A DNA stretch of 64,000 nt from Methyloversatilis sp. RAC08 (GTDB taxonomy: Bacteria; Pseudomonadota; Gammaproteobacteria; Burkholderiales; Rhodocyclaceae). This document shows, piece by piece, positions 1 through 64,000 of this stretch. Position numbers and translations under genes: made by a program. The stretch lies in the NCBI RefSeq assembly GCF_001713355.1, contig NZ_CP016448.1:3100001-3164000 (forward strand), given 5' to 3'. Within the stretch, counting starts at the first letter, position 1. Each line of letters opens with the position of its first letter. Under the pieces are notes generated by a model, which was not told the origin of the DNA, did no database searches, and saw only the letters and a list, made by a program, of their open reading frames with translations.

Positions 1-387
1 GCGATGTCCGACAAGTACGGCCTGCGCTGCCTGAACGTATTCCATGCCGGCGACGGCAATCTGCACCCGTTGATCCTGTTCGATTCGAACGATGCGGATT
101 CACTGCACCGCGCAGAAGCCTTCGGCGTCGAAATCCTCGAACTGTCGGTTGCGCTGGGCGGCACCATCACCGGCGAGCACGGCGTCGGGCTGGAGAAGAT
201 CAACCAGATGTGCGTGCAGTTCGCACCCGGCGAACTCGACATGTTCCATCGCGTCAAGGCGGCCTTCGATCCGGCCGGTCTGATGAATCCGGGCAAGGCG
301 GTGCCGACGCTGCACCGCTGCGCCGAAATGGGCGGCATGCACGTGCACCACGGCGAGCTGCCGCACCCCGAGCTGCCGCGCTTCTGA
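1..387 (+). CDS. glcD: Glycolate oxidase subunit GlcD, C-terminal fragment (cut by window edge)
   Basis: This is the last 128 codons of the FAD-binding subunit of glycolate oxidase, which oxidises glycolate to glyoxylate together with GlcE and GlcF. The reading frame is already open at base 1, so the gene starts before the window. Visible family marks are the HAGDGNLHP metal/substrate-site motif and TGEHGVGLEK, then the usual FDPAGLMNPGKA ending of FAD-linked oxidase C-terminal domains. The tail after that is His/Pro-rich. It is followed after 2 bp by glcE, so the genes are almost certainly one operon. Confidence 0.93.
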   Translation, partial: AMSDKYGLRCLNVFHAGDGNLHPLILFDSNDADSLHRAEAFGVEILELSVALGGTITGEHGVGLEKINQMCVQFAPGELDMFHRVKAAFDPAGLMNPGKAVPTLHRCAEMGGMHVHHGELPHPELPRF

Positions 388-389
388 CG

Positions 390-1466
390 ATGACCCATCC
401 TTTCCATTCGACGCTGCGCGAGATGGTGCTGGATGCAGCCGCGCAAGGCCGCACGCTGCGCCCGCACGGCAGCCGCTCGAAGGACTTTCTCGCGCAGCAG
501 CTCGCCGGCGCGCCGCTCGACATGCGCGGTGCGCAGGGTGTCATCGCCTACGAGCCGTCCGAGCTCTACATCACGGCGCACGCCGGCACCCGCGTGGCCG
601 ACATCGAAGCGCTGCTGGCCGGCCGGCAGCAGATGCTGGCGTTCGAGCCTCCCCACTTCGGACCGGGCGTCACATTGGGCGGCATGGTGGCAAGCGGCCT
701 GTCCGGCCCGCGCCGCATGGCCGCCGGCAGCCTGCGCGACTTCGTGCTCGGCGTCACCGTCATGGATGGCCAGGGCCGCGTGCTGCACTTCGGCGGTCAG
801 GTGATGAAGAATGTTGCAGGCTTTGACGTATCGCGCCTGATCGCTGGCAGTTTCGGCACCCTGGGCCTCATTCTCGACGTGACCCTGAAGGTGCTGCCGC
901 TGCCCCAGGCGGAACAGACCCGCTTGCTCGAACTCGACGATGCGATGGCGCTGCTGCGCCTGCGCGAGTGGGGCGCCGAACCGTTGCCGATTTCCGCCAC
1001 CTGCTGGCATGGCGGCCGGCTGCACGTCAGGCTGTCTGGCGCGCAAGTCGCGCTCGATGCTGCGGCTCAGCTGATCGGCGGCGACGCGGTTGACGCCGTC
1101 GACGCGGCAGCGCTGTGGCGGAGCGTGCGCAATCACACGCACGCCTTCTTCGATGGCGATGCACCGCTGTGGCGCGTCGCGCTGCCGCCGACTGCGCCGC
1201 ATCTCGCGTTCGATGGCGACAGCCTGACCGAATGGAATGGCCTGCAGCGCTGGCTGCGCAGCGATACCGACGCGGACGCGCTGCGTCACGTGGTCGGCGC
1301 GCTGGGTGGCCATGCCACCCTGTTCCGCGGTGGCCGGACCGTGGACCGGGCGCTTGGCGTGTTCGAACCGCTCAAGCCCGAAGTGATGGCAGTCAGCCAG
1401 CGCCTGAAGCAGGCTTTCGACCCGTCCGGCGTGTTCAGTCCGGGACGGCTGTACCCCGAACTTTAA
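390..1466 (+). CDS. glcE: Glycolate oxidase FAD-binding subunit GlcE
   Basis: 358-residue second FAD-binding subunit of the glycolate oxidase complex. The N-terminal half is an FAD_binding_4 (PCMH-type) domain, with GPGVTLGGMVASGLSGPRR and GGQVMKNVAGFDVSRL as the recognisable flavin-contact stretches. The C-terminal end (FDPSGVFSPGRLYPEL) matches the GlcE/GlcD ending. I chose the ATG 2 bp after the glcD stop. The frame is open further upstream, but that would overlap glcD by about 180 bp. GlcE is shorter than GlcD, as expected for the family. Confidence 0.95.
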   Translation: MTHPFHSTLREMVLDAAAQGRTLRPHGSRSKDFLAQQLAGAPLDMRGAQGVIAYEPSELYITAHAGTRVADIEALLAGRQQMLAFEPPHFGPGVTLGGMVASGLSGPRRMAAGSLRDFVLGVTVMDGQGRVLHFGGQVMKNVAGFDVSRLIAGSFGTLGLILDVTLKVLPLPQAEQTRLLELDDAMALLRLREWGAEPLPISATCWHGGRLHVRLSGAQVALDAAAQLIGGDAVDAVDAAALWRSVRNHTHAFFDGDAPLWRVALPPTAPHLAFDGDSLTEWNGLQRWLRSDTDADALRHVVGALGGHATLFRGGRTVDRALGVFEPLKPEVMAVSQRLKQAFDPSGVFSPGRLYPEL

Positions 1467-1477
1467 GAGCGATCCCG

Positions 1478-2719
1478 ATGCAGACCGGACTGGCCGATTT
1501 CATCCGCAACACGCCGGAGGGCGACGCTGCCGAGGCAGTGCTGCGCAAGTGCGTGCACTGCGGTTTCTGCAACGCAACCTGCCCGACCTATCAGCTGCTG
1601 GGCGACGAACTCGACGGTCCGCGCGGCCGCATCTACCTGATGAAGCAGATGTTCGAGGGCGCCGTACCGGCTGAAACCGTGCTGCCCCACCTCGACCGTT
1701 GCCTGACCTGTCGCAATTGCGAATCCACCTGCCCGTCCGGCGTGCGTTACAGCGAATTGGTGGACATCGGCCGTGCCGTGGCGGAGCGACGCACGCAAAG
1801 ACCGCTGGCCGCACGCGCAGCGCGCTGGGTGCTGCGCGAAGGCCTGTCTCGACCGGGTGTGTTCAACACGGCACTGGCGCTCGGCCGGCTCGCCCGACCG
1901 TTGCTGCCCGCCTCGCTGGCCGCCAAGGTGGCGCCTCGGCGCGATGCCGGCAACTGGCCGCCGGTGCGTCACGCACGCCGCATGCTGGTGCTGGCCGGCT
2001 GCGTGCAGCCGGCGCTGATGCCGGACGTCAATGCCGCTGCGGCGAGGGTGCTCGATCTGGTCGGCGTTTCGCTGGTCGAGGCAGCGCGCGCCGGTTGTTG
2101 CGGCGCCTTGCGCTTTCACCTGAATGATCAGGACGGCGGACGGCGCGACATGCGCGCGTTGATCGACGCCTGGTGGCCCGCCATCGACAGCGGCGAGATC
2201 GAAGCCATCGTGATGACCGCCTCCGGCTGCGGCACCACGGTACGCGAGTACGGTCACCTGCTGGCCGATGACCCGCAATACGCACAACGCGCGGCACGGG
2301 TCGGCGCGATGACGAAGGACCTGTCGGAAATCCTGCACGCCGAGCGGGTGCAGGTAGAAGGGCTGTTCGCGGCGCAGCAGCCATCGCTCAAAGCGCTTGC
2401 CTATCACCCGCCCTGTTCGCTGCAGCACGGCCAGCAGGTGCGAGGTCTGGCCGAAAGTCTTCTGCGTGCCGCCGGCTATGACCTTGTACCGGTCACCGAC
2501 AGCCACCTGTGCTGTGGTTCGGCCGGCAGCTATTCGCTGCTTCAGCCGCAGTTGTCGCGCACGCTGCGCGACAACAAGCTGGATGCGCTGCAGGCCGCGC
2601 CGGTGAGCGGGATTGCCAGTGCCAATGTCGGCTGTATCGCGCACCTGCAGACCGGTACCGGAACGCCGGTGCGCCACTGGATCGAATGGGTTGAGGAGGC
2701 GCTGTCGGCCACTGCATGA
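1478..2719 (+). CDS. glcF: Glycolate oxidase iron-sulfur subunit GlcF
   Basis: 413-residue iron-sulfur subunit that passes electrons from the flavin subunits towards the respiratory chain. Two ferredoxin-type 4Fe-4S motifs are visible near the N terminus: CVHCGFCNATCP and CLTCRNCESTCP. They are followed by two cysteine-rich CCG-type domains (CCGALRFH and CCGSAGSYS) and an SGCGTT stretch. The ATG lies 11 bp after the glcE stop, completing the glcDEF operon. No terminator with a T-run is visible in the 85 bp to the next gene. Confidence 0.96.
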   Translation: MQTGLADFIRNTPEGDAAEAVLRKCVHCGFCNATCPTYQLLGDELDGPRGRIYLMKQMFEGAVPAETVLPHLDRCLTCRNCESTCPSGVRYSELVDIGRAVAERRTQRPLAARAARWVLREGLSRPGVFNTALALGRLARPLLPASLAAKVAPRRDAGNWPPVRHARRMLVLAGCVQPALMPDVNAAAARVLDLVGVSLVEAARAGCCGALRFHLNDQDGGRRDMRALIDAWWPAIDSGEIEAIVMTASGCGTTVREYGHLLADDPQYAQRAARVGAMTKDLSEILHAERVQVEGLFAAQQPSLKALAYHPPCSLQHGQQVRGLAESLLRAAGYDLVPVTDSHLCCGSAGSYSLLQPQLSRTLRDNKLDALQAAPVSGIASANVGCIAHLQTGTGTPVRHWIEWVEEALSATA

Positions 2720-2804
2720 GCGCATGATTTCCGGTTCAAGTTTCGGCAATTCCTGCCGTTGATTGACGTAACCCGCAATAGATCCGGAAGAGAGAACCCG
2801 CACC

Positions 2805-3659
2805 ATGCAAAACGCTCGCAGCACGATTCCCGACACCGCAGAAGCCCTGCTCGATTCCACCGCCGTGTTGCTGCCGGCCAAGCCGCACCTGCTGATGGAA
2901 ATCGACAACCTGATGCGTACGCCGGATTTCGAAGTGGGCGATCTGGCCGAATCGATTTCGCGCGATCCCGGGGTGCTGTCAGCCCTGTTCAAACTGTGCC
3001 GGTCGCCGGCCTACAGCCGCGGACGCGCACCGAGCAATGCCGAGCAGGTGCTGATGCTGGTCGGCCTGTCGCAGACCGTGAATCTCGTGCGTGGCATCGC
3101 GATCCGTCAGGTGGCGAGCGGAGCCGGTCCGCAGATGACGCATTTCTGGGCGCGTTGCGACGAAATCGCCGCCATCGCCTCGCAGATCGCCAGCGAACGT
3201 GTGGCGGTGTGCAATGTATTCCCCGACCAGGCCTACCTGGCGGCGATGTTCCACGACTGTGGCGTGCCGCTGCTGTGCACCCGCTTCCCGGAGTACTGGA
3301 AGCGGCTCAATCTCGATGACGACGCGGCCTGGGTCGATCTCGCGCTCGAAAACACGAGCTATCGCCTGGATCACGCCACGGTCGGTTACTGGGTTGCCCG
3401 CAACTGGGGCCTGCCGGAACTGATCGTGCAGGCGATCCAGCACCATCACACCATGCCGGACGACGACACCTTCGGGCTGCGCAGTACGATAGGCATCGTC
3501 GCGCTCGCCACTCACATCTATCTGCGCAACAAGGGACTGGGCGACCCGTCGTGGGCGGTGCGCGGGCCGGAAATCCTCGCCGAACTGGGCATCCATGCAG
3601 CAGCGCTGGACGAGTACATCGATGAAATCAACGAGCGGCACGTCAGTCTCGCGGTGTGA
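2805..3659 (+). CDS. HDOD domain signalling protein
   Basis: 284-residue protein made essentially of one HDOD domain, a helical relative of HD phosphohydrolases that usually lacks full metal ligands and acts in signalling. Visible marks are the conserved LLxEIDxL entry helix, SISRDPGVLSALFKLCRSPAYS, the AAMFHDCGVPLL stretch and a late IQHHHTM. There is no fused receiver or GGDEF domain. The start is an ATG preceded by GGAAGAGAG. A PP2C phosphatase follows 100 bp downstream. A second stand-alone HDOD protein sits at 39424. Specific role unknown. Confidence 0.88.
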   Translation: MQNARSTIPDTAEALLDSTAVLLPAKPHLLMEIDNLMRTPDFEVGDLAESISRDPGVLSALFKLCRSPAYSRGRAPSNAEQVLMLVGLSQTVNLVRGIAIRQVASGAGPQMTHFWARCDEIAAIASQIASERVAVCNVFPDQAYLAAMFHDCGVPLLCTRFPEYWKRLNLDDDAAWVDLALENTSYRLDHATVGYWVARNWGLPELIVQAIQHHHTMPDDDTFGLRSTIGIVALATHIYLRNKGLGDPSWAVRGPEILAELGIHAAALDEYIDEINERHVSLAV

Positions 3660-3665
3660 ATATTC

Positions 3666-3690
3666 GTCACAATCCTCCGGTGATTGTGAC
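3666..3690. other. Perfect hairpin between the HDOD and PP2C genes
   Basis: GTCACAATC and GATTGTGAC form a perfect 9-bp stem with a 7-nt loop starting 7 bp after the HDOD stop codon. A second hairpin (7-bp stem GCGGGTC/GACCCGC) follows at 3701-3720. Neither is followed by a T-run, so intrinsic termination is not clear. They may be an mRNA 3' end or a protein-binding palindrome. A possible -10 box (TAGAAT, near 3730) lies between the second hairpin and the next start. Confidence 0.5.
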
Positions 3691-3759
3691 GCCGGGTGAC
3701 GCGGGTCGCAGCAGACCCGCCTGCACGGCTAGAATCAGGGGACGTACCCGGAAACCTTC

Positions 3760-4575
3760 ATGGCACTAAAATTAGACAGTTGCGTTGCGCAGCACATCGG
3801 TGACCGCAAGGAACAGCAGGACCGCGCCGCAGTCTTTCCGCACAGCCGCCACAAGGGCATGCTGATGGCGGTGCTCGCCGACGGCATGGGCGGGCACAGC
3901 GGCGGAGCGATGGCGGCCGAGCAGGTGGTCATGAAGGCGCGCGACAACTTCGAGGCCTACGCGCCCGCGGTCGAAACGCCGACAGACCTGTTGCGAAGCG
4001 TGGTCGAGGAAGCGCACGTGGTGATCAAGCTCACCCGTTTCACGACCGAGCAGGACCCGCATTCCACCGCCTGCGTGCTTTTGATGCAGTCGGGTCGTGT
4101 CGACTGGGCGCACTGCGGCGATTCGCGCATCTACCATTTCCGCCACGACCGGCGCGTGGCCATCAGTCAGGACCACTCACTGGTCGGGGAACTGATCCGC
4201 CAGGGCCGGCTCGACGAGGAAGGTGCCAAGACGCATCCGCAGCGCAATCTGCTGCTGCATTGCCTCGGTGCGCAGAAGGAGCCGATGATCGACTATGGCG
4301 GCGCCACCGACCTGACCGACGGCGACAGCTTCCTGATCTGTTCGGACGGTCTCTGGGCCTACTTTTCCGACGAGGAAATCGGCGGCGTGCTGTCCGTCTT
4401 TTCCGCCCGCGAGGCGGCGGAAACGCTGATCAAGCGCGCACGGGATCGGGGCCGACCGACCGGCGACAATGTATCGCTCATCCTCATCAAGCTGATCGAT
4501 GTCGAAGCGCGCGAGAAGGCCGAACGCGAACGGCTGGAGTCCGCCCGGCGCAGGCTGGGCAGCATGAAGGACTGA
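3760..4575 (+). CDS. PP2C-family serine/threonine phosphatase
   Basis: 271-residue PPM/PP2C phosphatase that would remove phosphate from Ser/Thr of partner proteins using two metal ions. All signature blocks are present: a DRKEQQDR opening, ADGMGGHSGG (metal Asp), CGDSRIY, QDHSLV, ICSDGLW and the closing GDNVSLILIK. There are no membrane segments and no fused kinase. The last 25 residues are a charged helix. No kinase gene is adjacent. It converges with corA (24 bp between stop codons). Confidence 0.93.
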   Translation: MALKLDSCVAQHIGDRKEQQDRAAVFPHSRHKGMLMAVLADGMGGHSGGAMAAEQVVMKARDNFEAYAPAVETPTDLLRSVVEEAHVVIKLTRFTTEQDPHSTACVLLMQSGRVDWAHCGDSRIYHFRHDRRVAISQDHSLVGELIRQGRLDEEGAKTHPQRNLLLHCLGAQKEPMIDYGGATDLTDGDSFLICSDGLWAYFSDEEIGGVLSVFSAREAAETLIKRARDRGRPTGDNVSLILIKLIDVEAREKAERERLESARRRLGSMKD

Positions 4576-4599
4576 ACCGGGTTCCGGCGCAGCCATGGG

Positions 4600-5691
4600 T
4601 CAATCCAGCCAGTGCCGGCGCCAGAACAGCATGCCGAGTGGCGCCGCTATGCCGGCCATCAACGCCAGCGCCAGTAGAAAGCCATTGGGTGAATCCAGCC
4701 ACGGCATATGGCGAAAATTCATGCCGAACACACCGGCCACCAGCGCGGCCGGCATGAACAGCGTGGTGATCACGGTCAGGATGCGCACCTCCTGATTCAC
4801 GCGCTGGCTCATCGCCGACAGGTACACATCCAGCAGACCGGACAACGTTTCCCGCATCGAATCGACCGATTCGATCAGGTAGGTCAAGTGGTCCTGCACG
4901 TCGCGCAGATAGACGCGCGTCTCCGGCGTCACCAGCGGATGGTCGCCGCGCTGCAGGCTGCTGATCACTTCGCGCAGTGGCCACAACGCGCGGCGCAGCG
5001 CCATGGTGTCGCGCCTCGCCTCGTGCAGCGTCGCGATCTGCGCACTCGCCGGGCGCTCGAACAGCGCTTCCTCCAGCCGATCCAGTCGATCGTCGATGCG
5101 TTCGATCACGCCGAAATAATTGTCCACCACGGCATCGATCAGGCTGTAGGCCAGCAGGTCGATGCCGCTGCCGCGCAGGCTGCCGAGCGATTTGCGCAGC
5201 CGCTCGCGCACCGGTTCGAAACTGCCGGTCGGACGTTCCTGGAAACTGAGCAGGAAGTCCCGGCCGAGCACCAGGCTGAACTGCTCCGACGACAGTGTCC
5301 GGCCGTCATCGGACAGCTGCAGCACGCGGGCAACGATGAACAACTGGTCGCCGTAGTCCTCCACCTTCGGCCGCTGTTCGGTATTGGCGATGTCTTCCAG
5401 CACCAGCGGATGCAGATTGAAGCGCTGACCGATCTCGGCCAGTACGCTCGTGTCGTGCACGCCATAGACATTCAGCCAGCGCAGTGGCAGCGTCGCCTCG
5501 TGCAGGCGCGACTGTTCGAGCGACGTGAAGCGGGTTTCGCGCAACGCGTCCGGTCCGAACTCGATCAGCGAAATGCCGGCCGCCTGTTCGCGCGCCGCGC
5601 CGATGAACACCACCGACCCAGGTGCCAGGCCACGTTTGCTGGAGCGGCGTGCCGCGCCGCGCATGCGTTTCGGCGTGGTTTGTCGATTCAT
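4600..5691 (-). CDS. corA: CorA-family magnesium/cobalt channel
   Basis: 363-residue CorA-type divalent-cation channel of the inner membrane. The long N-terminal part is the cytoplasmic funnel (QRPKVEDYGDQLFIVARVL, with a basic extreme N terminus). Two C-terminal membrane helices follow, and the channel signature GMN sits between them in VFGMNFRHMP. The ATG at 5691 has an AAAGG ribosome site 6-10 bp upstream. An in-frame extension of 12 codons upstream is less likely. It is divergent from pntAA, with a 184-bp gap. Confidence 0.95.
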   Translation of the reverse strand: MNRQTTPKRMRGAARRSSKRGLAPGSVVFIGAAREQAAGISLIEFGPDALRETRFTSLEQSRLHEATLPLRWLNVYGVHDTSVLAEIGQRFNLHPLVLEDIANTEQRPKVEDYGDQLFIVARVLQLSDDGRTLSSEQFSLVLGRDFLLSFQERPTGSFEPVRERLRKSLGSLRGSGIDLLAYSLIDAVVDNYFGVIERIDDRLDRLEEALFERPASAQIATLHEARRDTMALRRALWPLREVISSLQRGDHPLVTPETRVYLRDVQDHLTYLIESVDSMRETLSGLLDVYLSAMSQRVNQEVRILTVITTLFMPAALVAGVFGMNFRHMPWLDSPNGFLLALALMAGIAAPLGMLFWRRHWLD

Positions 5692-5875
5692 AAGTAAACC
5701 TTTATTTTGGTATACCCCCCTGCGCACCGCGCTGCCTGAGGATAGTATGCGAAGCCGGCCGGGGGGGCAGCTTCCGCGACCTACCGGGCATTCAGAAACA
5801 TCGGCGCCGCCGCGTCATCGACGCGGTCGGGCAGCACGATGTTCAGCGCAGGAAGTTCATTACGGGGGAGGGTAC

Positions 5876-7006
5876 ATGGCAGTCACCATTGGTGTGCCGA
5901 AGGAGTCGGCCGAGGGCGAACAGCGCGTGGCGCTGACGCCCGAAGTGGTCAAGAAGTTTGCCGCACTGGGCGCCGCGATTCAGGTGCAGACCGGCGCGGG
6001 CGCAAGCAGCCATTACAGCGACGAGGATTATGTCGCCGCCGGCGCGACCATCGCGGACAGCAGCGAAGCGATCCACACGCAGTCCGACATCGTGCTGCGG
6101 GTCGGCGTGCCGACCAATATGCAGATCGAGTCGCTGAAGCCGGGCGCCGTATTGACCGGCTTCCTGCAGCCCTATGCAGACCGCGCGCGGGCCATGCGGC
6201 TGGCCGAACGCAACATCACGAGTTTCGCCGTCGAACTGGTGCCGCGCATTTCGCGTGCCCAGAGCATGGATGCGCTGTCGTCGCAGGCGGCCGTGGCCGG
6301 CTATCAGTGCGTGCTGATAGCCGCCGGCCAGTGCCCGAAATTCTTTCCGATGCTGACCTACGCCGCGGGCACGATCCGCCCGGCCCGCGCACTGGTGATC
6401 GGTGCCGGCGTCGCCGGTCTGCAGGCCATCGCCACGGCAAAGCGGCTCGGCGCCATCGTCGAAGCCTATGACGTGCGGCCGGAGACCAAGGAACAGATCG
6501 AATCGCTGGGTGCCAAGTTCGTCGATACCGGCGTGTCGGCGGCCGGAGCAGGCGGCTATGCGCGCGAGCTGACCGAAGAGGAAAAGGCGCAGCAGGCCGT
6601 GAAGCTGGGCAAGGCGGTGGCCAACGCAGACGTGCTCATCACGACCGCGGCCATTCCGGGCAAGCGCGCGCCGCGCATCATCACGCTCGACATGGTGCAG
6701 GGCATGAAGGCCGGCGCCATCGTGGTCGACATGGCGTGCGAATCCGGCGGCAACGTCGACGGCACGATCGCCGGCCAGTCGGTGCATGTCGGCAATGCGC
6801 TGGTGATCGGCCCGACCAACATCACGTCGCGCATGCCGGTGCATTCGTCGGACATGTATGCCAAGAATCTTTTCAACCTGCTGTCACCTTTCGTCAAGGA
6901 CGGCCAGTTCGTGCCGGACTGGGAAGACGATGTGATCTCCGGTACCGCGCTGACCCACGGTGGCGAGGTACGTCACACGATGGTGAAGAAGGTGTTCGGC
7001 CTCTGA
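5876..7006 (+). CDS. pntAA: NAD(P) transhydrogenase subunit alpha, part 1 (PntAA)
   Basis: 376-residue soluble NAD(H)-binding domain I of proton-translocating transhydrogenase, which couples hydride transfer between NADH and NADP+ to proton movement. It shows the alanine dehydrogenase/PNT N-terminal domain (GVPKESAEGEQRVALTPE) and a Rossmann site (VIGAGVAGLQAI). Family blocks ITTAAIPGKRAP and VVDMACESGGN also appear. The length fits the split-alpha arrangement, in which the membrane part is a separate gene. A GGGGGAG ribosome site precedes the ATG. First gene of pntAA-pntAB-pntB. Confidence 0.96.
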   Translation: MAVTIGVPKESAEGEQRVALTPEVVKKFAALGAAIQVQTGAGASSHYSDEDYVAAGATIADSSEAIHTQSDIVLRVGVPTNMQIESLKPGAVLTGFLQPYADRARAMRLAERNITSFAVELVPRISRAQSMDALSSQAAVAGYQCVLIAAGQCPKFFPMLTYAAGTIRPARALVIGAGVAGLQAIATAKRLGAIVEAYDVRPETKEQIESLGAKFVDTGVSAAGAGGYARELTEEEKAQQAVKLGKAVANADVLITTAAIPGKRAPRIITLDMVQGMKAGAIVVDMACESGGNVDGTIAGQSVHVGNALVIGPTNITSRMPVHSSDMYAKNLFNLLSPFVKDGQFVPDWEDDVISGTALTHGGEVRHTMVKKVFGL

Positions 7007-7030
7007 GCCCGCCCAAAAAGAAAGGATCGA

Positions 7031-7309
7031 ATGATGGAAGCGCTATATATCTTCATGCTCGCCGCCTTCACCGGTTATGAGGTGATTGCCCGTGTGCCGG
7101 TCATCCTGCACACCCCCCTGATGTCGGGTTCCAACTTCGTGCACGGCGTCGTGCTCGTCGGTGCCATGGTCGTGCTCGGCCATGCCGATCCGGAAGATCC
7201 GCTGCAGCTCGCCATCGGCTTCATCGCCGTGGTGCTGGGCGCGGCGAATGCTGCCGGCGGCTACGTCGTGACCGAGCGCATGCTCGCCATGTTCACCAAG
7301 AAGAACTGA
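7031..7309 (+). CDS. pntAB: NAD(P) transhydrogenase subunit alpha, part 2 (PntAB)
   Basis: 92-residue membrane piece of the split alpha subunit, contributing helices to the proton channel of domain II. Hydrophobic stretches cover most of the protein (YIFMLAAFTGYEVI, then VVLVGAMVVLG and LAIGFIAVVLGAANAAGG). It lies 24 bp after pntAA and 13 bp before pntB, with an AAAGGA ribosome site. Its size and position between the two larger subunits are diagnostic. Confidence 0.94.
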   Translation: MMEALYIFMLAAFTGYEVIARVPVILHTPLMSGSNFVHGVVLVGAMVVLGHADPEDPLQLAIGFIAVVLGAANAAGGYVVTERMLAMFTKKN

Positions 7310-7322
7310 GGGAGCCGACAAC

Positions 7323-8696
<1,374 letters not shown>

Positions 8697-8717
8697 TCGG
8701 ACCGCAGGCCAGTGAAG

Positions 8718-8752
8718 CCGCGGGTCCGCCATGGCGGACACGCGGTTTTTTT
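8718..8752 (+). terminator. Rho-independent terminator of the pnt operon
   Basis: A 12-bp two-part stem (CCGCG then GTCCGCC, pairing with GGCGGAC then CGCGG, with one unpaired base on each side) closes a 2-nt loop. It is followed directly by seven T residues. It lies 21 bp after the pntB stop. The remaining 260 bp to the next start codon hold no further gene that I can see. Confidence 0.92.
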
Positions 8753-9012
8753 CTGTCTGGAATGCCCGGTGCGCGCTCGCCGCGAAGGCCAATGATCGGC
8801 TCGTGGCGGACGACCTTCGTGACTCGAAAGCCGGCCCGGGGACTCTGCGAGTTGTCACCCGGCCGGATACGGGCTATACGCATGACGGGCGGCGGCGCGG
8901 ATCATCTCCGCAGCGTCGCCTGCAGCGGCCTGCGGTGCAGTGCGACCGGCCTTCCATTCACGCGGTTTTCCGTACCTCCAGATACTCCAACCCACCCTCG
9001 AAGGGACAGGCC

Positions 9013-9756
9013 ATGTCGACCAAAGATGCCGAAAGTGCATCGCCGCCCGATCCGACGGCGAACCGGATCCTCGCGTCACTGCCTGACAAGGACCTCGCGC
9101 GCCTGCTGCCCGATCTTCAACTGGTCGACATGCCGATCGGCTGGACCCTGTCGGAATCCGGCGATCATGTGAATTTCCTGCACTTTCCGGTTTCCGGCAT
9201 CGTGTCGCTGCTCTATTCGCTGGAAGACGGCTCTTCGAGCGAGACCGCGCTGGTCGGCAACGAGGGCATGGTCGGCATTTCGATCTTCATGGGTGGCGAA
9301 AGCATGCCCACCAGCACCGAAGTGCAGAGCGCCGGACAGGCCTACCGTCTGAGCCGCAAGGTGATGCAGAACGAGTTCGGGCTGGGCGGTCATCTGCAGG
9401 CCCTGTCGCTGCTGTTCACCCAGGCGATGATCAGCCAGACGGCGCAGAACGCGGTGTGCAACCAGCACCATGAACTGGACCAGCAGATGTGTCGCTGGCT
9501 GCTGATGAGCATCGACCGGCTGGACGGCTGCAAACTGGCCGTCACCCAGGAGCGGGTCGCCAAGCTGCTCGGTGTGCGGCGCGAAAGCGTGACACAGACG
9601 CTCGGGTTGCTCGAGAAGGAAGGGCTGATCGCGCGCTCGCGCGGCCTCATCACCGTCGTCAAGCGCTCGAAGATGGAAAAGCGTGTGTGCGAGTGCTACG
9701 GCGTCGTGAAGGAGGAGTACGACCGTCTATTGCCCGCCCGCAAACGCAGGAACTGA
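9013..9756 (+). CDS. Crp/Fnr-family transcriptional regulator
   Basis: 247-residue regulator: an N-terminal cyclic-nucleotide-type beta-barrel (about residues 20-140) and a C-terminal Crp-type winged helix (AVTQERVAKLLGVRRESVTQTLGLLEKEGLI). The sensory barrel lacks the canonical cAMP phosphate-binding Gly-Glu...Arg-Thr-Ala cassette (the equivalent region reads VGNEGMVGISIFMGG) and has no Fnr-type N-terminal cysteine cluster. The ligand therefore cannot be inferred. The ATG follows AAGGGACAGG. It is transcribed alone, 316 bp after pntB. Confidence 0.9.
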   Translation: MSTKDAESASPPDPTANRILASLPDKDLARLLPDLQLVDMPIGWTLSESGDHVNFLHFPVSGIVSLLYSLEDGSSSETALVGNEGMVGISIFMGGESMPTSTEVQSAGQAYRLSRKVMQNEFGLGGHLQALSLLFTQAMISQTAQNAVCNQHHELDQQMCRWLLMSIDRLDGCKLAVTQERVAKLLGVRRESVTQTLGLLEKEGLIARSRGLITVVKRSKMEKRVCECYGVVKEEYDRLLPARKRRN

Positions 9757-9811
9757 AAACCGTCCCGGTCCGGGGCACAATCCGGCATCGCCGCCTCGGT
9801 CGCCTTCCGTC

Positions 9812-10216
9812 ATGCGCATGCCCTACACCCTGCTGCCCGATGAAATCGAATTCACCGCCATTCGCGCCCAGGGGGCAGGCGGGCAGAACGTCAACAAGGT
9901 GTCGAGTGCGGCGCATCTGCGCTTCGATATCGGCGCCTCGTCGCTGCCGGACGAACTGAAGGCGCGACTGCTTGCGCTCGGAGACCAGCGCATCACCAAC
10001 GAGGGCGTCGTGGTGATCAAGGCGCAGACCTTCCGCAGTCTGGAAAAGAACCGTGCCGAGGCGCTGCGCCGGCTGGACGAACTGATTGCCTCGGCCGCCC
10101 ATGTCGCGAAGATTCGCCGTCCGACGCGGCCCGGTCGCGCGGCGGTCGAACGACGGCTGGCCGGCAAGACCCACCGTTCGGCGATCAAGGCCGCTCGCCG
10201 TGGCGGCGAAGAATGA
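9812..10216 (+). CDS. arfB: Alternative ribosome-rescue peptidyl-tRNA hydrolase ArfB
   Basis: 134-residue class-I release-factor-like protein that frees ribosomes stalled on mRNAs lacking a stop codon. The catalytic GGQ is in RAQGAGGQNVNKV. The C-terminal tail is very basic (RRPTRPGRAAVERRLAGKTH and following), as needed to enter the empty mRNA channel. It has no codon-recognition domains. The length is normal for ArfB/YaeJ. ATGs at 9812 and 9818 are both possible starts. Confidence 0.95.
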   Translation: MRMPYTLLPDEIEFTAIRAQGAGGQNVNKVSSAAHLRFDIGASSLPDELKARLLALGDQRITNEGVVVIKAQTFRSLEKNRAEALRRLDELIASAAHVAKIRRPTRPGRAAVERRLAGKTHRSAIKAARRGGEE

Positions 10217-10295
10217 GCGCACCGGGACACCCCTTGCCGAATCGTGCCGCGCCGTGCGTGCTTCCGTCGCGTTTCATCCACCGCACCGAAAAGCC

Positions 10296-10685
10296 ATGAC
10301 ACCAAAAATCTTCCGCATGCTCATCGCGCTCTACCTGCTGTGCGTGGTGCTGGCGGTCGTGTCGCACATCGCCACCGCACCTGACCTGCCCGAGCCACTC
10401 CGCGGCTACGTTGCAGCGCAGGACGCGACGAGCTGGATGACCGGCATCGGCGGCATGGTGTATCTGGCGCTGGCATCGATCTCGACCGCCGGCCTGCTGC
10501 TGTTCCGGCGCTGGGCGCGCCCGCTGTTCGCCGTCGTTGCGCTGGCCGGCAGCGTGCCGTGGGACGGGGCGACCGTCTATCCGCCGCTGGAATATCTGTT
10601 CGTCAATCTCGAATTCATGCTCGCCGGCGCAGTCATTGCGTCGAGCTGGGCGCCCGCCGTGAGCGCCCGCTTCACGCATCGCTGA
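10296..10685 (+). CDS. Small integral membrane protein, unknown function
   Basis: 129-residue protein with about four predicted membrane helices: residues 6-24 (MLIALYLLCVVLAVVSH), 48-66, 72-92 and a last one near 100-118. No catalytic motif is visible and I do not recognise a characterised family. The chosen ATG follows the arfB stop by 79 bp. The frame is open upstream, but that part overlaps arfB and reads as a shadow. It converges with the methyltransferase gene at 10739. Confidence 0.7.
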   Translation: MTPKIFRMLIALYLLCVVLAVVSHIATAPDLPEPLRGYVAAQDATSWMTGIGGMVYLALASISTAGLLLFRRWARPLFAVVALAGSVPWDGATVYPPLEYLFVNLEFMLAGAVIASSWAPAVSARFTHR

Positions 10686-10738
10686 GCGCATCGGAACGTA
10701 CGCTGCAAACGCGATCACGATTCAATGTCAAACAGGCC

Positions 10739-11497
10739 CTAACGCAACCCGACGCGCAGCGACAGCGGCCAGCTGACCGTCCGTGCCTGCGCCGGGTCGC
10801 CCCACGCCGCGAGCAGGGCGACCGACAGCCGTTCGACCGGATCGAAGCCATTCGCGGCCCTGAAGCGCGCGGTGGCAGACCAGGTTTGCAGGTAGCCAAG
10901 CAGTTGCGCCGCCGTCCACCGCGCCGACAGCGCGAAGTCCGGCGCGGGCAGCAGCGGGAACGGGAAGGGCAGGTCGCGGTAAGCGGTTTCGACATGCAGG
11001 CGCTCGGCCGGCCACCAGGGGCCGACCTCGTCGCGATAGAAGTGCTGCACGAGACGGTCCACCGCATCACCCTCGCCGCCGACGTGCAGTACGCCGTAGC
11101 ACCATGTCGCGATCACGCCACCCGGTTTCAGCACCCGCCGCACTTCAGGGTAGAAGCGGTCAAGATCGAACCAGTGCAGCGCCTGGGCGACGACGACCAG
11201 ATCGACCGATGCATCATCCAGCTCCGACGCCTCGGCCGGTGCAACCCGGTAGTCGACGCGCGCATGCGGGGTGGCTTCTGCGATCTGCGCGGTGCTGGCG
11301 TCGGTTGCGATGACCCGCCCGAACACGCGGGCGAGATCGATCGCCGCCTGACCGGTGCCGGTGCCGCAGTCCCACACGCAATCGCGCGCGGCGCAATGGT
11401 CGGCCAGCCAGTCGAACAGTTCCGCCGGATAGGTCGGGCGGCTGCTCGCGTACTGGCTGGCGAGCGTGGCGAAGTGATCGGCGAATGCGCGGGTCAC
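10739..11497 (-). CDS. Class I SAM-dependent methyltransferase
   Basis: 252-residue methyltransferase of the Methyltransf_11 type. The SAM-binding motif I is VWDCGTGTGQAA, followed by an acidic motif II (VIATDAS) and the post-motif block VVVAQALHWFDLDRFYPEVRRVLKPGG, seen in YcgJ/SmtA-like enzymes of unknown substrate. I chose the GTG at 11497, which lies 7 bp after the gabD stop. A longer frame would run well into gabD. It is probably co-transcribed with gabD; the functional link is unknown. Confidence 0.85.
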   Translation of the reverse strand: MTRAFADHFATLASQYASSRPTYPAELFDWLADHCAARDCVWDCGTGTGQAAIDLARVFGRVIATDASTAQIAEATPHARVDYRVAPAEASELDDASVDLVVVAQALHWFDLDRFYPEVRRVLKPGGVIATWCYGVLHVGGEGDAVDRLVQHFYRDEVGPWWPAERLHVETAYRDLPFPFPLLPAPDFALSARWTAAQLLGYLQTWSATARFRAANGFDPVERLSVALLAAWGDPAQARTVSWPLSLRVGLR

Positions 11498-11504
11498 GGC
11501 CTGA

Positions 11505-12983
11505 TCATGACCCGATGGGCGCCTGACCGATGTCGACGCACAGATACTTGATGTCGAGATAGTCCTCGATGCCGTGTTTCGACCCTTCACGGCCGAAGCC
11601 GGACTGCTTGATGCCGCCGAATGGCGCCACCTCGTTGGAAATGCGTCCGGTGTTCAGGCCGACCATGCCGAAATCCAGCGCTTCGGTGACGCGCCAGCCG
11701 CGGCCGATGTCTCGCGTATACAGATACGCGGCGAGTCCGTATTCGGTGTCGTTGGCCAGCGCGATGGCTTCGACTTCGCTATCGAAGCGGAACACCGGTG
11801 CCACCGGGCCGAATACCTCTTCGCGTGCGATCTGCATCGCAGGGGTCACATCGGCCAGCACGGTCGGTTCGAAGAACGTGCCACCGAGCGCATGCCGGCG
11901 CCCGCCGCACAGCACGCGGGCACCCTTCGCCTTTGCATCGGCGATCAGCGCCTCGACCTTCTCAAGCCCTGCCATGTTGATCAGCGGCCCCTGTTCGACA
12001 TCCGGATCGGCGCCATCGCCGACCACCAGCCGAGCCGATGCGTCGGCCAGCCGGGCGACGAAAGCTTCATGAATGCCCGACTGCACGATGAAGCGGTTGG
12101 CGCACACGCAGGTCTGGCCGCTGTTGCGGTACTTGGCTGCCAGCGCGCCCTGCACTGCGGAATCGACATCGGCGTCGTCGAACACGATGAAGGGCGCATT
12201 GCCGCCCAGTTCGAGCGACAGTCGTTTCAGGGTCGGGGCGCATTGCGCCATCAGCCGCCGGCCGACCGCGGTCGAACCGGTGAAGGACAGCTTGCGCACC
12301 GCCGGGTCGGCGCACAGCGTATCGCCGATCTGTGCCGGATCACCGGTTATCACGTTGAGCACGCCCGGCGGCACGCCTGCGCGCGTGGCCAGTTCAGCCA
12401 GCGCAAGCGCGGTCAGCGGCGTCAGTTCCGACGGCTTCACGACGATCGTGCAGCCGGCCGCCAGCGCCGGTGCAACCTTGCGCGTGATCATCGCAAGCGG
12501 GAAATTCCACGGCGTGATGGCGGCGCACACACCGACCGGCTGGCGCAGCGTCAGCAGTCGGGTGTCGGGCGCCGGCGACGGGATTGTTTCGCCATAGACC
12601 CGTCGGCCTTCTTCGGCAAACCACTCGACGAAGGACGCACCGTATTTCACCTCGCCGAGCGCTTCCGCGCGCGGCTTGCCACCTTCGGCCGTGATCAGCG
12701 CTGCGAGGTCCTTTTCGTGCGCCAGGATCAGCGCAAACCAGTCGCGCATCACGACGGCGCGGGCTGCCGCGGTACGCGCGCGCCAGCCGGGCAGGGCGCG
12801 TGCCGCCGCTTCGATCGCCCGCGTGGTTTCCGCCGCGCCGCAGCGGGGTACGTCGGCCAGCCATTCGCCTGTCGCCGGATTTCGCACGGTCAGCGTCGCG
12901 CCGTCGTCGGCAGCGATCCATTGGCTGTCGACGAGGTTGGTGCTGCGCCGCAATCCGGGGTCTTGCAACATCATGGCGTTCAT
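11505..12983 (-). CDS. gabD: NAD(P)-dependent succinate-semialdehyde dehydrogenase
   Basis: 492-residue aldehyde dehydrogenase closest in motif pattern to GabD, which oxidises succinate semialdehyde to succinate. Key blocks are ITPWNFPLAMITRKVAPALA, the nucleotide-loop FTGSTAVGRRL, the catalytic Glu in LELGGNAPFIVFDDAD, the catalytic Cys in NSGQTCVCANRF (the double-Cys arrangement typical of GabD), and EEVFGPVAPVFRF. Substrate assignment is by motif resemblance only; related semialdehydes are possible. Confidence 0.9.
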   Translation of the reverse strand: MNAMMLQDPGLRRSTNLVDSQWIAADDGATLTVRNPATGEWLADVPRCGAAETTRAIEAAARALPGWRARTAAARAVVMRDWFALILAHEKDLAALITAEGGKPRAEALGEVKYGASFVEWFAEEGRRVYGETIPSPAPDTRLLTLRQPVGVCAAITPWNFPLAMITRKVAPALAAGCTIVVKPSELTPLTALALAELATRAGVPPGVLNVITGDPAQIGDTLCADPAVRKLSFTGSTAVGRRLMAQCAPTLKRLSLELGGNAPFIVFDDADVDSAVQGALAAKYRNSGQTCVCANRFIVQSGIHEAFVARLADASARLVVGDGADPDVEQGPLINMAGLEKVEALIADAKAKGARVLCGGRRHALGGTFFEPTVLADVTPAMQIAREEVFGPVAPVFRFDSEVEAIALANDTEYGLAAYLYTRDIGRGWRVTEALDFGMVGLNTGRISNEVAPFGGIKQSGFGREGSKHGIEDYLDIKYLCVDIGQAPIGS

Positions 12984-13101
12984 TTACGCGGAAGGCCGGA
13001 GGTCGCATGGTAACGGAACGACTGACGGGCCATCCGAACGCGATGCCCTTCAAGGGCATGCGACGCTCGTTGCCCCTAAGGTGTCGGCGAAAGTCAGCCT
13101 T

Positions 13102-14925
13102 TCAGGCCAATGCCGACACGCACTGTGTGGAGCGACGCAACTTGTCGGCGAGATCCCGCGCAAGGTTCTCCAGTATGACGCTCCGGAATTCGGGGTTTTC
13201 CAACGAAATGCGGTCGAAATCTCGCACCTCGAGAACGCTGCACCGTACATCACTGTCGGCATAAACGGTGGCAGTACGCGTCTTCTGGCCCAGTAACACC
13301 ATTTCGCCGAAATTCGTACCCGGACCGAGCGAGGAAATGCGCTGGTGCTTGCCGTCTTCCGTCGGTATCAACACGCTGATCTGACCCGCTTCGATGAAGT
13401 ACACGCGGCCGTCGCACGCTTCGCCCACCGTTAGAATCTGCGCGCCAGCGGCGAACTGCTGCGGGTAGGCAGCCTCATGCACCTTTTGCATGAGTGCTTC
13501 GGGCATGCCGGTGAATAACAGCGAGTCCGCCAGCGGTCGATACGACATCGCGCTGCAGGATGCCTCACCGATCAAGCGGTTCTCGCACCATTCGACCGCC
13601 AGATCGTTGTCTTCGAAGTGCAGTACGCCTCGGTCGCCACTGGGTGTCGTCTTGCGCAGACGTTCCTTTACGGGAGAGCCATCACGGATGCGCGAGCACA
13701 CGACGGCGATGCCCTCGTCCATCAGACCGAGTCGCGCCTGGTGCAGCAGCGTGGCCGCGCTCTCGGACATGCCATCTACCTGATTCATGTCCAGGATGAA
13801 ACTGTGCGTTTCGGCCGCGAGCCCTATCATGCGCCGGATGACGTATTCGATGCCATCCACCCCCAGAAAGCCGTGCAGGCAGAGGTACTTGATGCGATGC
13901 GCGTTGGCAGTGAGCCAGACCCGCGTATCGCCGGAGGTCTGCCGGCGAGACGGCGCGTCGGCAGCGGTGTAGAGGCGGCCCAGCGTCATGCGCGGGTCGC
14001 CTGCCGGGGTGAATACGTGCAGGTTGAAGTCTTTCGACAGATGCTTGCACGCCTCGATCCCACGCACGCTGTTGCCTTTTTCATCCAGCAGCGGGGAAAA
14101 GATGGCGATGCCGAAGCGCCCCGGCAGCACGGCGATGATACCGCCGCCGACGCCACTCTTTGCCGGCAGACCGATTTCGTAAAGCCAGCTGCCCGCATAG
14201 TCATACATGCCGCAGGTTGCCATGACGCTGAGCACGCGTTCGACGTGCTCGGCCGGCAGCGCGCGCCTGCCTGTGACCGGGTGTACCCCGCCGTTTGCCA
14301 GCGTGGCGGCCATGAAGCCCAGGTCGCGGCAGCTCACTTCGATCGAGCACTGGCGGAAGTAATTTTCAAGCGACGCCATCGGTTCGCCGTCGATGATGCC
14401 GAAGTTCTTAAGCATCCAGGCGATCGCGCGGTTGCGAAAGCCGGTCGCGCTTTCCGAGCGGTATACCGACTCATCAACGCTGACTTTCCTGCCCACGAAG
14501 GTAGAGATCGAGTCCTCTATCCTTTGCCATTGAGCTTCGGGAGTGTCACCGCAAACAAGGCTCGTGGTGGCGATTGCACCGGCGTTGATCATCGGGTTGA
14601 TCGGCGCACCAGTTTGGGGATCAAGACTGATTGAATTGAAGGCGTCGCCACTCGGTTCGACGCCGACCTTGCTGCTGACGAAATCGAGCCCGCGGTCGGC
14701 CAGTGCCGTGCCATATACGAAAGCCTTGGAAATCGACTGGATCGTGAACACCTCGTCGGCATCGCCGACCGAATAGACCGTGCCATCCATGGTCACCAGA
14801 CAGATGCCGAACCAGGCCGGGTCGGCCTTGGTGAGTTCAGGGATGTAGCTGGCAAGCGCGCCGTCCTGAATACCGGCAAGACGGTTGTGCAAGCATTCCA
14901 GGTAGGCCTGGATCGGAGATTGCAT
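13102..14925 (-). CDS. glsA: Glutaminase fused to STAS and cyclic-nucleotide-binding domains
   Basis: 607-residue three-domain protein. Residues 1 to about 308 form a serine-dependent glutaminase that would deamidate glutamine to glutamate and ammonia. The catalytic S-x-x-K is QSISKAF (Ser64/Lys67), with NPMINAGAI and YAGSWLYEIGLPAKSGVGGG as further family blocks. About 335-440 is a STAS fold (FILDMNQVDGMSESAATLLH). About 465-595 is a cNMP-binding domain whose phosphate cassette (FGEMVLLGQKTRTATV) keeps the Gly-Glu and the Arg. E. coli-type glutaminases stop near residue 310, so this is a regulated long form. The ATG at 14925 has an AAGGA site. It is divergent from a nucleotide cyclase. Confidence 0.93.
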   Translation of the reverse strand: MQSPIQAYLECLHNRLAGIQDGALASYIPELTKADPAWFGICLVTMDGTVYSVGDADEVFTIQSISKAFVYGTALADRGLDFVSSKVGVEPSGDAFNSISLDPQTGAPINPMINAGAIATTSLVCGDTPEAQWQRIEDSISTFVGRKVSVDESVYRSESATGFRNRAIAWMLKNFGIIDGEPMASLENYFRQCSIEVSCRDLGFMAATLANGGVHPVTGRRALPAEHVERVLSVMATCGMYDYAGSWLYEIGLPAKSGVGGGIIAVLPGRFGIAIFSPLLDEKGNSVRGIEACKHLSKDFNLHVFTPAGDPRMTLGRLYTAADAPSRRQTSGDTRVWLTANAHRIKYLCLHGFLGVDGIEYVIRRMIGLAAETHSFILDMNQVDGMSESAATLLHQARLGLMDEGIAVVCSRIRDGSPVKERLRKTTPSGDRGVLHFEDNDLAVEWCENRLIGEASCSAMSYRPLADSLLFTGMPEALMQKVHEAAYPQQFAAGAQILTVGEACDGRVYFIEAGQISVLIPTEDGKHQRISSLGPGTNFGEMVLLGQKTRTATVYADSDVRCSVLEVRDFDRISLENPEFRSVILENLARDLADKLRRSTQCVSALA

Positions 14926-15121
14926 GGTGAGGTAGTCCTTTTCTCCCTTGTGACCATGGGTTAAGGCAAATCCCGTGCCCACTGCACTTCATCGGTGCAG
15001 ACGGATGGCATGGCAGCATGATCGATTGCTGGTGATCGCGGCGCCACCCACCCGTGCCGGACGGGATGCGCCCTGCCGTATGATCCGATTCAACTCCGAC
15101 AGATGGCTCCATACGCAATCA

Positions 15122-17383
15122 ATGAATAGCCGCAAAAGACGTGCGCAGAAGGGCCTGGCGATCGGTCTGCTGACTGCGTTGGTGGGCATCACCGTCAGCG
15201 TGATCGACAGTGGCGGCAGCTTCGAGCGCAGCGCCGGCCTGTCGTGGCTATTCCGTCTCCGTGGTCCGGTCACCCCGCCGCAGGAGGTCGTGGTGGTCGC
15301 TATCGACGGCCGCACGGGTGAACATCTCGGTCTGCCCAGTCAGCCGCGGGACTGGCCGCGCACCGTGCATGCTGGTCTGGTCGACGAACTGACCCGTCGT
15401 GGTGCGTCGGCCATCGTGTTCGACATGCAGTTCGACAAGTCTAGGGTGAGCGCCGATGACGTTGCATTTGCCGCGGCCGTCGACCGTTCCGATCGTGTGG
15501 TGCTGATCGAACTGGTGACCGGCAAGCGTCAGCCGGTCACCGACGCCGAAGGTCGCCCGTCGGGATCGATCTGGGTCGAGCAGCTAGTCCAGCCGTTGCC
15601 ATCACTGGTCGACGCCGCAAAGGGGCTGGCTACCTTCCCGCTGCCCAAGATCGATGCAGCCGTCTACGAGTTCTGGGTGTTCAAGGAAAGCGTCGGCGAC
15701 GCGCCGACATTGCCGGCAGCTGCGCTGCAGGTGCACGCGCTGAAGCTTTACCCGATCTGGATGGGCATGCTGCGCGAACTGGGCGTCGCCGGTCTTGATG
15801 ACCTGCCTGCTGATCTGGCCGGGCTTGGCAAGGCGGCCAGCCTGCGCACCATCATGGGGCGTTTTCGCGAACGATTCGAAAATGACCCAACGGCAGGCGA
15901 ACGCCTGCTGGCCCTAATCGAAGCCCGCTCCGACCTACCGACGGACCAACGGGATCTGCTGCGCGCACTGTGTGCGCTGTACAGCGGCGACCCGCACCGC
16001 CTGCTGAATTTCTATGGCCCTCCGGGTACCGTGCCGACCGTGTTTTATCAGGATCTGGTTGATGCGCAGGGCTCGGGTACTGGCCGCAGCACTTTCGATT
16101 TCCGCGGCAGGACGGTTTTCGTGGGTTTCGCCGACCTGTACGACCCGGGTCACCCGGATCGTTTTTACACGGTGTTCACGAACGATGACGGCGTCGATCT
16201 GAGCGGGGTGGAGATCGCCGCCACGGCGTTCGGCAACCTGATGACCGACCGCAGCATCCGCATGCTCGACAGCGCGCAGACCGCGGGGGTGCTGTTTGCC
16301 TTCGGCCTCTTCGCCGGTGCGCTGGCCTATCTGTTGCCGGCGCTCGCCGGAGTACCGCTGGTCATCGCACTGGCCGGACTCTATGCGCTGGCCGCGCAGT
16401 TGTCGTTCAACGCCACGGATCTGTGGATGCCGCTCGCCACGCCGCTGCTGGTGCAGCTTCCGCTCGCGCTCTTCCTCGGTCTGTCGGCTCAGTACCTGCT
16501 GGAACGCGGCCGCGGCCGACGCATGAGCAAGGCGCTCGGCTACTACGTGCCGGAGAACGTCGCTCGCGACCTGACTGACCGCCAGGTGGATCCGCATGCC
16601 TTCAATCGCGTGGTCTATGGCACCTGCCTGGCGACCGACATGTCCGGCTTTTCGACCATTTCCGAACAGTTGCCGCCGGATCAGCTGGCGGTATTCCTCA
16701 ACGACTACTTCGATACGCTTGCCGGTGCGCTGAAGCGACAGAAAGTCGATGTAACTGAATTCCGGGCCGATGCCATCATGTGTGCCTGGACCGCTGACAA
16801 GCCCGATGCAGCCGTGCGCCGTCAGGCGGTATTGGCCGCGCTGGGGGCGTCGGACGCGATCACCGGCTTCAAACAGCGGCATCCGATGCTTAAGGCGTCG
16901 CTGCGCGTGGGGTTGGAGGCGGGAAATTTCTACGTCGGCCACGCAGGTGGTGGCGGTCACTTCGTATTCAGCATCGTCGGCGACACAGCCAACACCGCAT
17001 CGCGTATCGAGGGTCTGAACAAGCACATCGGCACGCAGATTCTCGCCACGCAGGCGGTTGTCGATGGCCTGGATGGCTTCCTGCTGCGCCCGCTCGGCGA
17101 TTTTCAGTTTGTCGGCAAGTCGGGCGCCATTCCGATCTTCGAGGTGATGGGTACCGAGACCACCGTGTCGGACATGCAGCGCGCGTTGTCGCGCCAGTTC
17201 GAGGGGGCGCTCGCGATCTTTCACAGCGCCCGCTGGGATGCCGCCACCGCCGCGTTCGAAGCGCTGCTGCAGGCGTTTCCGGACGATGGACCGAGCCTTT
17301 TCTATCGCACGCGCTGCGGCATGTATAGCGCCGGTACGCCTGCGCCAGAGGATGCGCGCGTGATCAGGATGGATGCCAAATAG
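15122..17383 (+). CDS. CHASE2-domain adenylate/guanylate cyclase
   Basis: 753-residue membrane receptor cyclase. There is one N-terminal membrane helix (GLAIGLLTALVGITVSVID), a large periplasmic CHASE2 sensor to about residue 380, then three membrane helices (about 385-460). A cytosolic class III cyclase domain follows (about 490-680) and a short helical tail. Metal-binding aspartates are visible in ATDMSGFSTISE and EFRADAIMCAW; GDTANTASRIEGLNK is the catalytic Asn/Arg block. It would make cAMP (or cGMP) in response to an envelope signal. The start is uncertain: ATG 15122 or 15080. Divergent from the glutaminase with a cNMP domain. Confidence 0.9.
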   Translation: MNSRKRRAQKGLAIGLLTALVGITVSVIDSGGSFERSAGLSWLFRLRGPVTPPQEVVVVAIDGRTGEHLGLPSQPRDWPRTVHAGLVDELTRRGASAIVFDMQFDKSRVSADDVAFAAAVDRSDRVVLIELVTGKRQPVTDAEGRPSGSIWVEQLVQPLPSLVDAAKGLATFPLPKIDAAVYEFWVFKESVGDAPTLPAAALQVHALKLYPIWMGMLRELGVAGLDDLPADLAGLGKAASLRTIMGRFRERFENDPTAGERLLALIEARSDLPTDQRDLLRALCALYSGDPHRLLNFYGPPGTVPTVFYQDLVDAQGSGTGRSTFDFRGRTVFVGFADLYDPGHPDRFYTVFTNDDGVDLSGVEIAATAFGNLMTDRSIRMLDSAQTAGVLFAFGLFAGALAYLLPALAGVPLVIALAGLYALAAQLSFNATDLWMPLATPLLVQLPLALFLGLSAQYLLERGRGRRMSKALGYYVPENVARDLTDRQVDPHAFNRVVYGTCLATDMSGFSTISEQLPPDQLAVFLNDYFDTLAGALKRQKVDVTEFRADAIMCAWTADKPDAAVRRQAVLAALGASDAITGFKQRHPMLKASLRVGLEAGNFYVGHAGGGGHFVFSIVGDTANTASRIEGLNKHIGTQILATQAVVDGLDGFLLRPLGDFQFVGKSGAIPIFEVMGTETTVSDMQRALSRQFEGALAIFHSARWDAATAAFEALLQAFPDDGPSLFYRTRCGMYSAGTPAPEDARVIRMDAK

Positions 17384-17407
17384 CCACGCTGGCCGCCCCG
17401 TCAGCGA

Positions 17408-18067
17408 TCAACCCTGCCGGGCACTGGCATCGCATTGTTCGCGGATCAGCTGTTCAAGCCGGGCGATGTTGCGCTGCTTGCCCGCGTCACGGAGCGTGCG
17501 TGCGGCGTCGCTGAAGTAGCGGTGGCTCGCGAGAAACGCGAGCTGGGTCGCCAGCCACTCGGGCCACGACACCGGATAGCCGAGCGCTGCGCGCTCCCGC
17601 CATAGTGCCTCGCTGGTGTCGAAGAAATCCTCCCGGCCGAGTGAATCCAGGTCCGCGTCGGCAAGCAGTGCTTCGTGCGCGTTCTGCGGCGACTGCGGGA
17701 GCTGGGTCGCCAGAATCATGCCGGAGATCCGTTCGATGTCGCGGGCGCCGAAACCGAAACCAGGCAGTACGTCATCAATGACACTTACGCCGATCTGCTC
17801 ATGCCCGATGTGGTTCTGCACGTGGCCCAGGTCGTGATAGGCCGCTGCAACTTCGAGCACTTGCCGATCGGCGTCGGTCAGACCTGCCAGCCGGGCCAGC
17901 CGTGACACTGCTGGCAGTACATCGTGTTCTGTGTGACTGACGTCATGATAGGAAAAAAACGGGGGCAGCTCGGCACGCAGGCGCTGCAGCGCGTAGGCCA
18001 CGGCGCCTGCGTAGTCAGGTTGGGGCTGTGCATCGGTTCGAAGCGGGGTCACATTGTCTTCCGCCAT
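17408..18067 (-). CDS. HD-domain phosphohydrolase, unknown substrate
   Basis: 219-residue single-domain HD-superfamily protein. The metal ligands fit H...HD...D: YHDVSHTEHDV, then AAAYHDLGHVQNHIGHE, and later LADADLDSLG. The AYHDLGH pattern is seen in nucleotide- and cyclic-nucleotide-hydrolysing HD enzymes. There is no membrane segment or HD-GYP motif. It converges with the cyclase gene (24 bp apart) and lies 42 bp downstream of the cysteine-rich secreted protein gene. A role as phosphodiesterase for the neighbouring cyclase product is possible but purely inferred. Confidence 0.82.
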   Translation of the reverse strand: MAEDNVTPLRTDAQPQPDYAGAVAYALQRLRAELPPFFSYHDVSHTEHDVLPAVSRLARLAGLTDADRQVLEVAAAYHDLGHVQNHIGHEQIGVSVIDDVLPGFGFGARDIERISGMILATQLPQSPQNAHEALLADADLDSLGREDFFDTSEALWRERAALGYPVSWPEWLATQLAFLASHRYFSDAARTLRDAGKQRNIARLEQLIREQCDASARQG

Positions 18068-18109
18068 GGCGGGCGATGCAGGCCCGGGTGACCGGGCCCT
18101 TACCGCCGA

Positions 18110-18916
18110 TCAGTACAGATAGCACTTCCGGATACCTGCGACTGTCGTGCAGAAATACGGGTCGTTGTTCAGCTCGATGTGTGTCGTCACTTCCCCTGCG
18201 GGCAGCGGCGGCTGGCGATCTGCCTTTTCCGCCGCTGTCAGAACACAGGCACCTTCCTCACCGGCCGCGAGCTCGGGGTTGCACTCCTGCAGCACCGAAT
18301 TCGGGTCGTTACACACGCAGCATGTGTCACTGCCGTCGTTCAAACCGTAGAACGGCTGATCCAGTTCGAAATTGCAGACCAGCGCACGTCCGCCGGTGGG
18401 ACAGGACACACCGGTCTGATCGAGCGTCGCTTCGAGGTTGCACGACTTGATGGGGGTGGCGAGCGGCGGCTGCGGTGCCGCGTTGCCCAGGCCGTAGCAC
18501 AGGCTGATGGCGCTGACGGTCTGCGGAACGCCGCCGACCACCAGCTGCATGTTCGAGTCGGCTGTGACGCCGCCGGAGGGATAGATGATGACCGAAACGT
18601 TGCGGTTGGATTTGAGGATCGCGAAATCGACCGGCGTCGTCGCGGCGGAAAAGCCGACAACCTTCCCGCCGGAGACCGTATAGCTCGCCGATTCGCCCAC
18701 CGTGTCGGCATCGCGCGGGTTTTCACTGCCGATGACCACGCCGGAGGTCTGGGGCGAATTCGTGCCCATCTGAATGATCAGATTATTGGCGGCGTAGTCG
18801 GCACACTGCTTGTTTCCTTCCGCCGGAAACACGGTGACTGCCTTGTCCGAGGCGAGGGTGAATGTTGCGTGGCTCATGATCAGTGCGGTGATCAGATTCC
18901 TGCCGAGTGTATGCAT
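18110..18916 (-). CDS. Secreted cysteine-rich protein, unknown
   Basis: 268-residue exported protein with a likely signal peptide (about residues 1-22, ending near TFTLAS). The mature part begins with a beta-rich region, and the C-terminal 130 residues hold most of the cysteines (for example SDTCCVCNDPN, VSCPTGGRALVCNF and a final FCTTVAGIRKCYLY), suggesting disulfide bonding in the periplasm or outside. I do not recognise a family. It sits 68 bp downstream of the FecR-TPR-barrel gene on the same strand, so the two are probably co-expressed and may act together at the envelope. Confidence 0.72.
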   Translation of the reverse strand: MHTLGRNLITALIMSHATFTLASDKAVTVFPAEGNKQCADYAANNLIIQMGTNSPQTSGVVIGSENPRDADTVGESASYTVSGGKVVGFSAATTPVDFAILKSNRNVSVIIYPSGGVTADSNMQLVVGGVPQTVSAISLCYGLGNAAPQPPLATPIKSCNLEATLDQTGVSCPTGGRALVCNFELDQPFYGLNDGSDTCCVCNDPNSVLQECNPELAAGEEGACVLTAAEKADRQPPLPAGEVTTHIELNNDPYFCTTVAGIRKCYLY

Positions 18917-18984
18917 GGTGTGTGACCTCTTTATTTGTGATGTGGTGACGACGGTGTCAATCCGGACGAATCCGGAATTCGGAA

Positions 18985-21900
18985 TCAGAAACCCGCTGTG
19001 AATCGGGCCATGACGATGCGCTCCGGAAAGTACGGGCCGATGACCGGCTCGTCGCGGAACTCGCGGTAGCTGTCGTCCTGGTAACGGAAATCACTGTCGA
19101 ACAGGTTCTTCACGGCGAGACTGAGCACGCCACGACGCTGTGGCAGCCGGTAGCCGATCGACGTGTCGACAACGACGAACTGGTCGTTGCCCGATGCCTG
19201 GGTCGCGGTCAGCGAACGGCGCACTTCCTGGTCGACATAGGTCGCCGACAGCCCGGCGAACCAGCCAGAAGGCGCGAAATAGCTCAGGCGCACCGGCACG
19301 CTCCAGGTCACGACGCTTTCCGGCAGGTTGCTGTCCGCGGTCGCGATGCCGCGCTCGCTGCGATAGCGGTCGTAGGCCAGCTCGGTGTGCAGCGCAAGGC
19401 GCGAGGTGATCGTCCAGTCCGCATAGACCCGGTGCAGCTGTTCCGAGCGTTCTTCGGTTATCCACGAGCCGGCAAGCGCATCGAGCAGCGGCTCGTCCAT
19501 GTCGCGGTGCGTGAATTCCACGCCGGTGCGCACCTGCTGATGCGCGCGCCAGTCCAGCCCGATGCCGTAGCGCTTCGAGCGCGTGCCGTTGAGGTCGTCG
19601 AACAGCTGGTTGAAGCCGGCAATCTGGGTCGGTTCGAGCGTGCGATTGCCTGTCAGCGCCGGCTTGACCACCTGGAACGCGGCTGCGCGCAGCCGCAGCG
19701 CGGGATTCACGTCCCATTGCACGCCGAATTTCGGGTTCAGGCGCCGGTCCTGAAAGGAGTCCTGCTCGAAATTGTCGTAGCTGGCGCCCAGCGTCCAGAC
19801 CACTGACGGGTTCGGCCTAAGGTTCACATAGGCGTAGGCCCGCGGGTGGCGGGTCGGAAACTGTTCCTGGCCCGAAATGGCCAGCAGGTTGCCCAGAATC
19901 GAGTCGTCGATCGACAGATCGACGTTGTCGGTCCGGCGCGATTTGTTCCATGCGGCACCTATGACCAGATTCGACGTGTCCATGGCATGCAGCAGCTGGC
20001 CTTCGACCTGGTCCGACTTTGAACGGGAGCGTTGCCTGTTGGTCGAGGTCGTCGTGCCAAGCAACGGAGGCAGATCGATGACTTCACTCAGGTTCTCTTC
20101 ACGCGTGCCATGGATGTAGGACAGCAGCAAGTGCGTCTGCGGCGCCGGCGAGTAACGCAGGCCTACACGGGTGGTTTCCTGCTTGCGCCCGATGCGCCGG
20201 CTGGCGATGAAATCGTCCGGGTTGAAGTTGAAGGCCAGATCGCCCTCGGTCGATTCGCGGTGGCGGTACTCCGCCTGCACATTCAGCGTGTCGCTCAATG
20301 CAGCTTGTGCAAACGCGGTGTACACATCCTGCTCAAGCCCGTTGTTGCGACGCCAGCCGTCCGTTTCATAATTGAGTGCGCCCAGGCTGAAAGAGTAGCG
20401 GTCGTACAGACCCGAAACCACCGCTTCACCGCCACGCGTGCCGTTGCTGCCCGCCTGCGCCGATGCGCTGAACTGGGCCTGGTTGCGTTGGAACAGCGGG
20501 GTGAATTCGTTGAAGCCGGCACCGGCCGGACCGCCCGAGGTAACGATGTTGAGGTTGGTTTCGCTGGTGCTCGGCTGGACCGGATTGATGTTCAGGTCCT
20601 GCAGCATCATGGCCTGCGTCAGTTCGCTGACCCGAGCAATCTCGCGCCGTCGGGTGTTCTGGTGAATGTCCGACAGGAACCGGTGGGCCGAGGCATCGGC
20701 CGGATCGAGTGCCAGTGATCGGCTGGCTTCAACGGCGCCCAGGTCGGGGAACCCAAGGTCGTTGTAGACGCGCGCCACGCTGGTGCCGCGTGCTGCCTGA
20801 TCCTTGTCGAGCAGCAGTCGACTGCGGTACACGGCACGTTGATCGTTGAGCGCGGCCGACGCTTCCAGATCGATCAGCGCATCCACCGGCCGATTTGCGG
20901 TTTGCTTGCGGATACCGTCATAGAGGAAGGCTGTCGGATCGAATGGGTCGAGCGACTTGGCGATGTCGAACTGTTGGTCGTCCAGCGCGTCGCGCCGCTC
21001 CTCGAAATAAGCTTTGCCCAGATAGGCGCGCAGCAATGCCTGGTTCGGATCGAGCGCCACGGCCAGCTCCAGGTCGGCGCGTCCGGCTTCCAGTTCGCCG
21101 CTGCTGATGCGGGCCAGACCGAGGCCCAGACGGGCCAGAGGATCCGACGGATCGAGTTCGATGGCGCGCCGGAAGGCAACGTCGGCGGCGTCATCGCGAT
21201 ACTCCGCAAGCGATGCGAAACCCAGTACGAGCTGGGCGCGGGCCAGCTCCGGGGCGAGTTCCGCCGCCTTGCCTGCGGAAAGCCGCGCACGGTGCTTTTC
21301 GCCCAGCATCAGCTGCAGCTCGCTCAGACGCGCCCAGGCCAGCGCGGCGTCGGGCGAACGCTCGACTGCTGCAAGCAGCGTGTCGCGCGCCGCCTCGATG
21401 CGGAAGTCCGCTTGCTGCGAGTAAGAAAGCGCGATGCGCGTCGCCGGAGTGTCGTTCAGCGCCACCCCCTTTTCGGCTGCGGCAAGCGCCAGGCTGCGTT
21501 CATTGCGCACCACATGGATGATGGCCCGCAGCGCGTACGCAAGACCGGACTGCTTATCGCGTGCCAGTGCAACGTCGATTTCGCGCGCCGCTTCGTCCTG
21601 CCGCCCGACGGCGAGCAACTGCGCTGCGCGTTCCAGCGGTGAATTCGCTTCGCCGCCTGCAGCCAGGATCGGCGGGTAATGGAGCGACCACTGCACTGAG
21701 TCGCGTGGCTTGACAAGCGTACGCACGGTCGGCGCATCGCCCGCGCGGGTCGCGGCCTGATCGCCTGGCTTGAGCGCGACCGAGCCGCGCTCGTTGGCCG
21801 CGACGACGCGGCCCTCCAGAACCAGAATGGAAGATTGTTCATCGTCAACCCGTACTTCGAATTCGGTCCCCTCGATCGACCCGTTCAGGTAGGGCGTGTT

Positions 21901-22287
21901 GACTGACATGAGTCGTGGCTTGCGGCTGAATGATTGCAGCGCGCCCTTGACCAGCTCGACGAAGGACCGCTCTTCCTTCTTGCCGCTGATTTCGAGCAGA
22001 CGGATGGTCGTGTTCTGGTCCAGCCGCATCACCGCTTCGTTAGCCAGCACCACGGCGGCACGCCCAGACTTGCCCACCCGGATCGAATCACCGCGGCAAA
22101 GGATCTGTTCCGGCTTCGCTGGTTGCCAGCCAGTCTGCGCGCCCGTTTGCACCTGTACCTGGCCTTCGATGGATGCAAGGCGTCCGGCAGGTTCCTTGCA
22201 GGTGCCGGCCGCGAGTGAGGAAAGCGGGAAGGATGAGAAAACGACCGACAGAAGCAAGGCTGATGGGCCCCCAGCTGATGTGCGCAC
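18985..22287 (-). CDS. FecR-domain / TPR / outer-membrane beta-barrel protein
   Basis: 1100-residue envelope protein. A GTG start at 22287 has a GGGGAGA ribosome site and gives a signal peptide (LLLSVVFSSFPLSSLAA, cleavage near 27). Residues about 35-155 are a FecR-like domain (GRLASIEGQVQVQTG, SVNTPYLNGSIEGTEFEV). About 210-560 carry TPR repeats (for example AFRRAIELDPSDPLARLGLG). From about 620 to the end, alternating beta-strands with aromatic ends run to a C-terminal Phe (RIVMARFTAGF), the usual beta-barrel insertion signal. There is no TonB box or plug. An upstream in-frame extension to 22737 looks non-coding. A sigma-54-like promoter lies just upstream. Confidence 0.85.
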   Translation of the reverse strand: MRTSAGGPSALLLSVVFSSFPLSSLAAGTCKEPAGRLASIEGQVQVQTGAQTGWQPAKPEQILCRGDSIRVGKSGRAAVVLANEAVMRLDQNTTIRLLEISGKKEERSFVELVKGALQSFSRKPRLMSVNTPYLNGSIEGTEFEVRVDDEQSSILVLEGRVVAANERGSVALKPGDQAATRAGDAPTVRTLVKPRDSVQWSLHYPPILAAGGEANSPLERAAQLLAVGRQDEAAREIDVALARDKQSGLAYALRAIIHVVRNERSLALAAAEKGVALNDTPATRIALSYSQQADFRIEAARDTLLAAVERSPDAALAWARLSELQLMLGEKHRARLSAGKAAELAPELARAQLVLGFASLAEYRDDAADVAFRRAIELDPSDPLARLGLGLARISSGELEAGRADLELAVALDPNQALLRAYLGKAYFEERRDALDDQQFDIAKSLDPFDPTAFLYDGIRKQTANRPVDALIDLEASAALNDQRAVYRSRLLLDKDQAARGTSVARVYNDLGFPDLGAVEASRSLALDPADASAHRFLSDIHQNTRRREIARVSELTQAMMLQDLNINPVQPSTSETNLNIVTSGGPAGAGFNEFTPLFQRNQAQFSASAQAGSNGTRGGEAVVSGLYDRYSFSLGALNYETDGWRRNNGLEQDVYTAFAQAALSDTLNVQAEYRHRESTEGDLAFNFNPDDFIASRRIGRKQETTRVGLRYSPAPQTHLLLSYIHGTREENLSEVIDLPPLLGTTTSTNRQRSRSKSDQVEGQLLHAMDTSNLVIGAAWNKSRRTDNVDLSIDDSILGNLLAISGQEQFPTRHPRAYAYVNLRPNPSVVWTLGASYDNFEQDSFQDRRLNPKFGVQWDVNPALRLRAAAFQVVKPALTGNRTLEPTQIAGFNQLFDDLNGTRSKRYGIGLDWRAHQQVRTGVEFTHRDMDEPLLDALAGSWITEERSEQLHRVYADWTITSRLALHTELAYDRYRSERGIATADSNLPESVVTWSVPVRLSYFAPSGWFAGLSATYVDQEVRRSLTATQASGNDQFVVVDTSIGYRLPQRRGVLSLAVKNLFDSDFRYQDDSYREFRDEPVIGPYFPERIVMARFTAGF

Positions 22288-22326
22288 GCAGTGTCTCCCC
22301 GCCTTTTTGTTTTGAGCCCCATGCTC

Positions 22327-22343
22327 CGCAAGAATCCTGCCAA
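22327..22343 (-). promoter_or_regulatory. sigma-54-like promoter of the FecR-TPR-barrel gene
   Basis: On the minus strand the site reads TTGGCAGGATTCTTGCG. It has GG and GC separated by exactly 10 bases, as required for the -24/-12 elements, and differs from the consensus mainly after TTGGCA. The predicted transcription start near 22315 would leave a leader of about 28 nt before the GTG start, which supports that start choice. Confidence 0.6.
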
Positions 22344-22726
22344 ACAGATTTCTGATCTGAGGTCGCGGGCTTCCATCCCCGGCATAGAGGATGGGAGACC
22401 CGTTCCCGGCGCCGTGGATTCGTGAAGGATCTGGTCGCTCAAGCCCCTGACCCACCTTCTCGAGATCATCCGGTTGAGCCCTTTTCGGCCGCGTTTCCTT
22501 ATCAGTTGAGGAGAGCAAGGGACTAGGTCCTGAAATTTGAAGTGTCTGCACCGCAGCGTGAAATCGGACACAAAAATTCATGTTCCAAGCGGCTGGTTTC
22601 ACCGGTGTCGTGGCCGCCTGCAATCGTTCGGCACGGATCGATGCCTCTGAATGGTGCGTTTTCATGGGTATGCGCCTCATCCTGGGGCTGGGTGTTTCGC
22701 CGTTGCTGCGCCCGATGTGTCCGTGT
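22344..22726. other. Intergenic region without a convincing gene
   Basis: The gap between the SpoIIE-family gene and the FecR-TPR-barrel gene is about 440 bp in total. A frame in phase with the downstream gene stays open through it, but the translation is low-complexity, has no ribosome site and precedes the real signal peptide. No T-run terminator is seen. Enhancer sites for a sigma-54 activator would be expected here, but none can be identified by eye. Confidence 0.5.
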
Positions 22727-24022
22727 TCATCGAGCACCCGGTGCGCGAGTGGTGCGACGCAGCGCCAGAAGCGTGCAGTCGTCCTCGGGCTGATGCGGTG
22801 CCGAGAAATCCGCGACTGCCTTGCGTATTCCCTCGATCAGGCCCTCGAGGGTGTCCATGGCCCGTAGCGTGACCACCTCGACAAGACGCTCGCTGCCGAA
22901 TTCCTGCCGGTCGGGGGACTCGGCTTCCGTCACGCCGTCCGTGAAGCAGAGCAGCGTCTCATCGGAACCGAGCACGATCTCCCGTGTCGCGTAGGCTGCG
23001 CCTGGAATGGCACCAATCAGGGCGCCTTTCGGCAGCGGCAGGAAAGAAGGCGTGCCGTGGCGAACCAGTAACGGTGCACAGTGCCCGCCGTTGGCGTATG
23101 CGAGCCGACCCGTATCCACCTCGAGGATGGCGCAGAAGAGGGTCACGAACATGTTCGTGTCGTTGCCGGCACATAGTTGCTCGTTAAGTTCCTGCATGAG
23201 GCGTCCGGGCTCCCGCACTCCCATCGCGGTCACCCTCATCAGACCAACTACCCGAGCCATGAACAGGGCAGCCGGAACGCCATGGCCCGAGACATCGCCG
23301 ACGCAGAAGAATAGTTGTCGGTGGTCGAGAAAAAAGGCATCGAAGAGGTCGCCGCCCACGGCGGAGGCCGGTTCCATGAGCGCTGCGATATCGATGTCCT
23401 CCCGGTCGGGAAACAGCGGGCGCTGATGCGGCAGCATGCTCGCCTGCAACTGACGTGCGATGTCGAGTTCCTGGCGCAGATAGTCGAGCTCCAGTCGCCG
23501 GCGTTGCGACTCCAGCATCACCAGATTGCTTCGGCGCATCCGCGCGGCAAGGATGGTCAGCAGATTGCGGGCAAGCTCCGGAATGACGCTCAGTCGCTGA
23601 AAGAAGACAGTCTGCGGCAGACGCAGCACGCGCGACGTGGTCATCGACATGACCAGCGCAGAGACGGGTTGGCCGTCAATTGCGGACAGTTCGCCGACGG
23701 TCTCACCTGGCGTGATCGTGACCGCCGGCCCGGCAGTCAGGTTGTCGCTCACGAACGCTCCGAGTTCGCCCGACAACAGGAGAAAGACGTTGTCGTTCAA
23801 GCTACCTGGGTGCAGCAGGGGCATGCCCGGCAGCAGCGTCAGTACCTCGCAGTCCGCAATCGCCTCCTGGACGATCGATGCGTCGACATTTCGGAAGAGG
23901 GCGAAAGATGCGATGCCTGAAAGACGCCGCTCCGCGGTCCCGATGCGGTTGTCCGGTTCGCGGTGCAGTGCTTCGGAGCGACGATCACGGGAGCGTCCGA
24001 AACGCGTGGTCTGGATCGGCAC
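22727..24022 (-). CDS. SpoIIE/RsbU-type PP2C phosphatase with N-terminal cNMP-like domain
   Basis: 431-residue protein. The first roughly 140 residues form a cyclic-nucleotide-binding-like barrel (PGETVGELSAIDGQPVSALV). A coiled-coil linker follows (RRRLELDYLRQELDIARQLQ), then a SpoIIE PP2C domain with its aspartates in GGDLFDAFFLD, CVGDVSGHG, CFTDGVTEAE and EDDCTLLAL. It should dephosphorylate the STAS protein encoded two genes upstream. The barrel has Gly-Glu but carries PVSA where cAMP binders have P-R-[ST]-A, so canonical cAMP binding is doubtful. The GTG start at 24022 lies 5 bp after the HATPase stop and has an AGGA site; an ATG at 24064 is the alternative. Confidence 0.9.
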   Translation of the reverse strand: MPIQTTRFGRSRDRRSEALHREPDNRIGTAERRLSGIASFALFRNVDASIVQEAIADCEVLTLLPGMPLLHPGSLNDNVFLLLSGELGAFVSDNLTAGPAVTITPGETVGELSAIDGQPVSALVMSMTTSRVLRLPQTVFFQRLSVIPELARNLLTILAARMRRSNLVMLESQRRRLELDYLRQELDIARQLQASMLPHQRPLFPDREDIDIAALMEPASAVGGDLFDAFFLDHRQLFFCVGDVSGHGVPAALFMARVVGLMRVTAMGVREPGRLMQELNEQLCAGNDTNMFVTLFCAILEVDTGRLAYANGGHCAPLLVRHGTPSFLPLPKGALIGAIPGAAYATREIVLGSDETLLCFTDGVTEAESPDRQEFGSERLVEVVTLRAMDTLEGLIEGIRKAVADFSAPHQPEDDCTLLALRRTTRAPGAR

Positions 24023-24027
24023 GGAAA

Positions 24028-24504
24028 TCAGTCCTGTTTTCCGCTCGCCGGCTCGTCCCAGCAAACCTTGAAAGTCAGATGGTTGCGATCTGAGTGGCGG
24101 CCATATTCCAGCGCATCCGCGAAGGCGCGCATCATCGTGAGACCAAGTCCACCCGGTTCGGCATCGTAAAGATTGGCCGGGCGTGGTTTTTGCCGGACCG
24201 ACAGCGGGTCGAAGGCGAACCCCGAATCGATCACCGTAACCGAAGCTTCACCTCGGCAGCCCTCGCTTCGAGTGACGAAAACAAGGCGCACCTCATGCTC
24301 ATGCGCGGCCGGCCCGCCGTGCGCGATTACGTTTGCTAGTGCTTCGTCCAGGCACTGATCGAGTCGCATGATCTGTTCGACAGGCAGGCCGTGATCCGAT
24401 CCTGTCGCTGCGAGCCAGGCGGACGCAATTCGAAGATCATCGATGACAGCCCGGATGACGCACTCCGAATGCAGGCTGGGGCAGCGCTGCGCCGACGTAT
24501 TCAT
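24028..24504 (-). CDS. Anti-sigma-type serine kinase (RsbW-like HATPase)
   Basis: 158-residue GHKL ATPase of the RsbW/SpoIIAB type, which phosphorylates the antagonist STAS protein and sequesters a partner. The N-box is DEALANVIAHG, the G1 box DSGFAFDP and the G2 box GGLGLTMM. The start ATG overlaps the STAS stop codon in a TGATG arrangement, indicating translational coupling. It is the middle gene of STAS-HATPase-SpoIIE. No sigma factor gene is in the window, so the output partner is unknown. Confidence 0.9.
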   Translation of the reverse strand: MNTSAQRCPSLHSECVIRAVIDDLRIASAWLAATGSDHGLPVEQIMRLDQCLDEALANVIAHGGPAAHEHEVRLVFVTRSEGCRGEASVTVIDSGFAFDPLSVRQKPRPANLYDAEPGGLGLTMMRAFADALEYGRHSDRNHLTFKVCWDEPASGKQD

Positions 24505-24848
24505 CAGGCAAGCGCGGCAACCCGTGCTTCCGCCATGTCCTTGCAGATCGGAATCAGTGCGTCGATGCCGGTGCTTTCCAGTACCGAGCCCACCGCCTGA
24601 TTGCCGCCGATGAACAGCACCAGCCGCCCGCCGCGCTGTTGCTGCGCCTTCGCATTCATGATCAATGCCCGAATGCCCATCGAAGCCAGAAAGCTGACCT
24701 CGCTGATGTCCACTACGATGCGGCGCTCGACCGATGCAGCAAGCGCCGTGAAACGGGTTGCAATCGCATCGGTGCCCGGAACGTCGAGGCGACCGCTGAT
24801 CGAAATGCACCGAAGGGTTTCAGTCACGTCTTCGAATTCGATGGACAT
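24504..24848 (-). CDS. STAS-domain anti-sigma-factor antagonist (RsbV-like)
   Basis: 114-residue single STAS domain. The phospho-acceptor region is VVDISEVSFLASMGIRALIM, with the Ser of ASMG in the usual position. Beta-strand GRLVLFIGG and helix GSVLESTGIDALIPI follow, as in SpoIIAA/RsbV. I chose the ATG at 24848; an in-frame extension of 18 codons upstream is poorer. First gene of the partner-switch operon; its stop overlaps the next start. Confidence 0.9.
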   Translation of the reverse strand: MSIEFEDVTETLRCISISGRLDVPGTDAIATRFTALAASVERRIVVDISEVSFLASMGIRALIMNAKAQQQRGGRLVLFIGGNQAVGSVLESTGIDALIPICKDMAEARVAALA

Positions 24849-25218
24849 TGGGATTCCGGTTTTTTGGTTAAGGAGCGCAACAGGCAAGTCTGCTAACTGC
24901 ACGTGACACGCAGATGAAGAATTTGTGAATGAACCGGAGCGCCATGCGCGCGGCCGAATCGCGTATGGCGCAAGGATGGGTGTGCCACCTGATGTTCCGC
25001 CCGCTGTCGAAGATATTTACACGGTCACGGCGCGGGCATGAAGAAGCGGCAAGCTTGCGCGCGGCGGAAAGATTGAAGACCCCGGTCGGGTCGGCTTTTG
25101 GTGCACGCGCGGAACTTGATCCACATACAGGAAGTTCTTTTTAATCAGATCGCTGCGTGCAAGCGCCGCAGATCGACGCTGGGGCGGGTGCGAGTAACGC
25201 CGGGGTAGCCGCATCGTT
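24849..25218. other. Divergent intergenic region, no gene seen
   Basis: About 430 bp in all lie between the STAS gene (minus strand) and a PEP-CTERM gene (plus strand). No ORF with a ribosome site and plausible composition was found. The right end holds a sigma-54-like site (next entry). The promoter of the STAS operon should be in the left part, but I cannot place it. Confidence 0.5.
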
Positions 25219-25234
25219 CTAGCACCTATCTTGC
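25219..25234 (+). promoter_or_regulatory. Possible sigma-54 promoter of the PEP-CTERM gene at 25281
   Basis: The site reads CTAGCACCTATCTTGC. The -12 TTGC is intact and the 10-base spacing to the -24 element is exact, but the invariant GG is AG here, so activity is less certain than for the sites at 41509 and 22327. The start would be near 25246, about 35 nt before the ATG. Confidence 0.4.
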
Positions 25235-25280
25235 TTGCTCTGTTGGGTGGTCGGACGAGACAATTCGCGCGAGGACAGAC

Positions 25281-26291
25281 ATGGATGCAACACGAAAGGC
25301 ACACCTGATTCACGTTGTGGCTGCGGTTGGCGCGTTGCTGTGCGCGACCGCATCGCCGGCCAGAACGCTCTCATTCGGTAGTGTTGCGACATCGACCGCC
25401 TGGACCTACTCATGGTCCAGCGCGGAACGTTACGCGATCGTTCTTGAAAGACTGGTTGTTGATTCGCCGCCGTGCGGCGCTTCGAGCGACTGGTGCTGGG
25501 AAGAGGTCTATCCGGATCAATGGGAACAGTCATCGACTGCGCTCGCCAACGTGGTCGTGGAGGACAGCGTCTCCGGCTCGCCCCTGCTGAGAGTTGATAC
25601 GGCGTGGGCGTCGGCCCGGGCGAATACCAGCCTCGGTTCGAACAAGGCCTATGCGATTGCCCGTGACAGTTCGGAATTCGATTTCGAACTGCTCGACCAG
25701 AGTGGCAATGTGACCTACGCCAGCACCGGATCGTCCTGGTCGCGAGCGCGCGCGGAAAGCTCCTATAACGAGCCGTTCGTTGCGTCCGGGTCAGGCGAGG
25801 CGACATTCCAGTTTGCGGTTGAACGGCATGCTGTGGCGCGGGGTCCGGACGGATTGATCAGCTTCAGCGACCCGGTCAAATCCTTCACCTACTACCGATC
25901 ACTTTTCGGCGACGCCAACGCAGAAGGTGCGCTTGACGTGATGCTGTACAGGCTCGACGGCGCCGCGCCGCTTCTGGTCAGCCGGGAGACTTTCGACATC
26001 GGAGTCGATGATGGTGTCGAAAACTTTTCGTTCGCGGCACAGCTCGAGGACGGCCTGCAGTACGCGTTCATCGTGTCGCTGAGTGCTTTCGCGATCTGGG
26101 ATGGCGCAATGGATCTTTATGGCACCGCGACGCTGACCGGCATCCAGGTGCAGGCAGGGCAGTCGCTGGCCTTCAGTTCCGGCAGCCTGTACAGCGTGAC
26201 CGCGGTACCCGAACCGCAAACGTGGGCCATGCTGATTGCGGGCTTGATGCTGTGCGCCGGTATTGCGAGGCGTCGCAATCCAGTCGGATGA
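25281..26291 (+). CDS. PEP-CTERM sorting-domain protein
   Basis: 336-residue exported protein. The signal peptide is about residues 1-28 (VAAVGALLCATASPA), the body is beta-rich and Ser/Ala-rich, and the C terminus is a canonical PEP-CTERM tripartite signal: VPEPQTW, a hydrophobic helix (AMLIAGLMLCAGIA) and basic RRRNPVG. Such proteins are processed by exosortase EpsH/XrtA and are linked to exopolysaccharide and floc formation. No exosortase gene is in the window. The body matches no family I recognise. Confidence 0.9.
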   Translation: MDATRKAHLIHVVAAVGALLCATASPARTLSFGSVATSTAWTYSWSSAERYAIVLERLVVDSPPCGASSDWCWEEVYPDQWEQSSTALANVVVEDSVSGSPLLRVDTAWASARANTSLGSNKAYAIARDSSEFDFELLDQSGNVTYASTGSSWSRARAESSYNEPFVASGSGEATFQFAVERHAVARGPDGLISFSDPVKSFTYYRSLFGDANAEGALDVMLYRLDGAAPLLVSRETFDIGVDDGVENFSFAAQLEDGLQYAFIVSLSAFAIWDGAMDLYGTATLTGIQVQAGQSLAFSSGSLYSVTAVPEPQTWAMLIAGLMLCAGIARRRNPVG

Positions 26292-26305
26292 AAGATTCAA
26301 GACTC

Positions 26306-26372
26306 AAGTTGGAGGCTGCGACGCCAGGAAATGTTCAGCCGCTTTCAGCTTTGGTCTCGCAGCTCGCAACTT
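26306..26372. repeat. Imperfect long inverted repeat between convergent genes
   Basis: The 16-base arm at 26306-26321 (AAGTTGGAGGCTGCGA) is matched at 12 of 16 positions by the reverse complement of 26357-26372. It lies between the convergent PEP-CTERM and AEC genes and may act as a bidirectional 3' end. There is no T-run on either strand. Confidence 0.35.
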
Positions 26373-26375
26373 GTT

Positions 26376-27338
26376 TCAGCCGAACAGCCCGAGCGCCATC
26401 AGTAAGGGCAGCGACAGCCAGAACAGCAGCGTACTCCAGCCGATCAGCAGCGCCGAGGCGGCAGCATCGATCTTGAAGCGCTCGGCCAGCAGCAGCGATG
26501 TCATGAAGGTCGGCGTGGCGCATTCGACCAGCGAGGCGCGCTGCGCTTCGGTCGGAGCGTCGGACCAAAGCAGCACGATGGCCCAGATCAGCAGCGGTGC
26601 GACCAGCAGCTTGACCGACGCGGCGACCAGCACTTCGGTGCGCGGCACCAGCCGGCGCCATGGAATGGTCATGCCGAGTACGAACATGATGACCGGGATG
26701 GCCGCCTGGCCGATGAAGCGCGCCGCCTCGATCAGCGGCGGATAGGCAAGTCCGCTGTACTGCGCGCCCAGTCCGAGCGCAAACGCCCAGATCGGCGGCA
26801 TCATCAGCACCGTGCGCAGAACGTCCGGGCGCTCGCCGTCCGCATGCGAGCCGAGCCGGGTGGCGATCCACACGCCCAGCGTCCATACGACAGGCATGGT
26901 CATGAACATGTCGTTGAAGATCGCGTAGCGCATGGCGCCGGCGCCGAAGAAGAATTCCAGCACCGGCGCACCGACGTTGAAGGTGTTGCCGAACATGCCG
27001 CCGAGCATCAGCGAGGCGCGCGTCGTGTCGTGAAGTCCGGCGCCCAGCCGCGTCTTCCAGAGCAACACATAGAGCAGCGCGCCATTGGCCAGCGTACCGA
27101 TGCCGACCAGCAGCGGCACCGTCAGCAGTTCGAAGCTGATCGGCGTGCTGGCGGCGACCGCGAACAGGATGGCCGGATAGAACAGATAAAGGACCAGCCG
27201 GTTCAGCTGCGCGCGCAGCACGCCTGCATCGTGACCTTCGCCCATGCGTGTCGCCCACCAACCGCCGGCCGCGACCAGCAGCGACAGCGGCAGCATGACC
27301 TGCACCATCAGCCCGAGCAGATTGCTGCCCAGCGTCAC
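26376..27338 (-). CDS. AEC-family (auxin efflux carrier-like) permease
   Basis: 320-residue integral membrane protein with about ten helices in the two-times-five arrangement of the AEC/MleP family. It has the conserved Asn in GGMFGNTFNVGAPV of the first half and ECATPTFMTSLLLAE in the second. Family members move malate, malonate or similar anions; the substrate here is unknown. The GTG start overlaps the stop of the upstream MFS gene (GTGA), so the two carriers are translationally coupled. Confidence 0.88.
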   Translation of the reverse strand: MTLGSNLLGLMVQVMLPLSLLVAAGGWWATRMGEGHDAGVLRAQLNRLVLYLFYPAILFAVAASTPISFELLTVPLLVGIGTLANGALLYVLLWKTRLGAGLHDTTRASLMLGGMFGNTFNVGAPVLEFFFGAGAMRYAIFNDMFMTMPVVWTLGVWIATRLGSHADGERPDVLRTVLMMPPIWAFALGLGAQYSGLAYPPLIEAARFIGQAAIPVIMFVLGMTIPWRRLVPRTEVLVAASVKLLVAPLLIWAIVLLWSDAPTEAQRASLVECATPTFMTSLLLAERFKIDAAASALLIGWSTLLFWLSLPLLMALGLFG

Positions 27339-28630
27339 ACCTGCACCTCGGTCAGATTGCGGCCGCGCGTTTCGGTCACCAGGGCCGCACCGGCCAGCCC
27401 GATCAGCGCAGCGACGACGAATACCGACATGCCGGACGCCATGGCGGCAGCGGTCGGCTCGCCCGGCCCGCCGATCTCGCGTTCGATCACCCAGCCGACC
27501 AGCGGCTGCTGAATGGCGGCGCCCAGAAAGCAACCGACATTGACCACACTGGTGGCCATGCCCGACAGCGCCGGCGGATTCACCTCTTTCGCGCTGGCCC
27601 AGCTCAATGTGAAGGCGGCGGCCGACATGCCGAGCAGCGCGAACAGCGCATGGCTGGCCAGCGGTGTCAGCGGCATGCCCTGGGTGAGTGGCTGCCAGCA
27701 CAGCAGATACACCGTGCCGACCGCCAGCATGACGCTCTTGCGCCGGCGCAGCCGGTCGGACAACCGTCCGATGAACAATGCGCCGAAGGCGAAGGCGACC
27801 AGCATCAGGGTGGCGTGCTGCGCCGCCAGCGCGCGATCCATGCCCTGAACCTTCATCAGCCAGGGCACGCACCACAGGCCGGCGAACGAAAAGAAGCTGC
27901 CGGCGATGCCCAGATTGACGAACAGCCCGGGCCAGGTCGAGCGGTTGCCGGCGACGCGCCGCAGTCCGGCCTTCCAGTCGTCGGCCAGCGGCGCATGAGC
28001 GGGCTTGCCGGACAGTTCGCGCAGCGACGGCAGGCCGGCGTCTTCCGGCCGGTCACGCACGTGCAGCCAGGTCAGCACGGCCAGCAGCATCGACAGCAGG
28101 CCGAGCGCCACGAATACCGAACGCCACGACACCACGCCGACCAGCAAGGCCAGCGGCGTCGCAGCGACAGCCGCGCCGAGGTTGCCGATGAACTGGGTCA
28201 GCCCGCTCATCGTGGCGAAGCGGCTTTCCGGAAACCAGGCAGCGTTGATCTTGAGCAGCGCGAGAAAGGGGAAGGACACGCCCAGGCCGACGAGTGCCCG
28301 ACCGACCACCGCGACGTACAGCGAATCCGCCTGGGCGAAGATGATCGAGCCGATGCCGGCGATGACGCCGCCGAAGGCCACGATGCGCCGTGGCCCCAGG
28401 GTGTCCATCAGCACGCCGGTCGGGATCTGCATCACCGTGTAGATCCAGAAGTAGCTGGCCGCGAGGATGCCCAGCGATGCCGGGCCGACCGCAAAGTCGC
28501 GTGTCAGCTCGCCGGCAATCGCGGCCGGCGCGGTGCGGTGGAAGAACACCAGCACATACGAACAGGCGAGCAGCAGGAAGGCGGTCCAGCGCAGGCGGAC
28601 CAGCAGGCGATTCGGTTCTGCAGGAGGCAT
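27335..28630 (-). CDS. Major facilitator superfamily transporter
   Basis: 431-residue, about 12-helix MFS carrier. The loop 2-3 signature appears as GVLMDTLGPRRIVAFGG and its counterpart after helix 8 as FIGRLSDRLRRRKSV. The pattern resembles the anion:cation symporter/nitrate-nitrite branch, but the substrate cannot be read. I chose the ATG at 28630. An ATG 16 codons upstream is possible. It is coupled to the downstream AEC permease and separated from dctM by 74 bp. Confidence 0.88.
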   Translation of the reverse strand: MPPAEPNRLLVRLRWTAFLLLACSYVLVFFHRTAPAAIAGELTRDFAVGPASLGILAASYFWIYTVMQIPTGVLMDTLGPRRIVAFGGVIAGIGSIIFAQADSLYVAVVGRALVGLGVSFPFLALLKINAAWFPESRFATMSGLTQFIGNLGAAVAATPLALLVGVVSWRSVFVALGLLSMLLAVLTWLHVRDRPEDAGLPSLRELSGKPAHAPLADDWKAGLRRVAGNRSTWPGLFVNLGIAGSFFSFAGLWCVPWLMKVQGMDRALAAQHATLMLVAFAFGALFIGRLSDRLRRRKSVMLAVGTVYLLCWQPLTQGMPLTPLASHALFALLGMSAAAFTLSWASAKEVNPPALSGMATSVVNVGCFLGAAIQQPLVGWVIEREIGGPGEPTAAAMASGMSVFVVAALIGLAGAALVTETRGRNLTEVQV

Positions 28631-28704
28631 CGATCGGATTTTACGTGGCGCCGCAGGAATGCGGAGGTGCATCGGCACCTCCGCGGCGTGCTGTGACGGT
28701 TACG

Positions 28705-30711
28705 TCAGTTGTACAGATAGTTCGGCAGCCACAAGCCGATGCCGGGGAACATGTAGAGCAGGATCAGCATGATCACCTGGATGCCCATGAAGGGCAGCAT
28801 GCCGGCGAAGATCTGGTTCAGTGTCACGTGCGACGGCGCGACGCCCTTCAGGTAGAAGGCCGACATCGCCACCGGTGGCGACAGGAAGGCGGTCTGGAGG
28901 TTGATCGCCACCAGCAGGCCGAAGAACAGCGGATCAATGTTGAAGTGCGCCAGCAGCGGCACGAAGATCGGCATGAAGATGACGATGATTTCGGTCCATT
29001 CGAGCGGCCAGCCGAGGATGAAGATGATGCACTGCGCGAGGATCATGAACTGGATCGGTGTCAGATCCATCGACAGCACGAAATTCTCCACCAGCTCCTG
29101 TCCGCCCAGCAGCGCAAACGCGGCCGAGAAGATCGCGCTGCCGACGAACAGCCAGCACACCATGGCCGAGGTCTTGGCGGTCAGGAAGACCGACTCCTTG
29201 ACGACCCCGAAATTCAGCTGGCCGTAGGCCGCCGCCAGCAGCGCGCCGCCGAAGGCGCCGATCGCCGCCGCCTCGGTCGGTGTCGCCAGTCCGAACACGA
29301 TGGAGCCGAGCACCGCCAGGATGAGCACGGCCAGCGGAAAGAAGGACGACAGCAGCATCTTGAAGATTTCCAGCCGCTCGAAACTGAGGATGGCGTAGAA
29401 CGCAATCAGCAGCACGGCGCAGATGGCGCAGGCAATCCAGAAGCTCGATGGGGCGGTCGGTGCGGCGACGGCGTCGTTCGCGGCAGGCGTTTCGGCACCC
29501 GGTTCGGCCAGTGACGGAGCCGGCGCTTCTGCGGCCATGGGCGCCGCTCCGGGCGGTTCCGCGAGACCTGCTTCCTGCGGTGGCTCGGATACGCCCGCCT
29601 CAGGCGGCTCGGACAGTCCCGATTCGAGCGGTGGTTCGCCCAGTCCGCCTTCGGCCGGCGGCTCTGCCAGCCCGCCATCGCTGTCCGGTTCGGCCAGTGA
29701 TGACGATGAATAGCTGCTTTCGAACGATTCAAGACCGGCCGGCACTTCGTCGATCACCTTCACCGCCGTCATCGAGCCGTGGATGGCGAACAGCGATACC
29801 GTCACCGCGATCAGCGGCAGCAGCGCGAGTCCGAGCTGGCCGAGCAGATTGCCCATCGGCACATCGGCGTTGCGCGGGCCTTTCAACGCAGCCAGCAGCG
29901 AGGGCAGGGCACGCGAGCCGTACTGGCGCGCCACCTGCGCAGCGAGTGCCGGCAGCGGAACGTGGCGTTCGGCCTCGGGCAACGGCGGCGCCCAGTCCGG
30001 GCGCAGCTTGGCCATGATGATCACATACACGATGTAAAGGCCGGCAAGCATCAGGCCGGGGAAGAAGGCGCCGGCGTACAGCTTGACCACCGACACGCCG
30101 GCCGTCGCGCCATAGACGATCAGCATGACCGACGGCGGAATCAGGATGCCCAGGCAGCCACCGGCCGTGATGACGCCGGCCGATAGCCGTACGTCGTAAC
30201 CGGCGCGCAGCATGGCCGGCAGCGCCAGCAGGCCCATCAGCGTGACCACCGCACCGACGATGCCGGTGGCGGTCGCGAAGATGGCGCAGGTCACCAGCGT
30301 GGCGATGGCCAGCGAGCCGGGCAGGCGCGACATCGCGAGATGCAGGCTCTTGAACAGCTTTTCGATCAGGTTGGCGCGCTCGACCAGATAGCCCATGAAC
30401 ACGAACAGCGGGATCGAAATCAGCACGTCGTTGGTCATGACCGAAAACGCGCGCTGCACCATCAGGTCCAGCGTCTGCTGGGTCGCGATGCCCGGATTCT
30501 GCGAGCGGTAGGCCAGCCAGGCGAAAATGACGCCCATGCCCATCAGCGTGAAGGCGGTCGGAAAGCCCAGCATGATGGCCACGACGACCAGTGCCAGCAT
30601 CAGCAGGCCCAGGTGTCCGCTGGTCCATTCCGACGGCGCGGGCATCAGGATGGCCGTGGCGGTGATGATGATCGCCATCAGGCCGAAGCCGAAACGCAGT
30701 TCCTTCCTCAT
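28705..30711 (-). CDS. dctM: TRAP transporter large permease (DctM) with a Glu-Pro-rich insertion
   Basis: 668-residue membrane permease of a tripartite ATP-independent periplasmic transporter, using an ion gradient to import an organic acid bound by DctP. Family blocks include AIMLGFPTAFTLMGMG, GGCLGILIPPSVMLIVYG and TPTEAAAIGAFGGALLAAA. Typical DctM proteins have about 425 residues. Here about 240 extra residues sit mid-protein, including a low-complexity stretch around residues 325-430 with five copies of a GL[AGS]EPP-like motif between two added hydrophobic helices. Its ATG overlaps the dctQ stop (ATGA). Confidence 0.92.
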   Translation of the reverse strand: MRKELRFGFGLMAIIITATAILMPAPSEWTSGHLGLLMLALVVVAIMLGFPTAFTLMGMGVIFAWLAYRSQNPGIATQQTLDLMVQRAFSVMTNDVLISIPLFVFMGYLVERANLIEKLFKSLHLAMSRLPGSLAIATLVTCAIFATATGIVGAVVTLMGLLALPAMLRAGYDVRLSAGVITAGGCLGILIPPSVMLIVYGATAGVSVVKLYAGAFFPGLMLAGLYIVYVIIMAKLRPDWAPPLPEAERHVPLPALAAQVARQYGSRALPSLLAALKGPRNADVPMGNLLGQLGLALLPLIAVTVSLFAIHGSMTAVKVIDEVPAGLESFESSYSSSSLAEPDSDGGLAEPPAEGGLGEPPLESGLSEPPEAGVSEPPQEAGLAEPPGAAPMAAEAPAPSLAEPGAETPAANDAVAAPTAPSSFWIACAICAVLLIAFYAILSFERLEIFKMLLSSFFPLAVLILAVLGSIVFGLATPTEAAAIGAFGGALLAAAYGQLNFGVVKESVFLTAKTSAMVCWLFVGSAIFSAAFALLGGQELVENFVLSMDLTPIQFMILAQCIIFILGWPLEWTEIIVIFMPIFVPLLAHFNIDPLFFGLLVAINLQTAFLSPPVAMSAFYLKGVAPSHVTLNQIFAGMLPFMGIQVIMLILLYMFPGIGLWLPNYLYN

Positions 30712-31310
30712 TTCGCGCTCCCGGCCGGCGCCTGTTCGGGCAGATCGGCATGCACCATGTGGCGCAGCTTTTCGACGTCGACTTCCTCCACGTCGCGCAC
30801 GCGCGACGGCCATTCACCCTGGCGGATGCAGATGATGCAGCGCAGGATTTCCACCACGCCCTGCAGCATCAGCGAGGCACCCGCCAGCGGAATGATGGCC
30901 TTGAACGGATAGATCGGCGGGCCGTCGGCCGACACCGAAGAGTGTTCGTTGATCACCCACGATTCGGATGCGAAGTCCCAGCCGGCCCAGCACAGTGCCA
31001 GCACGCCCGGGATGAAGAACACGAAGTACAGGATGAGGTCCAGCGTCGCCTGGGTGCGCGGCCGGAAGAAGCCGTACAGCACGTCGCCGCGCACGTGGCC
31101 GCTCGCCGCCAGCGTGTAGGCGCCCGCCATCATGAACAGCGTGCCGTACAGCATGTAGGTGGCGTCGAACACCCAGGCGTGCGGCGAATTCAGCACGTAG
31201 CGGGAAAACACTTCCCAGGTGATGACCAGTGTCAGCAGCACAACAGTCCACGCGAAGGCGTGGCCGACCAAGGTGTTGAATCGATCTATGCGCAGCAGCA
31301 GTTGTTGCAT
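30708..31310 (-). CDS. dctQ: TRAP transporter small permease (DctQ)
   Basis: 200-residue small membrane subunit with four helices and the DctQ hallmark ITWEVFSRYVLNSPHAWVFD near helix 2. It is long for DctQ (usually about 160-180) because of a charged C-terminal tail after ILRCIICIRQGEWPS. It overlaps dctM by 4 bp. An ATG at 31310 gives the normal N terminus; a longer frame runs into the terminator-like hairpin upstream. Confidence 0.92.
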   Translation of the reverse strand: MQQLLLRIDRFNTLVGHAFAWTVVLLTLVITWEVFSRYVLNSPHAWVFDATYMLYGTLFMMAGAYTLAASGHVRGDVLYGFFRPRTQATLDLILYFVFFIPGVLALCWAGWDFASESWVINEHSSVSADGPPIYPFKAIIPLAGASLMLQGVVEILRCIICIRQGEWPSRVRDVEEVDVEKLRHMVHADLPEQAPAGSAK

Positions 31311-31352
31311 GGCGGTTTCCTGATCCGGCAGGCACGCGCATCGATGCCTGCA

Positions 31353-31388
31353 ATGAAAAAACCGGCGCCCCGTCCCGGAGCGCCGGTC
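31353..31388 (-). terminator. Intrinsic terminator between dctP and dctQ
   Basis: On the minus strand an ACCGGCGC/GCGCCGGT stem, extended by further GC pairs, is followed directly by six T residues. It begins about 20 bp after the dctP stop and ends about 40 bp before dctQ. Read-through would let dctP be expressed in excess over the membrane subunits, as is common for binding proteins. Confidence 0.85.
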
Positions 31389-31407
31389 TGTCACCTACCG
31401 ACCGGGC

Positions 31408-32535
31408 TCAGCCCTTCTTCGAGAAGAAGTGGTCGTAAGCCATGCGGAAATTGACGGTGGTGTCGTTCTGCCAGGCCGCGGCGCGCTTCGCAAACGTGCG
31501 CTGCGATTCGAGCACCTTGGCGAACAGCGGATTTTCCGACGCCTTCTTCTCGGTCACCTTGTCCCACGCGGCAAGCTGCGCCTTCAGGATCGGGTCCGGC
31601 GTCTTGTAGAACTTCACGCCCTGCTTGTCGCGCATCTCCATGTAGGCCGTGGAATAGCGATCGATCGCCTTCCAGGACATTTCGGCCGAGGCAGCCGGAA
31701 CGGCCGACGCGATGATGGCGCGCAGGTCGGGTGCCAGGGCATCGAGGCGCTTCTTGTTGAACAGGATTTCGAACTGTTCCGACGCCTGGTGGAAGCTCTG
31801 CAGCATGCACACCTTGGCCACGTCGGGGAAGCCGAGCACCTGGTCGCTGGACGCGTTGTTGAATTCGGCCGCGTCGAGCAGGCCGCGGTCCATCGCCGGC
31901 ACGATTTCGCCGCCGGGCAGTGCATTGACCGACACGCCCATGTCGGTGAACACGTCGATCGACAGACCGACGGTGCGGAACTTCAGGCCCTTCATGTCTT
32001 CCGCCTTCGATACCGGCTTCTTGAACCAGCCCAGCGGCTGGGTCGGCATCGGACCATACATGTAGGACACGACGTCCATGTTCAGACTCTTGTAGATCTC
32101 TTCCAGCAGCGCCTTGCCGCCACCGAACTCGTGCCACGCGAGAAGCATGTTGGCGTCCATGCCGAAGGCCGGACCGGAGCCCCACAGCGCGAGCGCGGAA
32201 TTCTTGCCGTACCAGTAGGCGATCACGCCGTGGCCGCCATCGAGCGTGCCCTTGTTGACCGCATCCAGCAAGTCGAACGCCTTCACCACCGAACCGGCGG
32301 GCAGTACGTCGATCTTCAGGCGGCCACCCGACATTTCATTGACCAGCTTGGCGTAGTCCTGCGCGAATTCGTGAAAGATGTCTTTCGCCGGCCAGGTGGA
32401 CTGGAAGCGCAACGTGATAGGCGACTGGGCGACCGAAATGCTCGGGAACGCCACCGCCGCCGTACCGGCTGCGGTGCCGGCGGCTTTGGCCAGGAAGTTT
32501 CTGCGGGCTGACTGGGGTTTGTTCTGTTCGGACAT
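31408..32535 (-). CDS. dctP: TRAP transporter substrate-binding protein (DctP/TakP type)
   Basis: 375-residue periplasmic solute-binding protein. It begins with a twin-arginine signal (ARRNFLAKAAG, then AAVAFPSISVAQS), so it is probably exported folded. Family blocks are FQSTWPAKDIFHEFAQDYAK, LKFRTVGLSIDVFTDMGVS and AAEFNNASSDQVLGF; the last resembles the carboxylate-binding region of TakP, the alpha-keto-acid binder. The ligand is probably an organic or keto acid. A GAGGAGAG ribosome site precedes the ATG. It heads dctPQM. Confidence 0.93.
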   Translation of the reverse strand: MSEQNKPQSARRNFLAKAAGTAAGTAAVAFPSISVAQSPITLRFQSTWPAKDIFHEFAQDYAKLVNEMSGGRLKIDVLPAGSVVKAFDLLDAVNKGTLDGGHGVIAYWYGKNSALALWGSGPAFGMDANMLLAWHEFGGGKALLEEIYKSLNMDVVSYMYGPMPTQPLGWFKKPVSKAEDMKGLKFRTVGLSIDVFTDMGVSVNALPGGEIVPAMDRGLLDAAEFNNASSDQVLGFPDVAKVCMLQSFHQASEQFEILFNKKRLDALAPDLRAIIASAVPAASAEMSWKAIDRYSTAYMEMRDKQGVKFYKTPDPILKAQLAAWDKVTEKKASENPLFAKVLESQRTFAKRAAAWQNDTTVNFRMAYDHFFSKKG

Positions 32536-32715
32536 GTGGTGCTCTCCTCATCGTCGTTGTTGTGACCGCATCATGCCGTGCGGTGCAATGTTCGCCGTGT
32601 GTCGTACAGAGACGACGTGCCGGGATGCTAACCCCGCTTTACCGGCCACGACAAGGCGCACCGCAGCGACGCTGCGCAGGCGGGCGCACCGTATATTTTC
32701 TGCCTTACGGTTTCC

Positions 32716-34059
32716 TTACTTCACCAGACCCCAGTGCTGCAGTCGCTGAAAGGCGAACTGCGCCTGCGCGTCCTTGTTGCCGCTGCGGATGTAGGCGGCG
32801 TAGTGCTGGCTGGCGTTGCGCTTGTCCTGCATCGTTTCGTAAGCCACACCCTTCAGGAACAATGTGGACGGGTTGCCCGGCAGGATGCGGTCGTAGGCAT
32901 TGAACGATGCCAGTGCCTCCTGCGGCTTGTTCAGCGCCAGCCTGGACACGCCGCGCTGGTATATCGCCTGGCCTTCGCCCGGATAAAGCTCTGCTGCGCG
33001 CGCGAAGTGACGATCCGCATCGTCGTACTGTTTCTGCGCAATGAGGCATTTGCCCATCAGCACATTGCCGCAGTAGTCGTCCGGTGCCACCTTCAGCGCC
33101 TTTGCGAAACTGCCTTCCGCTTCCTCGATCGATTTCTTCGCCATCAGCGATTCGCCGTCCTGCTGCGCCTTGATGGCCGGCGCGATGCGACGCAGTGACG
33201 CCGTGTTGTCCATGTAGCGTTCGCGCGACATCTTCCTGTTGCGCAGCGAACCGTAGGTGCCCTGCGCCTCGCGCTCGGCCGTGGCGTAACGCTCGTCGGA
33301 CATCGGATGCGACGAGAACATGGTCTGCAGCAGACTGGGCTTGGCCTTGTTCTGGCTGCGCAGCATGTCCATCAGATTCACCATGCCGTCCGGGTTGTAG
33401 CCGGCCTTGGTCATGTATTCCAGGCCCAGCGCGTCGGCCTGGCGCTCGTCGCTGCGCGAGTAGCCGGCCAGCAGCGCACTGGCGCCGACCTGGGTCGCGA
33501 TATTGGCCAGCGGTGCGGCGCCGCGGTAGTCGGACATCGCCACTGCGACATTGACCGCCGTCGCGCCGACCTGGGCGATCATCGTGCGACCCGCCTGTTT
33601 CGCGCTGTGGCGCGCATTGACGTGACCCGTCTCGTGACCGAGCAGGGCCGCCAGTTCGTCCTCGCTGTCCATGTCCAGCATGATGCCGCGCGTGACCGCC
33701 ATGCTGCCGCCGGGGAAGGTGTAGGCGTTGATGTAATTGGCGTTCACCACGCGCGCGTTGTAAGGCACCTCGGGCCGGTGGGTCTTGCGCGCCAGCGACA
33801 GTTCGAGATCATTTACGTAGCGGTTCAGGGCGTTGTCCTGCACCGCGCCGTAGTCGGCCGAGAACTGCTTCGGCGAGTGCTGGCGGTCGATGCCCAGCTC
33901 ACCTTCCTCTGACATGCCGACAACGACCTGCTGGCCGGTGATCGGATCGGTCGCACAGCCGGTCAGCTGAGGCAGCGTCACCGCCGCGCCGGCGATGCCG
34001 GACAACCAGAGGAAGTCGCGGCGCGACATTTCGCGGCGGAAGTAGCGGTCATGTGACAT
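32716..34059 (-). CDS. M48-family metalloprotease lipoprotein with TPR region (BepA/LoiP-like)
   Basis: 447-residue periplasmic metallopeptidase. The zinc motif is LLGHETGHVNARHS, with the third ligand expected in the DALGLEYMTKAGYN region. The C-terminal half (about 285-445) is TPR-like (DDYCGNVLMGKCLIAQKQYDDA). The N terminus has both a twin-arginine pattern (SRRDFLWLSG) and a lipobox (LPQLTGCATDP), suggesting a Tat-exported lipoprotein. BepA relatives degrade or help assemble outer-membrane proteins such as LptD. The ATG at 34059 has an AAAGGA site. Confidence 0.9.
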   Translation of the reverse strand: MSHDRYFRREMSRRDFLWLSGIAGAAVTLPQLTGCATDPITGQQVVVGMSEEGELGIDRQHSPKQFSADYGAVQDNALNRYVNDLELSLARKTHRPEVPYNARVVNANYINAYTFPGGSMAVTRGIMLDMDSEDELAALLGHETGHVNARHSAKQAGRTMIAQVGATAVNVAVAMSDYRGAAPLANIATQVGASALLAGYSRSDERQADALGLEYMTKAGYNPDGMVNLMDMLRSQNKAKPSLLQTMFSSHPMSDERYATAEREAQGTYGSLRNRKMSRERYMDNTASLRRIAPAIKAQQDGESLMAKKSIEEAEGSFAKALKVAPDDYCGNVLMGKCLIAQKQYDDADRHFARAAELYPGEGQAIYQRGVSRLALNKPQEALASFNAYDRILPGNPSTLFLKGVAYETMQDKRNASQHYAAYIRSGNKDAQAQFAFQRLQHWGLVK

Positions 34060-34172
34060 GTGTTTCGTCCTTTCGATCATCAGTCGGCGTGCCCACCATA
34101 ACGATTCGATGCAGCGGGACGCTGACGGTACTTCAGAGACAAGATTCAGGGTGCATGGTCAGGCGCTTGCCG

Positions 34173-35864
34173 TCACAGCGGTTCGGCGTGCTCGACCATC
34201 AGCTGTATCCGGCGCACGCCCTGATATTCGTTGATGTCCAGCCGGTAGGCCGCGTTGACACGGGCCGGCAGCGGTTCCGCTCGGTTGAACCAGATGGCGT
34301 CGAAACTTGCGCCGTCCTTCACCAGCGCGAGCTTGAGGTGCTTGTCCTTCAGCAGGCGCTGGTTGCGCACTTCGAAGCGGTCGGAAAAAACCGGAGGCGG
34401 AAAACCCTGGCCCCATGTTTCAGCTTCGATCAGCGTCGCCGCGTTGAGGTTCATCAGGGACGCTTCCAGCGCACCATCGGTTTCTATGGTGCGGGTCAGC
34501 GCGGAAGGTTCCACCATGTCGGCGACCGCCCGTTCGAAGGCGGTTCGAAAGCGGTCGAGGTCGTGTTCGAGCAGCGTCAGGCCAGCCGCCATGGCATGGC
34601 CGCCGAAGCGGATGATGAGGCCGGGGTCGCGCTTGGATACCAGATCGAGCGCGTCGCGCAGGTGCAGGCCGGGAATCGAGCGGCCCGAGCCCTTGATTTC
34701 ACCCTCGTGGCCGCGCGCAAAGGCGATGGTCGGGCGGTGCGCGCGCTCCTTGATGCGCGAGGCGACGATGCCGATGACGCCCTGGTGCCAGTCCGGGTGG
34801 AACAACGACAGCGACTTCGACTCGCCGATATCGATGCCGGTCAGTTGCGCCTCGGCGTCTTCCTGCATGCCCTGTTCGATTTCGCGCCGCTCGCGGTTGA
34901 TCGCGTCGAGCTGCTGCGCCAGACCGAGCGCGCGCGTGAAGTCATCGGTGATCAGGCATTCGATGCCGAGCGACATGTCCGACAGGCGTCCGGCCGCGTT
35001 CAGCCGCGGCCCGAGCGCGAAGCCCAGATCGAAGGATTGCGCCTGCGATGGCTCGCGCCCGGCGGCCGCGAACAGCGCGCGCAGCCCGGGCACCATATTG
35101 CCGGCGCGGATGCGCTGCATGCCCTGGGTGACCAGAATGCGATTGTTGTGGTCCAGCTTCACTACGTCGGCCACGGTGCCGAGCGCCACCAGATCGAGCA
35201 GATTGCCCAGATTCGGCGCCTCACGGCCGTCGAAGGCGCCGCGGCTGCGCAGTTCGGCGCGCAGCGCCAGCATGACGTAGAACATGACGCCGCAGCCGGC
35301 GATGGCCTTGCTCGGGAAGTCGCAGCCCGGCTGGTTCGGATTGACGATGACGTCGGCCGCCGGCAGTTCGTCGCCCGGCAGGTGGTGGTCGGTCACCAGT
35401 ACCGACATGCCCAGCTCATTCGCGCGTGCCACGCCCTCTACGCTGGCGATGCCGTTGTCGACGGTGATCAGCATGTCCGGTTCGGCGTGTGCCGCCAGAT
35501 CGACGATTTCCGGCGTCAGGCCATAGCCGTATTCGAAGCGGTTCGGCACCAGATAGCTTACGTTGGCACCCATGGCGCGCAGCGCGCGGATGCCGATGGC
35601 GCACGCGGTGGCTCCATCGCAGTCATAGTCGGCGACGATCAGCAGGCGGGCGTCGGCTTCGATCGCGTCGGCCAGCATCACGGCCGCGTCGGCCAGCCCG
35701 CGCATCGAATCCGGCGGCAGCAGCGCGTTGAGCGAATAGTCGATCTGGCTGCGGTCCTGTACGCCACGCGCGGCGTACAGGCGAGCCAGCAACGGGTGTA
35801 CGCCCTGCTGGGCGAGCATTTCGCTGCTGCGCAGCGGGACGGGGCGGTTCTTGATGCAGGTCAT
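34173..35864 (-). CDS. recJ: Single-stranded-DNA-specific exonuclease RecJ
   Basis: 563-residue 5'-3' ssDNA exonuclease for recombination and repair. DHH-family metal motifs are all visible: VADYDCDGATA, ITVDNGIAS and VTDHHLPGDELP. The DHHA1 signature (RFGGHAMAAGLTL) and an OB-fold C terminus (VNAAYRLDINEYQGVRRIQLM) follow. Length is normal. The neighbouring PGM-like gene ends at 35892, 27 bp upstream of this start on the same strand. Confidence 0.96.
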   Translation of the reverse strand: MTCIKNRPVPLRSSEMLAQQGVHPLLARLYAARGVQDRSQIDYSLNALLPPDSMRGLADAAVMLADAIEADARLLIVADYDCDGATACAIGIRALRAMGANVSYLVPNRFEYGYGLTPEIVDLAAHAEPDMLITVDNGIASVEGVARANELGMSVLVTDHHLPGDELPAADVIVNPNQPGCDFPSKAIAGCGVMFYVMLALRAELRSRGAFDGREAPNLGNLLDLVALGTVADVVKLDHNNRILVTQGMQRIRAGNMVPGLRALFAAAGREPSQAQSFDLGFALGPRLNAAGRLSDMSLGIECLITDDFTRALGLAQQLDAINRERREIEQGMQEDAEAQLTGIDIGESKSLSLFHPDWHQGVIGIVASRIKERAHRPTIAFARGHEGEIKGSGRSIPGLHLRDALDLVSKRDPGLIIRFGGHAMAAGLTLLEHDLDRFRTAFERAVADMVEPSALTRTIETDGALEASLMNLNAATLIEAETWGQGFPPPVFSDRFEVRNQRLLKDKHLKLALVKDGASFDAIWFNRAEPLPARVNAAYRLDINEYQGVRRIQLMVEHAEPL

Positions 35865-35891
35865 CGGAATTCCGGTGGCAGGGGCCGCGCG

Positions 35892-36896
35892 TCAGCGCGA
35901 CGCAACGACGGAGAAGGGACGGCGCCAGAACTTCATCAGATCGCGCCGGTGCACGGTGACATCGATGCGACCATTGTCGCCGCTCAGTGTCAGGGTGAGT
36001 GTCTGCACATCGCCGCGTCTGAGTGCGGCCAATGCCGGCACGATCCACTGTGTGTCGAGTGCGGTAGCAGCCTGCGCCCAGGCTTCTGCATCGAGGTAGA
36101 GCGAGGGCGCCAGCGCGCTGTCGAGCACCACGAGATTGTCCGGCAGCAGCGCCACACCGACCTGGGCCGGCAGCGGCGCCGTGCGCACGCCGGCTGCCAG
36201 CGCCATGCCGCGCGCCAGCGCATTGTCGGACCACACCTGTATCGGCCTTGCCTGCGCCCGCGCGACTGCCACGCCTGCGCCCCAGAACCACAGACTGTTG
36301 ATGGCCGGGCGTCCGGATTCTTCACGTGCGGCATTCACCGGATGGCTGTGAAACAGCATCTGCGTCTCGTTCATCCACTGGCGTACCCTGGCACCGTCCG
36401 GACCGGACGGCAGGCGCATGTCGATCTTGCGCCCGAGCGCACCACCGGGCGGAGTGGTGTCGACCGAAATGGCCTCATGCAGCGCCAGATGCCCGTGACC
36501 GCCGGCGCCCATGTACAGCCAGCCCACATTGGCGAAGTGGGCATTCCACGACGCGCTCAGCGCGGCGGCCTCCTCGGCGTCCGGCGCCACGTCTGGCGCA
36601 TCGGTCAGCAGCAGGGCGTCGCGCGCGAAGCGCAGATGCACGGCGTCGGCCGCCAGCCACGCCCGGCTGTTTACCGCCTCGCCCTGGCCGGCACGGCGCA
36701 GCGCGCCGAACGGTGCCCGCTCGTCGAGCCCGAACAGTGAAGCCAGCAGGTATTCGGCCGCCAGCGCCGGCCGCCGCAGGATGCTGCCGCAACCGGCCAG
36801 ACGCGACAGCGCCGGCGTCTTCAGCGATTGCAGGGCGGCTGGCTGTTGCGGGGAGGGCGGCCAAAGCAGGCCGGGCAGAACGATGTGCAGGGACAT
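35892..36896 (-). CDS. Conserved protein resembling cofactor-independent phosphoglycerate mutase regulators (COG4255-like), function unknown
   Basis: 334-residue soluble protein. It opens with MSLHIVLPGLLWP and contains LRFARDALLLTDA, FFxS-like HSHPVNAAREESGRPAINSLWFWGAG and IQVWSDNALARGMA blocks. I associate these with a betaproteobacterial conserved family often annotated as phosphoglycerate-mutase-like, found upstream of recJ. No metal-binding catalytic set of true iPGM is evident, so enzymatic activity is doubtful. Start at the ATG 36896. Confidence 0.65.
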   Translation of the reverse strand: MSLHIVLPGLLWPPSPQQPAALQSLKTPALSRLAGCGSILRRPALAAEYLLASLFGLDERAPFGALRRAGQGEAVNSRAWLAADAVHLRFARDALLLTDAPDVAPDAEEAAALSASWNAHFANVGWLYMGAGGHGHLALHEAISVDTTPPGGALGRKIDMRLPSGPDGARVRQWMNETQMLFHSHPVNAAREESGRPAINSLWFWGAGVAVARAQARPIQVWSDNALARGMALAAGVRTAPLPAQVGVALLPDNLVVLDSALAPSLYLDAEAWAQAATALDTQWIVPALAALRRGDVQTLTLTLSGDNGRIDVTVHRRDLMKFWRRPFSVVASR

Positions 36897-37020
36897 CGCG
36901 CAAGTGTACCCCGCCGACCGCCCTGACTTCGCGGCTTGCATGATCCGTTGCAGTGGCCCCGTGAGAGCGGCCCTTGCGGGAGCGGCGGTCTGCGGGAGTG
37001 GCGGCCTGTGGGAGCGGTCC

Positions 37021-37106
37021 CTGTGGGAGCGGCGGCCTCGCCGCGATCAGTGCAGCGATGGTCGATGGTCAGCGTGCGTATCGCGGCGAGGCCGCCGCTC
37101 CCACAG
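37021..37106. repeat. BIME copy A (86 bp: 27-bp arms, 32-bp spacer)
   Basis: The left arm 37021-37047 and right arm 37080-37106 are perfect 27-bp inverted repeats ending in CTGTGGGAGC / GCTCCCACAG. The 32-bp spacer contains TGCAGCGATGG, which is shared with copies at 55220 and 60851. Further partial GTGGGAGCGG units flank it on both sides (about 36960-37020 and 37107-37125). It lies beyond the efp terminator. Confidence 0.9.
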
Positions 37107-37163
37107 GCCGCCGCTCCCACAGGGGAAGCTCCGGCGGTGTGCGGCACCCGGCTCTCGAGTGCA

Positions 37164-37193
37164 CAAAAGAAAAGCCCCGCTCTCGGCGGGGCT
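37164..37193 (-). terminator. Intrinsic terminator of efp
   Basis: An AGCCCCGC/GCGGGGCT 8-bp stem with a 5-nt loop (37173-37193) is followed on the minus strand by TTTCTTTTG. It starts 27 bp after the efp stop. Confidence 0.88.
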
Positions 37194-37219
37194 TTCCGGT
37201 ACGGCACGGATGGAACGGC

Positions 37220-37777
37220 TTACTTCACGCGGTTCTTGTATTCGCCGGTTCGGGTGTCGATTTCGATCTTGTCACCGATTTCGCAGAACAGGGGTACCGA
37301 AACTTCGAAGCCGGTGTTGATCTTGGCCGGCTTGAGCACCTTGCCCGAGGTGTCGCCCTTGACGCCCGGTTCGGTGTAGGTGATTTCGCGCACCACGGAG
37401 TTCGGCAGTTCGACCGAAATCGCGCGGCCTTCGTAGAACACCACTTCGCAGGCCATGCCGTCTTCGACGTAGTTCAGTGCGTCGCCCATGTTCTCGGCGT
37501 CGACTTCGTACTGGTTGTAGTCGCCGTCCATGAAGGTGTACATCGGATCGGCGAAATACGAGTAGGTGACTTCGCGCCGCTCGAGGATGACCACGTCGAA
37601 CTTGTCATCCGCCTTGTAGACAGTTTCCTGGCCGGAACCGGTCAGCAGGTTCTTCATCTTCAGCTTGACGACAGCCGAATTGCGGCCGGATTTGTTGTAG
37701 TCGGCCTTGAGCACGACCATGGCTTCGTTGCCGATTTTCACGACGTTGCCGGCGCGCAGTTCCTGAGCGGTTTTCAT
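37220..37777 (-). CDS. efp: Translation elongation factor P (Arg32 type)
   Basis: 185-residue EF-P, which relieves ribosome stalling at polyproline. Three beta-domains are present, with the standard [17 protein letters not shown] and [25 protein letters not shown] blocks. The modified loop reads NKSGRNSAV with Arg exactly at position 32, not the Lys34 of E. coli. This is the rhamnosylated type, and the rhamnosyltransferase gene earP lies just upstream. Followed by a terminator and a BIME. Confidence 0.97.
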
Positions 37778-37879
37778 GCAGGGTTCGTTCCTGTGGGGAG
37801 GGTTGTGATTGAAAGCCGCCGATGTACAGCTCGAACCTTTGCAACCCCTGTTGCAACGCCCGCCGCGGCAAACCCGGCA

Positions 37880-39040
37880 TTATATAGGTGGTTGATTAAA
37901 CATCACAAGCTGTGTCGCGAGGTCGTCCTGAGCGCCCAGCGTGACCGCCCGCTGACGCGCATGCGACGCCAGTCGCGGCAGGTCGCCGAGCAGTGCGTGC
38001 CAGTCATCCACCGGCACCGCAGTCGTGCTGTTCCAGCCGCGATGAAGCGCGCGCAGGCGCGTCGCCACCTCTTCGGGCAGGCCTTCGGCATGGCGATCGA
38101 GGAAGGCGTCGAGCTTGGTCAGGTGGGCATCTTCTTCCTGCGGGTAGATGTGCCACAGCATGGGCCGTGCGGCCCACTGGGCGCGCACGAACGAATCTTC
38201 GCCACGAACGATGTTCATGTCGCACTGCCAGAGCAGCCGGTCGTAGTCGTCCTGGTCCATGAAGGCGAGCGCGTGCAGCGCAAGCGCACCGCGCTGCACG
38301 ACGTCCCCGGCGCGCAATGGCCGACCCAGTAGACCGCCTGCCATGCTCAGCGACCGGCCTTCCGGTACCCACAGCTGCACCGGCTGTGCATGCGCAGCCA
38401 GTGCATCGATCAGCGTCGCGATCGATGGGCTCTCGTAGCCGAACAGCGAAAGCTGCAGCGCCCCGATATCGACCGCCATGCCGAGTCGCGCCAGATCGCG
38501 CTGCTGCCCGGCAGCATCGGCCAGCCAGGCGTCGCGCTGCGCCGGCAGGTCGCGCTCGCGCAGCAGGCCACCGGTGCGCGCGGTGAAACCGGGAAAGAAG
38601 AAGTGCTTGGTCAGCCCGCTCGCGGCGTCGTGTGACGGCCGGCCATGGCAGCCCTCGACCCAGGCTTCGGCACTGAGGTACTCAAGATTGATCCAGCGTG
38701 GCGGCGGATGTTGCGCCGCCATGGCCATCACGAAAGCCGGCGGCAGGTCGCAGGCGAAGGCTTCGATGACGCAGCTGGCCGGCAGGCAGGGGGTGGCGTC
38801 GCTCCACGGCCGCACCTCGACGCGCGGCTCGGAGGCGCCGTGCGGCTTGATGTGCGCCAGCGCATCGAGCACATCGACCCACAGCCTGACATGCCAGCCA
38901 TGGTCGCGTGCCAGGCAGCGCGCGAGCCGCCAGCACACGCCGATATCACCGAAATTGTCGATGACCCGGCAGAACAGATCGGCGTCAGGCCGGGCCGGCG
39001 ACGACTTCCGTGATGAATCTTGCGTGACAGGGTGCGACAT
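37880..39040 (-). CDS. earP: EF-P arginine-32 rhamnosyltransferase EarP
   Basis: 386-residue GT-B-type inverting glycosyltransferase that transfers rhamnose from dTDP-rhamnose to Arg32 of EF-P. The diagnostic N-terminal motif is CRVIDNFGDIGVCWRLAR, with the catalytic aspartates. The nucleotide-sugar site is IVRGEDSFVRAQWA, followed by PMLWHIYPQEEDAH. It lies 102 bp upstream of efp on the same strand, the standard arrangement. Start at ATG 39040; residues before PDADLFC are a variable extension. Confidence 0.96.
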   Translation of the reverse strand: MSHPVTQDSSRKSSPARPDADLFCRVIDNFGDIGVCWRLARCLARDHGWHVRLWVDVLDALAHIKPHGASEPRVEVRPWSDATPCLPASCVIEAFACDLPPAFVMAMAAQHPPPRWINLEYLSAEAWVEGCHGRPSHDAASGLTKHFFFPGFTARTGGLLRERDLPAQRDAWLADAAGQQRDLARLGMAVDIGALQLSLFGYESPSIATLIDALAAHAQPVQLWVPEGRSLSMAGGLLGRPLRAGDVVQRGALALHALAFMDQDDYDRLLWQCDMNIVRGEDSFVRAQWAARPMLWHIYPQEEDAHLTKLDAFLDRHAEGLPEEVATRLRALHRGWNSTTAVPVDDWHALLGDLPRLASHARQRAVTLGAQDDLATQLVMFNQPPI

Positions 39041-39125
39041 GCCTTCAAGTCCTGAATCCGGACGTCGTAATGAAAAAAGTATTCGACATCATCCGTCATT
39101 CCCTGCCTGCCCAAGGAGTCCTGTC

Positions 39126-39347
39126 ATGCCCATGCAGCGCCCGACGTCCGAAGCACTCGGTTTTCGCCATACCCACCGCGCCCTGCAAGCCGGCGAAGAC
39201 ATTCCGCCGATGCCGAGCCTGCTCGACCAGATCGCCCAGATCAACGCAATGGCGCTGGTTGCCGAGGCAGATGGCGAGGCCGACAATGATGACTGGGCCG
39301 GTAACGCAACGATCGACGACGCGGCGATCGACGACGACGAGGACTGA
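39126..39347 (+). CDS. Small acidic protein, unknown
   Basis: 73-residue protein with a strong CAAGGAGTCC ribosome site 6 bp before the ATG. The N-terminal half is amphipathic (LGFRHTHRALQAGEDIPPMP then SLLDQIAQINAMALVAEA). The C-terminal 25 residues are very acidic (DDWAGNATIDDAAIDDDED). There is no signal peptide or known motif. It is divergent from earP and 76 bp upstream of the HDOD gene, so it may share a transcript with that gene. Confidence 0.7.
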   Translation: MPMQRPTSEALGFRHTHRALQAGEDIPPMPSLLDQIAQINAMALVAEADGEADNDDWAGNATIDDAAIDDDED

Positions 39348-39423
39348 GCCACGCATCGCGGTCACCATTCAGCTGGCGGGCGTCGCGGCCGTAAACGGGT
39401 CATCTGAACGAAGGACCTGAATC

Positions 39424-40284
39424 ATGCGCGACGTTTCGATTGCCACCCTTGACGGCTGGGTGGCGTACATGGGGGACAAGCCCCTCCCCGTTCTCGCACG
39501 TACCGTGCGCGAACTGGCCGTACTGCGCGAGAAGGAGCACTCGGTCAGCGCGCGCAGCATCGCCCAGGTCGTGCTGCACGACCCACTGATGACGCTGCGG
39601 GTGCTCGCCTTCATCGAATCGCGCAACCGTCACAGCCAGCATCACGACATCACGACCATCGAGCGGGCGCTGATGATGATAGGCATTTCGCCCTTCTTCA
39701 ATCATTTCGACGGCCTGCCCACGCTGGAAGATCATCTGCACGGCCATCCGCAGGCGCTGCTCGGTGTCATGCGCGTGATTGCACGCGCGCGTCGCGCCAC
39801 CAGCTGGGCACGCGAGTGGGCGCTCATGCGGCACGACATGGATGTGGATGAAATCACCGTCGCCACGCTGCTGCACGACGTCGCGGAAGTGCTGTGCTGG
39901 GTGTTTGCGCCCAAGCTGTCGCTCGACCTGCGCGACCTGCTGCGCGCCAACCCGGGCATGCGCACGGCCGCCGCGCAGAAGGCGGTGTTCAACGTCACCG
40001 CGCATGAGCTCCAGCTCGCGCTGGTGCGGGCCTGGAAACTGCCGTCGCTGCTGGTCGAACTGATGGACGGCCGCCATGCGGCCACTCCGCGTACCCGCAA
40101 CGTGTCGCTGGCCATCGATCTGGCGCGCCACAGCGCCAAGGGTTGGGACGATCCTGCGTTGCCGGACGATTTTGCGGCGATCGAGGCCTTGCTGCGCGTC
40201 AGCCACGAAACCCTGCTCGGCCGGCTTGGCCTGCCGATGGATGGATCGCCTCCGCCTGGCGCCGCGTCAGACCAACCTGAATGA
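39424..40284 (+). CDS. HDOD domain signalling protein
   Basis: 286-residue HDOD protein. Visible blocks: SIAQVVLHDPLMTLRVLAFIES, TTIERALMMIGISPFF, and an HD-like VATLLHDVAEVLCW. The last Arg/Asp-rich third is less conserved. It lacks fused output domains, like the HDOD protein at 2805 but only distantly similar to it. The ATG follows GAAGGACC. Transcription ends at a clear terminator 5 bp past the stop. Confidence 0.88.
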   Translation: MRDVSIATLDGWVAYMGDKPLPVLARTVRELAVLREKEHSVSARSIAQVVLHDPLMTLRVLAFIESRNRHSQHHDITTIERALMMIGISPFFNHFDGLPTLEDHLHGHPQALLGVMRVIARARRATSWAREWALMRHDMDVDEITVATLLHDVAEVLCWVFAPKLSLDLRDLLRANPGMRTAAAQKAVFNVTAHELQLALVRAWKLPSLLVELMDGRHAATPRTRNVSLAIDLARHSAKGWDDPALPDDFAAIEALLRVSHETLLGRLGLPMDGSPPPGAASDQPE

Positions 40285-40288
40285 TGTG

Positions 40289-40315
40289 AAAAAGGACGCT
40301 TGAGCGTCCTTTTTC
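40289..40315. terminator. Bidirectional intrinsic terminator
   Basis: AGGACGCT/AGCGTCCT forms an 8-bp stem with a 2-nt loop, flanked by A-run on the left and T-run on the right. It can terminate both the HDOD gene (plus) and the PEP-CTERM gene (minus), which converge here. Confidence 0.9.
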
Positions 40316-40346
40316 TTGTTTCCGCTGCCGTTTGCTGATGCGCGAT

Positions 40347-41450
40347 TCAGCGCGCACTGGTTTTGCGGCGGATCATGGCCGCGGCAATCAGCCCCAGCGA
40401 AGCAAGCGCGATCGTCGAAGGTTCTGGAATCTGTTGATCGCTTCTGAGTTGGGTGCCGATGAACAGTTTTTCAGCACCACCGTTGATTGCGTAGTTCGGG
40501 TCGCATTCCGTGCTCTGGCCTTGGGCTGTCCTCGGAAACGACGAGCCATCCGCGTTCGTCTCCGGGCCACAGCCGAGGCGGAAGTCGACATGAATGGCGA
40601 AATCGCCGAGATCGACGTTCGGAGTCGCGAGCAGGCCTGCAATCAACGCGTCGAGCTCAGGCATCACCACCGCATAAGCTGCGCGGTCGCCACCGAGGTT
40701 GTGCTGGAATCTTTCCGCGTAGGGACCGGAACAACTGACGATCAGGCCCGCGCCGTCGATACAGACGTCGCCGCCTGACTGGACGAAATCTGCAACCTTC
40801 GGGGCGTCCCCGCTGCTTGTATACAAAGTCGGATCGCCAAGCACGATGCCGGTGTTGCTTGCACCGGTGAAATCGGGAATCCCGCCATACACTGATGAGC
40901 CGTCCTGGTTGAAATCGTTGGTCAGGTCATATCGGCCAAGCAACTGTCCTGAACTGATCTGGGTGACCTCGACGCGCATCCAGGCTGCCAGATTCGGATT
41001 CGCGTTCTGACCGCCGGTTTCGTTGTTCGCAAAAAAGAAAATGATGGAATTCGTCAAAAGATCGATTGCGGAATTCATCGCTGCCAGCGAACTGTCCCAC
41101 CAACCGTCGCGATCCCAGGAACCTGTCCCGTTGGGGTCGGCTTGCGGCCCCGATGTGCGAAAGCCCTCTGTGATGTTGGCAGAAGGCAGATCGAACGCGT
41201 CGTCCATGTCCGCTTCCGCATTGTCCAGTTGGGTTGGCGTGCCAAGTCTGACATACAGATCAATTTGACCGAGGCCTGCCAGAACCTGCTTTCCCATGGC
41301 CGGAATCGAATACGAGTTCGCGTCGCCGTAAGTCACGTAACCCTGGTTAACAAGGCTAATTGTTGGCGCAGCGTGCACCGCGGCCGCAAAACCTGATGCC
41401 AACAAGGCAACCAGCCCGCGCGCAACGGTATTTTTTGTAAGCGTTGTCAT
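40347..41450 (-). CDS. PEP-CTERM sorting-domain protein
   Basis: 367-residue exported protein. The signal peptide is about residues 1-28 (GLVALLASGFAAAVHA). The mature part is Asn/Asp/Gly-rich with a Cys pair (DVCIDGAGLIVSCSG). The C terminus is a PEP-CTERM signal: IPEPSTIALASLGLIAAAM followed by IRRKTSAR. The ATG at 41450 has a GGGGGAGA site. The longer frame crosses the sigma-54 promoter and is rejected. Likely processed by an exosortase encoded elsewhere. Confidence 0.9.
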   Translation of the reverse strand: MTTLTKNTVARGLVALLASGFAAAVHAAPTISLVNQGYVTYGDANSYSIPAMGKQVLAGLGQIDLYVRLGTPTQLDNAEADMDDAFDLPSANITEGFRTSGPQADPNGTGSWDRDGWWDSSLAAMNSAIDLLTNSIIFFFANNETGGQNANPNLAAWMRVEVTQISSGQLLGRYDLTNDFNQDGSSVYGGIPDFTGASNTGIVLGDPTLYTSSGDAPKVADFVQSGGDVCIDGAGLIVSCSGPYAERFQHNLGGDRAAYAVVMPELDALIAGLLATPNVDLGDFAIHVDFRLGCGPETNADGSSFPRTAQGQSTECDPNYAINGGAEKLFIGTQLRSDQQIPEPSTIALASLGLIAAAMIRRKTSAR

Positions 41451-41508
41451 GGTGTCTCCCCCGTTATGGAACGGATTTCCGGGAAAAAGTCCCGATTGAT
41501 GTGCGTTC

Positions 41509-41525
41509 AGCAAAGCGTGTGCCAA
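41509..41525 (-). promoter_or_regulatory. sigma-54 promoter of the PEP-CTERM gene at 41450
   Basis: The minus strand reads TTGGCACACGCTTTGCT, a full match to the sigma-54 consensus (TTGGCAC-N5-TTGCW) with exact GG-N10-GC spacing. The start would be near 41498, giving a leader of about 48 nt. Confidence 0.85.
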
Positions 41526-41635
41526 TTCGACTAAGCCCATGGCGGCGTTGCTGATTTCTTAAACCGGTGCAGCGCGATCGAACAGCGTTGTCAAAAAATT
41601 CGACAGATGCCTCGGGTCGGTACTGCCATGCTGAG

Positions 41636-43519
<1,884 letters not shown>

Positions 43520-43601
43520 GGGGAACACGGGAAGTGGAGCGGCGCAGCATTATATCGCCGCACCGCAGCAAGCCGGTCACCCGGGTACAATCGCGGCCGC
43601 C

Positions 43602-43676
43602 GGCTCCATAGTTGAATGGATACAACAACCCCCTCCTAAGGGGTAGGTACAGGTTCGATTCCTGTTGGGGCCACCA
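43602..43676 (+). tRNA. tRNA-Arg (anticodon CCU)
   Basis: A 75-nt cloverleaf including an encoded CCA. The acceptor stem GGCTCCA pairs with TGGGGCC (one G-T pair). The D stem is GTTG/CAAC, the anticodon stem ACCCC/GGGGT with loop CTCCTAA (anticodon CCT), and the T arm CAGGTTCGATTCCTG is intact. It reads the AGG codon. Confidence 0.97.
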
Positions 43677-43754
43677 GCACCGTCCGCTTCCCGCCCTCCC
43701 GCCTCGTCCGTCCGCGATTCCTGCCGTGCCCGGTCAATTCTCACGAATGCCGGT

Positions 43755-43782
43755 TCAAGACTTGGTTCAGATCGACCGATTA
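43755..43782 (+). promoter_or_regulatory. Possible sigma-28 (FliA) promoter of the chemoreceptor gene
   Basis: TCAAG, 15 bases, then ACCGATTA. This resembles the flagellar/chemotaxis promoter pattern with -10 GCCGATAA. It lies 42 bp before the ATG of the chemoreceptor-like gene, consistent with the gene's class. Confidence 0.45.
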
Positions 43783-43824
43783 AGCTCAGGTCAAACAATT
43801 CCAACAGACAGGACACGGGCAATC

Positions 43825-45033
43825 ATGGGTATGCGGTCAATGCGGGGCGACGATGTCGCAGTATGGGCAGGTCTGGTGCTGAGTGGCGCCGCAGCAGGAT
43901 TGTCGGTAAGCGGGTTGGCGACAGGATGGATCCACACGCTGCTGGCGGCAGCGATCGCCAGTCTGATCGCGTCTCAGGTACTGAGCCGTCGGGCGCGTCG
44001 GCACCATGCGGCCCGTCAGGCCGCCCGCATGGCGGACATAGACCGCAACGTCAATCGCTACGACGAATTGTGTTCGGCGCTGGCCACCGGCAGTCGCGAA
44101 CAGTTCCAGCGCCTGCAGGGCTCACTCGAACACAGTCAGGGCATCGTGTCGGACGCGGCCAGCCGGCTGCGCGAAAGCAGCGGGCAGGGCACGCTGCGTG
44201 CGATGGTGGAACAGTTGCAGGCACTGGCCGCAGACGAAGAACAGGCGCAGCGCCGCGCTGAAATCGAGCGGTTTGCGGGAGACACCCAGACCGCGCTGTC
44301 GGCATTCGTCGGCACGGCGGAAAAGCTCGGCGCCGACAGCATCGTCATCGCCGACCGCTTTCAGGGCGTGCGCAGCCAGCTCGATCAGGTGCGCGGCCTC
44401 ATCGGCCAGGTGAACGAAATCAACCGCCAGACCTCGCTGCTCGCGTTGAACGCGGCGATCGAAGCGGCGCGTGCCGGCGAAGCGGGTCGTGGTTTCGCCG
44501 TGGTGGCCGACGAAGTGCGCAAGCTCGCGCAACGCACGGAGTCCTTCAGCCAGGAAATCGGCACACTGCTCAAGCACGTGAATGAATCCATCGTCGAAAC
44601 CGGCCAGGTGGTCACGCAGTCGGCCAGCACCGACATCGGTTCGGCACGCGCGGCCGAGGCTAACGCGGAACAGTTGCGGCGCCGGATGGAGGACATCAAC
44701 CGCCACGCCGCCCTGCAGGCCGAGCGGGTGAACGAACTGTCTGGTGCCATTCACGACACGGTGATGCAGAGCATCGTGTCGATGCAGTTCGAGGACATGG
44801 TGAATCAGGTGCTGGCGCGCGTGCGCGAACAGTCGCAATTGATGGCGCACTATGTGAATGGCGTTTTCGACGCGCACCGCGATGTCGAGCAGCGCGATGG
44901 CGTTTCGCGCGTGACCCAGCGCAATGAGGTGCTGTCGCGCCTGCTGGCCGACGCCGACGCCGCCACGAAGGCGATGAACCTGAATGCGCCCGGCAAGACA
45001 GCCATGTCTACCGGCGAAGTCGAGCTTTTCTGA
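43825..45033 (+). CDS. Methyl-accepting chemotaxis-type signalling protein
   Basis: 402-residue receptor with two adjacent N-terminal membrane helices ([20 protein letters not shown] and [17 protein letters not shown]), so essentially no periplasmic domain. A cytoplasmic coiled coil follows, with the signalling hairpin [20 protein letters not shown], then [19 protein letters not shown]. The C-terminal block [18 protein letters not shown] is frequent in short bacterial receptors. No HAMP is obvious. It probably senses a cytoplasmic or membrane state. Confidence 0.9.
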
Positions 45034-45072
45034 ACGTAAGCGGCGCCTGCCCGCAGGCCCGGGGCAGGCGGC

Positions 45073-47271
45073 TCAGCCGCGCCGCGCCTCCACCACGCCG
45101 TCGACGTCGCGCAGCAGCGTCAGTATTTTCTGGATCTGGCCGACGCTCGCGATTTCGACCGTGAAGCTCATGCGCGCCATGTCGGCTTTCGACAGCGTGC
45201 TCACAGCCGTCACATTGATGCGTTCGCGCGACAGCAGCTCGGATATGTCGCGCAGCAAACCCTGCCGGTCATGCGCCTCGACCAGCAGGTCGGCGGCGAA
45301 GCGCGATTCCGGATCCTGGCTGGCGATTTCACCCCACTGCGCGTCGACCACCCGTTCCGGATTGCGCGCCACCATGTTGATGTAGTTCGGGCAGTCGCTG
45401 CGGTGCACGGCCACGCCGCGCCCGCGCGTGACGAAGCCCGAAATCGGATCCGGCGGCGCCGGCTTGCAGCAGCGTCCAAGCTGGGTCAGCAGCTTGCCGA
45501 CACCTTCCACCAGGACGCCGCGCTCACCCACGGCACGCGGTGCGCGCGGCTTGATCAGCGGCTCGTCAGGCTGCGGCTCCTCGCCCTTGAGTGCGACATG
45601 AATCGCGCGCGGCCCGACCTCGCCGTGCGCGCACGCGATCAGCATGGCGTCGACGCTGTTATAGCCCAGCTTCTGCGCCAGCTCGTCCAGATTGGTCTGG
45701 GTTGCGCCTTCGCGCGACAGCTCGCGCGTAAGCCAATTGCGGCCCTGCGCCAGCGTTTCGCCTTCCTCGATCTGGGCGAACCAGCGGCGCACCTTCACGC
45801 GCGCCTGATGGGTCGCGATGTAACCCTGCTGCGGATTCAGCCAGTCGCGCGACGGGCCGCCCTGCTTTGCGGCGATGATTTCCACCCGCTGGCCGTTGTC
45901 GAGCGGTGTGTTGAGCGGTACCAGCTGGCCGTTGACGCGCGCGCCGCGGCAGCGGTGGCCCAGATCGGTGTGCAGCCGGTAGGCGAAGTCGATCGGCGTC
46001 GCGCCCTGCGGCAGGTCGATCACCTTGCCCTGCGGCGTCAGCACATACAGCGTGTCGTCGAGCGCGGCACGCTTGAACTGCTCCACCCATTCCGAGTGGT
46101 CGGCGATTTCGTCACGCCACGACAGCAGCTGGCGCAGCCAGGCGATCTTGTCGTCGTAATCCTTGTCCTGGCCGGAACCTTCCTTGTAGCGCCAGTGCGC
46201 CGCCACGCCCATTTCAGCGTGCTGGTGCATCTCCCGCGTGCGGATCTGCACCTCGAGCGAGCGGCCGTCCGGTGCCACGACGGCGGTGTGCAGCGAACGA
46301 TAGTTGTTGCCCTTCGGGTGCGCGATGTAGTCGTCGAATTCGCGCGGCAGCGGTTGCCACAGCTGGTGCACCACGCCGAGCGCGGCGTAGCAGTCGCGCA
46401 CCTCGTCGACCAGCACGCGCAGCGCACGCACGTCATACACCTCTGCGAACTCGATGCGCTTGGCGCGCATCTTGTTCCAGATGCTGTAGATGTGTTTCGG
46501 CCGGCCCTGGATTTCCGCCTTGATGCCGGCGCTGGCCAGCTCGGCCCGCAGCCGCGCCATCGAATCGGCGATGAAGGCTTCGCGTTCGAGGCGTTTCTCG
46601 TCGAGCTGCTTCGCGATGCGCTTGTAGGTATCGGGTTCGAGAAAGCGGAAGGACAGGTCTTCCAGCTCCCACTTCAGTTGCCATACGCCGAGCCGGTTGG
46701 CGAGCGGCGCATAGATGTCGAGCGATTCGCGCGCCATGTCGATGCGCTGCTCGTTCGGATTGACCGTGAGCCAGCGCAGGCTCTGCACGCGCGAGGCCAG
46801 CCGCAGCATGACGACGCGAACATCCGCCACCATGGCCAGCACCATCTTGCGCAGCACCTCGGCCTGGTTGCCGATCTCGGCACCCGTGGTGCTTTTGGTG
46901 GCGTGCGAGCGGGTGATCAGGCGCAGATGATCGAGTCGCTGCAGGCCGGATACCAGTTCGCTGACCGACTGGCCGTACTGTTCGGCAATCTGCTGATCGG
47001 CGTCATCGATCACCTCGTGCAGCGGAAACAGCAGCGCAGCGAGTCGGGTTTCGAGGTCGAGCCGCAGCGAGGCGCAGATCAGCGCCTGACCCACCACGTG
47101 TTCGTGCATCGGCTCGCCGGTGCCTAGCGTGCGGCCGGCGTACAGCGCCGCCACCCGGTCGTGGGCGGCGCGCAGCGTGGCGGCCTCGGCGTCACCCAGA
47201 CCGTCGACCAGCAGCTCAAGCGTGGTGCGGGCAGTATCTGCGCTGACGAGGGAATGGACGACGGAAACCAT
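45073..47271 (-). CDS. relA: (p)ppGpp synthetase RelA with degenerate hydrolase domain
   Basis: 732-residue RelA/SpoT homolog. The N-terminal HD region has lost the HD pair (LLFPLHEVIDDADQQIAEQY), so hydrolysis is unlikely, as in E. coli RelA. The synthetase domain is intact (RPKHIYSIWNKM, GNNYRSLHTAVVAPDGR, EVQIRTREMHQHAEMG). TGS (DTLYVLTPQGKVIDLPQGAT), the zinc-finger-like region (GRCCKPAPPDPISGFVTRG) and a C-terminal ACT domain follow. Starts at ATG 47271. Confidence 0.94.
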   Translation of the reverse strand: MVSVVHSLVSADTARTTLELLVDGLGDAEAATLRAAHDRVAALYAGRTLGTGEPMHEHVVGQALICASLRLDLETRLAALLFPLHEVIDDADQQIAEQYGQSVSELVSGLQRLDHLRLITRSHATKSTTGAEIGNQAEVLRKMVLAMVADVRVVMLRLASRVQSLRWLTVNPNEQRIDMARESLDIYAPLANRLGVWQLKWELEDLSFRFLEPDTYKRIAKQLDEKRLEREAFIADSMARLRAELASAGIKAEIQGRPKHIYSIWNKMRAKRIEFAEVYDVRALRVLVDEVRDCYAALGVVHQLWQPLPREFDDYIAHPKGNNYRSLHTAVVAPDGRSLEVQIRTREMHQHAEMGVAAHWRYKEGSGQDKDYDDKIAWLRQLLSWRDEIADHSEWVEQFKRAALDDTLYVLTPQGKVIDLPQGATPIDFAYRLHTDLGHRCRGARVNGQLVPLNTPLDNGQRVEIIAAKQGGPSRDWLNPQQGYIATHQARVKVRRWFAQIEEGETLAQGRNWLTRELSREGATQTNLDELAQKLGYNSVDAMLIACAHGEVGPRAIHVALKGEEPQPDEPLIKPRAPRAVGERGVLVEGVGKLLTQLGRCCKPAPPDPISGFVTRGRGVAVHRSDCPNYINMVARNPERVVDAQWGEIASQDPESRFAADLLVEAHDRQGLLRDISELLSRERINVTAVSTLSKADMARMSFTVEIASVGQIQKILTLLRDVDGVVEARRG

Positions 47272-47354
47272 AGTGGGGATTATCGCTGATCGGAGACGCG
47301 GGGGCTTGCGGCGCAGCAGCATGGACGGATGCCACCGACACGTGAGGCACAGAA

Positions 47355-47387
47355 ATGAAAAGGGGCGACCGATCGCTCGGTCGCCCC
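47355..47387 (-). terminator. Intrinsic terminator of the small secreted-peptide gene
   Basis: GGGGCGACCGA pairs perfectly with TCGGTCGCCCC (11 bp, 4-nt loop), followed on the minus strand by TTTTCATTT. It begins about 30 bp after the stop of the 42-residue gene and insulates relA from it. Confidence 0.92.
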
Positions 47388-47418
47388 GCAGACACCTGTC
47401 TCACGACAGTTGCCCGAA

Positions 47419-47547
47419 TCAGGTCTTCGGCTTGTCCGGTTGGGAGCTCTGGGGTTTGGCGTCGCCGTGCTTTTCGCCCGGGCATGCAATGACAACGCTG
47501 GACGACGCAAACATCGCCAGCCCCAACAGGATCGCGAGACGTTTCAT
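47419..47547 (-). CDS. Tiny exported peptide or lipoprotein (42 aa), unknown
   Basis: 42-codon gene with an exceptionally strong ribosome site (AAAGGAGGTGATCC, nearly the full anti-16S complement) 3 bp before the ATG, and its own perfect terminator downstream. The peptide starts MKRLAILLGLAMFASSSVV, a signal sequence, then IACPGEKHGDAKPQSSQPDK. VIAC fits a lipobox, so a mature 21-residue lipopeptide is possible; otherwise a small secreted hydrophilic peptide. It is divergent from mtfA. No family recognised. Confidence 0.8.
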   Translation of the reverse strand: MKRLAILLGLAMFASSSVVIACPGEKHGDAKPQSSQPDKPKT

Positions 47548-47628
47548 CACGGATCACCTCCTTTCATGGTTGCGGAGCCAGTACGATAGGCGCGCCCCTG
47601 ACCTTACGCAAGCAAGGACCATTGCCAA

Positions 47629-48423
47629 ATGTTTCATTGGCTCAGACGCGCGCTTGCGCCGGCCGACGCCGACCTGCCCGAGGTGACGCCAGATACCTGG
47701 GCGCGCATCGAGGCACGGCTGCCCTTTCTCGACTATCTCAATCCGGCCGACCGGCCGGCGCTGCGCGCGCTGGCGCGCCAATTCATCGCCAGCCGGCAGT
47801 TCCACGGCGCGCACGACATGGTGCTGCACGACGACCAGCTGGTCGAGATCGCGCTGCAGGCCTGCCTGCCCATCCTCAGGCTGGGGCTGGACTGGTACGA
47901 CGACTGGGTGGGCGTGGTGCTCTACCCGGGCGACTTCCTGGTGCCGCGGCACAGCGTGGACGACGCCGGCGTGGTGCATGAGTACTCGGAGCCGCTGATC
48001 GGCGAAGCGTGGGCCGGCGGCCCGGTGCTGCTGTCCTGGCAGCCGGACGATCACGCGGCCGACGGCGTGAATGTCGTCATCCATGAGTTCGCGCACAAGC
48101 TCGACATGCGCAACGGCGACGCCGACGGCCTGCCGCCGCTGCACGAAGGCATGAGCGTGGCGCGCTGGGCGAGCGTGTGGTCGCACGCGTACCGGCGCTT
48201 CTGCGCCGATATCGAAGCCGGTGTCGAAACCGGCATCGACGAGTACGCCGCGGAAAGCCCGGCCGAGTTCTTCGCCGTCATGTCGGAATGCTTCTTCGAA
48301 ATTCCGGATCTGATCCAGGACGTGTGGCCGGATCTCTATGCGCAGCTGGCGCTGTTCTACCGGCAGGATCCGGCGCCGCGCGCCCGTGCGCTGCACGCAC
48401 CCGGGGGCGATGCCGTCCCGTGA
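47629..48423 (+). CDS. mtfA: MtfA-family zinc peptidase
   Basis: 264-residue protein of the M90/MtfA (DUF980) family. The zinc motif is VNVVIHEFAHKLDMRNGDADG, with Glu/His ligands and the family block YAAESPAEFFAVMSECFFE. In E. coli MtfA binds the repressor Mlc and is a genuine aminopeptidase. The ATG lies 81 bp from the divergent small-peptide gene. Its stop overlaps the next start (GTGA). Confidence 0.94.
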   Translation: MFHWLRRALAPADADLPEVTPDTWARIEARLPFLDYLNPADRPALRALARQFIASRQFHGAHDMVLHDDQLVEIALQACLPILRLGLDWYDDWVGVVLYPGDFLVPRHSVDDAGVVHEYSEPLIGEAWAGGPVLLSWQPDDHAADGVNVVIHEFAHKLDMRNGDADGLPPLHEGMSVARWASVWSHAYRRFCADIEAGVETGIDEYAAESPAEFFAVMSECFFEIPDLIQDVWPDLYAQLALFYRQDPAPRARALHAPGGDAVP

Positions 48424-49181
48424 TCGCCGAACTGCTCGCCTGGTGGCGCATCGACTGCCTGCCCGAAGCCCGGCGCATGGGTTACCGGCGCGAATCGGCA
48501 GCCCTCGTCGTGCGCCACCGGCGCCTGCGCCGTCACTGGGCCGATCACCTCGCTCGCACGCGCGCCGCGCTGCTGGCATCGGCGCAGCGCGCGTCCAATG
48601 ACCGCACGCCACCGAAGCGGGCCTGGATCATGGGGGCCGGGCTGCTGCACGACGTACCGCTCGCCGAACTGCTGACGATGTTCGAGCGCATCAATCTGGT
48701 CGACGTCGCCTTCGCGCCGGCGGCCCATGACGCGGCGCGCCGGCACCCGGGGCGCGTGGCGTGCGTGATGCAGGACGTGACCGGATTGATCGCCGACCTC
48801 TCGGGCGACTCGACAGGTGCGCCAGCGCTGCCCGAAGGCGCCTGGTGCGCCTCGGTCAACCTGCTGAGCCAGTTGCCGCTGCTGCCGTGCGGCGCTTGGC
48901 TGAGGCAGGGCATGACCGAACCCGAGGTCGAGCGGCGCGGCCGTGCCATCCAGCAGGCGCATGTCGATGCGCTGCAGCAGGCGGCGCACGCCTGCCTGAT
49001 CATCGAATACGCGCAGACGCATCCGCCGCCCGGTCCCGCCGACATGCCCCTGCTGCCCGGCCTGCCGACGCGCCTCGCCGCGTCCGGCTGGCTGCAGCAC
49101 GACACCTGGCACTGGCCGCTGAATCCGCCTGGCGAAACCGAACTGCCAGAAGGTCGCGCGATGCAGGCCTGGTCGCGCTGA
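48420..49181 (+). CDS. Conserved hypothetical protein with Rossmann/methyltransferase-like core
   Basis: 253-residue soluble protein starting at a GTG that overlaps the mtfA stop by 4 bp, so it is translationally coupled. AWIMGAGLLHDVPLAELL followed by VDVAFAPAAH looks like a glycine-loop/acidic pair of a Rossmann fold, and GAWCASVNLLSQLPLLP resembles motif IV of some methyltransferases. Substrate and role are unknown. The coupling to MtfA suggests a shared process, but that is inference. Confidence 0.72.
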   Translation: MIAELLAWWRIDCLPEARRMGYRRESAALVVRHRRLRRHWADHLARTRAALLASAQRASNDRTPPKRAWIMGAGLLHDVPLAELLTMFERINLVDVAFAPAAHDAARRHPGRVACVMQDVTGLIADLSGDSTGAPALPEGAWCASVNLLSQLPLLPCGAWLRQGMTEPEVERRGRAIQQAHVDALQQAAHACLIIEYAQTHPPPGPADMPLLPGLPTRLAASGWLQHDTWHWPLNPPGETELPEGRAMQAWSR

Positions 49182-49190
49182 CGCCGCGGC

Positions 49191-49345
49191 TCTGCGGGCG
49201 GCGAGCAGTGCTCGCCGAAACCCCCGCTCCGCCCTCGCCGCGATCTTCACTTCGATCAGCGACCAGCGCCGTACCATCGCGGCGGGGCCGCCGCTCCCAC
49301 AGGCCGCTCCCACAAAACCTTCACCGCTCCCACAGGCACGGATCC
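49191..49345. repeat. Repeat region B: hairpin element plus diverged BIME between convergent genes
   Basis: 49200-49216 is a hairpin (GGCGAGCA, 1 nt, TGCTCGCC) shared with 55200-55217. A diverged BIME follows (left arm about 49236-49254, right arm 49276-49302), then two extra truncated units containing CCGCTCCCACA. The block separates the convergent genes ending at 49181 and 49368 and may serve as their common transcript end. Confidence 0.75.
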
Positions 49346-49367
49346 CGCGACGCTGCGTGCGGCCTGT

Positions 49368-50000
49368 TCAGTCGGCCGGCCGGCGCCACACGCTGGCCAG
49401 CCAGTTCTGCTGTTCGGGCGGAACGCCGGGGGGGCGGTAGTAGTGGGTCAGCTCGACAAAACCTGCGCCGCCCATGTGGCGGCGCCAGCCGTCGAGGTCA
49501 TGGTAGCTGCCGTAGCGATCGCCGTTCCACCCTTCCTGACCGTTGCCGCGCGGATTCGAGCTGAACAGCACGCCGCCGGGCTTGAGTGCGGCGAACAGCT
49601 TGCCCAGCACTTGGGGCAGCAGTCGCGCCGGCACATGGAACAGCGAAGCATTGGCAAAGACGCCGTCGAAGTGCGCCGTCGGTAGGTCGAGATCGAGGAA
49701 ATTCTGTTCCAGCACCGTGCAGCCGCTGAATTCGCGCGCCAGGGCGGCCGGTCGTGCAGCGCCCTCGAGCCCGGTCGGGTGGTGGCCCATGTCCTTCAGC
49801 GCTTTCAGGTCGCGGCCGGGGCCGCAGCCGAAGTCCAGCAGCTTGAAAGGTGGTTCGACTTCGATGAACGACAGCAGGGCGGCGATGTTCTGGCTCACGT
49901 CGTGGTCGCGCGTACCTTGCCAGTAGTCGTCGGCATGGCGATCGTAATGGCCCAGCGTGGAGCGGGTGATCAGGTCTGCATCGTCGGGTGACTCGGACAT
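49368..50000 (-). CDS. Class I SAM-dependent methyltransferase (TehB/UbiE-like)
   Basis: 210-residue methyltransferase. The SAM motif I is LLDFGCGPGRDLKALKDMGH, then TGLEGA, the DGVFANASLFHVPARLLPQVL block and LKPGGVLFSSNPRG. This pattern resembles small TehB-type or thiol/metalloid methyltransferases, but the substrate is unknown. ATG 50000 is chosen because GGAAG lies 8 bp upstream; ATG 50015 is possible. It is divergent from the gene at 50300. Confidence 0.85.
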   Translation of the reverse strand: MSESPDDADLITRSTLGHYDRHADDYWQGTRDHDVSQNIAALLSFIEVEPPFKLLDFGCGPGRDLKALKDMGHHPTGLEGAARPAALAREFSGCTVLEQNFLDLDLPTAHFDGVFANASLFHVPARLLPQVLGKLFAALKPGGVLFSSNPRGNGQEGWNGDRYGSYHDLDGWRRHMGGAGFVELTHYYRPPGVPPEQQNWLASVWRRPAD

Positions 50001-50299
50001 GCGGTGCGCTTCCATGAAGGGGTTTGGGCCGACATCGCTGCAGTGCAGCGGGAAACCTGCGCGAAAACCTCTACGCTGTAACGGTACGCGCGCCGGCCTT
50101 GCTGCCGGTACGTATTGTGTGCCGATTGCAGGCCCTGCCGCTGCGCCACCCAACAACATTCGAACAAGCGGCCAGCAGACGAAGAAACCCCGGCACCGCC
50201 CGAGGCCCGCGCCCTGCAAGCGGCGATCCAGGAAAGCTTCGCTCGTGCGGCCACGCGCCGCGCAGGACGAAGCGTCGACTACCGATGGAGGAGACCGTC

Positions 50300-50971
50300 A
50301 TGAAACGTGCAGGAAAGAGCCCCGACTCTGGCCCATACATGAGCACCGAAAGCCCGTTGAGGTCCGGCGCCGGAACGGGGGAGGACATCGCGGCGGAATT
50401 CCTCCCGCCCCTTGACGTGCTGCAGGCGGAGAAGACCGGCCTCGGCATGCCCTGGGAACGCGAACTCGATGCCGTCGCGGCCTGGCAGGCGGCGGGCGGC
50501 AATGTCGACAACGAGTGGGATGCCTGCGTGTGGGAGACGCGCTTCACACGATTGCGCAGCACATCGAATGCATCGCGCACGGCCGGTCCGGATGCCGCGA
50601 ACGAACCGCCGACCATGGCCACTGTGGTCCGCCTGACGACCTCGCTCGTGTCACTGCGCGAGCGGCTGTTCCGCATGCAGAGTGAGGTGACCGACGTGGC
50701 GCGTGGCGAAATGCGTGAGCGGCGCACGACGGCGGACGAAGCCGATGCAGCCCCCGCCCGTTCGGTGGTGCGCCGCCCGCTCGGCGCGCCGAACAGCGCA
50801 CGCATTCTCCGGCTGGCGCGCGACTACGTGGCAGCGCTCGATCTTGCGCGCGCCGGCATGGCCAGTCTGGTCGGCTTGCAGTCGATTGATGAAGCGGCAG
50901 CGGAGCCCGGGGTCGACCGTCGCCGCAATCGCGTGCTCATCGATTTTCCCGATCGCCGCTCCGCCGGCTGA
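50300..50971 (+). CDS. Hypothetical soluble protein
   Basis: 223-residue protein with a good GGAGGAG ribosome site 6 bp before the ATG. It has no signal peptide, membrane helix or recognisable catalytic motif. A Trp-containing acidic patch (NVDNEWDACVWETRFTRLR) and a long helical, Arg-rich second half (VVRLTTSLVSLRERLFRM...) are visible. The composition fits neighbouring genes. Converges with the ABC exporter gene, 37 bp apart. Confidence 0.65.
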   Translation: MKRAGKSPDSGPYMSTESPLRSGAGTGEDIAAEFLPPLDVLQAEKTGLGMPWERELDAVAAWQAAGGNVDNEWDACVWETRFTRLRSTSNASRTAGPDAANEPPTMATVVRLTTSLVSLRERLFRMQSEVTDVARGEMRERRTTADEADAAPARSVVRRPLGAPNSARILRLARDYVAALDLARAGMASLVGLQSIDEAAAEPGVDRRRNRVLIDFPDRRSAG

Positions 50972-51008
50972 CACTTCAGGCACGCCCCGGTGGGGCGTTG
51001 CTGCCCGG

Positions 51009-52955
51009 TCAGGCCACTGCGGCAGTGGCCGCTTCGGCCGGCTCTTCGACATCCTCGCCGAGGAAGCCGCCGCTCTGATGCGCCCACAGACGTGCGTACA
51101 ACCCGCCCCTTGCCAGCAGCGTCGCGTGGTCACCCTCTTCGACGATGCGGCCGCGATCGAGCACGATCAGGCGGTCCATCGCGGCGATGGTCGATAGCCG
51201 GTGCGCAATGGCGACCACAGTCTTGCCCGACATCAGCCGATACAGGCTGGCCTGGATCGCCGCCTCCACTTCCGAATCGAGCGCACTGGTCGCCTCGTCG
51301 AGAAGCAGGATGGGCGCGTCCTTCAGCATGACGCGCGCGATCGCTACCCGCTGGCGCTGCCCGCCCGACAGCTTCACGCCGCGTTCGCCGACGTGCGCGT
51401 CGTAGCCGCGCCGGCCCTTCGGATCGACCAGATCGGCGATGAATTCGTCGGCTTCCGCGCGCTCGGCGGCCGCGATCATGTCGGCATCGTCGGCGTCCGG
51501 CCGGCCGTACAGGATGTTGTCGCGTACCGAGCGGTGCAGCAGCGAGGTGTCCTGCGTGACCATGCCGATCTGCGCACGCAGGCTGTCCTGGGTGCCGAGC
51601 GATACGTCCTGACCGTCGATCAGGATGCGGCCGCCCTCGACGTCGTGAAAGCGCAGCAGCAGGTTGATCAGCGTCGACTTGCCGGCACCCGAGCGGCCGA
51701 CCAGGCCGATCTTCTCGCCCGGCCGGATGTGCAGCGACAGATCGTCGATGACCCGCTCGCCGCTGCCATGACCGTTGCCGTAATCGAAATCGACATGCTC
51801 GAAGCGGATGTCGCCGCGCGTGACCTGCAGCGGCTGTGCATCGGGACGGTCATTGACCAGTCGCGGCCGCGACAAGGTGTTGATGCCATCGCGCACGGTA
51901 CCGATCTGTTCGAACAGCGACGCCAGTTCCCACATCACCCAGTGCGAAATGCCGTTCAGGCGCAGTGCCATTGCCGTGGCTGCGGCCACCGCGCCGACGC
52001 CGACCTGGCCTTGCATCCACAGCCACAGCGTGGTGCCGGCAGTACTCGCGATCAGCCCCATGCTCAGGATGTGATTGACGATTTCGAAACCGGTCACGAG
52101 CCGGCTCTGCGCGTACACCGGCACCATGAATTCGCGCATGGCGTCGCGCGCGAACATTGCCTCGCGCGCCGAATGCGAAAACAGTTTCACGGTCGCGATA
52201 TTGGTATAGGCGTCGGTGATGCGCCCGGTCATCAGCGAGCGGGCGTCCGCCTGCGACTGCGCCACCTTGCCCAGGCGCGGCACGAAATAGACCATGGCCG
52301 CCATGTACAGCGACAGCCAGCCGGCGAAAGGCAGCAGCAGCCACAGGTCGAAACTGCCGACTACCGCCACCATGGTGACGAAGTAGATGATGACGAACAC
52401 CAGGATGTCGGCGACGATCATCCAGGTGTCGCGCACCGCGAGCGCGGTCTGCATCACCTTGGCGGCGATGCGGCCGGCGAATTCGTCCTGGTAGAAACTC
52501 ATGCTCTGGTCGAGCATGTGACGGTGGAAGTTCCAGCGCAGCCGCATCGGGAAGTTGCCCGCGAGCGACTGATGCTTGATCAGCGTCTGCAGCGCAATCA
52601 GCAGCGGACTGGCGAGCAGGATGCCGCCCAGCATCAGCAGATGCTCGCGCTCCTGCGTCCACAATTGCGCCGGCTCGATCTTGCCCAGCCAGTCGACGAT
52701 GTTGCCGAGCATGGCGAACAGCATCGCCTCGAATACGCCGATAAGCGCGGTACAGGCCGTCATCAGCAGGATCAGCCCGCGCATGCCTTCGGTGCCGCTC
52801 CACAGGAAGGCGAACAGACCTTTCGGTGGCGCAGGAGGCGTGCCGTCCGGATACGGATCGACCCGTCGTTCGAAATAGCTCAGCAAATCTTTCTCCGAAA
52901 GGGCTGCAAGGGTGCGCTGCACAGGCCCGAAAGGGCATTTTACCCGGCCGGTCAT
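51009..52955 (-). CDS. ABC exporter, fused permease-ATPase
   Basis: 648-residue half-transporter of the MsbA/multidrug type. Six membrane helices cover about residues 55-340, then an ATPase with Walker A GRSGAGKST, signature LSGGQRQR, Walker B ILLLDEATSALD and H-loop AIAHRLST. It would work as a homodimer exporting a lipid, peptide or drug; the substrate is not evident. The start at ATG 52955 is uncertain because no clear ribosome site is visible. Confidence 0.9.
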   Translation of the reverse strand: MTGRVKCPFGPVQRTLAALSEKDLLSYFERRVDPYPDGTPPAPPKGLFAFLWSGTEGMRGLILLMTACTALIGVFEAMLFAMLGNIVDWLGKIEPAQLWTQEREHLLMLGGILLASPLLIALQTLIKHQSLAGNFPMRLRWNFHRHMLDQSMSFYQDEFAGRIAAKVMQTALAVRDTWMIVADILVFVIIYFVTMVAVVGSFDLWLLLPFAGWLSLYMAAMVYFVPRLGKVAQSQADARSLMTGRITDAYTNIATVKLFSHSAREAMFARDAMREFMVPVYAQSRLVTGFEIVNHILSMGLIASTAGTTLWLWMQGQVGVGAVAAATAMALRLNGISHWVMWELASLFEQIGTVRDGINTLSRPRLVNDRPDAQPLQVTRGDIRFEHVDFDYGNGHGSGERVIDDLSLHIRPGEKIGLVGRSGAGKSTLINLLLRFHDVEGGRILIDGQDVSLGTQDSLRAQIGMVTQDTSLLHRSVRDNILYGRPDADDADMIAAAERAEADEFIADLVDPKGRRGYDAHVGERGVKLSGGQRQRVAIARVMLKDAPILLLDEATSALDSEVEAAIQASLYRLMSGKTVVAIAHRLSTIAAMDRLIVLDRGRIVEEGDHATLLARGGLYARLWAHQSGGFLGEDVEEPAEAATAAVA

Positions 52956-53006
52956 GACAGCCCGCGCTTGGGCAACCGATCGGCAGCTTGGTTGCGTCGG
53001 CCGCCG

Positions 53007-53504
53007 CTACAGCAGCACTACGCGGTCCGGCAGCTCGTTGTGCGGGTGGCCGTCAGGCGGGAAGTGGCGCGCCAGTGCCTGTGTGACCGCCTCGACGCAC
53101 TCCAGCGCGCCGTCGCGAAATTCGCCGCGCGCAAAGCGCGTTTCCAGCTGCCCGCAAAGCGCCGCCCATTCGGCGTCACCGACACGCGCGCGGATGCCGC
53201 GATCGGCGACGATTTCGATGTCGTGATCAGCCATCTGCAGATAGACCAGCACGCCGTTGTTCTGTGCCGTGTCCCAGATGCGCAGCAGAGAAAACACCTC
53301 GATTGCGCGCTCGCGTGCGGTCTGGCCACGCCACACCGCCAGCGGGTGCTGCGCGCCCTCCACCACGAAACGCAATTCGCCCGCGTGGCGCGTCTCGCTG
53401 GCCGTGATCGCCTGTTCGATGTCGCGCAGCGTGGCCGCCGGAAACGCGCGGTGCATCTGCCAGGGCAGATGGAAGGCATGCTTGAGCATGCGCAGTACGC
53501 TCAT
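53007..53504 (-). CDS. TPM-domain protein (cytosolic, no signal peptide)
   Basis: 165-residue protein with a TPM domain (TLRDIEQAITASETRHAGELRFVVEG, later VLVYLQMADHDIEIVADRGI). It lacks the signal peptide and Gly-rich tail of its upstream neighbour, so it is the short member of the pair. It is the third gene of lemA-TPM-TPM, 64 bp downstream of the longer TPM gene. Confidence 0.88.
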   Translation of the reverse strand: MSVLRMLKHAFHLPWQMHRAFPAATLRDIEQAITASETRHAGELRFVVEGAQHPLAVWRGQTARERAIEVFSLLRIWDTAQNNGVLVYLQMADHDIEIVADRGIRARVGDAEWAALCGQLETRFARGEFRDGALECVEAVTQALARHFPPDGHPHNELPDRVVLL

Positions 53505-53568
53505 GACCTCACTCCGCTCGCCAGCTCGTTCGTCCGCTCGCTCATTGGCTTTTTCATCATCGGCGCGC

Positions 53569-54402
53569 TCACCATCGACCCGACGCGCCGCCGCCGCCAA
53601 AACCCCCGCCGCCACCGCCGAAGCCACCGCCTCCTCCGAAGCCGCCACCCCGCCCGCCGCCCATGCCGCCGAGGCCGCGTCCGCCGCCACCGAACAGCGT
53701 GACCAGCAGTGCGACGATGCCGGCGGCGATGGCGATGCCCAGCGCACCCACCATCAGCCAGGCGACGAAGCCGACCGCGCCGCCCGTCACCAGCGCGCCG
53801 GGCAGACGGCCGAGAACCGAGCGCAGGATGCCGCCCATCGCCAGTGCGATGACGAACAGCACCGGCACGTAGCCTTCGATGTCGCTCGCCGATGTGCCCG
53901 CCTTCTGCGATACGGCCGGCAGCGGTTCGCCGTCGATCACCGACACCATGCGTTCGACGCCGGCGCGCACGCCGCCGTCGAAGTCGCCTTCGCGAAAGCG
54001 CGGCGTGATGATTTCGGCAATGATCCGCTTGGCGGTGATGTCGGTCAGCGCGCCTTCCAGCCCGTAACCGACTTCGATGCGCAGTGTGCGATCGTCCTTG
54101 GCCACCAGCAAAAGCGCGCCATCATCGACGCCCTGGCGGCCGAGCTTCCAGGTTTCGGCAACGCGCAGCGCGTACTGCTCGATGGTTTCCGGCGCGGTCG
54201 TCGGCACGATGAGCACCGCGATCTGGCTGCCCTTGCGCGCCTCGAAAGCCGCCAGCGACTGCTCAAGCGCGGCCGTCGTGGCCGGGCTCAACGTGCCGGT
54301 CTGGTCGGTGACGCGCGCACTCAGCGGCGGTACCGCCAGCTGCGCAAAGGCCAGTGCGGCGAACAGCAGCAGCGCGCCGCATGCGGCGCGCAGGCCGGAC
54401 AT
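53569..54402 (-). CDS. TPM-domain membrane protein with Gly-rich tail (YgcG-like)
   Basis: 277-residue protein. Signal peptide (CGALLLFAALAFAQLAVPPLSA), periplasmic TPM domain (VTDQTGTLSPATTAALEQSL, then GALLLVAKDDRTLRIEVGYGLEG), two membrane helices (about 185-245), and a C-terminal tail dominated by GGGGFGGG repeats. The family is annotated as putative phosphatase/photosystem repair-like; in bacteria the role is unsettled. Follows lemA by 16 bp. Confidence 0.92.
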   Translation of the reverse strand: MSGLRAACGALLLFAALAFAQLAVPPLSARVTDQTGTLSPATTAALEQSLAAFEARKGSQIAVLIVPTTAPETIEQYALRVAETWKLGRQGVDDGALLLVAKDDRTLRIEVGYGLEGALTDITAKRIIAEIITPRFREGDFDGGVRAGVERMVSVIDGEPLPAVSQKAGTSASDIEGYVPVLFVIALAMGGILRSVLGRLPGALVTGGAVGFVAWLMVGALGIAIAAGIVALLVTLFGGGGRGLGGMGGGRGGGFGGGGGFGGGGGGFGGGGASGRW

Positions 54403-54418
54403 CAGGTTCACTGCGGGC

Positions 54419-55042
54419 TCACTGCGTGGCGCCCGCCGGTTTCGCCGGTGCGGTGCCGAAATCCACCGTCGGCGGGCGGGCAATCTCGGCCTCGTTCTCG
54501 ACCGTGAAGTTCGGCTTCACGTCATGCCCGAACACCATCGCCGTCAGATTGCTCGGGAAGGAGCGCACCGTCACGTTGTAGTCCTGCACCGATTTGATGT
54601 AGCGGTTGCGCGCCACGGTGATGCGGTTTTCCGTGCCTTCGAGCTGCGCCTGCAGGTCGCGGAAGTTGGCGTCCGACTTGAGCTGCGGGTAGTTTTCGGC
54701 GACCACCAGCAGGCGCGACAGCGCGCTGCCCATTTCGCCCTGGGCGGCCTGGAATTTCGCGAATGCCTGCGGATCGTTGATCAGTTCAGGCGTGGCCTGG
54801 ATGGCGCCGACCTTGGCCCGCGCTTCGGTCACGCGGATCAGGATGTCCTTTTCCTGTTCTGCGAAGCCCTTGACCGTATTGACCAGATTCGGGATGAGAT
54901 CGGCTCGGCGCTGATATTGGTTCAGCACCTCCGACCACGCCGCCTTCACCTGCTCGTCGCCCGACTGCAGCGTGTTGTAGCCGCAGCCCGACAGCAGCGT
55001 GACGGTGAGAAGAGCCAACAGTGACATCCACAACTTGCGCAT
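54419..55042 (-). CDS. lemA: LemA family lipoprotein
   Basis: 207-residue LemA protein. The signal peptide ends in a lipobox (VTLLSGCGYNTLQ). A helical bundle follows with the family blocks RRADLIPNLVNTVKGFAEQEKD, VAENYPQLKSDANFRDLQAQL and TENRITVARNRYIKSVQDYN, then SFPSNLTAMVFG. ATG 55042 has a GGAGG site. First gene of the lemA-TPM-TPM operon, a common combination. Confidence 0.95.
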   Translation of the reverse strand: MRKLWMSLLALLTVTLLSGCGYNTLQSGDEQVKAAWSEVLNQYQRRADLIPNLVNTVKGFAEQEKDILIRVTEARAKVGAIQATPELINDPQAFAKFQAAQGEMGSALSRLLVVAENYPQLKSDANFRDLQAQLEGTENRITVARNRYIKSVQDYNVTVRSFPSNLTAMVFGHDVKPNFTVENEAEIARPPTVDFGTAPAKPAGATQ

Positions 55043-55168
55043 AGCCTGCCTCCGGAACCGTTTGACCATCACGGTAGTTGGGGGCGAATGCCCCGGATGC
55101 AAGGAGGATACAGGCTGGATGTGACGGCGATCTGCGGGAGCGGTGACCAGTGGGAGCGGCGATCCACT

Positions 55169-55298
55169 GTTGGCCCTGCATGGCCAACCGGCTCCGCGGG
55201 CGGCGAGCAGTGCTCGCCGAAACCCCCGCTCCGCCCTCGCCGCGATCCGTGCAGCGATGGTCGCATTGCAGAGTGCGTATCGCGGCGAGGCCGCCGCT
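55169..55298. repeat. Hairpin element and BIME copy C, interrupted by the IS110 element
   Basis: GTTGGCC/GGCCAAC (55169-55175, 55182-55188) and GGCGAGCA/TGCTCGCC (55201-55217) hairpins precede a BIME. Its left arm is diverged; the 32-bp spacer has the shared GTGCAGCGATGG. The right arm stops after CCGCCGCT at 55298, and resumes with CTCCCACAG at 56497 on the other side of the IS. A further partial unit lies at 56510-56540. Confidence 0.85.
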
Positions 55299-55338
55299 TG
55301 TATGTTCTGTCTCGGCAAGTTGTAGTGAGAACTTGTCG

Positions 55339-55486
55339 GGGTGGAGGGACTAACGCCGCTTCTGGCTTTTGCACAGACCGTGGGAGATATCGTCCCGCCC
55401 CTCACCATCGAGCACCCATGAGGAATCCATCGACGCGGCCCTCGCCGGCCCTGATCGACCATATCCTGCAAGCGATTGCCTGGTGA
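55339..55486 (+). ncRNA. Candidate IS110 bridge RNA
   Basis: Two stem-loop modules can be drawn. Target module: GGTG..GGGAC (55340-55350) pairs with GTCCC..CACC (55392-55406). Inside it, CGCCGCT (55354-55360) equals the left target flank plus core, TCTG/CAGA (55361, 55374) forms an inner hairpin, and GTGGGAG (55380-55386) is the reverse complement of core plus right flank. Donor module: CACC/GGTG (55413, 55482) closes a loop with GAATC (55423-55427) matching the right IS end and TGCAAG (55467-55472) complementary, with one wobble, to the left IS end. The exact RNA ends are unknown. Confidence 0.6.
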
Positions 55487-55527
55487 GTCCCGACAAGTCC
55501 CTAAACCTTAGTCGGGAGCGCCTGTTC

Positions 55528-56493
55528 ATGACAAGTCAGCCTTCGCCGATTCACATCGGCATCGACGTATCCAAAGCCAGCCTCGATATCGCACTGGGCG
55601 AGCACGGCCCGGTGCAGCGCATCGACAACACCCCTCTAGCCATCCGGGCCTGGCTGCGCACCTTGCCCAGCGGCCCGCTGCACATCGGCTGCGAGGCCAC
55701 CGGCACCTACCACCTCGCGCTGCGCGACGCCGTGATCAAGGCCGGGCACCCGCTCTACCTGATCGACGGCTACCGCCTCTCGCGCTACCGCGGCGCCACC
55801 AGCGTGCGGGCCAAGACCGACCCGATCGACGCCCGGCTCATCGCCCGCTACGTCGCCAAAGAGGGCTCGCACCTGCGCCCCTACACGCTGCCGCCCGAGG
55901 CCACGCAACGCGTGCAGCAACTGCTGCGTCGTCGCGCCACCCTGGTCCGGACCGCCGTCATCTTGCGCCAGAGCCTGTTCGATCTGCCCGGCTTCAAGCG
56001 CGAGGTGCGCGCCTTGCTGGCCAAGGCCGACCGGCTCGCCCAGCAGATTCAGGCCCAGATCGTGGAAAAGCTCAAAGCCAGCGACTGGATCGACGATCAC
56101 CGCCGCTGCCAGGGTATCGAAGGCGTCGGTCCGCTGAGCGCCGCCGCCTTGTGCGCGACCTTCCATCGGGGCGCCTTCAAAAGCGCAGACGCCTTCATCG
56201 CCTATCTCGGGCTCGATGTGTGCGTGCGCCAATCGGGAAACCAGAACGCCCGCGGCACCCTGAGCAAAAAGGGCGACCCGGAGGTGCGCCGACTCCTGCA
56301 CAACGCCGCCATGGCAGCCAGCCGCTCAGCCACCTGGAAACCCTTCTATCAGGCCTGCATCGCTCGCGGATTCTCCTGCACTCAGGCCCTCGTCGCACTC
56401 GCGAGAAAGATCGCTCGCGTTGCGTTCTCTCTCATGAAAACCGGCTCGCAATACCAACCCAGGGAGCACAAAAACACTTGTGCTCAGACATAG
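55528..56493 (+). CDS. IS110-family transposase (DEDD/serine recombinase)
   Basis: 321-residue IS110 transposase. The N-terminal RuvC-like DEDD domain shows GIDVSKASLDIALG, CEATGTYHLAL and KTDPIDARLIARY. The C-terminal Tnp_20 (transposase_20) domain, with the catalytic serine, spans GIEGVGPLSAAALCATF to GDPEVRRLLHNAAMAASRS. The gene appears intact. ATG 55528 is preceded by GGGAGCG. Such enzymes use a bridge RNA from the non-coding end to choose donor and target. Confidence 0.95.
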   Translation: MTSQPSPIHIGIDVSKASLDIALGEHGPVQRIDNTPLAIRAWLRTLPSGPLHIGCEATGTYHLALRDAVIKAGHPLYLIDGYRLSRYRGATSVRAKTDPIDARLIARYVAKEGSHLRPYTLPPEATQRVQQLLRRRATLVRTAVILRQSLFDLPGFKREVRALLAKADRLAQQIQAQIVEKLKASDWIDDHRRCQGIEGVGPLSAAALCATFHRGAFKSADAFIAYLGLDVCVRQSGNQNARGTLSKKGDPEVRRLLHNAAMAASRSATWKPFYQACIARGFSCTQALVALARKIARVAFSLMKTGSQYQPREHKNTCAQT

Positions 56494-56570
56494 AATCTCC
56501 CACAGAACCGTCGCCGCTCCTACAGGAACAGCTCCCACAGGGCGCAACGGTGCTGCCGCCGGGCTCTGGC

Positions 56571-57356
56571 TCAGTCGACCGCGCTCAGTGCGGTCTGGCT
56601 GAAACCGCCATCGACATAGGTGATTTCGCCGGTCACGCCGCTGGCAAGATCGGACAGCAGGAAGGCGGCGACATTGCCCACTTCCTGGATGGTCACGTTG
56701 CGGCGCAGCGGTGCGTTCTTCTCGTTGTAGGCCAGCAGCTTGCCGAAATTGCCGATGCCCGAGGCAGCCAGCGTCTTGATCGGGCCTGCCGACACGGCGT
56801 TGGCGCGGATGCCCTGCGGGCCGAGGCTGGCAGCAAGGTAGCGCACCGATGCTTCGAGGCTGGCTTTGGCCAGGCCCATTACGTTGTAATTCGGCAGCGC
56901 ACGCACGGCGCCGAGGTAGGACAGGGTCAGCACCGAGCCGTTGCGCCCCTGCATCATCGGGCGCGCTGCCTTGCACAGCGCCGGGAAGCTGTAGGCGCTC
57001 ACTTCATGCGCGATGCGGAAGGCTTCGCGCGAGAGGCCATCGAGAAAGTCGCCGTCGAGCGCTTCGCCCGGCGCGAAAGCGATCGAATGCACCAGCCCGT
57101 CCAGTCCGTCCCACTTCGCGGCAAGTTGTTCGAACAGCGCGGCGATCTGCGCGTCGTCCGCCACGTCGCAGGCGAACACCATCGACGAGCCGAAATCCCC
57201 CGCCATCTTGGTGACTCGATCGGTGAAGCGCTCGTTCTGGTAGGTGAATGCCAGCTCGGCGCCTTCGCGGTGACAGGCCTGGGCGATGCCATAGGCGATC
57301 GAGCGGTTGGACAACAGTCCGGTGATCAGAATTTTCTTGCCGGCGAGAAAGCCCAT
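56571..57356 (-). CDS. fabI: Enoyl-[acyl-carrier-protein] reductase (NADH) FabI
   Basis: 261-residue short-chain dehydrogenase catalysing the last step of each fatty-acid elongation cycle. FabI marks: [19 protein letters not shown] (NADH site), the Y-x6-K catalytic pair in [22 protein letters not shown] and a final YVDGGFS. A GGAG site precedes ATG 57356, and a TATAAT -10 box lies at 57402-57407 (minus strand). The FabI type implies triclosan-class sensitivity, though resistance residues were not examined. Confidence 0.96.
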
Positions 57357-57419
57357 GTGCGTCTCCAGAATTCCGGCTTCGGGCCGGTTGGGGGAGGGCG
57401 GATTATAGGGGAAGCCGGC

Positions 57420-57442
57420 CCGTGCGCCGACGTGGCGCACGG
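57420..57442. terminator. Strong hairpin between a PEP-CTERM gene and fabI
   Basis: CCGTGCGCC pairs perfectly with GGCGCACGG (9 bp, 5-nt loop) 16 bp downstream of the PEP-CTERM stop. No T-run follows, so it may be a weak or Rho-assisted terminator. The fabI -10 box begins 13 bp further on. Confidence 0.5.
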
Positions 57443-57457
57443 CGGGGGACGGTGGAT

Positions 57458-58123
57458 TCAGCTGCGGCGGCGCGCGGCAGCGCCGATCAATGCCAGACCG
57501 GCCAGCAGCAGCGCGGCCGACGCCGGTTCCGGCACCGGTGCGGCGGTCAGGAACACGTTATCGAGGCGGCTGTTGTCAAAAGCACTCACATTGCGATATT
57601 CGCCGCGAATGTAGAGCGCCGTCAGATTGCCAAGTACGGTCGCGAAGTCGTTCGCATCGGCGTTCGCGCCGAACGCATCGCCCACACGCCAGCCTGCACC
57701 ACTGGCCAGCGTGACGCTGTAGGAAGTCCAGTCGGTACCCGGGTTGTAGTCGAATTCGAGCACCAGCGTCAGCCCGCCGCCGACCAGAATGACATCGCTG
57801 TCGTCGTACTGCCCGGTCGCCCTCTCCTGGCGCAGGTCATAGCTCAGCGTGCCGCCGACTGCCGCTGACTTGTCGCCGAGAAAGGTCGCAGGTGCAACGT
57901 AATACCAGGTTTCGCCGCTGCCGATGTCAACCGCGCCGATGTTGCCGCCTGGATTGCCATTGGAGCCGGACCAGCCGAAGTTGCGGGCGTCATTGATGAA
58001 GGTCCAGCCTTCGGCATCGGTGTCGAAGGTGCTTGACGCGAGCACGTCGGCTCTTGCGGTGAAGCTGACCGCCAGCAGGGCCGGCAGAACAAATGCGTAC
58101 AGTGTGCGGATGGTGGGTGTCAT
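57458..58123 (-). CDS. PEP-CTERM sorting-domain protein
   Basis: 221-residue exported protein: signal peptide ([15 protein letters not shown]), a laminin-B-like/carbohydrate-binding-like beta domain ([39 protein letters not shown]), and a C-terminal PEP-CTERM signal ([19 protein letters not shown] then ARRRS). A sigma-54-like site lies 38 bp upstream. Confidence 0.92.
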
Positions 58124-58160
58124 CGGTTTTCAGCCTCCGTTCCAGGGTGGGCGGAACAAC

Positions 58161-58178
58161 ATGCAAGTGTCGGACCAT
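58161..58178 (-). promoter_or_regulatory. sigma-54-like promoter of the PEP-CTERM gene at 58123
   Basis: The minus strand reads ATGGTCCGACACTTGCAT, with GG-N10-GC spacing and an intact TTGCA -12 element. The -24 element is TGGTC rather than TGGCA. The start near 58150 gives a leader of about 27 nt. Confidence 0.6.
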
Positions 58179-58295
58179 TTGAGTAAAAAATTATTTGATT
58201 CAATTGCTTGCCTTTGTCATTGAGGCAGGATGTAAAGCAGGGCGACACCCAGCCCTGTGCGATCATGGCGCTTTCGCATTTCAGGCTTCGCCCTC

Positions 58296-58766
58296 ATGTC
58301 AGTGGATCCGGCCCGGGCATCCGCCGCCTGGCAACTGTGGTTCGACGGCTGTGCGCTGCCCAATCCGGGCCGCCTCGGCCTGGGCGCGCTGCTGGTGTCG
58401 CCGGAAGGCCGGCGCATCGAGCTGTCGCTGGCCGGCAGCCGTCACGGTTGCAGCAATGAAGCCGAACTCGAGGCGCTCGGGGCGGCGCTCGATCGCGCCC
58501 ACGCCGAAGGGGCGCGGCGGCTCACCGTGACAGGCGACAGCGACTTCGTAGTCCGCCACCTGCGCGGCGAACAGCGCACCGCCATCGTTCCGCTGCTGGA
58601 ACGGGTCGTGCACATCGAAGCGCTGCTCGCCCGCTTCGAATCGGTCAGCCTGGAATGGGTGCCGCGCCACCGCAACCGCGACGCCGACCGCCTGTCGCGC
58701 GCCGCGCTCGGCCTGCCGGACAAGCCTGCGCCGGTACCCGGGCGTCGGCGCGCGCGTCACCGTTGA
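58296..58766 (+). CDS. RNase-H-like domain protein
   Basis: 156-residue protein of the RNase HI/RVT_3 fold. The strand-1 Asp is in LWFDGCALPNPGRLGLGALL, the Glu in CSNEAELEALGAAL, the second Asp in VTGDSDFVVRHLRG and the last in HRNRDADRLSRAAL, so the D-E-D-D set looks complete. It is a stand-alone relative of RnhA with unknown substrate. The C-terminal tail is Arg/Pro-rich. Confidence 0.86.
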   Translation: MSVDPARASAAWQLWFDGCALPNPGRLGLGALLVSPEGRRIELSLAGSRHGCSNEAELEALGAALDRAHAEGARRLTVTGDSDFVVRHLRGEQRTAIVPLLERVVHIEALLARFESVSLEWVPRHRNRDADRLSRAALGLPDKPAPVPGRRRARHR

Positions 58767-58797
58767 TCGAGGGGCTGCGGGTCAATGCCAACAGACC

Positions 58798-59808
58798 TCA
58801 GCCCAGCGCCCATGCCGCCGCAGCCGCATACACCGGGATACCGATGAGCAGGTTGAGAGGGAAGGTGACGCCCAGACTGAGCCCGAAATAGAGGGCCGGG
58901 TTGGCTTCCGGTATCGCGGTACGCAGCACGGCGGGCACCACGATGTAGGACGCACTGGCCGACAGCACCATCAGCAGCGTGGCGTCGCCTGCGCCCATGC
59001 CCAGCGCGGCAGCGAGCGCCAGGGCAATGGATGCATGCACAACCGGAGCCACGGTGGCATAGACCAGCAGCCAGCGTGAGGCCCTGCGCGCCAGGTCGAA
59101 ATTGCGCGCCACCATCAGACCCATGTCCAGCAGGAAGAAGGCCAGCATGCCCTTGAACAGGTCGCCGGCGAACGGCTGCATCACGGCCTTGCCGGCTTCG
59201 CCGCTGAAGTAGCCGATGACCATTGCGCCGATCAGCAGCAGCTGCGCGCCGTCGGTGAAGGACTCGTGCAGGATGCGGCCGATCGGTGTGCCCGGTGCGC
59301 CAGCGCCTGCCGTCATCACTGCCGCTCCGCCGTTGGTGGCCACCACGGCGGGCGCGCTCACGGCCTGCCGCGCCGCGTTCGCCAGCAGCACCGCCATGAT
59401 GATGGCGGGTGATTCCATCAGCACCATCGCTGCAGTCATGTGGCCGCCGAAAGCGGTGCCGGTATTGTCCAGATACTGCGTGGCGGTGACGAATGTGACG
59501 GCGCTGACCGAGCCGTAGGAGGCGGCCACGGCCGCTGCGTCGAAGCGCGACGCCACCCGGCGCAGGAGCAGGTAGCCGATCGCCGGCACCAGGAAAGCCA
59601 TGAAGACTGCGGCAGCCAGGCCGGCCGCCACGCCCGGATTCATGCCGGACTGCGCCAGAGCGAAGCCGCCCTTCAGCCCGAGCGCCATCAGCAGGTAGAG
59701 CGACAGGAATTTCTTGATCGGCTCCGGAATGTCGAGGTTGGAACGCAGCGCGCCGGCCAGAACGCCGAACACGAAGAACAGGATCGCGGGATCGAGCAGT
59801 GTGTGCAT
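58798..59808 (-). CDS. sbtA: SbtA-type sodium-dependent bicarbonate transporter
   Basis: 336-residue membrane protein with about ten helices in two inverted halves, matching the Sbt_1 (DUF897) family. Marks: LKGGFALAQSG, YGSVSAVTFVTATQYL, FKGMLAFFLLDMGLMVARN and SASASYIVVPAVLRTAIPEA. SbtA is a Na+/HCO3- symporter in cyanobacteria; in heterotrophs it may feed carboxylases or act on another anion. It is divergent from a CbbR/CmpR-like LysR gene, its likely regulator. No SbtB is seen. Confidence 0.88.
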   Translation of the reverse strand: MHTLLDPAILFFVFGVLAGALRSNLDIPEPIKKFLSLYLLMALGLKGGFALAQSGMNPGVAAGLAAAVFMAFLVPAIGYLLLRRVASRFDAAAVAASYGSVSAVTFVTATQYLDNTGTAFGGHMTAAMVLMESPAIIMAVLLANAARQAVSAPAVVATNGGAAVMTAGAGAPGTPIGRILHESFTDGAQLLLIGAMVIGYFSGEAGKAVMQPFAGDLFKGMLAFFLLDMGLMVARNFDLARRASRWLLVYATVAPVVHASIALALAAALGMGAGDATLLMVLSASASYIVVPAVLRTAIPEANPALYFGLSLGVTFPLNLLIGIPVYAAAAAWALG

Positions 59809-59851
59809 GGGGGCAATCTCCTTTCGCCCCGGATGCTAGGGTGTAAGAGTC

Positions 59852-59867
59852 ATCGAGTAAAATCGAT
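59852..59867. promoter_or_regulatory. Possible LysR operator 1
   Basis: ATCGA-GTAAAA-TCGAT is a 5-bp inverted repeat with a 6-bp spacer in the 89-bp sbtA/lysR divergent region. It fits the palindromic T-N11-A style of LysR sites. Confidence 0.45.
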
Positions 59868-59882
59868 TTTTGTGTTCCGCAA

Positions 59883-59900
59883 CATAGGTAAAACCCTATG
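59883..59900. promoter_or_regulatory. Possible LysR operator 2 overlapping the lysR start codon
   Basis: CATAGG-TAAAAC-CCTATG is a 6-bp inverted repeat with a 6-bp spacer, its right end containing the lysR ATG. With the site at 59852 it forms two A-rich-spacer palindromes about 31 bp apart, suggesting autorepression plus control of sbtA. Confidence 0.45.
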
Positions 59901-60779
59901 AATATCACCTTCAGGCAATTGCGTCTTTTTCTGGCGCTGGCCGAAACCGGCAGCGTGAGCGCGGCGGCGCGGGCGCTGCATGTGACGCAGCCCACCGCGT
60001 CCATGCAGTTGAAGGACATGAGTGAATCCGTGGGGCTGCCGTTGTACGAAGTGGTGGCGAAGAAGGTCTATCTGACCGACATCGGTCAGGAACTGGCCAA
60101 GACGGCGCGCGCCATCGCCCAGTCGTGGGACGCCTTCGAGCAGGAAGCGGACGGCGCCCGCGGCCTCACGCGGGGCAAGCTCAGGGTGGCGGTGGTCAGC
60201 ACCGCGCAGTACTTCATGCCGCGCCTGCTCGGCAGTTTCTGCGCCCGGCACCCGGCGATCGACGTGTCGCTCGAAGTGCTCAACCGCGACGGTGTGGTGC
60301 AGCGCCTGCGCGAAAACATGGATGACCTCTACATCATGTCGATGCCGCCGGCCGACATGGATCTGAGCGACGACATCTTCATGACCAATCCCATCGTCGT
60401 CGTGGCACCCGCCGACGATGCGCTCGCCAGCTCATCTTCAGTGCCGCTGGACGCGCTGCGCAGCCGCCGCTTCATCCTGCGCGAACGCGGCTCCGGCACA
60501 CGCATGGCGGCCGACCAGCATTTCCGCAGCCACCGCTTCCGTCCTGACATCCGGCTCGAACTGGGCAGCAACGAGGCGATCAAGGAAGCCGTCGCCGGCG
60601 GCCTCGGCATCGCCGTGCTGTCGCGCCATGCGCTGCACGGACTGGACGGCGAACACGGCGTGAGCGTGATCGACGTCGACGGGTTTCCGGTGCTGTCGAA
60701 CTGGCACATCGTGCATCCGGGCGGCAAGAAGCTGTCGCCGCTGGCGCGTGCGTTCAAGGCGCATCTGCTGGCTACTTGA
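59898..60779 (+). CDS. LysR-family transcriptional regulator (CbbR/CmpR-like)
   Basis: 293-residue LysR regulator. The N-terminal winged helix reads TFRQLRLFLALAETGSVSAAARALHVTQP, and the effector domain follows (LRVAVVSTAQYFMPRLLGSF, later LGSNEAIKEAVAGGLGIAVLSRHAL), closest in pattern to CbbR/CmpR regulators of carbon-fixation and bicarbonate uptake. Divergent from sbtA. Confidence 0.92.
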   Translation: MNITFRQLRLFLALAETGSVSAAARALHVTQPTASMQLKDMSESVGLPLYEVVAKKVYLTDIGQELAKTARAIAQSWDAFEQEADGARGLTRGKLRVAVVSTAQYFMPRLLGSFCARHPAIDVSLEVLNRDGVVQRLRENMDDLYIMSMPPADMDLSDDIFMTNPIVVVAPADDALASSSSVPLDALRSRRFILRERGSGTRMAADQHFRSHRFRPDIRLELGSNEAIKEAVAGGLGIAVLSRHALHGLDGEHGVSVIDVDGFPVLSNWHIVHPGGKKLSPLARAFKAHLLAT

Positions 60780-60850
60780 GCGGGCGTCTGGCGACCGGAT
60801 ACGCTGTGCGGTAGAACCACCCGCGATCGGCGACTGCAGACGCGGCGTCC

Positions 60851-60936
60851 CTGTGGGAGCGGCGGCCTCGCCGCGATCCGTGCAGCGATGGCCACCTTGC
60901 AGCACGCGTATCGCGGCGAGGCCGCCGCTCCCACAG
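60851..60936. repeat. BIME copy D (86 bp), head of the tandem array
   Basis: Same 27-bp inverted arms as copy A (60851-60877 and 60910-60936) with a 32-bp spacer containing GTGCAGCGATGG. It starts 71 bp after the lysR stop. The outer end of the right arm is the seed of the 16-bp array that follows. Confidence 0.92.
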
Positions 60937-61183
60937 GGACAAGCTCCCACAGGGACAAGCTCCCACAGGGACAAGCTCCCACAGGGACAAGCTCCCACAG
61001 GGACAAGCTCCCACAGGGACAAGCTCCCACAGGGACAAGCTCCCACAGGGACAAGCTCCCACAGGGACAAGCTCCCACAGGGACAAGCTCCCACAGGGAC
61101 AAGCTCCCACAGGGACAAGCTCCCACAGGGACAAGCTCCCACAGGGACAAGCTCCCACAGGGACAAGCTCCCACAGGGACAAG
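60928..61183. repeat. Perfect tandem array, 16 copies of a 16-bp unit
   Basis: CTCCCACAGGGACAAG is repeated 16 times without any change (256 bp), then breaks off in CTCCGATC. The unit equals the outer 9 bases of the BIME arm (CTCCCACAG) plus GGACAAG. Because 16 is not a multiple of 3 and the unit has no stop in any frame, it creates long artefactual ORFs on both strands. Confidence 0.97.
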
Positions 61184-61679
61184 CTCCGATCAAAGGGCCT
61201 GACCCGTGACCGGATCGGGCGCCACGCCCGAGCGATCCGTTGCAGTTGCGCGGGCGTGGCGGTTGGCCTCAGGCCAGACCGAAGCGGTCAGCCTGCTCGG
61301 GGCCCTGATCGTCGATCTGGGGCTGGTGGTGTTCTGCCTGATCTTTGCCTTCGTCTTCAACTGGCCTGACGACCGGATGTTTCGCCGCCCGCGCTGCCGT
61401 CGTCTGGAATCCAACTGCCACCGGAGTGAACGATGCCCATGCAGATCAAGCGGTTGGCGCCGTGCAGTCAGCTGACTGGCGATCGAAAAGGAAGGTTCAT
61501 CGGGTTACGCGGGCGCATCCCTACCCGAAACGGCATTCACGCAACAAGTACCGGCTGTATGTTGCGCCGAAGCGGCGGCTTGCTTCACCAAGGGGTGACA
61601 CTTCAGGCACCGGCCGCTGTGTTCGATCAAGCGCGCACCCCCATTCCCCTGCGCAAGCTGGAACGAGGACGGCAGCAGT
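61184..61679. other. Region without a convincing gene
   Basis: About 500 bp between the array and a PEP-CTERM gene. A GTG-started frame at 61206-61475 encodes one hydrophobic stretch (LLGALIVDLGLVVFCLIF) but has no ribosome site and degenerates into Arg/Cys-rich sequence, so it may be a remnant. Nothing else is supported. Confidence 0.4.
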
Positions 61680-62528
61680 TCAGAAACCCTTGCGTCGCCG
61701 CGCGACGGTGCCGACCAGTGCGAGCCCGGCCAGCATGAGGGCGTTGATCGTTGGTTCGGGTATCGGGACGATTGGCACCCCGAACGTTCCGGAGCCCGAT
61801 TCGACCACAGACAGACCCTGCGGCAGGATGAGATTCAGAAAGGCAGTGTTGCTCAGATCTCCCGACACGGTGAAGCCTGCCGGCACCCGAGTTGCCGTGA
61901 AGCTGATGAAGGCCTCGAACTCCATGTCTATCGCAGCACCGGGGGATGCGAACGTCACCTGGCGAGTGACACTGAGTGTGTCATCGATTGCACCTTGCTG
62001 TGTGTAGCGGGCGGAGTCGGTGGTATTGAGTCCGACGACCGGGCCGAACGACAGCAGGCTGTTGGCACTCACCTCACCCGACACTCCGGTGGTTTCCAGA
62101 TTTCCATGCACCACGAGTTCAAGCGTCACGGCGTAGGTGCCGGCCACTGCCGAGCTGAGCGTCAACACGTCCTTCGCCTGGGCATAGACGTTGATCAGCG
62201 GCACTCCGAAGCCGAACATGTCGGTGCCGGTTGAATTCGTCAGACTGCCGCCGATCTTCAGGAGCTGATTGCCGATGTCGGCGTCCGCCGTGTAGGAGAA
62301 GCTGCCCGCCGTGCCACCGGAAATATTCACCACCGAGCGGTCATACGGCAGGTCGATCTCGGATTCGGTCAAGTTGACCAGTGGTGCATTGCCGCCGAAG
62401 GCGTCGGTGTCGATGAGCGCCCGCACCTCCAGACCCACATTGTTGACCAGCACTGCAGACGCGGTGCCACTGTGCAGCGATGCCATCGCCGCCAGAGCGA
62501 TACCTGTGAGGGTGCGAGAAACTTTCAT
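61680..62528 (-). CDS. PEP-CTERM sorting-domain protein
   Basis: 282-residue exported protein: signal peptide (GIALAAMASLHSGTASA), a Thr/Ser-rich beta body without cysteine, and a PEP-CTERM end (IPEPTINALMLAGLALVGTVA then RRRKGF). GGAGG precedes ATG 62528. Unlike the other three PEP-CTERM genes, no sigma-54 site with correct spacing was found upstream. Confidence 0.92.
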   Translation of the reverse strand: MKVSRTLTGIALAAMASLHSGTASAVLVNNVGLEVRALIDTDAFGGNAPLVNLTESEIDLPYDRSVVNISGGTAGSFSYTADADIGNQLLKIGGSLTNSTGTDMFGFGVPLINVYAQAKDVLTLSSAVAGTYAVTLELVVHGNLETTGVSGEVSANSLLSFGPVVGLNTTDSARYTQQGAIDDTLSVTRQVTFASPGAAIDMEFEAFISFTATRVPAGFTVSGDLSNTAFLNLILPQGLSVVESGSGTFGVPIVPIPEPTINALMLAGLALVGTVARRRKGF

Positions 62529-63101
62529 GTCCTGCCTCCGCGGGAAAGGATGAAACGCGATCGGTCTGACCACGTTACTCGTCCATCCTGGGCGATCGAC
62601 ATGTTGATCGCCATGTACCCGAAAGGGTGTGTGTGCATATATTCACGGGGAATGAAGAACAACACAAAACTGCAACAAATCACGTTGGCACCCGGCAGGT
62701 GCGGAACACGGGCAAACAGCGACGATCTGCGCAGGAGTCGGTCCACGTCCGTCCCGGCAACACCAGCCGGCCATGCAGGCAGCGCGCGGTGCCCGCCGAC
62801 GTCCCTGCTCACGTTGTTCGGCTGACGCCGCGACATTCGAGATCCGGTCGCGTACAGGGTGCGCCCCTGCTGAGACGGCACTGCTGCGCCTGACCGCGAT
62901 GCCGTTCCAAAACAGTTCAGTTCCAGGGTCGGCCCTGCGCGGCCGACCGGCTGCGCAGGCGTCGAGCGATGCTCGCCCAACTCGCTGCTGCGCACCTGTC
63001 GGCGTTCCGGACACTGAGCATGTAACTGCGCGTGTTTGGCGACCGGGTCGCGCACAGGGTGCGCTCCCCCAGGAGCAGCATCTGGGCCGTGGCCGCGGAC
63101 G
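62529..63101. other. Gene-free region with diverged repeat units
   Basis: 573 bp without a supported ORF. It contains a GTCGGCC/GGCCGAC hairpin (62928-62934, 62941-62947) followed by CGAGC/GCTCG. These are homologous to the paired hairpins at 55169-55217. It also contains a direct repeat exactly 200 bp apart (62845-62866 and 63045-63066, sharing CAGGGTGCGC). Confidence 0.6.

Positions 63102-64000
<899 letters not shown>

Follow-up and report, generated by a model that had tools for sequence, protein, structure and literature searches.

A FecR–TPR–barrel and CHASE2 cyclase module encoded beside a glutaminase with a cyclic-nucleotide-binding domain in Methyloversatilis sp. RAC08

The locus

The stretch of DNA analysed here (the window) comprises 64,000 nt of Methyloversatilis sp. 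RAC08 (NZ_CP016448.1, positions 3,100,001–3,164,000), and all coordinates below are window positions. Eight genes and their domains are present in 13102–24848, as judged by Pfam and, for the STAS domain within the glutaminase protein, by profile–profile comparison with hhalign. All the parts named in an initial annotation of the DNA are therefore there: a CHASE2 cyclase, a glutaminase–STAS–cNMP fusion protein (for short, GSC), an HD protein, a FecR–TPR–barrel protein, a Cys-rich protein and a STAS/HATPase/SpoIIE block.

13102–14925, minus strand: GSC, with glutaminase, STAS and C-terminal cyclic-nucleotide-binding (CNB) domains; proposed effector (Pfam, hhalign, relatives)
14926–15121, no strand: divergent intergenic region of ~0.2 kb between the likely GSC and cyclase starts (start calls)
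15122–17383, plus strand: class III receptor cyclase bearing a CHASE2 domain, its two base-reading positions being Glu/Val (Pfam, alignment)
17408–18067, minus strand: HD phosphohydrolase, likely cyclic-nucleotide phosphodiesterase (Pfam, motifs, Foldseek)
18110–18916, minus strand: Cys-rich protein whose N terminus is signal-like and which matches no known Pfam family; module marker
18985–22287, minus strand: FecR–TPR–beta-barrel outer-membrane protein, NsrA-like (Pfam; the start at 22287 is a guess)
22727–24064, minus strand: accessory SpoIIE/PP2C phosphatase whose N-terminal cNMP-like domain is degenerate (Pfam, alignment)
24028–24504, minus strand: HATPase, RsbW/SpoIIAB-like kinase; accessory (Pfam HATPase_c_2)
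24504–24848, minus strand: stand-alone STAS protein with the phospho-serine motif ASMG; accessory (Pfam, alignment)

The open-frame spans given to Pfam were 13102–14982 for GSC, 14975–17383 for the cyclase, 24028–24810 for the HATPase and 24504–24902 for STAS; after correction, the likelier starts of GSC, cyclase and STAS are 14925, 15122 and 24848, respectively. Pfam identifies Glutaminase and cNMP_binding in the GSC frame, CHASE2 and a class III cyclase in the cyclase frame, HD in 17408–18067, SpoIIE and cNMP_binding in 22727–24064, HATPase_c_2 in 24028–24810 and STAS in 24504–24902. The open frame of the barrel gene extends beyond the guessed start to 22737, and in this frame FecR, TPR and TonB-type barrel matches all fall in one large protein. 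A CRP-like site near the divergent promoter was considered and rejected, since the window contains 14 such sites (≤2 mismatches) against 19 expected by shuffling; within 14926–15121 there is no CRP-like palindrome with ≤2 mismatches.

Component proteins

The glutaminase domain of GSC occupies residues 22–305, counted from the start at 14925. Relatives of the protein are glutaminases for the N-terminal domain and PKA/PKG-type CNB proteins for the C-terminal part. Between relatives, the functional residues are well kept: the glutaminase catalytic Ser/Lys are found in 86/86 GSC copies, and the pocket Glu and Arg of the CNB domain in 85/86 and 84/86, respectively, the two copies that lack the Arg both being from Arthrobacter. 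(Two fragments, L096 and L115, and seven CNB-only matches of <500 aa were left out of this 86-row set.) The FGE...R(S/T)A motif, which is the phosphate-binding cassette of CNB domains, is also present. In this regard, the cNMP pocket of the window GSC looks intact by sequence, in keeping with the role of cyclic-nucleotide reader that was first proposed for it.

The STAS domain of GSC is identified by hhalign (95.3%, E 2e-8) and has no Pfam match at E 0.01. At the position aligned with SpoIIAA Ser58, the phosphorylation site, the window protein has Glu; Glu or Asp occurs in 31/39 near relatives and Ser or Thr in 0/39, with Ser or Thr in 16/86 over the whole GSC set. In the stand-alone STAS protein, by comparison, the phospho-acceptor position is Ser in 9/9 rows. 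In other words, of the two STAS domains originally proposed as phospho-acceptors, the stand-alone one keeps its serine and that of GSC is without it.

Alignment of the cyclase reveals the metal Asp pair and transition-state Asn/Arg of class III enzymes. Adenylate cyclases, which have these residues, also read the base with a Lys and an Asp; these two are absent from the module cyclases (the module is defined below), where Glu and Val are found in 7/7. With these base-reading residues, the initial assignment of the product as cAMP is unsupported, and the product may be cAMP or cGMP. Taken together, the GSC-linked cyclases vary in type (Glu/Val, Arg/Asp or Lys in the alignment), that of L138 having Arg, not Lys, at a base-reading position; the Pfam check of GSC-linked cyclases covered four of them.

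Class I-like cyclic-nucleotide phosphodiesterases carry the signature YHxxxHxxxDV, followed by HD and a later Asp. The HD protein contains YHxxxHTxxDV, HD and a later Asp, and its motifs suggest that it is likely to be such a phosphodiesterase. HD hydrolases and human PDE1/5/10 are among its best Foldseek matches, the phosphodiesterase match being weak (E ~0.01) with other HD enzymes ranking equal or higher, and its profile gives only weak matches to solved structures (best E 0.0027, a Cas10 chain). The predicted structure of the Cys-rich protein is poor (mean pLDDT 40).

Conservation and linkage

A neighbourhood search finds the clustering of cyclase, FecR–TPR–barrel, HD, Cys-rich and glutaminase genes to be conserved; absence of such clustering was among the refuting outcomes named in the initial annotation. 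This five-gene module is found at seven loci (the window, L059, L065, L086, L043, L044 and L045) in three gene orders. Among the 121 genomes of a family sample, a barrel protein of the module kind occurs in four (G000, G024, G085 and G030; 52–100% identity); the Cys-rich marker occurs in exactly the same four, and in each of them GSC lies on the same contig, ≤4 kb from the marker. In the order and phylum samples the marker is found in 1/399 and 1/398 genomes, in each case the window's own.

Full-length GSC was found in 13 genomes, eight from the family sample (121) and six from the order sample (399), with G000 in both. A CHASE2 gene lies ≤10 kb from GSC in five of these (G000, G024, G085, G030 and G398) and not within 10 kb in the other eight, as compared with ~0.25 genomes expected from the CHASE2 counts of those genomes themselves (P ~6e-6, or 1e-4 when the congeners G024 and G085 count as one). 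The linkage is not chance. The genome counts are lower bounds, because three candidates per genome were scored in the order sample and some contigs are short. A Poisson value for the wide set is set aside, since related loci enter it as if independent.

Around the 86 GSC loci the most frequent neighbour by clustering is a CHASE2 cyclase (21/86), to which tblastn adds L043, L060 and L062, giving 24/86; a FecR-type protein is also found in 15 of these 24 (cluster or tblastn). Small-FecR and OmpA-like clusters follow, at nine loci each. In several bacterial lineages GSC is paired recurrently with CHASE2/FecR cyclase sets, both of the module kind and of others. Of nine sister barrel loci, eight barrel–cyclase loci without GSC were compared (the ninth being a short match in G093), and in five the gene next to the cyclase encodes a regulator of the CRP family (L046, L048, L049, L050 and L052); L051 and L053 gave no match to such a regulator, and L047 is cut by a contig end. 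Since CRP-type regulators sit there in sister loci, GSC occupies the place of the cNMP reader.

Trees add a historical dimension. The module cyclases form one clade (100), as do the module barrel proteins (100), and a single clade of module GSCs is rejected (p-AU 2e-84), the tested clade having been defined by cyclase type with the first tree already known. It therefore appears that GSC probably joined the barrel–cyclase module more than once. The well-supported GSC branches force two changes, which may be a pair of gains or a gain plus a loss; the preferred reading is that GSC was gained twice, or else exchanged for a distant GSC. These are quick trees with some long branches; for GSC, FastTree was run on all 86 sequences before a better model was applied to 48/86.

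Relation to known systems

The closest described parallel is in Sinorhizobium meliloti. There, NsrA is described as an outer-membrane receptor that works with inner-membrane CHASE2 cyclases, and the CHASE2 cyclases CyaK, CyaD1 and CyaD2 are described with the CRP-type regulator Clr (PMC7529298, PMC13001267, PMC5498481). On pSymB of this species, a 1243-aa FecR–TPR protein, presumably NsrA, adjoins a CHASE2 cyclase, presumably CyaK. The window shares these traits, having FecR, TPR and barrel in a single protein and an adjoining CHASE2 class III cyclase; at L139, Pfam matches FecR and TPR, with no barrel model among the 11 listed. In sequence, the barrel protein of the window is only distantly similar to that of S. 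meliloti. A further difference lies in the reader, which is of CRP type in S. meliloti; here the CNB-bearing glutaminase is in the place of a linked CRP-type regulator, along with the Cys-rich and HD proteins.

A Campylobacterota cluster of CHASE2 cyclase, phosphodiesterase, FecR outer-membrane and TPR proteins contains the same kinds of part, but section 9 of the report describing it does not mention a glutaminase, and in the window FecR, TPR and barrel are fused into one protein (PMC9239204). The Burkholderia BiofilmReg operon similarly couples a FecR protein with a CHASE2 sensor, which is there a histidine kinase, not a cyclase (PMC5192318).

As regards GSC itself, glutaminase–STAS proteins (NCBIfam PRK00971.1-4; 3agd) share the glutaminase domain. 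The listed match of 3agd (456 aa), the salt-tolerant glutaminase of Micrococcus luteus, is limited to that domain. The NCBIfam PRK00971 model (429 positions) extends partway into the STAS region, matching the window's stand-alone STAS weakly and below cut-off, but stops short of the CNB part. The acetyltransferase Pat is a CNB-gated enzyme and, like GSC, joins catalytic and CNB domains in one protein, its NCBIfam model matching the CNB part of GSC weakly; the enzyme, however, is of another type and is not known to have a dedicated sensor cyclase beside it. No description of a glutaminase combined with the cyclase module was found in the open-licence papers searched, in agreement with the initial view of the combination as undescribed.

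Proposed mechanism and alternatives

The overall emerging picture is that the locus probably encodes outer-membrane-to-cytoplasm signalling of the NsrA/CHASE2-cyclase type with an enzyme, the glutaminase, as its effector. The barrel–cyclase half is already of a known type, and the enzyme effector is what is new. We infer the signal direction, binding, gating, phosphodiesterase activity and sensed cue as follows. The FecR–TPR–barrel protein would sense a cue at the cell surface or within the outer membrane. Its periplasmic FecR domain, partnered by the secreted Cys-rich protein, would relay the signal to the cyclase through the CHASE2 domain of the latter. A cyclic nucleotide (cAMP or cGMP) would then be made and would bind GSC at its C-terminal CNB domain, changing the glutaminase activity such that glutamine is converted on demand to glutamate and ammonia. 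As a phosphodiesterase, the HD protein would end the signal. Weighing against this reading are the rarity of the module, the many GSC loci (62/86) and sampled GSC genomes (8/13) without a nearby CHASE2 cyclase, the three congeners that lack GSC, the weak phosphodiesterase match of the HD protein and the two Arthrobacter GSCs without the pocket Arg. More tentatively, GSC may be a dedicated cyclic-nucleotide-gated glutaminase, through which an outer-membrane sensor would directly set glutamate and ammonia release in the cytoplasm without an intervening gene regulator, possibly with cGMP in place of cAMP as messenger; this design may have been assembled several times in different bacterial lineages.

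It is conceivable, if rather unlikely, that GSC instead reads the general cyclic nucleotide pool, its cyclase neighbourhood being one of convenience and the barrel–cyclase pair mainly serving CRP-type regulators encoded at other sites in the genome. Consistent with this, a CHASE2 cyclase is absent from the examined stretch at 62/86 GSC loci (many end at contig ends, and flanks are near the full 10 kb in 35/85), and S. meliloti uses Clr with its CHASE2 cyclases; that GSC is found time and again with this module, and with CHASE2/FecR sets of other kinds, argues against it.

Somewhat more doubtful is the full loop of the initial annotation, in which the nucleotide would also switch the SpoIIE phosphatase, and HATPase and SpoIIE would set the phosphorylation of both STAS domains, that of GSC included. 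A STAS–HATPase–SpoIIE set does lie beside GSC in Methyloversatilis (the window and L059) and, less alike, in L060, L061, L062 and L092, and L135 has SpoIIE and HATPase-like genes near GSC with no STAS match. The SpoIIE query also gives weak matches (<30 bits) in L122 and L084. The pocket Arg is, however, absent from the SpoIIE cNMP-like domain in 10/12 aligned rows, including the window's (L062 has an Arg one residue off the pocket position); the two remaining rows are both from L135, one with Arg in position and one that is no CNB domain. With this degeneracy, cyclic-nucleotide reading by SpoIIE is unsupported, and the missing acceptor in the STAS domain of GSC and its near relatives also stands against the loop. 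Moreover, the 11–18 kb compared for the closest partner-switch relatives (L054–L056) contain neither GSC nor a CHASE2 cyclase nor a barrel gene, and the full set joins GSC in only two lineages. The operon, once placed at the core, is treated as an accessory add-on to the module; of the initial annotation, the clustering of the five module genes and the intact-looking cNMP pocket of GSC are supported.

Already disfavoured, and improbable, is that the genes adjoin merely through sharing one variable island. Three congeners lack GSC, and the corresponding site of the congener G070, from an aldehyde dehydrogenase gene to transporter genes, holds large reading frames unmatched against the compared part of the window; against this, the same five genes occur together in other genera and in other orders, with GSC–CHASE2 linkage far above expectation. 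A Pycsar-like anti-phage set of cyclase and CNB-bearing effector is rejected as highly improbable. PADLOC models for the cyclase and effectors of Pycsar do match, but at domain level only, within the cyclase or CNB regions common to both; external sensing is what the CHASE2, FecR and outer-membrane components suggest, and Pfam finds no TIR or other toxin domain in GSC.

Implications

The usual view of cAMP and cGMP in bacteria is that they work via CRP-type transcription factors. In the preferred reading, that of an NsrA-type system with an enzyme effector, a surface-sensing cyclase set has been paired repeatedly with an enzyme of central nitrogen metabolism in which a cyclic-nucleotide pocket is retained. 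Should this be true, an outside signal would have direct and fast control over glutamate and ammonia, and some orphan CHASE2 cyclases would gain a named reader. What CHASE2/FecR systems sense would, in turn, become testable via a simple enzyme readout.

The block and its genes

The block comprises eight genes, in the order GSC, the glutaminase-STAS-cNMP fusion protein (−), CHASE2 cyclase (+), HD protein (−), Cys-rich secreted protein (−), FecR-TPR-barrel protein (−), SpoIIE phosphatase (−), HATPase (−) and STAS protein (−), and the domains assigned to all eight in the initial annotation are borne out. The STAS domain within the glutaminase protein is seen by profile comparison (95.3%, E 2e-8); against solved structures, glutaminases align to the first half of GSC and cAMP- or cGMP-binding domains to its end, with no structure spanning the whole protein among the 60 of 156 matches listed. 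Methyloversatilis sp. XJ19-49, the closest named relative identified, has the same block and a 92% identical GSC. Within the 3.94-Mb, single-contig genome from which the 64-kb window is taken, the block is an accessory island, since the congener G070 conserves the aldehyde dehydrogenase gene to the left and the transporter genes to the right of the site and holds, between these flanks, large reading frames that match nothing in the window's first 45 kb. A PEP-CTERM protein (window 25281-26291) bounds the block on the right; its counterpart was not found in the loci compared, of which the nearest relative, L059, ends before that point.

Conservation of the five-gene module

Searches with tblastn of the window's proteins against fetched loci place HD protein, CHASE2 cyclase, Cys-rich protein, FecR-TPR-barrel protein and GSC together in six further loci, three of which (L043, L044 and L045) come from two other genera of the family. 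Three arrangements occur: GSC-cyclase-HD-Cys-barrel (window, L059), cyclase-HD-Cys-barrel-GSC (L065, L086) and HD-cyclase-Cys-barrel-GSC (L043-L045). The module is rare, yet tightly kept. The barrel protein has matches in 12 of the 121 genomes of the family sample, four of them close (52-100% identity: G000, the window's own, G024, G085 and G030), and the Cys-rich profile, which may favour GSC-bearing loci as it was built from them, finds the same four, in each of which GSC lies no more than 4 kb from the Cys-rich gene. In the order (399 genomes) and phylum (398 genomes) samples the Cys-rich protein occurs once each, in the window's own genome only.

The seven module cyclases form one clade with full support (tree of 30 cyclases), as do the seven module barrel proteins (tree of 16). 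For the module GSCs a single clade is rejected (p-AU 2e-84, tree of 48), those of L043-L045 being distant from the window's. Two label changes are required by the well-supported branches of this tree, and might in principle represent a gain and a loss; the simplest interpretation is that a GSC has been placed beside the module cyclase more than once, or exchanged for a distant GSC.

GSC and its neighbours at large

For 86 GSC genes, drawn from the window, seven family genomes and 78 of 80 loci (the best 80 of 426), the neighbouring genes were clustered with no family chosen beforehand. The CHASE2 cyclase is the commonest neighbour family, at 21 of the 86 loci, and tblastn adds three (L043, L060 and L062) which reading-frame picking had missed. 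Pfam, applied to only a few representatives, gives CHASE2 and cyclase in all four GSC-linked neighbours tested (L084, L097, L100 and L136); the cyclase frames of L060, L063 and L138 end at contig ends, and therefore CHASE2 itself is not seen in every linked cyclase. A CHASE2 gene lies within 10 kb of GSC in five of the 13 sampled genomes with a full-length GSC, against 0.25 expected. Small FecR proteins and OmpA-like proteins follow (nine loci each, with FecR and OmpA each found by Pfam in one representative), the latter cluster being mixed, as some longer members resemble other outer-membrane proteins. Linkage of GSC extends to cyclases of types other than the module's, and to FecR plus CHASE2 cyclase in Tropicimonas (L129) and Pseudothioclava (L136).

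Four GSC loci (L065:3306-4370, L086:11950-12990, L084:683-1705 and L097:3123-4196) encode a recurring family of cyclic-nucleotide-binding (CNB) proteins with about 220 extra residues of unknown kind, which may be an additional reader of the messenger. One GSC contig titled as a Klebsiella pneumoniae MAG (L093, CAMCQE010000007.1) is nearly the same as another titled Gammaproteobacteria (L094), and its species label may be wrong.

The messenger and its proposed reader

The glutaminase catalytic Ser and Lys are kept in all 86 GSC copies, and the cNMP pocket has its Glu in 85 and its phosphate-binding Arg in 84. Two Arthrobacter copies (L131 and L137) lack the pocket Arg and keep the glutaminase residues, offering a natural control for nucleotide gating. 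As to the messenger, the cAMP that had been proposed as the product is no more than a candidate: all seven module cyclases carry Glu and Val at what we take to be the two base-reading positions, such that the product may be cGMP, or be selected in another way.

The HD protein is likely to be a phosphodiesterase, judging from its motifs and its structure model (mean pLDDT 83), the best Foldseek matches of which include the HD hydrolases 2pq7 (E 3e-4), 2pjq and YpgQ and also human PDE1, PDE5 and PDE10 (E about 0.01). All seven module copies have the motifs YHxxxHTxxDV and HD and an Asp further on. GSC loci also contain another HD-like family, its members about 460 aa long and bearing YHT and FHD motifs (L100:11867-13249, L104:4888-6258, L124:11858-13243 and L080:2489-3892); neither of the two copies scanned (L080 and L100) matched a Pfam family.

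That GSC is the effector is read mainly from its position, since it stands by the cyclase, divergently in the window, where a CRP-family regulator stands in several loci without GSC. Nine genomes had matched as having barrel and cyclase without GSC, and in five of the eight such loci fetched (L046-L053) a CRP-family regulator adjoins the cyclase; none was found in L051 and L053 in the searches made, and L047 ends at a contig end.

The partner switch

The STAS-HATPase-SpoIIE operon, which the initial annotation had made part of the loop, is here treated as accessory on comparison of loci. It adjoins the module in Methyloversatilis, and in L060, L061, L062 and L092, whose GSCs form one clade, sets less similar in sequence accompany GSC and an Arg-type cyclase; L135 has SpoIIE and HATPase-like genes and no STAS match. 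The sets most closely related to the window's (L054-L056) occur at other places, where the stretch fetched contains no GSC, and a SpoIIE gene of the window's kind lies beside a full-length GSC in one of eight family-sample genomes, the window's own. Ten of the 12 aligned rows of the phosphatase's cNMP-like domain, that of the window among them, have no pocket Arg, and in L062 an Arg lies one residue off the position. L135 supplies two rows, one with an Arg at the position and the other no CNB domain. The phospho-serine is present in all nine rows of stand-alone STAS proteins; in the STAS domain of GSC, 31 of 39 near relatives carry Glu or Asp at that site.

Elsewhere in the genome lie a second such operon (G000:C1:1822590-1823810, L058), about 38% identical and with a degenerate cNMP-like domain, lacking GSC within the 16 kb fetched, and three further CHASE2 proteins, at G000:C1:504944 (L003), with a FecR-like stretch alongside, and 2750453-2755986 (L057).

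Relation to known systems

NsrA of S. meliloti is described as an outer-membrane beta-barrel receptor acting with CHASE2 cyclases (PMC13001267, PMC7529298), and CyaK SMb20776 and Clr are named for the same species (PMC5498481). A pSymB stretch of S. meliloti (L139) has a 1243-aa FecR-TPR protein adjoining a 667-aa CHASE2 cyclase, which we infer to be NsrA and CyaK, respectively. A cluster reported in Campylobacterota unites a CHASE2 cyclase and a phosphodiesterase with a FecR outer-membrane protein and a TPR protein (PMC9239204), and FecR is also described with a CHASE2 histidine kinase (PMC5192318). In the open-licence literature searched, no paper was found on a glutaminase with STAS and cyclic nucleotide-binding domains, with a bacterial cyclic nucleotide-binding domain, or with CHASE2. 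The papers cited above are those found there on CHASE2 with FecR. The sensor half is thus already known, and the enzyme as messenger reader appears to be new within the literature searched. Overall, the system is real and conserved, combining a sensor half of a known kind with an effector that appears new.
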